The notes under the pieces: generated by a model
Databases searched by the model: none
Seen by the model: only the letters and a program-made list of their open reading frames with translations
Told to the model about the DNA's origin: nothing
Translations under genes and position numbers: made by a program
Virus record (IMG/VR): IMGVR_UViG_3300010233_000167
Location: 1,623-23,016 of that record
Source: a virus
Reading direction: 5' to 3' (one strand)
DNA: 21,394 nucleotides
Shown here: positions 1-21,394 of the stretch, in pieces
How the letters are laid out: every line of letters begins with the position of its first letter
Numbering within the stretch: position 1 is the stretch's first letter

Positions 1-1
1 C

Positions 2-868
2 TCTGTGTGTTGCCTTGGAAGCCTCAATTTTGCTAAATGGGACGAGTACCAAGAGGACCTTGATCAGATTGTTTACGACGTGTGTGATTTTCTGGATAAC
101 GTCCTCACTGATTTCGCTTCTAGGACAACTGTAGAGCGAGCGAGATATTCAGTTCTTAGGGAGCGTGCCATCGGTCTTGGTGTTATGGGTTGGCATACCT
201 TTCTTCAACAAAAAATGATCCCCTTTGGTTCAGCAATGGCTAAAGCTTGGAATCTACGGATGTGGAAGAAAATTAAAACTTCTGCCGACAGAGCTTCTAA
301 AAAACTTGCTAATGAACGAGGGTCTTGTCCAGATGTTCCCGGTGAACGTTTTAGCCATCGTCTAGCTATCGCCCCCACTGCTAACATTAGTATTATTTGC
401 GGAGGTACCTCAGCGGGTATCGAACCTGTGCCGGGCAATATTTTTACCCACAAAACTCTTTCCGGATCATTCGTTATTCGTAATCTTGAGCTGGAAAAGA
501 TTATTGGGATGGACGAAGAACTGTGGGAAGACATCCTAAAACATGACGGTTCAATTCAACATAGACTAGATATTGATCCTGATATTCGTGAAGTCTTCTT
601 AACTGCTTTTGAACTAGATCAGCGTTGGATTATTGAGCACGCAGCAGACAGACAACCTTATATCTGTCAAAGTCAATCTGTTAACCTATTCCTTCCGGCT
701 GATATTCATAAATCCGATTTGCATTTTCTGCATTGGTCTGCCTGGGAAAAGGGTATGAAATCGCTCTATTATGTTCGTAGTAAGAGTATGAAAAAGGCTA
801 CTCACGTATCAGACGATGAGCAACCTGAATATAAATATGATACTGAGGAATGTCTGGCATGTACATAA
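2..868 (+). CDS. nrdA: Class I ribonucleotide reductase large (alpha) subunit, C-terminal part (5' truncated by window edge)
   Basis: The protein reduces ribonucleotides to deoxyribonucleotides for phage DNA synthesis, working with a radical-bearing small subunit that is not in this window. The frame is open from base 2, so the GTG at 5 is not a start; the N-terminal half lies off the left edge. What remains includes a VCCLGSLN segment near the edge, which matches the region of the active-site redox cysteine. A phosphate-loop-like segment APTANISIICGGTSAGIEP follows. A Tyr-Tyr pair at 767-772 (context SLYYVRS) matches the radical-transfer tyrosines Y730/Y731 of E. coli NrdA. The C-terminal tail ends CLACT, the Cys pair that re-reduces the active site, so the natural C-terminus is present. 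Its TAA is followed directly, in the same frame, by the HNH gene. Confidence 0.96.
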   Translation, partial: SVCCLGSLNFAKWDEYQEDLDQIVYDVCDFLDNVLTDFASRTTVERARYSVLRERAIGLGVMGWHTFLQQKMIPFGSAMAKAWNLRMWKKIKTSADRASKKLANERGSCPDVPGERFSHRLAIAPTANISIICGGTSAGIEPVPGNIFTHKTLSGSFVIRNLELEKIIGMDEELWEDILKHDGSIQHRLDIDPDIREVFLTAFELDQRWIIEHAADRQPYICQSQSVNLFLPADIHKSDLHFLHWSAWEKGMKSLYYVRSKSMKKATHVSDDEQPEYKYDTEECLACT

Positions 869-1285
869 TTGGCTAAATTAAGAGAGCGTTGCGATAGGGG
901 TCATCTCTTGAGCGAAACGCGTAAGAAAAACTCTAGTGGAAGTTTCTGCGGACTTTGTCGTACTATAAAATATTACGAACAAAGAGAATCTGATCCAGAT
1001 TACTGGAAAAGAATGACAAGACGCGCGACATTAAAGAAGTTCGGTCTTGAAGAAGATGTATATCACAAACTACTTTTTAAACAAAAATTTAAATGTTGGA
1101 TTTGTAAAACACATCAAGATGAATTAGACATACATCTTTGTATAGACCACAATCATGTAACCGGTACAATTAGAGGATTACTCTGTCATAATTGTAATAC
1201 AGGATTAGGACAATTTAAAGATAATCCGAAACTATTAAGACGTGCAATAAAATATCTAAAAGAAAACCCCCTAGATAATCTCTAG
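869..1285 (+). CDS. Endonuclease VII-like HNH endonuclease, probably a free-standing homing-type gene
   Basis: A 138-residue zinc-dependent nuclease of the T4 endonuclease VII / beta-beta-alpha-metal (HNH) type. Two zinc ribbons are visible: an N-terminal C8-x2-G-H with C27-x2-C30, and the catalytic-domain pair C76-x2-C79 with C106-x2-C109. Between the latter lies the DHNH motif (residues 93-96) followed by TG-x-I/V-RGLLC. Asn110 directly after C109 corresponds to the catalytic Asn of endonuclease VII. The N-terminal zinc motif requires a start near 869. The only candidate there is TTG at 869, which directly follows the nrdA TAA and has no Shine-Dalgarno at normal distance. Expression therefore probably depends on reinitiation after nrdA. 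The gene looks AT-richer than its neighbour, as expected for a mobile nuclease gene; reductase genes are frequent hosts of such genes in phages. A role as junction resolvase is possible but less likely. The stop lies inside the terminator hairpin. Confidence 0.88.
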   Translation: MAKLRERCDRGHLLSETRKKNSSGSFCGLCRTIKYYEQRESDPDYWKRMTRRATLKKFGLEEDVYHKLLFKQKFKCWICKTHQDELDIHLCIDHNHVTGTIRGLLCHNCNTGLGQFKDNPKLLRRAIKYLKENPLDNL

Positions 1286-1298
1286 GGGGCATCTTTTT
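1267..1298. terminator. Bidirectional intrinsic terminator between convergent operons
   Basis: A perfect 9-bp stem, CCCCCTAGA (1267-1275) with TCTAGGGGG (1281-1289), encloses a 5-base loop. On the + strand it is followed by CATCTTTTT. On the minus strand it is followed by a U-rich run made from bases 1257-1266 (TTTTCTTTTA). It can therefore stop both the rightward nrdA/HNH transcript and the long leftward late transcript. The stop codon of the HNH gene (TAG 1283-1285) is part of the stem, so the junction is very compact. Confidence 0.87.
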
Positions 1299-1321
1299 AA
1301 CCTAAATTTTAAAGGGTATCT

Positions 1322-1540
1322 CTATGCTCCGTTAAGTGCTGCCACAGCCGCAGCAATCTTGGCTTGTAGTGAAGTCACCTGACCAGCTAGACCAGCGTCA
1401 GCAGCCACCTGTGCGGTCAAGGAAGCCACTTGTGCATTAGCCGCTGTGAGTTCATTCTCTACGGCAGTAACAGCAGCCCCTAGGGCGGTTAGATCGACTG
1501 TAAGAGTAGCTACAGCAGTTTGAAGAGTATCAGTGGGCAT
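1322..1540 (-). CDS. Ala-rich coiled-coil small protein, unknown function
   Basis: This 72-residue protein is the last gene of the late operon. I chose ATG 1540-1538 because GGAG lies 9 bases upstream; reading can be extended to 1624 from a TTG, but that would overlap the spanin gene and has no better ribosome site. The protein is almost entirely Ala, Leu, Val, Thr and Gln in a heptad-like pattern (for example LQTAVATLTVDLTALG near the N-terminus). There is no membrane segment, signal peptide or cysteine. It resembles a trimeric or dimeric coiled-coil rod such as a small fibre or Lpp-like helix, but I do not recognise the family. It starts 2 bases after the Rz stop, so it is probably made late, with the lysis proteins. 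A structural or regulatory role are both open. Confidence 0.8.
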   Translation of the reverse strand: MPTDTLQTAVATLTVDLTALGAAVTAVENELTAANAQVASLTAQVAADAGLAGQVTSLQAKIAAAVAALNGA

Positions 1541-1541
1541 T

Positions 1542-2135
1542 TTAATTTTCTCCGTTAGTGAGGTTAACCGCCCAGTCGTGAGCAGCTTGAAGGCGAGCAG
1601 TATTAACTGCACAAATCTTTGCATCGTCTAGTGTGATATAAAGGTTGGCGTTTGCACTGGGTCCAGAAGAGCCTGTGGTAACTTGGCCTGTTTGATCGTC
1701 TCCACTATTTCCGGACTTACCGGTTGTACCTTGAGTGGCTTTGTAGCGCAAGAGACTAGCATTGTACTGGTTAAGAAGATCATGATACTTGTTGTCAGTG
1801 GCAGTTGCTTTGACTTTACTTTCATTGATTACCTGTTGTTTCTCTTTGTCCGCCGCTTTTTGTGCGTCAGCCTGTGCTTGTTTGTAGTTCTTGATGTCTA
1901 GTTGATGGGCCGCGCGTTCAACCAGCAGAGACGTATGATCATGTTTCCACCCAGTAAATCCGACAATGTTTCCAAGAAGTAGGCCAACAATAAGAGACAA
2001 TTGCCAATGTTTAACGGTAAATTTAACGGCTGTACCCAGAATCGTAAACAAGTTGGAAAGAACTTGACCGATGTTAATTCCAGTTACAAACTGAGTAACA
2101 GGCCCGATTAGTTTAGGAATTAGCAGTGGCCACAT
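1542..2135 (-). CDS. Rz: i-spanin, Rz-like inner membrane spanin subunit
   Basis: A 197-residue protein with a transmembrane segment at about residues 46-62 (LSLIVGLLLGNIVGF). It follows an N-terminal stretch of about 45 residues that is itself rather hydrophobic. A charged, Lys/Gln/Ala-rich periplasmic coiled coil occupies about residues 70-130, then a Gly/Ser-rich linker and a C-terminal segment. Class I i-spanins anchor in the inner membrane and bind the outer-membrane lipoprotein Rz1; the complex fuses the two membranes in the last step of lysis. The decisive evidence is that a complete lipoprotein gene lies inside it in another frame. The ATG at 2135 has GGAA 8 bases upstream and overlaps the end of the endolysin gene by 23 bases. 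The long N-terminal extension before the membrane segment is unusual for Rz. Confidence 0.88.
   Translation of the reverse strand: MWPLLIPKLIGPVTQFVTGINIGQVLSNLFTILGTAVKFTVKHWQLSLIVGLLLGNIVGFTGWKHDHTSLLVERAAHQLDIKNYKQAQADAQKAADKEKQQVINESKVKATATDNKYHDLLNQYNASLLRYKATQGTTGKSGNSGDDQTGQVTTGSSGPSANANLYITLDDAKICAVNTARLQAAHDWAVNLTNGEN
1628..1825 (-). CDS. Rz1: o-spanin, Rz1-like outer membrane lipoprotein nested inside Rz
   Basis: A 65-residue lipoprotein read in the +1 frame wholly within the i-spanin gene. It has a basic N-terminus (KVKSK), a hydrophobic core, and a lipobox LVSC with the acylated cysteine at residue 26, giving a mature protein of 40 residues. The mature part is proline-containing (PLKVQPVSPE, LPQALLDPVQTP), as is usual for Rz1. 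The ATG at 1825-1823 is preceded by AGGTAA at good spacing, so it has its own ribosome site. It pairs with the i-spanin to bridge the periplasm and destroy the outer membrane, which implies a Gram-negative host. Confidence 0.92.
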   Translation of the reverse strand: MKVKSKQLPLTTSIMIFLTSTMLVSCATKPLKVQPVSPEIVETIKQAKLPQALLDPVQTPTFISH

Positions 2136-2640
2136 TTTTCATTCCAAGCGGTGTAAGGGTTGAAAGACAAAGAAGATTCTCTTGTTTGCGGCGATTAGCA
2201 AGTCCAGTGCTGTACTTTCCGTCCGCGTATGTGTACTTTAATAAGTCATTACAAGCAAGAGTGAAGTTACCAGCGTTAAAGTCACGAGCCACGGACGACT
2301 TATCGTAAGTCCCCACACCCACATTGTAGGAAAAGGAAACGGCAGATGCTAACTGAACCGGGTGATAAAGTAGTTGCGGAGACACTTTTAAAACCCCACT
2401 TGCAGCTATCTGTGCGTCTTGTTGAGTCAAGGCAGCACATTGACTTGGACTGTACACCTTTCCCACAGTTACGTCAGGGCCAGTGTGTCCGGTGCAAACA
2501 GTCAGAACACCACCTATGTCTTTGTACGACTGAAGCCGAGTACCTTCAAGATCTTGGAGTGTTGGAACAACCGTTTGCATGACAATGGCCATGAGCGATG
2601 CACCCGCACCCGCACCGATGGCGATGTGTTTAGTGGACAC
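2113..2640 (-). CDS. SAR endolysin, R21/P22-type lysozyme (glycoside hydrolase family 24)
   Basis: A 175-residue muramidase that cleaves peptidoglycan at lysis. The catalytic triad spacing E-x8-D-x5-T is present as E32, D41 and T47, followed by the family motif TVCTGHTGPD; GVGTYDKSS and NRRKQE further on also fit the fold. Residues 6-28 form a Gly/Ala-rich weakly hydrophobic segment (IAIGAGAGASLMAIV) directly before the catalytic domain. This is typical of signal-anchor-release endolysins such as phage 21 R, which are exported by Sec and released when the membrane is depolarised. There is no Cys in the SAR segment. The start is GTG at 2640-2638; the downstream ATG (residue 17) would remove most of the SAR segment. 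A duplicated leader with a short upstream ORF precedes this gene. Confidence 0.93.
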   Translation of the reverse strand: MSTKHIAIGAGAGASLMAIVMQTVVPTLQDLEGTRLQSYKDIGGVLTVCTGHTGPDVTVGKVYSPSQCAALTQQDAQIAASGVLKVSPQLLYHPVQLASAVSFSYNVGVGTYDKSSVARDFNAGNFTLACNDLLKYTYADGKYSTGLANRRKQENLLCLSTLTPLGMKNVATANS

Positions 2641-2680
2641 TTGTCACCCAGAGGGCTAAGGTCGCTCCGCGATGACTCAT
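2630..2680 (-). CDS. Leader ORF A: 16-codon upstream ORF before the endolysin
   Basis: ATG 2680-2678 overlaps the holin stop as ATGA and has the best Shine-Dalgarno in the region, GGGAGGT ending 8 bases upstream. It encodes MSHRGATLALWVTSVH and stops at TAA 2632-2630, six bases past the endolysin GTG codon. Ribosomes translating it would pass through the hairpin that covers the endolysin ribosome site and stop beside the endolysin start. A second upstream ORF before the collagen-like gene (18167-18214) shares HRGxTLA. Whether the peptide itself has a role is unknown. The strong ribosome site is the main argument that it is translated. Confidence 0.55.
   Translation of the reverse strand: MSHRGATLALWVTSVH
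2645..2674 (-). repeat. Duplicated translational leader element, copy A
   Basis: These 30 bases match 18181-18211 with 28 identities and one 1-base indel. On the minus strand the element begins CATCGCGGAGCGACC and ends CTGGGTG, four bases before the endolysin GTG. GCCC (2656-2653) can pair with GGGT (2649-2646) over a 3-base loop, hiding the only Shine-Dalgarno-like sequence of the endolysin gene. The second copy has the same distance to its start codon, which argues for a regulatory role rather than chance. Confidence 0.75.
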
Positions 2681-2910
2681 AGGTGATTACCTCCCTTGAA
2701 CATGTTCCAAACGGTAATTACTACGCCTATAATCCCCGAACCAATGATAAGACCAACAAGACCAATTGCTCCCATACCCTTGTGTTTAAGTTCAAGGAGT
2801 TCGTCTAGCTTTGTCTTGATGTCATTAAGTAGAATTCGGTCGTCCTCGCGTTGACTTTCAAGAGTAGCGATTCGTTCGAGAAGTGTTAGATGATCGTGTA
2901 AAGGGGCCAT
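2677..2910 (-). CDS. Putative holin, coiled coil plus single C-terminal transmembrane helix (XhlA-like architecture)
   Basis: A 77-residue protein from ATG 2910-2908, with AGGAG about 15 bases upstream; a TTG at 2937 would add 9 residues but has no ribosome site. Residues about 5-43 form a charged heptad-like helix (LLERIATLES, LNDIKTKLDELLELK). Residues about 47-70 form one glycine-rich membrane helix (GAIGLVGLIIGSGIIGVVIT), and the tail is short and basic. Its position directly before the endolysin and spanins, its size and its topology make it the best holin candidate; this layout is seen in XhlA-type and other single-span holins. A SAR endolysin needs only depolarisation, so a small pinholin-like protein would suffice. 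The TGA stop overlaps the start of leader ORF A. Confidence 0.72.
   Translation of the reverse strand: MAPLHDHLTLLERIATLESQREDDRILLNDIKTKLDELLELKHKGMGAIGLVGLIIGSGIIGVVITVWNMFKGGNHL
2689..2695 (-). promoter_or_regulatory. Strong ribosome binding site for leader ORF A
   Basis: The minus strand reads GGGAGGT eight bases before ATG 2680-2678. It is much stronger than anything directly in front of the endolysin GTG, which suggests ribosomes reach the endolysin by way of the short leader ORF. Confidence 0.7.
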
Positions 2911-2917
2911 TGTGAAT

Positions 2918-4732
2918 TTACTGTACTCCTGTAACAATCATGGTGGTGGGGTTCTTGGCTTTGCCGATGTGGTGGCCGGTGTTGCCGTGGGTGAGCGTTC
3001 CATCACCATTGGCGTAGTACGGCGCGCCAGGAGTCAAGCTAGTGAAGCCCGGGCACTCTCCGCCAGTCACGACGGTCAGCGGATCGCCGTTGCTCGCGCC
3101 CGCTGCGGTGAGGCCGATGGGACCGTTGGAGATGGCCCCGTAACCTACGATAGTCGCATTGACGTTATTTACGGGATCGGCAAACAACAAGAGCGCGTGG
3201 GTTGAATCTACGGGAAATACTGTCAGCCCCCATCCGGTCGGAACGGAAGCAAATGACGAAACATTTCCTGAAACGTCGAACTCAAAAAGTTGATTAGTTC
3301 CAGTCGCCGCAAGGGCCGTTGTTGCGTTAAATGGTATAGCACTTGTTACGAGGTTCGGAAATCCAACCCCAAAACCACTCAACCCATAGCTTAACGGCCC
3401 AACCGGAAGTGGCGTTAGATTAGTTGGACCAGTTGGATTGCCCAACGAATATGAGTATACCGCCGGATAGGAGCCATAGAAAAAGAAGCCGACGTGACTA
3501 CTATCAAAAGTCACACTAAATTGCGGAAGAAAGAATGAACCGAAAATAACTTGATCCAAAGGACCAATTTGAATGGGACCGGCCACTGAAGGCCCGCAAC
3601 CCCCAGCAATTTTAATTGGTGATCCGCCCCACGCCACTACTGTGCCAGCAATCGTACCGCCGCCAATAGTCACAGCGCCAAGACTATTGGACTTGTCGAC
3701 AAACGATACAGCAAATTCAGTGGATGATAGAATCTTAACCTGCGAAACAAAATAACCAATGGCGCTTGCTGCCGGCGTTCCAAGAGTAGTGACCGTTCCA
3801 ACAATAGCGCCAGCACATGCAGTCATAGCATGTGAATTGCCAGCATCGGAGAACACTGCGAGAAATGAGGTCGAAGTGATCTTGGCGATGGTTTGGTAAA
3901 GCGGGTAAGGAGCCGATGTTGCCGCACCCCCAAGCACGACGCCCGTTCCGGCAGCTGGTGTCGTCCCCGATACTGAGATTGCGACGACGGACAAGTTGTT
4001 TGAGCCGTCAACATAGAGCGCGGCGACAAGCGTGGAAGATAGCGCAACGGCTTGCAGCCATGCGGTCGAATCTGGAAAGGAAATTGAGTTGATTGCGCTG
4101 AATGCGTTTCCAGAAACCGTCATCACTTCGATGTTGCCAGAATATAGCACCATCAGAGTCGAGCCATCCAATGCAACCGCAGCTTCCGGTGCGATCAGAC
4201 CAGCATCAGATGTATTGGGGGTTCCAATAGTGATTGGTGGGTTGGAAGCCGTGTCGATGGTTCCTGCCACAGCCGAAGCGTAGGGGGCAAACTCATTGCC
4301 GGGAACGAAAGCGACAAAGTGATCGGCATCCAATTTCAGCGCTACTGGAGGATTCCCGCTGCTTGAGTCGGCGGCCCCAGGAAGCAATGTAATGACGTTT
4401 TCTAGGTCCAGCGCAGGCCCCCACGTCTGCACGCCATTGCCCGACCCATCATTCGCCATAGAGACGACGGTTCCGGCCGCAACAGCGCTTCCAGCGGTCA
4501 GGGTAGTGGTGATGGAAGAGCCGCCACCACCACTTGGCAGATTAGTTAGTTGTGAACCATCGACAGCAGGAAGTTTTGCCGACCCATCAAGTTGAACGAC
4601 ATCATTAGCCGCTGTACCCACATTCTTAGTGGAAGCGGTACCTAGAGCATTAACAGCAGTGATAACTGGGTTAAGTGAAAGAGTTCTGACATCAGAACCG
4701 AGTTCACCGTCTGTAATAGTGGGAATAGACAT
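2918..4732 (-). CDS. Tail fibre / adhesin with repeated beta-blade segments and a phage fibre C-terminal module
   Basis: A 604-residue protein. The N-terminus (about 1-75) has tail-fibre style sequence including LPAVDGSQLTNLPSGGGG, a flexible Gly linker. The centre contains several diverged segments of the form SST-x-F/L-x-V/A-x-F/Y-x-D-x-x-N-x-x-x-x-x-x-x-x-x-G-x-x-x-GT (for example around LVAALYVDGSNNLSVV and FAVSFVDKSNSLGAVT). This suggests a beta-propeller or similar blade fold that could bind a surface glycan. The C-terminus (PGFTSLTPGAPYYANGDGTL, then HHIGKAKNPTTMIVT) matches a module common at phage fibre ends. The stop lies within the upstream region of the holin gene. GGAG in the end of the 49-aa gene serves as ribosome site. 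DNA from about 2940 to 4480 is clearly GC-richer than its surroundings, pointing to recent module exchange. Confidence 0.75.
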   Translation of the reverse strand: MSIPTITDGELGSDVRTLSLNPVITAVNALGTASTKNVGTAANDVVQLDGSAKLPAVDGSQLTNLPSGGGGSSITTTLTAGSAVAAGTVVSMANDGSGNGVQTWGPALDLENVITLLPGAADSSSGNPPVALKLDADHFVAFVPGNEFAPYASAVAGTIDTASNPPITIGTPNTSDAGLIAPEAAVALDGSTLMVLYSGNIEVMTVSGNAFSAINSISFPDSTAWLQAVALSSTLVAALYVDGSNNLSVVAISVSGTTPAAGTGVVLGGAATSAPYPLYQTIAKITSTSFLAVFSDAGNSHAMTACAGAIVGTVTTLGTPAASAIGYFVSQVKILSSTEFAVSFVDKSNSLGAVTIGGGTIAGTVVAWGGSPIKIAGGCGPSVAGPIQIGPLDQVIFGSFFLPQFSVTFDSSHVGFFFYGSYPAVYSYSLGNPTGPTNLTPLPVGPLSYGLSGFGVGFPNLVTSAIPFNATTALAATGTNQLFEFDVSGNVSSFASVPTGWGLTVFPVDSTHALLLFADPVNNVNATIVGYGAISNGPIGLTAAGASNGDPLTVVTGGECPGFTSLTPGAPYYANGDGTLTHGNTGHHIGKAKNPTTMIVTGVQ

Positions 4733-4739
4733 ATATCAA

Positions 4740-4889
4740 TTATTCTCCGTCAATCCAGTTATCTTCATCAATCCAAATTCCGCCGTCATTCCAGGTTCCA
4801 TTTTCTAGAATCCAATTAGTCGGAGTTGGACCAGACCCTTCAGCGTATTGTTGTAATCCGAGTGCAAGGCCAAGACCTAGATGATTCAT
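4740..4889 (-). CDS. 49-residue Trp-rich repeat peptide
   Basis: The ATG at 4889-4887 overlaps the preceding gene's stop as ATGA, and the frame is open to TAA 4742-4740. The last bases contain the ribosome site of the next gene. The C-terminal half has four evenly spaced tryptophans (residues 26, 33, 39, 45) in an acidic Asn/Asp/Gly/Ile context, as in NWILENGTWNDGG and DNWIDGE. Short repeats of this Trp-acidic-Gly type occur in phage tail-tip proteins, but I do not recognise a family. Tight packing between two virion genes with coupled start and no other use of the space supports a real gene. Confidence 0.7.
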   Translation of the reverse strand: MNHLGLGLALGLQQYAEGSGPTPTNWILENGTWNDGGIWIDEDNWIDGE

Positions 4890-5134
4890 TGAAGGATTAC
4901 AATCCCGTCCGCAGTTGTTGCTGAGTTAATAATAACTGGACTAATCGGAAGAATTTGACCGGCAGGAACAGCGGTAAATGTAACTGTGTCTCCACTATAG
5001 TCGGTACAAGTAACGTCACCTGTGACACCCACGTACACGGAGCGAACACCGATAAGCACGGTACTGTCGTCCGGGGTCACAGCATGCCAAAGAGCACTTG
5101 GTTCAATAGAGGGGTTCGTAACTTTAAGTGACAT
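4886..5134 (-). CDS. Small spike-base-like protein (RCAP_Rcc01079-like)
   Basis: An 82-residue beta-rich protein with the pattern ALWHAVTPDDST ... GVRSVYVGVTGDVTCTDYSG followed by DTVTFTAVPAGQILPI. This is the recognisable pattern of small proteins at the base of spikes and fibres in gene transfer agents and many phages. It probably forms part of a fibre or spike attachment collar. ATG 5134-5132 has AAGGA 7 bases upstream. It sits directly downstream of the 1049-aa tailspike and before the 604-aa adhesin, which fits a base-plate role. Family assignment is by pattern recognition only. Confidence 0.7.
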   Translation of the reverse strand: MSLKVTNPSIEPSALWHAVTPDDSTVLIGVRSVYVGVTGDVTCTDYSGDTVTFTAVPAGQILPISPVIINSATTADGIVILQ

Positions 5135-5148
5135 TTGTCTATCCTTTT

Positions 5149-8100
5149 TTAGGCGTGTCCGCGAGTTGTTGGGGTGGCAGCGATAAAAGCATCTAGTTCG
5201 GTAAAGTCGGTCATTGTCATGGCATTTGTAATTGTAGTTGTTCCAGTTTCGACAAGTCCAGTATTACCTCCCCGATCAACTATTCCGCAGACTGTGCTAT
5301 CAGTTATGTGTGTATTAGTTGAACTTTCAACTACAAGATTACCCCCAGCATTACCCTCCGATGTAATACCTTGAACAAATACATTGTCGAATGTAAAATT
5401 CGTCGGACTACCAATTGTCATAGTACTATTAAATAGGCCTGCGAGTGCCCAACTGTCCTTAACCAAGAAGTTCGAACCGCCGGTTGCAGAGAAGATACTT
5501 TGTTTGGACAGCCCAGAAACAGTCTGCTGAAAGCCACTATTCTTAATTGTCCAATTTTCACAAAGTTGTGTGATTCCACCAAGTTGATAATCGTCAAATT
5601 GCATTGCGTCCGGATGGTCTCCGTCTCCGTAGTACTGACGAAGAACAAGTAGACCATCGTACGTAACATTCTGACCGCCTAGGGAGAAGTTGGCGTCCAC
5701 ACCAATATTGTCTTCAGTGATATTCTTGAATGTGAATGTTGCAGTGGATGGGGCGGACAGATTAAGAAGGACACACGTTCCGCATCCCCAGAAATCTGGT
5801 TTAGTAGCGTCTCCTTGACCATTAAAAGTAATTGCACCGGTAAAGATATCATTGATGTGAATACCGGTTCCGTTCGGAGAGCCAAGAGCTTGTCCGCCAT
5901 TAACAATGATGTTATTAAACGTTAGATTACACGGGATTGCGGGATTACCGATAATCTCAATCCGGCTACCAGCACCACTAGAAGTGATGGTCATATTTTC
6001 AAAAGTAAAACCACCAGAACCTGAAAATCCGAGAGTTGAAGCTGTTGTAACTCCTGGTGTTAGTTGACCAGAGATTACAACCGGATTAGACGTGAAGTCG
6101 TAATTATCAACATTAATATCGCCAAGAGCACTCGCGGGAAATTGATAAGCTTTACCTCCGGCAAGAGTTGGACCAGTATTAAGGATTGCAACCATTGCGG
6201 CCCAGTCGGCAACCGGGATGAACGAGCTATTCGTCACAGTTACACCGTTAGACGGCTCAGTTGCATTTGTTACGATATTGGTTGCAGTTACATCGCATGT
6301 AAGCACATGGCTAAGATCGCCCATTACGGGTGTGTATGTATCTGTAGTTGCACCTCCGATTGGTGAACCATCCAAGTTCCATTGATATGTGAATGTCATT
6401 GGTAATGTACCGCTCCATGAGCCTGTGGAAGAAGTTGAAGGCTCTCCAACAATTGCCTGATTAACAAAAGGTGCTGCGAGATTTACAGGTCCAGTCGGTG
6501 CGGGTGGCGCAGGTGGCACATATCCGGACGGTGGAATGTAGTAAAGATGATTGTAAACAACACCCTTATTCAATCGGCCAGTTGGGGACGAAAAGAAATT
6601 TAGTCGAAGTAAAGGCGGATCAGCCCCGTTAACTATCCGCCCAGTGAACGCCGGGTCGAGGTGGAAAATAGGCTGGTCGGCCGCAACCATGTCTTGGTTG
6701 GAAATCCCTGACCACCAGAAGGCGTTGGTAGTGGCGTCAAACACCCCAATGTCAAATCCGAAGGTGTTAAGGGGAAAGTTGGTAAAGTCCACTAATGCGG
6801 GCCGGAGCATCGAGGCCGTGACTACGCGGGGGTTGCTAATAGTGGACCCGTAGGAGGTGTAGGCGTCGTCCCAGTTCTGCTCGTCAATCACTTGGAGGAT
6901 GCTCGGGGCAGCGGTTCCGTTCCAGCCGATCTTCACAAAGATGCGGCGGGTGTCGCTGTAGTCCGGTGTGCCGGTAGTCACCTTGAACACATTGAACAGC
7001 GCCCAGCGGGAAGCGTACTCGTTCTCCTCATAGTACCCATCGAGGTCGAGGTACTTGTTCGTCCAACTCATCGTGCCATCGATCAGGAACGCGGCCGCAC
7101 TGGGGTCATCAGTCGGCACGAACCCTGCGGTCATGTAGTTGGCGGCCAACGGGTAGGTCTGGGTGGCCAATGTATTCACGTCCACGGTCGTTACATTAAC
7201 CGTGTTGCCCACAGTCTGATCGTCCCCGAAGTCGGTTGAGTATGTACAAGTCACAAGTTGGAGGGCGGTGTGGCCGTCGTTGAAGGTGGCAAACACTCGC
7301 CCCGAGTGGTGGGAGTTATCGAAATCGACCACACCCGATAGGGCCGCGTTGGGGCCATCCGTCGGACCCCACGGAGTGATATCCACAGCCTGGACCACAC
7401 CACCCCCATCCACATAGCAAACACCGAGGTAGAAGACGCTGCGGGAGTCGAAGGCAAGGTCGGACGGAGCGGTGACTACAAAGACGGCCCCCGCGTTGCC
7501 GACGCTTGTGGTTGAGTTGGAGAAAACTGTGTCGAAGTACTCCGGCGGCGGCCCGTCAACGAACGGAATGTTCGCGGATGAGGTAGGGGTTAGGATGTCA
7601 GCGGCGATTTCACCGGGGGTGTTCTCGCGGGGGATAAGGTTGAAGATGATGTGGTCTAGTTCGCTCCCGCTGGAGAGCACGAAGACGTTGGCGTCGTTGA
7701 TGCCCACAGCTTGCACATTGTCCTGCGGATCGGCCCCGACTTCGACATACGGAGAGATTGCCTGGGCGTAGTCATCGGCCCGGCGAAGGACGTAGATGCG
7801 GGCCGTGGACATGTTGACCCACACATCGCCGGAGCGCGGGTCGTTGAGGGTGGGGTAGGCCGCGCCGGAAGCCGTGAACTCCGTAGTGCTGGTAACAAAC
7901 CGCCGCCAAGTCCCGTCGTTCCCGTCGTTGGACCCATCGGGGATGCCCGCCGGAACGGTCTGCGCCGAGCTGTAGGAGTTGTAGAACGTCACAACGCCAG
8001 TATCCACATTCTTACGCACAGTGTAGAAGGGCAAGTAGGGAAAGTCGGAATAGGTGTCCCCGGGCACTATGGTGTCTCCGCCGAGGGAAACGCCACACCA

Positions 8101-8298
8101 CAAAGTGTGACCCGTGTCGTTAATGCTTGATTCTGGGTAGATGGTGGCGAAGTAGGTCAGTTCGCGCCGAACAGGATCAAAGCAGGTGCCCAGGTTGGGT
8201 TGGGCCATCACGGTGACAGTGGGAAAGCCCGCCCCATCAGCCAACGCCGCATACGTGGGGTCGTAGTTCTCCTTAGCTTCCATTATGTACGTAGTCAT
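5149..8298 (-). CDS. Large tailspike with Ig-like domain and C-terminal parallel beta-helix (candidate depolymerase)
   Basis: A 1049-residue protein in the slot where P22 has its gp9 tailspike. Residues 1 to about 590 form an unrecognised beta-rich module encoded by GC-rich DNA. A proline-rich hinge (VPPAPPAPTGPV, near 595) follows, then an Ig-like domain of about 605-690 (GSWSGTLPMTFTYQWNLDGS, then SHVLTCDVTATN). From about 690 the sequence has short Asn/Thr-rich turns typical of a right-handed parallel beta-helix (FTFENMTITSSG, LTFNNIIVNGG, FLVKDSWALAG). A YGDGDHPDAMQFDDY motif near residue 890 resembles the HPDA-Q motif of polysaccharide-degrading beta-helices. It probably binds and may cut a host surface polysaccharide; the enzymatic activity is inferred. 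ATG 8298 lies 4 bases after the previous stop; no clear ribosome site, so coupling is likely. Confidence 0.78.
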   Translation of the reverse strand: MTTYIMEAKENYDPTYAALADGAGFPTVTVMAQPNLGTCFDPVRRELTYFATIYPESSINDTGHTLWCGVSLGGDTIVPGDTYSDFPYLPFYTVRKNVDTGVVTFYNSYSSAQTVPAGIPDGSNDGNDGTWRRFVTSTTEFTASGAAYPTLNDPRSGDVWVNMSTARIYVLRRADDYAQAISPYVEVGADPQDNVQAVGINDANVFVLSSGSELDHIIFNLIPRENTPGEIAADILTPTSSANIPFVDGPPPEYFDTVFSNSTTSVGNAGAVFVVTAPSDLAFDSRSVFYLGVCYVDGGGVVQAVDITPWGPTDGPNAALSGVVDFDNSHHSGRVFATFNDGHTALQLVTCTYSTDFGDDQTVGNTVNVTTVDVNTLATQTYPLAANYMTAGFVPTDDPSAAAFLIDGTMSWTNKYLDLDGYYEENEYASRWALFNVFKVTTGTPDYSDTRRIFVKIGWNGTAAPSILQVIDEQNWDDAYTSYGSTISNPRVVTASMLRPALVDFTNFPLNTFGFDIGVFDATTNAFWWSGISNQDMVAADQPIFHLDPAFTGRIVNGADPPLLRLNFFSSPTGRLNKGVVYNHLYYIPPSGYVPPAPPAPTGPVNLAAPFVNQAIVGEPSTSSTGSWSGTLPMTFTYQWNLDGSPIGGATTDTYTPVMGDLSHVLTCDVTATNIVTNATEPSNGVTVTNSSFIPVADWAAMVAILNTGPTLAGGKAYQFPASALGDINVDNYDFTSNPVVISGQLTPGVTTASTLGFSGSGGFTFENMTITSSGAGSRIEIIGNPAIPCNLTFNNIIVNGGQALGSPNGTGIHINDIFTGAITFNGQGDATKPDFWGCGTCVLLNLSAPSTATFTFKNITEDNIGVDANFSLGGQNVTYDGLLVLRQYYGDGDHPDAMQFDDYQLGGITQLCENWTIKNSGFQQTVSGLSKQSIFSATGGSNFLVKDSWALAGLFNSTMTIGSPTNFTFDNVFVQGITSEGNAGGNLVVESSTNTHITDSTVCGIVDRGGNTGLVETGTTTITNAMTMTDFTELDAFIAATPTTRGHA

Positions 8299-8302
8299 AT
8301 TT

Positions 8303-8932
8303 TTACGCTATCTGCGTCTTCAACGTAATACCAAAGTCAGCAATAGTTGTGTCACCCGACCCATAGAAATCAATGTCATCTTCAGCGGCAAGGGCAATTT
8401 GAGTTGGCCACGAGTACACCCATGGACCTCCCGCAGCAATCATTGTCGCAGTTCCAACACTTACATCATTCTGTTTAATAGTAATTACATAAGTATCCGT
8501 TGGAAGAGTTTTAGGTGTAACTCCGCTTGACCCCGGAGCAGTTTGAAGGACATTTTGTGCAACAGCAATTGTCTCTCCACCTAACCAAAGACCAGCATCT
8601 GTTTGAGTACCTGTCCACGTAAGAACAATAGCCCCAGAAGCTGTGTACGTACCAACAGGATTAACAAAAGTATTTGCATCCCAGACAACATTTCCAAGAC
8701 TGTCCTTTACAATTTGTCTGTACGCTCCTGAGCCCCAGATTGCAGCGGAACCGAGGTCATCGAGTGTAAGAGGGTTGGCGTTAAGGATAGTTCCATTGAT
8801 GTCTTGGTATGTGTTACTTGGTGTAAGGGTTGCCGGGATGTACATACCCACAGTGCCACCAACAATCGGATCACCGTTACCGTCAAGGAACTGTTGACGA
8901 CCATTTGGAAGAAGGGCTACGTTTTGTGTCAT
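8303..8932 (-). CDS. Tailspike particle-binding (head-binding-like) domain as a stand-alone 209-aa protein
   Basis: Residues 5 to about 90 match the common N-terminal module of podoviral tailspikes and fibres: LPNGRQQFLDGNGDPIVGGT, then PSNTYQDINGT, NPLTLDDLGSAAIWGSGAYR and IVKDSLGNVVWD. This module normally attaches a spike to the virion and is fused to a receptor-binding part. Here it is followed only by about 110 residues of Thr/Gly-rich beta sequence, and the protein ends just before the separate 1049-aa spike. It may be an adaptor between tail hub and spike, or a small spike itself. The start ATG overlaps the preceding stop as ATGA, with AAGGA just upstream. The stop is 4 bases before the spike gene in another frame. 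Confidence 0.78.
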   Translation of the reverse strand: MTQNVALLPNGRQQFLDGNGDPIVGGTVGMYIPATLTPSNTYQDINGTILNANPLTLDDLGSAAIWGSGAYRQIVKDSLGNVVWDANTFVNPVGTYTASGAIVLTWTGTQTDAGLWLGGETIAVAQNVLQTAPGSSGVTPKTLPTDTYVITIKQNDVSVGTATMIAAGGPWVYSWPTQIALAAEDDIDFYGSGDTTIADFGITLKTQIA

Positions 8933-11361
8933 TGTCCTTGAACTTGTCTAGCGGCTTCAACAGTTAGTGGTACGGAGAATTTATTAGCGAGATAACCGGG
9001 TTGATAGGTGTTGGAGACTCCTGAAATCATTCGATTACGAATTGCCGGACTATTAGCAAGACGATCTGCAAGCATCTTAGCCCCAAGACCTGCTCCGAGT
9101 GTTCCGGCAGCAGCAGCGGGGTTGTGTGTAAAAAATGAAGCTGCTTCACCCAGTGCAAGACCCGCACCAAGACTGGCATGGCTACGAAAGAATGACTGTG
9201 GTGTTGGTGCTACGTTTTTACTCAAGAAGAATTTACCAATGTCAGACAATTCTCCGAAGTTACCCGCTCCCATAGTCGCTTGATTTGTAAATCGACTGTT
9301 TACTGCACGACTAAAGTTGCTCGGATCAATCATCCCATCCGGGGTTGTTTCTTTTGCAGCGTCAGCAATAGTCATAACTTTCTTATAATTAAGCCTATCC
9401 GCTCTGAACTGAGCGAGATCGTGCTGGTCTGCAAGATTCCCCCACTGAAAATCGGGCTCATTAGAATTGTGAGTACTCTCGAAAGCATTGTCGAGAGCGT
9501 CTCTGACTTTCCCTGCGTAAAACCTAACGTTCGAATCACTGGAATTTTGAAGACGATAAAATGGTGTTCCACTTGCTGTTAGTTGCTTGTAGTCAGTCCC
9601 GGTGAAGTTTCCATTTTGGCTGATTCGATCAAGAATTCCATCAATATTCTTCTTGAGGGCCATTCCCCCGGTGCCAGTGAATTCGGACTTATCTAGATCA
9701 GCACGTGTGGACGAAAGTTGATCGGCGAGGTCGGACACACCAGAACCGTTGACTACCTTACCGTTCGTGAACCTATTCATAGACTCACCGGTCCTGCCAA
9801 GCATAGAATGGATAGTATCTAGCGTTGGACCTTGTGCAACCTCTTCTGGGGTCGCCTGTGCCTCTTTAAGGATAGAGTTAGTAAACTGTTGACGTAGTTC
9901 TGCTGTCTTTGATTCCGGAATTACCGTCGGGCTGATATCTACCCCAGAAGCATTCTTGATAAGTGGGACATTCAAATTAATTCCGTACTTATTAACTGCT
10001 TTGTCAGCAAGGTCTCTTGTGACTTCTGTAACCTTTGGGGCATAGTTTAGAAGCGATCCTGCACCGTGAAGTATTGGGGCAGCAACACTACCTGTAATTG
10101 CTCCACCGGTTACTTGATTACCAAAAGACTGATTAGACCCAGCAGAAGTAAGGGCAGCTTGCTCACCTCCTTGTAGCGCTCCCTTTGAAGCAAGAGACAC
10201 ACCCCTAAGGAATGCTGAACCTTCACCACCAGCACCACCGACAAAGCGAGCACCTTGGCCAAGAACCCCACCGCCTTCGATGGCATCAAGACCTGGGATG
10301 GCGAGGATAGGGGCAGTTGCAGCGGTCTCTCCGAGGAACTTACCAGCACCGTAAACGGGAGACCCTTGATTGTTTACGTCAGCCGTATTTCTATTAAGAA
10401 CACCCCTAGCGAGATCGTTGTTTAACGGATTACCGGGAAGTACGGCGTTGATCCCGCCTTCAATGGAGTTCTTGACGTTGCCGACAGCCGTATTAAACCC
10501 AGCAGCTAAGTCATCTCCATTTTCTTGGGTCTGAGCAACAGTCGAACCTTTGTTCGCAATGTCCGTTGGATGGTTCTTTAACCATAGGGAGATGTTCGCC
10601 GGATCACTGTTTTGAGTGATAGTAACAATCGGTCGACCATCTTTGTCCAACTTAGCAGGTGATAGGTCTTGGCCACCAAGATAGGCGATTGATCCATCTT
10701 CATTTCTGCCTACTTTGTTGTACGGATCGTACACCGGCCAAGAAGGTTTATCGTTGGACTTATTAGAATCAATGGCGAATTGAGCAGCTTCGTTCGGATC
10801 AACCTTAACTCCACCACCAATCGGATCGGTAGGTTGTTCTCTTGTACCAACTGGCGGAAGGGCTTCTGACGTTACAGAGGATTTTGACGTTTCATAGTCG
10901 CCGAACACTCCCGGATTGTTCTTTGGTGGTGTGTACTTGTCTTCAAAGTAAAGTTGACCGTCCGGACCTTTAACACCGGTACCATCGTCCCAAGTTGGGT
11001 TGTCTCGACCCTTGGCCTTTTGACCGTTGGGGGAGTAGAAAGAGTCGGCAGAAGTTACTGGCTTAGCCGATCCAGTGAGAATTGGTCCGGCAACGGCAAG
11101 AGCAGCCTTGTACTTTGGATCAGTTTCAGCAAGTTTGCTGTTCTGGTCCCAGGCATCTCCGGTACGTGCTTCGAACTGACTCGGCTCAGTGATCAGTTGA
11201 TCGTACGACTGCCCTGACTTAGCTTTTCGATTAGCAAGAACTGACGCTACGTACGCAGGATCACCTTCTCCGGCAATCGTACGGATCACATCCGGGTTGA
11301 TGTCAGCGGAGGTTGCATCATCGTCGAGGGTGTAGTCGCCGAAGATAGTTGGGGTCGTCAA
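8929..11361 (-). CDS. Ejection / internal virion protein with N-terminal murein-hydrolase-like domain (gp16 position)
   Basis: An 810-residue protein. Residues about 24-140 resemble SleB/CwlJ-type cell-wall hydrolases: IRTIAGEGDPAYVASVLANR, with E32 as candidate catalytic acid, then PSQFEA and later SADSFYSPNG with N-P-T-W. The rest is helix-rich, with Gly/Ala-rich stretches at about 338-435 and 730-765 that could insert into a membrane. It lies last in the ejection-protein series, where P22 has gp16. The likely role is to leave the virion with the genome, cut the wall locally and help form a channel across the inner membrane. The start is TTG at 11361-11359, overlapping the preceding stop (TTGA) with GGGATC upstream. 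A short FGDY motif occurs twice, at residues 7-10 and 153-156. Enzyme activity is inferred. Confidence 0.72.
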   Translation of the reverse strand: MTTPTIFGDYTLDDDATSADINPDVIRTIAGEGDPAYVASVLANRKAKSGQSYDQLITEPSQFEARTGDAWDQNSKLAETDPKYKAALAVAGPILTGSAKPVTSADSFYSPNGQKAKGRDNPTWDDGTGVKGPDGQLYFEDKYTPPKNNPGVFGDYETSKSSVTSEALPPVGTREQPTDPIGGGVKVDPNEAAQFAIDSNKSNDKPSWPVYDPYNKVGRNEDGSIAYLGGQDLSPAKLDKDGRPIVTITQNSDPANISLWLKNHPTDIANKGSTVAQTQENGDDLAAGFNTAVGNVKNSIEGGINAVLPGNPLNNDLARGVLNRNTADVNNQGSPVYGAGKFLGETAATAPILAIPGLDAIEGGGVLGQGARFVGGAGGEGSAFLRGVSLASKGALQGGEQAALTSAGSNQSFGNQVTGGAITGSVAAPILHGAGSLLNYAPKVTEVTRDLADKAVNKYGINLNVPLIKNASGVDISPTVIPESKTAELRQQFTNSILKEAQATPEEVAQGPTLDTIHSMLGRTGESMNRFTNGKVVNGSGVSDLADQLSSTRADLDKSEFTGTGGMALKKNIDGILDRISQNGNFTGTDYKQLTASGTPFYRLQNSSDSNVRFYAGKVRDALDNAFESTHNSNEPDFQWGNLADQHDLAQFRADRLNYKKVMTIADAAKETTPDGMIDPSNFSRAVNSRFTNQATMGAGNFGELSDIGKFFLSKNVAPTPQSFFRSHASLGAGLALGEAASFFTHNPAAAAGTLGAGLGAKMLADRLANSPAIRNRMISGVSNTYQPGYLANKFSVPLTVEAARQVQGQ

Positions 11362-12803
11362 GGTTCGATCCCGTACTTAGTCATCTGAGCTTCGATGTAC
11401 GCCTTTTTCTTGTTGAATGACTTGATTTGATCGTTTGTCATGTTCTTGTACATTTGTTCTCGTTGCTGAGGTGTCATGTACATCTCTTGGAAGATACGGG
11501 GATCAGCCACCGGCTTGAACTGGTTCACAACGGACTGGTAGTTCTCCGGGGTACCTCCACGCTTGGTCCAATCTTGCTGTACGGCATGCTCTAGTTGAAG
11601 CATCTTTTCATTACCAAGTAGCATCGCCCCCACTTGCTTGTTAGCTTCTGGGCTGTATTCATTGTTTGGATTCATCAGACGAGACATCTGAGTTTGTTCG
11701 TCCGTTGGTGCCATGCCAATAGCAGCTCGTTGTTGGGCAGCGAGTTGTTCACTGATCTTGCTGAATACCTGTTGACTTGGAGTGGCTGTGGGACTGTAGT
11801 TAGTACCGAGTATACGATTAGCCTCTGTTACCCACCCAGACCACTTGGATGCCCCAGGACCCGATTTAAAGTCTCCTTGAGCGGCGAGCATTTCGTGCAG
11901 AAGAGTCTCTCGTGCAACCGATCCGTTGTACGCAGTGTTGACAGCATTGTACTGATCCGTGGAAGTCTTAGCGGAGGATTCCTGTGCTTCGGCTGCACCG
12001 GGAACGGCTTGTGTGGCAATAGGACCAGTCGGAGCAGCACCAATAGATACTGATCCAGGTTGGTTATTCGGTAAGAGTGTTGGTGTTCGTTGTAGGAGCG
12101 TATCCGGAGTTGGACCACGCTTAAGAACCCCAGCAGATCCTTGAGCAACTTCAGCAGTACCAGAGTACGGATTTACAACGCTTGCTACAGTACGATCTCC
12201 GAGTTGCCTTTCTTCGATCTTTCCTGTCATGGCTGTTTGAGCACCTTCACCACCTTGACCAGAAATTACAGCAGCTCCTGACGCCCCGGCCCTGCCAAGG
12301 TTCCCACCACCGATGTACGTAGCAGCCATTTCTGGAGGAGCTAGACCAGCAGCAACAGCTCGTTGAATAGCCTGTGCAGAAGCTTTCTGGCCAATAGCAT
12401 CCCAAGTGGACGGATCAGCCGTTGGATTAGCTTTTTGAGCTGCTGTGGAAGCCGAGGTGTACGCATCCGCATCGATGTTTTGGATGTTCTGAAACTGCGA
12501 TTTAGCTAGATTTTGCTGAGCTTGTACGGCACCAATTCCCGCAGTACGAACAGCTTGCATGTCCTTCAAAATATCAGGAGCGTACGGAGCAGTCCGGGGG
12601 TCTTGTTGAAGCATCGAACTAAACTTATCTGGATCAGGTTGGCCATTAGGACCCAGTGACTGAGACAAATAATTACCGGCAAGCGACTTAGCTTGGAACA
12701 TCTTATTTTCATTGAAAGCATTCTGTACAGTTGCAAGCGTACCAATCGTCTGAAGAGGATTAACTACTTTTGCAGCGACGTCAGTTGTTTCAAACCCCGC
12801 CAT
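11358..12803 (-). CDS. Ejection / internal virion protein, gp20-position (481 aa)
   Basis: I start it at ATG 12803-12801 because GGAG is 9 bases upstream; a TTG at 12818 would add 5 residues. The sequence is rich in Ala, Gln, Asn and Pro with long predicted helices (for example LLHEMLAAQGDFKSGPGASK and QREQMYKNMTNDQIKSFNKK). There is no enzyme motif and no true membrane span. A middle stretch of Gly/Ala/Pro (about 165-275) looks like flexible linker. Composition and position between the 236-aa and 810-aa proteins match the P22 gp7-gp20-gp16 ejection series, so it is most likely released into the host with the DNA. It overlaps both neighbours by a few bases. Direct homology to gp20 cannot be shown by eye. 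Confidence 0.65.
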   Translation of the reverse strand: MAGFETTDVAAKVVNPLQTIGTLATVQNAFNENKMFQAKSLAGNYLSQSLGPNGQPDPDKFSSMLQQDPRTAPYAPDILKDMQAVRTAGIGAVQAQQNLAKSQFQNIQNIDADAYTSASTAAQKANPTADPSTWDAIGQKASAQAIQRAVAAGLAPPEMAATYIGGGNLGRAGASGAAVISGQGGEGAQTAMTGKIEERQLGDRTVASVVNPYSGTAEVAQGSAGVLKRGPTPDTLLQRTPTLLPNNQPGSVSIGAAPTGPIATQAVPGAAEAQESSAKTSTDQYNAVNTAYNGSVARETLLHEMLAAQGDFKSGPGASKWSGWVTEANRILGTNYSPTATPSQQVFSKISEQLAAQQRAAIGMAPTDEQTQMSRLMNPNNEYSPEANKQVGAMLLGNEKMLQLEHAVQQDWTKRGGTPENYQSVVNQFKPVADPRIFQEMYMTPQQREQMYKNMTNDQIKSFNKKKAYIEAQMTKYGIEP

Positions 12804-13098
12804 TAGTTGGTGCTCCAAAATGAGAGTGATACTTGTCTTGGAACTGAGATGCGGCTAAAAGTTGGGTACCGAGAGCTTTACGAATACCCTCTTCGTCATC
12901 CGGTAACTTTGCAAGAGCCCCGATGAGTGACTGTTTATCCTCGGGGGTTGGAAAAGCTCCGTGCGAGATCATTGTCGATGCCTCGTCGTACACGTCTTTC
13001 TTAGTCAGCTCGCCCTTTGGCATCGACACAAGTTTAATTAGACCTGTGATTGATGCGTCCAGTGCTTTGTGACCTTTGGCGATGTCTTCAGGAGTCAA
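12790..13098 (-). CDS. Small helical protein within the ejection-protein cluster, unknown function
   Basis: A 102-residue soluble, charged protein with predicted helices (MTPEDIAKGHKALDASITGL, then KKDVYDEASTMISHG and PTPEDKQSLIGALAKLPDDE). No family is recognised. The start appears to be TTG 13098-13096, with AAGGGA about 12 bases before it; no ATG exists near the N-terminus. It lies 17 bases after the 236-aa gene and overlaps the start of the 481-aa gene. Similar small acidic proteins occur between ejection genes in other podoviruses. A chaperone or scaffold role for the ejection proteins is possible but only inferred from position. Confidence 0.75.
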   Translation of the reverse strand: MTPEDIAKGHKALDASITGLIKLVSMPKGELTKKDVYDEASTMISHGAFPTPEDKQSLIGALAKLPDDEEGIRKALGTQLLAASQFQDKYHSHFGAPTNGGV

Positions 13099-13115
13099 GA
13101 TTCAATTGTCCCTTA

Positions 13116-13826
13116 TCAATACGGAATTTCTATGGCAACATCACCATAACCCTGCCCATAAGAGAGCAGGGCATTAATTGTTGTAGTACCTCCGCCACCC
13201 CCGTAAATTCCACCAGCAGCATTCTGATTAAGGAAAGCATTAGTGTACAAACCTTGCGAGATATTTCCCGTAGCTCCCGTGATACCCGCAGCCGCCGCAT
13301 TTCCTCCACCAACGATTGCTTGACCAGCATTGGATGCGGCTTGAGTTCCGTAGTTACCGGTTTGAGCAGCGGCGTTCTCCCCCAGATTAGCTTGTCCTTG
13401 TAGTTTAGCGAGATTAGTATTGTACGAGTTTAGGGCGTTACTGAACTGATTTTGATACGTTGTGTCAGCTAACCCCGAAGCATAAGATGCAGCCCCCTTC
13501 AGGGCAGCTCCGGAAGTACCAAGACCTTGTGCTGCGTAGCTGTTCTGAGTAGCCTTGAGACCTTGGGATAGATTGAACTGATAACCGGGGGTGGCTTCTA
13601 GTTGTGCCTGTGTCGGTGCAAAACTAAATGGCGACATCGCTGAGATTTGTTGATTAGCCGCTTGCCCTGTTAGGTTGTACGGATTTAAGTCGCCTCTGGT
13701 TGTATTGTACATCTGTTCTTGCAAGTTGGCGGCATGATTAGCAGCACCAGTTTGCATACCTGAAGCAGCAATAGAACCAACAGCCCCAATTGCAGATGCC
13801 CCGACAATAGCTGCGCCAAGTCCCAT
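13116..13826 (-). CDS. DNA transfer / ejection protein, gp7-position
   Basis: A 236-residue Ala/Gly/Asn/Gln-rich protein. The N-terminus (GLGAAIVGASAIGAVGSIAA) is a weakly hydrophobic helix. The middle holds a pattern seen in many phage DNA-transfer proteins: NPYNLTGQAANQQ, then TPGYQFNLSQGLKATQNSYA, GLGTSGAALKGAASYASGLA and YQNQFSNALNSYN. The end is a long low-complexity Gly/Ala tail. It is the first of the ejection series and corresponds to P22 gp7 by position. It probably travels into the cell with the genome and associates with the inner membrane. ATG 13826-13824 lies 4 bases after the stop of the upstream gene. Confidence 0.75.
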   Translation of the reverse strand: MGLGAAIVGASAIGAVGSIAASGMQTGAANHAANLQEQMYNTTRGDLNPYNLTGQAANQQISAMSPFSFAPTQAQLEATPGYQFNLSQGLKATQNSYAAQGLGTSGAALKGAASYASGLADTTYQNQFSNALNSYNTNLAKLQGQANLGENAAAQTGNYGTQAASNAGQAIVGGGNAAAAGITGATGNISQGLYTNAFLNQNAAGGIYGGGGGTTTINALLSYGQGYGDVAIEIPY

Positions 13827-13830
13827 ATCT

Positions 13831-14916
13831 TTAAATTGCCTTTTTCAAGTCTAAACGGTAGAGATTGCCAACAGGCTCAGCACCGATACGCTCATAGATC
13901 ACACCAAGTCGATCACCATCACCCCGTGTACCTGTTTGCATAAACACTTCGTCCACACCGCCAAGTTGAAGAGACGCATTGGCCGCTCGTTGCAGTTTAA
14001 GACCAAGACCAGGGAATGTTGGGTCAGCATAGAACGTTGAGTGAGTAGCAGAGGTAATGGCTGTATCAACAAGGGACGGGGCGATAAGGGTCATAAGATA
14101 ACCAAACATACGACCATTAGACCGAGCGACCATGACTTGAAGTAAACCATTATCATCAAGATACTTCATCAATCCGAGGTTCTTTCGTTTCCATTGATCA
14201 ATCGGTTCACCGACCTCAGTGCAATGTTGTTCGAACAGTTGTTGGCCATCCCGCACAAAGACATCGAAGGATTCTCGTTGGATTGTAACCCCGTCAGGAG
14301 GAATGACTTTATTACGTTTGAGAGCTAGTTGTGTCTTAACTTTATTTGTTGCCTGTTGAGCAAGTTTAACGAGAGATTCTTTGTACGCAGTTGCATATCG
14401 GACCATAGCAAAGAAATCGATTTGAATGTTCTTGTCTTTTAAGTTGTTGTAATGCTCCTCATCAAACGGTTGGTTTAGGCAAAACTCAAAGACTTGTTTG
14501 CACGTCTCTTTTCTGTTTAAGTCGTCAAAGGTGACTGTGAGTACGTTCGGAAGTCGCTTAGTCAGTTGGCCGAGCTTGTGATCAAGATACGTCATACCTC
14601 TTGTGAGCGTTACCTCATCAAAAACTCCAGGACAAAGGGTCATCAAAGACTTAACAACCTCATTGACCGGACGACGAACACAAACCACTTTACAATCAGG
14701 TACGAGTACAGGGATTAATCTCCACCAAGGGGCCGCAGCAGTTTCAACAGTACCGACTTGTGGTTGGGTGAACCAAGTCTTGATGTCCTTTAAGGTCTTC
14801 ATTCGTTGAAGTTCTTCGTGACCACAAATCCAGCCGTTGTACGTAAGAAACTTGCTGAGCCAGGCAGTACGTGATCTTGGAAGACCGAGGATTAGAAATG
14901 GACAAGAATTCGTCAT
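13831..14916 (-). CDS. Sulfotransferase-like / GNAT acetyltransferase-like two-domain protein
   Basis: A 361-residue protein. Residues 7-23 (FLILGLPRSRTAWLSKF) form a P-loop-like 5'-phosphosulfate-binding motif. Residues 77-91 (VVCVRRPVNEVVKSL) match the 3'-phosphate-binding Arg...Ser motif of PAPS sulfotransferases. After a helical middle, residues about 240-358 look like a GNAT fold: QVMVARSNGRMFGYLM (beta strands), FYADPTFPGLGLKLQRAANA (acetyl-CoA loop region, degenerate relative to the usual Q/R-x-x-G-x-G/A), and YERIGAEPVGNLYRLDL at the end. It lies between small virion-type proteins and the ejection genes, in the slot of P22 gp14. The target is unknown: a virion protein, host envelope molecule or small molecule are all possible. 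The start overlaps the preceding stop as ATGA. Confidence 0.72.
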   Translation of the reverse strand: MTNSCPFLILGLPRSRTAWLSKFLTYNGWICGHEELQRMKTLKDIKTWFTQPQVGTVETAAAPWWRLIPVLVPDCKVVCVRRPVNEVVKSLMTLCPGVFDEVTLTRGMTYLDHKLGQLTKRLPNVLTVTFDDLNRKETCKQVFEFCLNQPFDEEHYNNLKDKNIQIDFFAMVRYATAYKESLVKLAQQATNKVKTQLALKRNKVIPPDGVTIQRESFDVFVRDGQQLFEQHCTEVGEPIDQWKRKNLGLMKYLDDNGLLQVMVARSNGRMFGYLMTLIAPSLVDTAITSATHSTFYADPTFPGLGLKLQRAANASLQLGGVDEVFMQTGTRGDGDRLGVIYERIGAEPVGNLYRLDLKKAI

Positions 14917-15260
14917 ACAGTAATAATATATCCACTAATACCCGCACACGTCACTTTCCCAGATGTGTCGGCCAAAGCCTGTAAGGTATCACCAAGATTT
15001 AGAATTTGATTTTGGAGTTCAAGAGATGTGTACGTTTCATCGGGAGCAAGTTGTCGGTTATCAATAATTACGTTAGCCGCCCCCGGAGAACCACCATTAC
15101 GAACAATATAAACTGTAATACTGTGCGCAACAGTATCAGTGTTTGTAAAAGATGCAGTTGTGATTACAGTTCCGGCGGTATTGTATCCAGCCATAAAAAG
15201 GATACTTGCAGTATTGGTTAACTGACCTCCGGTATAAAGAACGGCTGCTCTAACTGTCAT
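14913..15260 (-). CDS. Small beta-rich virion-type protein (115 aa)
   Basis: Predicted all-beta, with the pattern ITTASFTNTDTVAHSITVYI followed by SPGAANVIIDNRQLAPDETY and a final DTLQALADTSGKVTC then SGYIITV. Small proteins of this design are frequent beside phage fibre genes and are probably surface or fibre-base subunits. ATG 15260-15258 has AGGTG about 9 bases upstream. It resembles the neighbouring 136-aa protein in overall plan. Function not known from sequence. Confidence 0.78.
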   Translation of the reverse strand: MTVRAAVLYTGGQLTNTASILFMAGYNTAGTVITTASFTNTDTVAHSITVYIVRNGGSPGAANVIIDNRQLAPDETYTSLELQNQILNLGDTLQALADTSGKVTCAGISGYIITV

Positions 15261-15272
15261 TTAGAAAAACAC

Positions 15273-15683
15273 CTATACAATGGATATTTCTCCCTCACCC
15301 TCGATAGTTAATGCGGTAGCAGTTCCCGCACCACCCACAAGAAAGTCAGCAACGTCCATACGCAACTGTCCGTACCAATCGACATAAGAGTTAGCAGCGA
15401 CAGAAACACCCGTACCGGAGTTAAGAGCACCAGCAGTAGCTGCACCGCCAGCGATAGCCTCAGTACCAGCAGAGTTTGCCCCGGTTGCACCGATCCATAA
15501 CGCAAAAGATGCGGCAGTATTCGTCTTATTAACTACTCTGATATGCCGGAGAACAAGATATGTGTTGGCATTTGTCCCGGCAAGACCTGTCCCACCAGTA
15601 AGAGTCGGGGGGTTGAGGATATTGGTTGTCGTTGTGGTCGTAAGTGCGACCGGACCAAACTTAATGATTTTGTTACTTGCCAT
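15273..15683 (-). CDS. Small beta-rich virion-type protein (136 aa)
   Basis: Predicted beta sandwich with a Thr-rich N-terminus (ALTTTTTTNILNPPTLTGGT), a central strand pair YLVLRHIRVVNKTNTAASFA, and a C-terminal TALTIEGEGEISIV. The design, strands joined by Gly/Ala/Ser-rich loops around a W-x-G pair, is shared with the 115-aa protein that follows it, suggesting a related fold or old duplication. AAGGA precedes ATG 15683-15681 at good spacing. A role as fibre-base or decoration subunit is inferred from position next to the 654-aa fibre. Confidence 0.78.
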   Translation of the reverse strand: MASNKIIKFGPVALTTTTTTNILNPPTLTGGTGLAGTNANTYLVLRHIRVVNKTNTAASFALWIGATGANSAGTEAIAGGAATAGALNSGTGVSVAANSYVDWYGQLRMDVADFLVGGAGTATALTIEGEGEISIV

Positions 15684-15693
15684 TTTATTCCTT

Positions 15694-17658
15694 TTAGTTT
15701 AATACAATTTGTGGATCAATATAGAAGGTGGAGCTTGGAAGAGCGGCTTTTAGATAGGTGTATAAGTAACCGACGAGCTGTGGTGTAGGACTTGTGAGTG
15801 GCACAGTCATTTTAAATCGCCACCCCGCCTGCCATTTAGCCCCGTTATCTGTTACTGATCCACCATCCACAGCACTTGCAAAAGCAGCTGGAGGACTACC
15901 ATTGGTGCTTGTACCCGATTGAGTGCATATAAATACTCGACCGTAACCATCGACACTTGTTCCTGAGATGATAGCTCCAACAGTATAGGCGTGGTTACTT
16001 ATCCAGGCCGATGCTGCGCTATCCCATGCACTTGTATCTGCGGTCCAATTTGAACTTGCTGCTAAAATGTTAGATCGTGTTCCAGAACCTATTGAACCCA
16101 ATGGGCTTGAGGTTGATCCAAAATATTCTGTGTCATGCCAAATTTGTATATTGGTTGGCAACGCCGCACCAAACCATATTCCATAAACATTAACATTTAC
16201 AGTTGCACCTGTTTTAGAATTATATAGCCATGACCCAGGACAGGTAAATGGTACAGTCCAACCGACATTTGCGGTAGTTGTAATTTGCCAACTTATCGGT
16301 GTTGTGCCAGCTACAGCACCACCATTCCTGACAACTGTAGTGCTAGGAACATGCGAGCCATTCCAAGTGTAAGATCGCTGGTCGTAAGTTACGCCAGAAC
16401 TTCCAGAAGATATAAATTTGTATGTAGAAGCTAAACTTGTCGTACTGCCAAAATATGTAAGTGCTGAATTAAATTTACAATCAACAAATTGAGCGTTCCA
16501 ATTATTATTGCCAGGATTTAAAAGTGTGCCGGTTATAGCACTAAAATCCACACCTTCAAATAAGCCAACTCCACCATAAGTTGCATTAAAAGCAAATAAC
16601 GTTGTTGGAATTGTTGCACCTTGAATAGCAGATACTGTATTTCGCCAAATGGTTTTTCCGGCTGCTAACAGAATACCATCCGCCGTAGCTCCAAATTGCA
16701 TAGTTGTATTGTTTAGTTCAATATAAGATGAAACATTGCCTAAAGTAATAGCATTTCCAACTCCTGTTGTTCCAGCTTTTACTAAAGCACACGAATCTAA
16801 ACGAACTATATTATCGCCAGCATTATTAATAGTTAGAACGACATTTGTTGCACCAGAACCAGCCGAAAGAGTTATACCATACATATACCAAGGCGCATTG
16901 AAAGCGCCTGTTACAGTTAGAGCATTTGCTCCTGTAGTCGTTATCGACGCTCCAGTTAATAAATTAGCAGATGTAGGTGGCAAATTTGCGGTATGATCTA
17001 CAGATATAAATTGTGACCACACTGGAACAGTTATGGTTTCAGCAGCAGCTTGAGTTTCAGCATGGTCATTACCAAGATAGCCAATAGAGTTAACTGCAAC
17101 CGTTCCACTGGGCATCCATGTTGAAGCCACCGCGCTTTGCAACCTAGCAAACGGAGCTTTCCAATATTGAAAACCACTGGCCAGCCCTAAGCTAGTCCAC
17201 TTTACCGTTGCACCATCACTTGTTACAACACCAGCAGTTGCACTAAATACTGGCGAAGAACCACTAATTGTACCGGCAGTTGTACAAATTTGCAATGACG
17301 CCGAAGTTGTATCATAAATAACTAAGCCAGTTGTTACGGCTGTTGAAGACGCATGTTGCTGCGTCCAAGTTAGAGCGTTTGTTAAATCACCATTAGTTGC
17401 CGGATTGCCAGTACATTCATACCAAGTTACGGTTCCGTCAGTTGTAGCACCATAACGAGTAATTGCCCAAGTTGGTTCGCCAACATTATTGGTTGTTCCA
17501 GCTACTCCGCAAACAAACACACGCTCGCTGCCAACAGCAGGCGTAGCAAGTTGTCGAACTAATTGTCCGCAGGTATAACCATGATTCTGTATCCAAGCAC
17601 TTACGGCTGTCCATTGAGTGCTGTCGGTGTACCAAACGGAAACATTGAGATTAGCCAT
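15694..17658 (-). CDS. Tail fibre with three carbohydrate-binding-like modules around a beta-helical centre
   Basis: A 654-residue protein. Residues about 16-84 contain AWIQNHGYTCGQLVRQ, ERVFVCGVAGTTNNVGEPTW and TTDGTVTWYECTG. This Trp-Tyr-Gly-Val ... Cys ... GT ... DGT-x-x-W module is common in phage fibres and resembles chitin/cellulose-binding modules. A shorter, diverged copy follows at about 97-158 (GLVIYDTTSASLQICTTAGT, SDGATVKWTSLG). A third lies near the C-terminus at about 545-611 (AWISNHAYTVGAIISG, GRVFICTQSGTS, TDNGAKWQAG). Between them, about 185-440, are Asn/Thr/Gly-rich short strands typical of a parallel beta-helix. It is probably a receptor-binding fibre. Its ATG overlaps the collagen-like gene's stop (TAATG), so translation is coupled. 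The central DNA is visibly AT-rich. Confidence 0.78.
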   Translation of the reverse strand: MANLNVSVWYTDSTQWTAVSAWIQNHGYTCGQLVRQLATPAVGSERVFVCGVAGTTNNVGEPTWAITRYGATTDGTVTWYECTGNPATNGDLTNALTWTQQHASSTAVTTGLVIYDTTSASLQICTTAGTISGSSPVFSATAGVVTSDGATVKWTSLGLASGFQYWKAPFARLQSAVASTWMPSGTVAVNSIGYLGNDHAETQAAAETITVPVWSQFISVDHTANLPPTSANLLTGASITTTGANALTVTGAFNAPWYMYGITLSAGSGATNVVLTINNAGDNIVRLDSCALVKAGTTGVGNAITLGNVSSYIELNNTTMQFGATADGILLAAGKTIWRNTVSAIQGATIPTTLFAFNATYGGVGLFEGVDFSAITGTLLNPGNNNWNAQFVDCKFNSALTYFGSTTSLASTYKFISSGSSGVTYDQRSYTWNGSHVPSTTVVRNGGAVAGTTPISWQITTTANVGWTVPFTCPGSWLYNSKTGATVNVNVYGIWFGAALPTNIQIWHDTEYFGSTSSPLGSIGSGTRSNILAASSNWTADTSAWDSAASAWISNHAYTVGAIISGTSVDGYGRVFICTQSGTSTNGSPPAAFASAVDGGSVTDNGAKWQAGWRFKMTVPLTSPTPQLVGYLYTYLKAALPSSTFYIDPQIVLN

Positions 17659-18176
17659 TAAAGAAAGAACACTGCAAAACCAGCAGACCCTTGTGGGCCT
17701 TGGATTGGAAATGTATCTTGGCCGTCCTCGCCGTCTTGTCCAGGAAGACCTAATCCGGCTAGACCCTGTGGTCCCATCGCGCCAGTAGCACCCGTCGGAC
17801 CTGTTGGACCAACTGAGCCCGTTGATCCCGGTGGACCTGGAATTGTCAGACCATCTTCCCCGTCTTCACCGTCCCACCCTGTCGGACCAATAAATCCTTG
17901 AATACCGGGAGAACCTTTTGGGCCAATTACTTGGGTAGTATTAAAAGATAACGGTAGGCTTAGCTGATCTTGTTGTGTCTGCTGGAGGTCCGGCTTAGAA
18001 TCAGATAAGGCCTCAAGGATAGCGAGATCATCGGAACTAACACCATTCGCCCCACCTGTTCTATTCCACAGTTGAGCAAGTAAGTAGAACCATTCTGATG
18101 TGATATTCCCTTGTTCATCAACAAGTTTTGATGATACTTTCGGAAAACCCTGTTGAGTTGTACTACCTACTGGCAT
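17658..18176 (-). CDS. Collagen-like fibre protein in the tail-needle (gp26) position
   Basis: A 172-residue protein. The N-terminal 80 residues carry a phage-tail motif (SEWFYLLAQLWNRTGGANG) and a helical Gln-rich segment. Residues 85-166 are Gly-X-Y repeats (for example GPKGSPGIQGFIGPTG and GPTGPTGATGAMGPQG) with three short breaks, ending in a hydrophobic FAVFFL tail. Collagen repeats form a trimeric rod. In P22-type genomes the gene after gp10 encodes the trimeric gp26 needle that plugs the tail, so this may be the functional counterpart; a side fibre is the alternative. Asp-Gly-Glu triplets make several repeats strongly acidic. ATG 18176-18174 is preceded by the duplicated leader element and its short upstream ORF. 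Confidence 0.85.
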   Translation of the reverse strand: MPVGSTTQQGFPKVSSKLVDEQGNITSEWFYLLAQLWNRTGGANGVSSDDLAILEALSDSKPDLQQTQQDQLSLPLSFNTTQVIGPKGSPGIQGFIGPTGWDGEDGEDGLTIPGPPGSTGSVGPTGPTGATGAMGPQGLAGLGLPGQDGEDGQDTFPIQGPQGSAGFAVFFL

Positions 18177-18214
18177 TTTGCACCCAGACGGGCTAAAGTC
18201 ACTCCGCGATGCAT
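18167..18214 (-). CDS. Leader ORF B: 15-codon upstream ORF before the collagen-like gene
   Basis: ATG 18214-18212 begins one base after the stop of the gp10-like gene. It encodes MHRGVTLARLGAKCQ and ends at TAG 18169-18167, four bases past the ATG codon of the collagen-like gene. A weak GCGGA lies 8 bases upstream; reinitiation after gp10 is also possible. The peptide shares HRGxTLA with leader ORF A at 2630-2680, and in both cases the stop falls just beyond the downstream start codon. Translation is plausible but unproven. Confidence 0.5.
   Translation of the reverse strand: MHRGVTLARLGAKCQ
18181..18211 (-). repeat. Duplicated translational leader element, copy B
   Basis: These 31 bases match 2645-2674 with 28 of 30 aligned identities plus one extra base (18189). 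GCCC (18193-18190) can pair with GGGT (18185-18182) around a 4-base loop. GGGTG then lies four bases before the collagen-like ATG, exactly the spacing of copy A. Both copies fill nearly all the gap between two genes. Confidence 0.75.
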
Positions 18215-18215
18215 C

Positions 18216-19703
18216 TTATGTTTCCGCCGGTTCTGCCCACACATCACCACCATTAAGCGCGGTGAAAGCGGGTACTGACCAAAAGACTTCAAATACTCTA
18301 TTACGAGCTTGACCTAGTTGTGGGAACATAATTGACCGATTGAATTCGCCGGTTGATCCGAGACCATACACACGAGGATTTCCCCAGGTCTTACCACGAT
18401 TATCGCTGTACCGAAGAGAGATTTGTGGTTCATTTGATGTAAGTGTGTTTTGAATTTCACCTACATCCATGTCCAGGACAAGACGACTAAACTCAACTCT
18501 ACGGTTATTGACTTGAATACCGGGCCAACCGCGTCGACGAACAATAGGTTGACCATTATCTGTATAGTTATTTAGGTTCCACTGATAAAGTGCCCCAGTT
18601 TCCCAATCGCCCACTACAATAGTTCCATAAGCAGGCGCACAAGTGTTTGGACGAATACGGTTTTCCTGACCACTATTGTCTGTCCAAGTTCGTTCATGCC
18701 AGAGATTTTCAGCGATGTCGAATACCCATGTTGCATTGGCAGTCGGGAAAATTAATACGTAAAACGTATGACCAAGTTGCTGATAGGTAAATCCGATGGC
18801 ATCGCTGATTGTAGCGTACGAAGAGATTTTCTGTTCAATGGCGTGCGTAGAGATACGATGGGCCGTGTATTGATTACCGTTAAGAACAATAGTTTGCCCT
18901 TGACGGTCTTTACTTAACCAGTAAATTGAGAGGTCTTGACGACAAATCGAATAGGGGGCAACACAACCATGTTCGATAAATACACCGGGAAGTTCAGCAA
19001 AAGAAAACTGGGGGTTGCCCGCATCGTACCACACTTCAGTAGTTTCAGTACCAATTAACCACGCTTCTCGGTGCATGGCTATTACACCAACGACATTATC
19101 TGGATTGCCGACTTTAGCCGCAATGTCTAATGGATCAAAAGCCGCAGCAGTAGTGTCGGGGGAAACTGTACCAGTTAGATTTTCAAAAGTTACATTGGAA
19201 AGAGAGATGTACCATTGATTGGTATTGGGTCGATTTAACAGAAAGAACGTGTCAATACAATCGACCCTATTTCCTCCGTAAAATGCCCCATCTTGTCCGG
19301 AGATTGTAGCGAAAGAATTATCCGACATCTTGATGCACCAACCGTTTGCTGATCCATCCACAATGAGGATTGCTAGGCTGTTATCCGACATCGATACGAT
19401 ACCACTATCGGAGTCAATAGTACCGAGAAGAGTACGAGACCAACCTGAAGTAGTTGCGTAGACTTTATTGCCGATTACTTCGTAAAAGTTACCATTAGTT
19501 GCTGTGTACGCACATCTATGTTCAAAACCTGTTCCGGCAATTAGTTGTGTAAGACCGGGAGTCAGTTGATGTGTAACGGGGAAGGGGCTGTCTTCAGGGT
19601 TCTTTTCTGGGTATAGGTTAACGCAACGTTGGGCGGAAGCAATGACTGACCTAGCCTCATACATACCTCCAACTAGCGGAAGTTTTACAGGACTAGTAAC
19701 CAT
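18216..19703 (-). CDS. Tail hub / packaged DNA stabilisation protein, P22 gp10-like
   Basis: A 495-residue protein from ATG 19703-19701, which overlaps the gp4-like gene by 11 bases; a TTG at 19736 would add 11 unrelated residues. The N-terminal signature EARSVIASAQRCVNLYPEKN, followed by PVTHQLTPGLTQLIAG, is characteristic of the P22 gp10 family. Later segments such as GYIDSD-like beta repeats and VWFDIAENLWHERTW-type text (here WVFDIAENLWHERTW) fit the beta-propeller-like hub. It joins the gp4-like adaptor at the base of the portal and closes the tail after packaging. P22 gp10 is of similar size (472 residues). Confidence 0.9.
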   Translation of the reverse strand: MVTSPVKLPLVGGMYEARSVIASAQRCVNLYPEKNPEDSPFPVTHQLTPGLTQLIAGTGFEHRCAYTATNGNFYEVIGNKVYATTSGWSRTLLGTIDSDSGIVSMSDNSLAILIVDGSANGWCIKMSDNSFATISGQDGAFYGGNRVDCIDTFFLLNRPNTNQWYISLSNVTFENLTGTVSPDTTAAAFDPLDIAAKVGNPDNVVGVIAMHREAWLIGTETTEVWYDAGNPQFSFAELPGVFIEHGCVAPYSICRQDLSIYWLSKDRQGQTIVLNGNQYTAHRISTHAIEQKISSYATISDAIGFTYQQLGHTFYVLIFPTANATWVFDIAENLWHERTWTDNSGQENRIRPNTCAPAYGTIVVGDWETGALYQWNLNNYTDNGQPIVRRRGWPGIQVNNRRVEFSRLVLDMDVGEIQNTLTSNEPQISLRYSDNRGKTWGNPRVYGLGSTGEFNRSIMFPQLGQARNRVFEVFWSVPAFTALNGGDVWAEPAET

Positions 19704-20418
19704 CGCTGTACACGTTGTACGAACGCTGAGCACCAATTACTGCTGGTGGCATTTTGGACGTTGGAGTTTGAACGTTAGCCCCACGAATAACATTGAGAGC
19801 ATCTTTAGCAAGAGCAATCATCGCCGGATCGGCTGGCATACGGTAGGCGACCCTAAGACGAACCATAAGATTGTAAAGAAGAGCCGCTTCGTACTCAGGG
19901 GGAAGATTGATAACCTGAGTAAGAGATGTGAACTGAGTAATCTGGTGTTTAACCAAAATGTGTAACTCATACAAATTGGCATTAGGCACAGGCCATGCGT
20001 AAATTGTACCGTTGGGCCAGTTGCTGTCGTAAAAGATAATGCTGGGCCAAGTACCCATTGTCTTTAGACGAATACGATTGTAATCTTCATGTGAGGGCAA
20101 CAGTTGAAGGGGATAGTCGATTTGCTCAACACCCGCTTGGGCTCGTTGCCTCAGGAAGTTACCATCTTCAAGGCGATCTGGGCGAGGTGTGTCGAAGTCG
20201 CCCCCAGGACCAATAGAATAGGTTTCAGCCCCCGTGGTCACAACGGAAACGTCAGTCAGATTGTAAATCATCCAACGCTTACGGTTCCACTGAGCAGTGA
20301 TATAATTCAACCGTTTAAATGCATTGTTAATGTCTTCAGCTTGGGCGATCTGACCTTGACCAAGGATACCCGAGTCAATCAATGCTAGAACAAGAAGATC
20401 ATTAACGGTTGATGTCAA
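19693..20418 (-). CDS. Tail accessory factor / head completion protein, P22 gp4-like
   Basis: A 241-residue protein. The N-terminal helix pair (VNDLLVLALIDSGILGQGQI, then EDINNAFKRLNYITAQWNRK) and the segment around TYSIGPGGDFDTPRPDRLED match the gp4 family of ring-forming adaptors. These bind below the portal and start tail assembly. It is longer than P22 gp4 (166 residues), with the extra length in the C-terminal half. The start is TTG 20418-20416, six bases after the upstream stop; no in-frame ATG lies close to the conserved N-terminus. It overlaps the gp10-like gene, in line with coupled synthesis of the two hub proteins. Confidence 0.88.
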   Translation of the reverse strand: MTSTVNDLLVLALIDSGILGQGQIAQAEDINNAFKRLNYITAQWNRKRWMIYNLTDVSVVTTGAETYSIGPGGDFDTPRPDRLEDGNFLRQRAQAGVEQIDYPLQLLPSHEDYNRIRLKTMGTWPSIIFYDSNWPNGTIYAWPVPNANLYELHILVKHQITQFTSLTQVINLPPEYEAALLYNLMVRLRVAYRMPADPAMIALAKDALNVIRGANVQTPTSKMPPAVIGAQRSYNVYSDGY

Positions 20419-20424
20419 GATGTT

Positions 20425-20886
20425 TTACTCGAATGGATTAAGTGTTGGATCAAAACCGGCTTCTTCAATAGCTTTAGTCAGTTTAGCCGGTCCCCAACGT
20501 TTATCAACTTTTACTTGCTTTACTTGTGCGACTGCAAGAAGACGAACACGTTCAACTTCATCGTCAATAACTTCTTCACCACCAAGAACCTGAGCCTCTT
20601 CACTAGCACTGTTAACGACGACATAGTGCTTAGGTTTATCGGGGTTATTATATACGTGTTTTGGGTACTCTTGGTATTGCGAAATTGCACTGTCTCCGTT
20701 GCTGCCGTCAGACCAATCCCAACGGCTTCTGTTAATTCGTGAGAGTGCTGAGTTCTGTTTAACTGTCACTCGACTATTGTTTGATCGTCCGATCCCATGA
20801 CCACCTGAAGTTTGATGACCATTAGATCGAACCGAGCTTTTGGTACCACGGGCACCTTTAACAGTTGAGTCCTCAGACACTCTCAC
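20425..20886 (-). CDS. Coat-proximal protein of unknown function (153 aa)
   Basis: The start is GTG 20886 (or GTG 20880); no ATG occurs in the reading frame. The first 75 residues are basic, Ser/Asn/Gly-rich and low in complexity. The middle segment EYPKHVYNNPDKPKHYVVVN with SASEEAQVLGGEE resembles a small conserved motif (YPK-x-hydrophobic-Y ... P ... VNSAEEE) found in short phage proteins encoded next to coat genes. The C-terminal KRWGPAKLTKAIEEAGFDPT is a predicted helix. It lies between the coat protein and gp4-like genes, so a head or joining role is likely. The disordered basic N-terminus could contact DNA; this is inference. Confidence 0.75.
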   Translation of the reverse strand: MRVSEDSTVKGARGTKSSVRSNGHQTSGGHGIGRSNNSRVTVKQNSALSRINRSRWDWSDGSNGDSAISQYQEYPKHVYNNPDKPKHYVVVNSASEEAQVLGGEEVIDDEVERVRLLAVAQVKQVKVDKRWGPAKLTKAIEEAGFDPTLNPFE

Positions 20887-20896
20887 AAACCAATCT

Positions 20897-21394
20897 TTAG
20901 ATGGCGTCCGCTACGATTACGGCCCATTCAGGTCGGATGTATAGATAACCGAACAGAACGTCCGCACGAGTAACGGTTTGGTCCGTACCAGGCACGTAGG
21001 AGCGCAAGATACGCATTGACACGCCGTCGTACTCTTTACGACTGCACTCAGTCATAGGCGGCTTCTCAAGGTCCGCAGTGACCATCGTGATCGCCTCAGG
21101 AGCGAAGCTGATGTTCTTACGGAAGGTGCTGGAAGCGTTAGTGACTAGGCGAACCTGAGCACTGTTAGCGGGGGAGACATCAACAGTCTGGTACTGTTGG
21201 GCGTTCTGACCCGTAGCAGCGACGTAACCCGAACCACCCGGCACGATGGCAGGATAGATCGAGAGGCTAGTTGCACCGGACAGAGCGTTGGCAGTGATCA
21301 CGAATTGACGAAGAGTCTGGAGGGACTGCTTGGTCACACGGTTCACAGCATTCACACCGTCGATGGTAACAATGTCACCAGCGTTAAACGTACC
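20897..21394 (-). CDS. Major coat protein, P22 gp5-like, C-terminal 165 residues (start lies beyond the right edge)
   Basis: The frame is open to the window end. The visible part begins with a domain edge typical of P22-type coat proteins (GDIVTIDGVNAVNRVTKQSL, then LRQFVITANALSG). It continues with SFAPEAITMVTADLEKPPM and ends with SMRILRSYVPGTDQTVTRAD and LFGYLYIRPEWAVIV. These are recognisable landmarks of the HK97-fold coat family of P22 and relatives, which builds the T=7 capsid shell. It is the most upstream late gene visible. The TAA at 20899 is 10 bases before the next start. About 60% of the expected protein is outside the window. Confidence 0.93.
   Translation of the reverse strand, partial: GTFNAGDIVTIDGVNAVNRVTKQSLQTLRQFVITANALSGATSLSIYPAIVPGGSGYVAATGQNAQQYQTVDVSPANSAQVRLVTNASSTFRKNISFAPEAITMVTADLEKPPMTECSRKEYDGVSMRILRSYVPGTDQTVTRADVLFGYLYIRPEWAVIVADAI

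Follow-up and report, generated by a model that had tools for sequence, protein, structure and literature searches.

A short repeat carrying a translation start at two gene junctions of a P22-like phage

Background

Phages pack their genes densely, with stops and starts that overlap, and how a new control sequence could enter such an arrangement without breaking expression is not self-evident. This question is raised by a stretch of 21,394 nucleotides from an environmental virus (IMG/VR record IMGVR_UViG_3300010233_000167, positions 1,623 to 23,016), which is referred to here as the window. In front of the endolysin gene, and again in front of a tail gene, the window holds a short sequence that ends a few bases before the start codon and is crossed by a small open reading frame. 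What is this element, how might it have come to lie at these two junctions, and what could it do there?

Results

Genes at the two sites

The portal protein of this phage is P22-like (Pfam), and its 30.9-kb record is catalogued as a viral contig, possibly a fragment. Copy A of the element lies on the minus strand between a holin-like gene (2677–2937, minus; start possibly the ATG at 2910) and the gene for a SAR-type endolysin of the phage lysozyme family (2113–2640, minus; PHROG endolysin, E=2e-40; Pfam Phage_lysozyme). The holin-like gene encodes a small membrane protein of 86 amino acids that found no match in a PHROG search; its homologues are located directly upstream of the endolysin in six related contigs, L023–L028. 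Copy B, also on the minus strand, separates the gene for head closure protein Hc3 (18216–19736, minus; PHROG 578, E=2.5e-103) from that for a collagen-like tail protein (17658–18176, minus; PHROG tail families). The phage is a mosaic, having its Hc3 region in common with contigs of the L003/L017 type and its lysis region with L023–L028.

Several other genes deserve mention. A probable spanin pair lies 3' of the endolysin gene and consists of a membrane-anchored protein of 197 amino acids (1542–2135, minus) and, nested in a different frame, a 65-aa lipoprotein with an LVSC lipobox (1628–1825, minus); neither had a match in the Pfam search. An Endonuclease VII-like ORF with a TTG start (869–1285, plus) directly follows the ribonucleotide reductase gene, on the strand opposite to the late operon. 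The structural gene cluster includes a 361-aa protein (13831–14916, minus) whose N terminus is weakly sulfotransferase-like, below the Pfam cut-off, and whose C terminus looks acetyltransferase-like by eye. Just past the window end, in the same record, the P22-like portal gene (L031:2312–5449, minus) contains an in-frame, intein-like insert of the LAGLIDADG kind (Pfam LAGLIDADG_3 and Hom_end, residues 546–596), the first residue of which is apparently alanine (NYN-ALLDLKTPVPTPTGW ... VPTHN-SAAIEYG). The Hc3 homologue of L017 (record G006, 24058–25770) was matched as two pieces, one with a TAA stop, a possible interruption or sequencing error.

The repeat and its placement

On the minus strand, the core of the element reads CATCGCGGAGCGACCTTAGCCC-TCTGGGTG in copy A (2674–2645) and CATCGCGGAGTGACTTTAGCCCGTCTGGGTG in copy B (18211–18181). 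The two cores, of 30 and 31 nt, align over 31 columns with 28 identities, two transitions and one indel, confirming the repeat that had been reported in the initial annotation. No repeat in the window is stronger, and it alone among the self-repeats has E<0.1 (E=7e-4); its score of 43 was not reached in any of 200 dinucleotide shuffles, whose best scores ranged from 26 to 39. Aligned from stop to start, the two copies agree in 37 of 49 columns. As had also been noted, both lie between two genes and end in GGGTG (2645–2649 and 18181–18185, minus), four bases from the main start (GTG at 2640, ATG at 18176), so that the geometry of Shine-Dalgarno (SD) site and start codon is identical in the two.

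Both copies occupy intergenic gaps of 36–39 nt; nearly all of the remaining junctions in the window overlap or have gaps below 20 nt, the single other exception being 153 nt. Because the copies lie in such unusually wide gaps and each stops four bases short of a start codon, chance is a very unlikely cause of their placement. An element that is short, directional and intergenic could also act at the DNA level, as phage polymerase promoters do, whether by being a promoter, an operator or a processing site. We consider this most improbable: the start codon follows at a fixed 4 nt and the repeat itself contains the SD site, both of which point to translation; searches for sigma-70-like and terminator-like sites gave none overlapping a copy; and the element is missing from the other genes of the operon.

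The same junctions in related phages

The two junctions were compared with six endolysin contexts (L023–L028) and about 20 Hc3/tail contexts. The endolysins of L023–L028 are 52–72% identical to that of the window (best segment). In all six, the upstream protein ends in ...HL and the endolysin start lies inside or against its stop, in overlaps of the TAATG, TGATG or TTGA kind such as CACCTATAATGG, CATCTCTAATGG and CACCTTTGAAC. In nearly all of the Hc3 relatives, the next gene likewise begins a few bases at most from the end of Hc3 (TAATG, ATGA, TAGAAAATG and others); L011 has a longer gap. The two closest Hc3 relatives, reached via a neighbouring 241-aa gene, also lack the element: Hc3 is 77% identical in L070, where the junction is TAATCTGAATG (5 nt), and 71% identical in L071, where it is ATGA.

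Since the same gene pairs overlap or nearly abut in these relatives, the window holds, on this comparison, about 37 extra bases at both junctions, which we read as insertions. The DNA of the relatives is too divergent to place the exact ends. In the simplest reading, the inserted piece runs from CATC through the present start codon and lies behind the old start (ATG AGT in copy A, ATG in copy B). As judged from the repeat and from its absence at the relatives' junctions, copy A would thus comprise 37 nt, CATCGCGG...GGGTGACAAGTG, including the endolysin GTG (2638–2674, minus), and copy B 38 nt, CATCGCGG...GGGTGCAAAATG, including the tail-gene ATG (18174–18211, minus). The copies are flanked by AGT or ATG triplets; as the 3' ends of the inserts disagree under a single model, no target-site duplication is claimed. 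Transfer of the genes together with their leader was rejected on gene order, because relatives have the same gene pairs without the insert.

Short ORFs across the insert

As the initial annotation stated, a short upstream ORF (uORF) crosses each copy and ends just beyond the main start. That of copy A (MSHRGATLALWVTSVH; 2680–2630, minus) has 16 codons, an ATG that overlaps the upstream TGA, and a stop 9–11 nt inside the endolysin gene; that of copy B (MHRGVTLARLGAKCQ; 18214–18167, minus) begins 1 nt behind the Hc3 stop, runs for 15 codons and ends with a stop 8–10 nt inside the tail gene. The uORFs overlap the main genes by 10 and 11 nt, and the ATGA arrangement is found solely at the upstream junction of copy A. 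Seven residues are common to both peptides, after which the one-base indel shifts the frame. The motif HRGxTLA, previously described as conserved, is indeed present in both, as a product of the repeated DNA; given the change of frame after seven residues, nothing points to selection on the peptide or to its having a role. A stop-free ORF of such length (some 13 codons) is expected by chance in about half of cases.

What makes the uORFs non-trivial is their span from the stop of the upstream gene to the new start, along which ribosomes terminating on that gene would be able to cross the insert. Their ATGs are probably the former main start codons: with an insert placed behind the old start, both uORFs begin at the upstream stop. 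The uORF of copy A has a strong SD site, GGGAGGT (2689–2695, minus), within the 3' end of the holin-like gene. Its predicted anti-SD duplex of -15.7 kcal/mol, as compared with -8.1 kcal/mol for the endolysin GGGTG paired to the 16S 3' end, bears out the strength ascribed to it earlier; the GGGTG of the tail gene reaches -6.1 kcal/mol. GGGAGGT probably once served the former endolysin start. Because the element also precedes a tail gene, in its second copy, the suggestion that it times or limits lysis finds no support; the simplest view of the uORF is an old start read into the insert, and not something evolved for lysis timing.

Predicted RNA folding

The hairpin GCCC/GGGT that was proposed to hide the SD site can be drawn, but its predicted pairing probability was about zero in all six contexts tested, and it was discarded as main fold. 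When folded in short contexts, the two copies are instead predicted to form an end-to-end stem, (GU or UG)CAUC with GGUG(AC or CA), that hides the SD site of the main gene. In copy A (2643–2676, minus), GUCAUC (2676–2671) pairs with GGUGAC (2648–2643), with predicted pair probabilities of 0.94–1.0 in a 55-nt context and 0.12–0.20 in longer ones; in copy B (18179–18213, minus), UGCAUC (18213–18208) pairs with GGUGCA (18184–18179). All six pairs are kept in both copies, the outer two being G-C and U-A in one and U-A and G-C in the other; in slid registers, 25–50% of cells pair, versus 100% in the proper one. This covariation rests on two sequences and was equalled in 130 of 500 shuffles. The folds were no more stable than those of shuffled sequences (z -0.6 to 0.4), other predicted folds compete with the end stem in contexts of 115–156 nt, and a search of the window against Rfam gave no match. 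Of 20 start regions compared across the window, three were control starts whose position was off by at least a few bases; in this set, the two regions with the element had the lowest folding energies, and the endolysin SD site was both the most occluded and the strongest. The end-to-end stem fits better than the GCCC/GGGT hairpin, on thin evidence from modelling.

Such a stem could also be a translational operator, in which a conserved loop of 22–23 nt binds a phage or host protein or a small RNA that co-regulates the endolysin and tail genes, with the uORF being incidental. The predicted unpaired loop reads GCGGAGYGACYUUAGCCC(G)UCUG in nearly invariant form, with more in it than an SD site requires, the stem pairs vary and the loop does not, and the SD site is located inside the stem. 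We nevertheless judge an operator unlikely: there are two sites alone and no candidate binder, and the likeness of the copies may mean no more than that they arose recently.

Searches for further copies

The core repeat is present in exactly two copies in the 30.9-kb record, and no third copy was found in that record, in 2.9 million viral contigs, in 84,980 GTDB genomes or among GenBank phages. The strict core pattern and its relaxed forms had no matches in IMG/VR; a looser pattern with fixed ends and a variable middle had 25, all unlike the element in middle and flanks and chance-like. The GTDB scan for the core gave three chance-like matches, blastn against GenBank phages gave E>=3 at best, and pattern and covariance-model searches of related contigs found none apart from one chance-like match with three mismatches. 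The expectation that related phages would have more copies before their genes was thus not borne out, the relatives being without the element, and this speaks against its being general. As far as these searches reach, the insert appears specific to this phage lineage; records very near the window may lie outside the searched sets.

The absence of copies elsewhere in the searched sets would suit a duplicated scrap with no regulatory role, of which recombination placed a copy at another tolerated site and which survives by supplying a usable ribosome-binding site. The peptide frame that is not kept beyond the indel and the folding that is no better than in shuffles fit this as well, but both copies are identically placed relative to stop and start and their paired flanks differ in a compensatory way, which leaves the scrap a somewhat doubtful explanation.

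Discussion

The insertions relative to relatives, the near-identity of the copies and the fixed SD-to-start spacing at their 3' ends are observed. The explanation that we favour, at roughly even chances of being right, is a duplicated translation-start cassette of 37–38 nt, inserted twice in this P22-like lineage at tight stop/start junctions, with the old start turned into a coupling uORF. The receiving junctions would have resembled those of the relatives, with upstream stop and downstream start overlapping or a few bases apart. The old start, an ATG overlapping or abutting the upstream stop, would now open the ORF of 15–16 codons, on which ribosomes ending the upstream gene could re-initiate. 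Translation of the uORF would open the stem between the 5' end of the element (CAUC) and the SD site (GGUG), and ribosomes stopping 8–11 nt beyond the new start would hand over to the main gene, so that coupling is kept or tuned after insertion. Rare mobility and recombination are candidate routes for the copying.

In favour of such a cassette are a repeat beyond chance, empty junctions in the relatives, a shared SD geometry, structured starts and compensatory stem pairs; against it are the two copies, the lack of a relative with the element, a fold no better than shuffles and an ORF of chance-level length. On modelling and by analogy, the uORF-coupling mechanism is plausible at both junctions. 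The coupling switch proposed in the initial annotation thus stands in its anatomy, in having tested precedents (iraD, PMC5574718; the coat and lysis genes of RNA phages, PMC12548453) and in the predicted hiding of the SD site, by a stem other than the hairpin then drawn. A bolder and rather improbable version is a very small, phage-borne mobile cassette, akin to the mycobacterial MIRU repeats described below, that invades coupled junctions, brings its own ribosome-binding site and start and turns the old start into a bridging mini-gene; more copies would then be expected in the unsampled part of the genome and in close kin. If the cassette reading is true, two insertions of the same piece, in each of which the old start is reused to open a bridging ORF, would illustrate concretely how a control sequence can enter a packed junction.

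Comparison with known systems

Translated short leader ORFs that open a hidden ribosome-binding site are known from E. coli iraD (PMC5574718), and an intergenic small ORF is reported to precede a Salmonella Mg2+ transporter gene (PMC8092293). As far as these accounts go, the likeness is a small ORF that ends where the main gene starts and opens a structure hiding the SD site. Here, the predicted probability of the main SD site being unpaired is low, and the overall fold is not exceptional. Those two are single-gene leaders under CsrA or other signals, whereas the phage element is a repeated insert at two junctions, with its coupling predicted. In the RNA phages MS2 and fr, the lysis gene is opened by ribosomes ending an upstream frame, via RNA unfolding or scanning (PMC12548453); the upstream frame there is the coat gene and here a 16-codon ORF of an insert in a DNA phage.

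The initial annotation knew of no named element of this kind, yet two named ones are similarly placed. By position, the nearest phage elements are the Start-Associated Sequences (SAS/ESAS) of cluster K mycobacteriophages, a 13-bp sequence, GGGATAGGAGCCC, present in 11–19 copies per genome (PMC3203893). They lie in one orientation a few bases before starts, consist of an SD site with extra conserved bases, have upstream inverted repeats in half of cases and precede non-structural genes with large upstream gaps (PMC3203893). Both phage copies, at 4 nt, fall within the SAS range of 3–7 bp before the start. The consensus GGGATAGGAGCCC, with up to two deviations, is in neither copy (the SD part, TCTGGGTG, deviates by eye at more than two positions in any register), and the copy number is two in a 30.9-kb record that is possibly a fragment. 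The phage element also differs from SAS in preceding late genes, in being crossed by a short ORF and in its sequence.

By analogy, the nearest known behaviour is that of the mycobacterial interspersed repetitive units (MIRU), short and apparently mobile repeats at start codons whose carried ORF couples to the downstream gene and so limits the impact of insertion (PMC12548453). Compared by description, the likeness lies in an insert at a stop/start junction with a bridging ORF, the coupling itself being predicted. The differences are that the phage insert has 37–38 nt and two copies in an environmental P22-like phage, that its mobility is putative, and that its downstream overlap is 10 and 11 nt, as against -4 nt (ATGA-type) in MIRU. 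If the likeness holds, a phage with two natural copies, and with relatives whose sites are empty, would be a system in which to test the MIRU idea. The element has some of the defining features of MIRU and of SAS and lacks others, and it is therefore filed under neither: it resembles both in working and belongs to neither.

Follow-up and report, generated by a model that had tools for sequence, protein, structure and literature searches.

A predicted sulfotransferase-GNAT fusion protein encoded beside the DNA-ejection genes of an IMG/VR virus

Little is understood of how podoviruses prepare their ejection proteins, keep them in the head and let them refold in the envelope, and the locus described here raises a specific question: why should a virus encode a protein with two transferase-type domains directly before a DNA-ejection gene? 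We analysed a window of 21,394 nucleotides, positions 1623-23016 of a 30,933-base IMG/VR virus contig (IMGVR_UViG_3300010233_000167), in which the original prediction, made from the letters alone, had described a sulfotransferase-like domain joined to a GNAT-like domain. The open reading frame (ORF) that it placed at 13831-14916 is exact; its strand, which had been left out, is minus.

The fused gene, its family and its genomic slot

In order of transcription, the genes run from the end of the major head protein (PHROG_283) through SU10_adaptor, Hc3 (PHROG_578) and a collagen-like fibre gene to a 654-aa protein with head-decoration-like stretches, two small genes, the fused gene, the P22 gp7-like ejection gene (PHROG_598) and more ejection-type genes. 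The main features are:

18216..19736, minus strand: Hc3 head-closure gene (P22 gp10-like; PHROG_578, E = 2.5e-103), the upstream boundary of the slot
14913..15260, minus strand: small beta-rich protein, directly upstream of the fused gene
13831..14916, minus strand: fused sulfotransferase-like/GNAT protein, an intact ORF of 361 aa with an ATG start
13116..13826, minus strand: P22 gp7-like DNA-ejection protein (PHROG_598 'DNA ejection', E = 2.7e-18), directly downstream
11358..12818, minus strand: second ejection-gene position, 486 aa, whose homologues follow the fused gene in L003, L088 and L094
8929..11361, minus strand: third ejection-gene position, 810 aa, whose homologues follow the fused gene in L090, L091 and L095

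The fused gene and the gene upstream share bases 14913-14916 in an ATGA-type start-stop overlap, and 4 bases separate the stop of the fused gene from the start of the next one, which together place it within a late operon. The directly downstream product begins MGLGAAIVG; the 486-aa and 810-aa products had no Pfam match. Elsewhere in the window, the fibre protein (17658-18176, minus strand) carries collagen-like GXX repeats, and an overlapping pair of genes (1542-2135 and 1628-1825, minus strand) resembles Rz with an embedded Rz1-type lipoprotein in another frame and adjoins an endolysin (2113-2640). Searches of the phage's own 30,933-base record revealed no PAPS-reductase family gene and no Sulfotransfer_3 match at E ≤ 0.001.

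Searching IMG/VR with the single protein recovered 2 relatives, while an alignment search recovered 149, the best 80 of which were combined with L002 and L003. The resulting 82 relatives all align over more than 250 residues and form 20 clusters at 80% identity, apart from the window's own cluster; with the window and its own record again (L001), they make up the 84 aligned rows used below. The fused gene was also present in four bacterial contigs (Azospirillum rugosum and Nevskia, Beijerinckiaceae and Rhizobiales MAGs, the Rhizobiales copy being cut by the contig end). Queries with three members, one of them the window protein, found no fused copy among 50,697 GenBank phage records, and a plasmid search with the window protein alone found no fused homologue.

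Both domains lay in one frame in all 85 loci examined across IMG/VR and the bacterial contigs, including one in the A. rugosum genome, which rules out an assembly artefact as the source of the fusion; a chance match is ruled out by the intact frame in 82 other IMG/VR loci and by purifying selection. In a wider set, all 162 ORFs with the N-terminal domain (N-domain) also carried the C-terminal domain (C-domain), but many of these loci re-cut the same contigs and the set holds the best 80 of 405 relatives, so the count is no evidence that close relatives are always fused. Selection on both domains is strongly purifying: median dN/dS was 0.109 for the N-domain (999 pairs) and 0.063 for the C-domain (989 pairs), with pairs that share sequences and are therefore non-independent. 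Sequences close to each other in one domain tend to be close in the other as well (r = 0.72 between identities; 210 pairs), consistent with a fusion that arose once and long ago.

The position of the fused gene is similarly constant. A gp7-like profile match lies within 300 bp downstream in 60 of the 71 fused loci with enough DNA (the downstream genes of the remaining 11 had no gp7-profile match), and an Hc3-like gene lies within 4 kb upstream in 69 of 75. The exceptions include a second lineage (L082, L086, L092 and L093). Its Azospirillum representative instead has T7-type tail genes (PHROG_394 and PHROG_376) before the fused gene and, one gene further downstream, a transglycosylase-bearing ejection-type gene. 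The slot is thus the T7 gene 13 position, between tail-completion and ejection genes, in two tail-module types; the domain pair recurs there in most of the fused loci, although the original prediction had assigned it to gp14. Homology to T7 gp13 itself was looked for and not found: PF11090 was missing from the matches of the window protein and 21 representatives, and hhalign of the GNAT profile against T7 gp13 found nothing, so the likeness is positional only.

Two predicted transferase folds

We next examined the encoded protein, whose predicted features are:

14383..14916, minus strand: predicted sulfotransferase-fold domain, residues 1-178 (AlphaFold2 model; best matches to tyrosylprotein sulfotransferases, TPSTs)
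14845..14898, minus strand: 5'-phosphosulfate-binding-like strand-loop-helix, residues 7-24 (FLILGLPRSRTAWLSKFL; conserved loop, modelled)
14812..14826, minus strand: CGHEE, residues 31-35, with candidate catalytic base E34/E35 (spacing from R14, conservation)
14635..14691, minus strand: 3'-phosphate-binding-like motif, residues 76-94 (R82...S90; modelled, conserved)
14311..14382, minus strand: connecting helix, residues 179-202 (DSSP on the model)
13840..14295, minus strand: GNAT-fold domain, residues 208-359 (VIA-align Z, PHROG_1249)
13987..14022, minus strand: GNAT motif A/acetyl-CoA pyrophosphate loop, residues 299-310 (PTFPGLGLKLQR; conserved glycines)

Modelled alone with AlphaFold2, residues 1-206 reached a pLDDT of 85.2 and a pTM of 0.82. 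The N-domain is predicted to adopt a PAPS-type sulfotransferase fold nearest to the tyrosylprotein sulfotransferases, which occupied the top three places in the Foldseek list (best E = 7.5e-5). The PAPS-binding motifs originally proposed at residues 7-23 and 77-91 both reappear in the model: a strand (E7-11) and helix (H17-23) enclose the loop P13-R14-S15-R16-T17-A-W19, and a second strand (E76-81) leads into a helix (H84-94). P13, R14, S15, R16 and W19 are invariant in 21 of 21 representatives, R14 and R16 each occur in 84 of 84 rows, and so do R82 and S90, whose eight-residue spacing we take to be that of the 3'-phosphate site in known sulfotransferases. Position 34 is E in 79 and D in 5 of the 84 rows, and E35 is kept in 83. 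According to the available text of one study (PMC5562738), the catalytic residues are R79, E100, K159 and S286 in TPST1 and R78, E99, K158 and S285 in TPST2. The distance from R14 to E35 (21) equals those of R79-E100 and R78-E99, a match by spacing only, with E34 as an alternative base.

The window protein alone passes no Pfam cut-off and scored 19.9 bits against Sulfotransfer_3 (cut-off 27), a model that was matched at E ≤ 0.1 by 17 of 21 family representatives and whose cut-off was passed by L090 (29.5 bits) and L071 (28.3 bits) among 10 scored members. A PDB sequence search gave weak matches to the sulfotransferases 5tiz and 8y9p (E = 0.019 and 0.045); its top profile match, a designed helix bundle over a 20-residue stretch, was compositional and set aside. 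NCBIfam had no match for the fused protein.

Might the N-domain instead belong to the P-loop kinases or nucleotide hydrolases? PHROG_10855, which matches 21 of 21 representatives, is labelled 'hydrolase', and GenBank relatives are annotated 'putative nucleotide triphosphate hydrolase'. VIA-align of residues 1-170 gave TPST1/TPST2 (5wrj, 3ap3) a Z score of 11.7 over 159-163 residues but also ranked kinases at 9.6-10.8; shikimate kinase (10.8), less than 1 unit below TPST, is a formal tie, so the fold by itself leaves a kinase possible. Yet there is no Walker A motif (GxxxxGK[ST]) and no Walker lysine, the loop reading PRSR in all 84 rows; R82 and S90 keep the spacing of a 3'-phosphate site; two members pass the Sulfotransfer_3 cut-off; the first non-sulfotransferase in the Foldseek list, RapZ, trails at E = 4.9e-3; and a standalone relative, PaMx25 gp68, carries PRSGTTW. 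We therefore regard a kinase or hydrolase as highly improbable.

The C-terminal assignment, also as first proposed, is to a GNAT-like domain. Residues 208-359 align with GNATs at Z scores of up to 15.5 (3fix_B; 138 residues, rmsd 2.5), the structural matches including the N-terminal acetyltransferases RimI and Naa10 and many other GNATs. PHROG_1249 ('acetyltransferase') matches 21 of 21 representatives, and although no Pfam GNAT model matched the window protein, L086 reaches Acetyltransf_1 at 20.9 bits (cut-off 20.7). The cofactor loop had been called degenerate, but both of its glycines are kept (G303 in 82 of the 84 rows, G305 in all of them); the one loss is the Q/R that opens motif A (Q/R-x-x-G-x-G/A), most representatives having E, A, T, D or S at position 300. 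Y341 is present in 80 of the 81 rows that have a residue there, presumably the position where GNATs often carry a general-acid tyrosine. AlphaFold2 modelled the full protein, from a 21-row family alignment, with a pLDDT of 87.5 and a modest pTM of 0.57, which leaves the relative placement of the two domains uncertain. Profiles and two structure predictions thus bear out two transferase-type domains in one late-operon protein, with a predicted PAPS-type fold at the N-terminus and a predicted GNAT fold at the C-terminus.

Sister phages and the downstream ejection protein

Other phages fill the same slot with a different first enzyme. In Pseudomonas phage PfAn1, a PF05118 Asp/Asn beta-hydroxylase gene lies directly before the GNAT gene, and in PfAn1-type phages the hydroxylase gene is itself preceded by a homologue of the small beta-rich protein encoded at 14913..15260 (alignment and profile matches). 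Searching with the PfAn1 hydroxylase recovered 52 relatives (L186-L237), with a GNAT gene directly downstream in 45, spanning at least two sequence groups, and none inside the stretch examined in the other 7. None of the 52 carried the sulfotransferase domain within the stretches examined. The cultured Limnohabitans phage DC33 has the same hydroxylase and GNAT pair. Mutual exclusion of hydroxylase and sulfotransferase was considered and ruled out by one of the 85 fused loci, which has both:

L055:5357-7065: three-enzyme run, in which the gene immediately preceding the sulfotransferase-GNAT fusion encodes a PF05118 hydroxylase (29.2 bits; cut-off 22.6)

The slot therefore gathers enzyme families able to act on proteins. 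The Asp/Asn beta-hydroxylase family also includes enzymes with non-protein substrates, so that a protein target is something we infer.

From 27 matched GenBank records, the slots of ten gp7-like genes had no match to the three enzyme profiles. Some of these slot genes have weak Pfam matches to other families. That of Rhodoferax phage P26218 (L241:1509-2384) has a weak C-terminal SET match (E = 0.015, under the cut-off) and is possibly methyltransferase-like, and that of PAE2 has a weak Pfam GNAT match (E = 0.027, under the cut-off). Five Vibrio and Shewanella phages (L242-L244, L246 and L247) encode a small protein that by eye looks cupin-type directly before a gp7-like gene whose product starts Met-Ser; the annotation in VvAW1 cites PHA00672. 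A slot GNAT at L183:3800-4462 has an N-terminal extension of ~80 aa with no Pfam match, possibly a further fusion. Two gp7-like genes (L055:7069-7959 and, in PAE2, L238:2396-3307) carry, by annotation or by score, a Peptidase_S74 (endosialidase chaperone) domain.

The start of the downstream protein differs among these groups. It is Met-Gly in 72 of 75 fused loci and in two more by an alternative ORF call, L081 having no ORF. In the ten GenBank relatives lacking a slot-enzyme match it is Met-Ser (8), Met-Thr (1) or Met-Gly (1), and in the hydroxylase-GNAT loci it is Met-Val (20), Met-Gly (9) or Met-Leu (1), with no ORF in 14 of 44. These three groups of loci are clades, so shared ancestry may explain the pattern, and we treat this N-terminus as a lead to an N-terminal acylation target. 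A bolder reading, which we consider rather unlikely, is that the slot holds a swappable cassette modifying DNA-ejection proteins, in which a constant GNAT would acylate the exposed N-terminus of the adjacent gene's product and its partners (sulfotransferase, Asp/Asn hydroxylase or both) would add groups suiting the host envelope.

Proposed function and closest known proteins

Our leading answer, held tentatively, is that this protein, in the gene 13 position of short-tailed phages, is a late, soluble modification enzyme with two activities; its target during assembly would be a virion protein encoded nearby, an ejection protein being the likeliest. Late expression is suggested by operon position. 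The N-domain would probably bind PAPS through R14 of the 5' loop and, at the 3' phosphate, through R82/S90; it would then hand the sulfate on to a hydroxyl, E34/E35 serving as base, much as tyrosylprotein sulfotransferases do; this likelihood covers binding and transfer jointly. Transfer of an acetyl or other acyl group from CoA onto an amine by the GNAT domain is quite probable. Less firmly, the target could be a neighbouring phage protein, likeliest the directly downstream ejection protein, which would be modified inside the infected cell, either ahead of assembly or in its course, and the enzyme itself need not enter the particle. We infer both activities and the target from sequence, predicted folds, conservation, operon position and recurrence.

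Two further readings have to be weighed. The protein might be a host-directed effector, made in the host or delivered into it with the ejection proteins, that modifies a host protein, surface glycan or metabolite for takeover, superinfection exclusion or counter-defence. The available text of two reports offers precedents: roseophage CRP-4/5 GNATs have been proposed to serve host metabolism (PMC6918029) and the Skadi-1 GNAT to serve host programming, citing a phage GNAT tied to RNA polymerase cleavage (PMC10504331). Standalone relatives of the N-domain (PaMx25, Ab18) also lie among DNA-metabolism rather than virion genes. However, the fused gene keeps to the virion operon: in most loci tail genes precede it and ejection genes follow, and the place is shared by both tail-module types, whereas host-takeover genes usually lie in early regions; the secondary structure of the model shows no membrane segment. 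We judge a host effector unlikely. It appears more doubtful still that both folds were retained without catalysis, as a scaffold or chaperone for the ejection proteins. That would suit the T7 gene 13 position, as Pfam names the T7 gp13 family 'probable scaffold protein', and also the loss of the GNAT loop's first position and the arginine in the 5' loop where a standalone relative has glycine. But cofactor and candidate catalytic residues are among the family's most conserved, the GNAT profile has no sequence match to T7 gp13, and the strong purifying selection on both domains, each with its catalyst-type residues kept, speaks against the original suggestion that one might be only structural.

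If the modification-enzyme reading is true, it would explain why a GNAT lies beside ejection genes, so far a puzzle, and would add one of the few protein sulfotransferases encoded by a phage. A conserved pair of predicted modification domains directly before the ejection genes in many environmental phages, with a hydroxylase there in sister phages, predicts specific mass shifts in virion proteins; phages may complete part of their particle proteins by chemical modification. As far as we searched, the sulfotransferase fusion and the sister arrangement of a hydroxylase before the GNAT are new, and standalone GNATs in the slot were already known; within open-licence PMC literature, we found neither the fusion, nor the hydroxylase-GNAT pairing, nor a protein-modification reading of the slot.

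Among known proteins, TPST1 and TPST2 share with the N-domain the 5' and 3' motifs and an R/E pair 21 residues apart, but the N-domain is shorter and only 11-13% identical, and of the four TPST catalytic residues the R/E pair is matched, by spacing. Its phage homologues PaMx25 gp68 and Ab18 ORF36 (PHROG_10855; E = 7.8e-10 and 4.2e-17 against the family profile in a three-sequence search) are instead standalone proteins of 173-183 aa encoded among DNA-metabolism genes. Their loops read PRSGTTW or PRSATTW, that of PaMx25 gp68 being the textbook GLPRSGTTW, with glycine where the fused family has R16. In Clavibacter phage 33 (L008:6001-6558), a sulfotransferase-like gene appears to be annotated with too late a start: tblastn already aligns from 36 bases ahead of that start, and the protein as annotated is missing the 5' loop. 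Phage sulfotransferase domains have been reported without an assigned function in the text available to us (PMC10580990).

For the GNAT domain the precedents are positional as well. Standalone PHROG_1249 GNATs (Zobellviridae GP100, Vibrio phages, PfAn1) occupy the same slot directly before ejection-type genes, and a cobavirus GNAT lies beside internal virion proteins and was likened to T7 gp13 in the available part of its description (PMC6775973); none of these has a fused sulfotransferase domain. The placement that the original prediction found unexpected is therefore unusual for the sulfotransferase-like domain but familiar for the GNAT. In Pseudomonas phage YA3 (PMC7326022, available text), the slot gene is annotated 'putative acetyltransferase' and gp13 as DUF2833, a link to the fused family by slot and not by shown kinship. 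The same text reports 13 virion proteins by mass spectrometry and, without listing all 13, does not name the slot acetyltransferase, which fits an enzyme that need not be packaged rather than a structural part. T7 gene 13 lies between tail genes 11/12 and ejection genes 14-16, as the fused gene does by position, although T7 gp13 (PF11090, Phage_T7_Gp13) matches only PF11090 and PHROG_308, unlike the fused family. The PF05118 and GNAT pairs of PfAn1, DC33 and L186-L237 share both the slot and the GNAT partner with the fusion, but as separate genes with a different first chemistry, the hydroxylase replacing the sulfotransferase domain.

Follow-up and report, generated by a model that had tools for sequence, protein, structure and literature searches.

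A predicted Shine-Dalgarno-pairing hairpin is present in two copies at stop/start junctions of the late operon of an uncultivated phage

Hairpins that sequester the Shine-Dalgarno (SD) sequence are known from translational coupling in polycistronic operons, and palindromic elements of the REP/REPIN type are present in multiple copies in bacterial genomes. The nearest published parallel to the element described here is provided by the Start-Associated Sequences (SAS) and Extended SAS (ESAS) of Cluster K mycobacteriophages (Pope et al. 2011, PMC3203893; PMC12699233). SAS is a repeated short element located directly before the start codons of several unrelated genes per phage, and its function is unproven; ESAS is an imperfect 17-bp inverted repeat with a 4–13 nt spacer, which is variably present before homologous genes. 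Each genome contains several to many copies, most of them outside the structural genes (PMC3203893, PMC12699233).

The element was found in a virus record of 30,933 bases that does not cover the whole genome. The source is an uncultivated phage that encodes a P22-like portal and, for head closure, a gp10-like protein. We analyzed a 21,394-base stretch of this record (the window, to which coordinates refer unless stated otherwise). The late genes are on the minus strand, and two nearly identical stretches of ~45 bases occur in the late operon on that strand, where the earlier note had placed them. Copy A (2638–2682, minus; CTATGAGTCATCGCGGAGCGACCTTAGCCC-TCTGGGTGACAAGTG in minus-strand reading) extends from the stop region of a small holin-like membrane gene (2677–2937, minus), which was assigned by its position and its homologs in relatives L023–L028 and has no PHROG match, to the GTG of the endolysin (phage lysozyme) gene (2113–2640, minus; PF00959, phrog_7). 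Copy B (18174–18219, minus; ATAAGATGCATCGCGGAGTGACTTTAGCCCGTCTGGGTGCAAAATG) extends from the stop codon region of the gp10-like head closure (Hc3) gene (18216–19736, minus; phrog_578, E 2.5e-103) to the ATG of a collagen-like virion gene (17658–18176, minus; Pfam PF01391), whose N-terminus is conserved in relatives. The domain assignments agree with the earlier proposal that copy B precedes a structural gene and copy A a lysis gene. In a MAFFT alignment (A1), which together with model matches defined both stretches, 36 of 46 columns were identical with one 1-nt indel, and the similarity continued beyond this indel (TCTGGGTG) and ended at the start codons; the exact ends of the element are inferred. 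Among the listed late-gene start regions this pair had the best local score (46, the runner-up pair having 22), and the core pattern had no match in 100 shuffled sequences.

Like SAS/ESAS, the element is repeated, adjacent to start codons and built as an inverted repeat. However, its sequence is unrelated: the 13-bp motif GGGATAGGAGCCC (up to two deviations) was not found above chance, with a single 2-mismatch match at 3464 (chance expectation 0.35) and none at copy A or B. In addition, the arms of 17 bp contrast with 11 pairs and an 11-nt loop here, the several to many copies with two in 30.9 kb that are confined to the late operon, and the SD is located inside the helix. Coupling hairpins are similar if the prediction holds, in that the downstream SD is hidden, the upstream stop is at the 5' foot and an overlapping short frame could open the structure, whereas here one and the same hairpin occurs twice, at junctions that are unrelated, with an evident gain relative to related phages. 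REP/REPIN elements are likewise short imperfect palindromes between co-transcribed genes, but the present element occurs only twice, in a phage, and a multi-copy match in a host was not found.

Both copies have a GGGTG sequence separated by 4 nt from the start codon, which is GTG in A and ATG in B; the identical spacing proposed earlier was thus confirmed. This sequence (2645–2649 in copy A, where it reads GGGTG(A), and 18181–18185 in copy B, both minus) is located in the hairpin 3' arm, is able to pair with the 16S tail, and is a plausible, well-spaced SD in both cases. Each copy also contains a short leader frame that starts at the upstream stop and finishes just inside the downstream gene. 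In copy A, this frame (2630–2680, minus; MSHRGATLALWVTSVH, 16 codons) forms an ATGA overlap with the holin stop and has its own stop just inside the endolysin gene; in copy B (18167–18214, minus; MHRGVTLARLGAKCQ, 15 codons and a stop, exactly the interval given in the earlier note), the stop overlaps the start of the collagen-like gene. We compared initiation regions (45 nt upstream to 30 nt downstream) of 19 late genes, for some of which the start codon is uncertain and is simply the first in frame. Copies A and B were the two most stable (-21.2 and -16.7 kcal/mol), and copy A had both the least accessible ribosome-binding site (0.12) and the strongest anti-SD duplex.

A hairpin was predicted in each copy. 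In copy A (2643–2676, minus), it consists of an outer helix in the GUCAUC/GGUGAC region, an inner helix CGGAG/CUCUG and the loop CGACCUUAGCC, with pair probabilities of 0.91–1.0. In copy B (18179–18213, minus; columns 7–41 of the alignment), the outer helix in the UGCAUC/GGUGCA region had pair probabilities of 0.81–1.0 and the inner helix only ~0.42, with the loop UGACUUUAGCC. The helix of columns 7–12/36–41 formed with high probability in both copies. The GCCC/GGGT stem suggested earlier can be drawn, but it is part of the minimum-energy fold of neither copy; instead, GGGUG is predicted to pair with an upstream CAUC (as CAUC/GGUG). Accordingly, the predicted probability of being unpaired was at most 0.06 across GGGTG(A) in copy A and 0.57, 0.04, 0.01, 0.00 and 0.00 along GGGTG in copy B, such that GGUG is unpaired with a probability of ~0 in both.

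The two outermost pairs of the helix differ between the copies on both sides with Watson-Crick pairing retained: pair 7–41 is G-C in A and U-A in B, and pair 8–40 is U-A in A and G-C in B. Shifting the partner by 1–3 columns reduced the paired cells from 100% to 29–52%, and double compensation of this kind arose in 0.7% (Watson-Crick) to 2.3% (with G-U) of trials in which the outer columns were random but all different. When the 3' letters were re-dealt between the two copies, the observed value was reached in 136 of 500 trials. As there are only two sequences, the covariation amounts to two base pairs. The folding energies were no better than those of shuffled sequences (z of -0.6 and +0.5), i.e., the stability is ordinary for the composition, and Rfam had no match in the window at gathering score. 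The two leader peptides are alike only as far as HRG[AV]TLA, and past the indel the frames diverge while the DNA still matches, as had been noticed before. Because of this similarity through a frame-shifting indel and the two doubly compensated pairs, the analysis supports an RNA sequence or structure, rather than a peptide, as the feature common to the copies. Thus, the earlier suggestion of a conserved RNA sequence and hairpin is retained in part, with a different pairing.

It is possible, with chances that we consider roughly even, that the element is a duplicated SD-sequestering start-site hairpin that gates translation of the endolysin and the collagen-like protein in dependence on upstream translation or a regulator. 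In this model, a start-site RNA hairpin would have been gained at two stop/start junctions of the late operon, and the downstream SD, carried in its 3' arm, would keep the downstream gene closed. The hairpin would then be opened by ribosomes that have translated either the upstream gene or the short leader frame beginning at the upstream stop, which would tie endolysin output to holin translation and the output of the collagen-like protein to that of gp10. Gating by upstream ribosomes fits the leader frames, the position of the SD and the predicted stability of the initiation regions. Translational repression, its relief by coupling and the descent of one copy from the other are inferred.

The same junctions were compared in relatives, as the earlier note had proposed. 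The element was absent from all six holin/endolysin junctions (L023–L028, endolysins 52–72% identical) and all 20 junctions between gp10 and the next gene (L003–L022, gp10 39–56% identical, several being near-duplicates of one another). In the former, the holin stop overlaps the endolysin start in every case; in the latter, stop and start overlap or are 0–5 nt apart, with one 18-nt exception, and a homolog of the collagen-like N-terminus could be recognized after gp10 in 15 of 20. Neither junction has room for the element in these relatives, which at 39–72% protein identity are too distant for single-base placement of edges. No closer relatives were found in a search with the 486-aa virion protein. 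As relatives have both gene pairs in collinear arrangement, a gain at each junction is the simplest history, and probably ~30–45 nt were added at each of the two in this lineage, judged from these comparisons. As related phages lack an insert at either place, the element looks like a recently acquired translation-control element. The first ATG in copy B and the ATGA overlap in copy A are placed where relatives start the downstream gene; thus, the leader frame may now begin at the former start, with the element supplying a new ribosome-binding site and start codon. In relative L017, GACGCAAATG is found where this phage has GATG[core]CAAAATG.

The genome is a mosaic, since its lysis and virion genes resemble different phage groups: the lysis genes (1542–2937) resemble one group of ~47-kb phages, whose gp10 is barely detectable, and the virion genes (15694–20886) resemble another group, which has no endolysin match. 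Several other features of the record were observed. A LAGLIDADG homing endonuclease domain is encoded within an intein-like insert of the P22-like portal gene (L031 2312–5449, minus; about 25211–28348 of record G000:C1). The gene for the ribonucleotide reductase large subunit is immediately followed by one for a recombination endonuclease VII (HNH-type; 869–1285, plus), and a 361-aa protein (13831–14916, minus) with a weak, below-cutoff sulfotransferase match is encoded inside the virion operon.

An alternative, which we regard as unlikely, is that a mobile or copy-prone DNA cassette of 30–31 bp (CATCGCGGAGYGACYTTAGCCC(G)TCTGGGTG) was inserted 4 nt before two start codons. The outer complementary bases would then represent the halves of palindromic target sites (GT^AC in copy A, TG^CA in copy B) and not RNA base pairs maintained by compensation. 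The absence of an insert at both junctions in relatives is consistent with a cassette, both insertions are within gene pairs that are collinear in relatives and are therefore not mosaic boundaries, and the L017 sequence is compatible with insertion into a palindromic site. However, beyond the outer pairs that differ, the copies are again alike (TA.GA before and AA after), which is unexpected of unrelated target sites. Moreover, further copies were not found beyond chance matches. An unfiltered model search of the complete record, of the kind advised in the earlier note, revealed no third copy. The presence of the element here and its absence in relatives fit the small inserted cassette considered there, but with two copies only and ends that could not be fixed, its mobility is hypothetical.

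Searches with five DNA patterns in IMG/VR, blastn against 50,697 phages, two patterns against 84,980 prokaryote species and models R1 and R2 over the sequences of relatives also did not yield a further member. The few matches that arose were set aside: 31 IMG/VR matches to CATCGCGGAGNGACNTT lack the 3' half, and two matches to a stem-only pattern have neither the loop nor a start codon at the right distance. Similarly, 34 single matches in prokaryote genomes are scattered over phyla and lack the full 3' half; one sequence among the prokaryote matches, L105, is followed downstream by AAACTGGGTGC but lacks the CATC arm. A look-alike in relative G010 (TCGCGGGGCGAC...TTTGGGTGATG), which neither model reported, was treated as coincidence, and a 2-mismatch match in relative G008 was at chance level according to reversed-pattern controls. 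As far as the collections searched go, from which records very close to this one may be missing, the similarity is confined to this isolate, an outcome that the earlier note had named as counting against its proposal.

Other repeats were also seen. A dispersed repeat, GCGGAGCGACTTTAGCCCCCTAATCGCGATCC, occurs in three species of Amycolatopsis (L107, L109, L111, L122) and has 18 bases in common with the element, most likely by coincidence. L051 (IMGVR_UViG_3300009500_000020) has three copies of GTTGCACCGCGTCGCGGGGCGACA (about 11428–11452, 13716–13743 and 13774–13801), two of them 58 nt apart, like a repeat-spacer-repeat unit. All four related phages of 47–48 kb (G008–G011) contain inverted repeats of the CGTTAGTGYTGCG type ~250–460 bases apart, e.g., at 6516–6542 and 6957–6983 of L049.

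The hairpin could also serve as an RNA operator that is recognized by a protein of the phage or the host, although we consider this improbable. Here, the loop YGACYUUAGCC (11 nt) would be a putative binding site, and binding would lock or free the SD of two late genes; a shared regulator that binds the RNA, as suggested earlier, is possible. The loop is conserved in both copies apart from two C/T changes (which are both of the simple substitutions in the core), both sites are on late genes, and the start-site position fits known operators. However, loop conservation between two copies may simply reflect recent duplication, the element is missing from all other late genes, and no candidate regulator was identified.

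Less probable still is that the copies are late promoters, used by an RNA polymerase of the phage or an alternative sigma factor. Both copies have the same strand and orientation ahead of two late genes, but there are just two in 30.9 kb, and the capsid, portal and other genes present are not preceded by one; in addition, neither a constant distance from the start codon nor a one-base indel in the core would be typical of a promoter. Patterns for sigma-70 promoters or terminators were not detected at either junction. We give still less weight to a conserved, attenuation-type leader peptide from the 15–16 codon frames. An ATG in the same frame, the common HRG[AV]TLA and the overlap of both stops with the downstream gene agree with it, but the frame shift after TLA within DNA that stays alike disfavors it, one of the two codon changes is non-silent, and the corresponding junctions of relatives are too short to encode such a peptide. 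Translational bypassing, as in byp elements or T4 gene 60, was rejected, as matching take-off and landing codons are lacking and the element has a start codon of its own.

We return to the SD-sequestering hairpin. A broader version of this model, which we think improbable, is that a self-contained ribosome-binding-site hairpin of ~30–45 bp is copied into stop/start junctions of phage operons, converting overlapping gene pairs into separately gated ones. If so, this mobile regulatory unit would be far smaller than any insertion sequence. If the hairpin works as proposed, the same translation gate would act on a lysis enzyme and a virion gene of one phage, and its gain relative to related phages would be recent enough to reveal how such gates spread between operon junctions. 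It would then offer a small, easily tested case of how a phage may tune stoichiometry inside a single late transcript.
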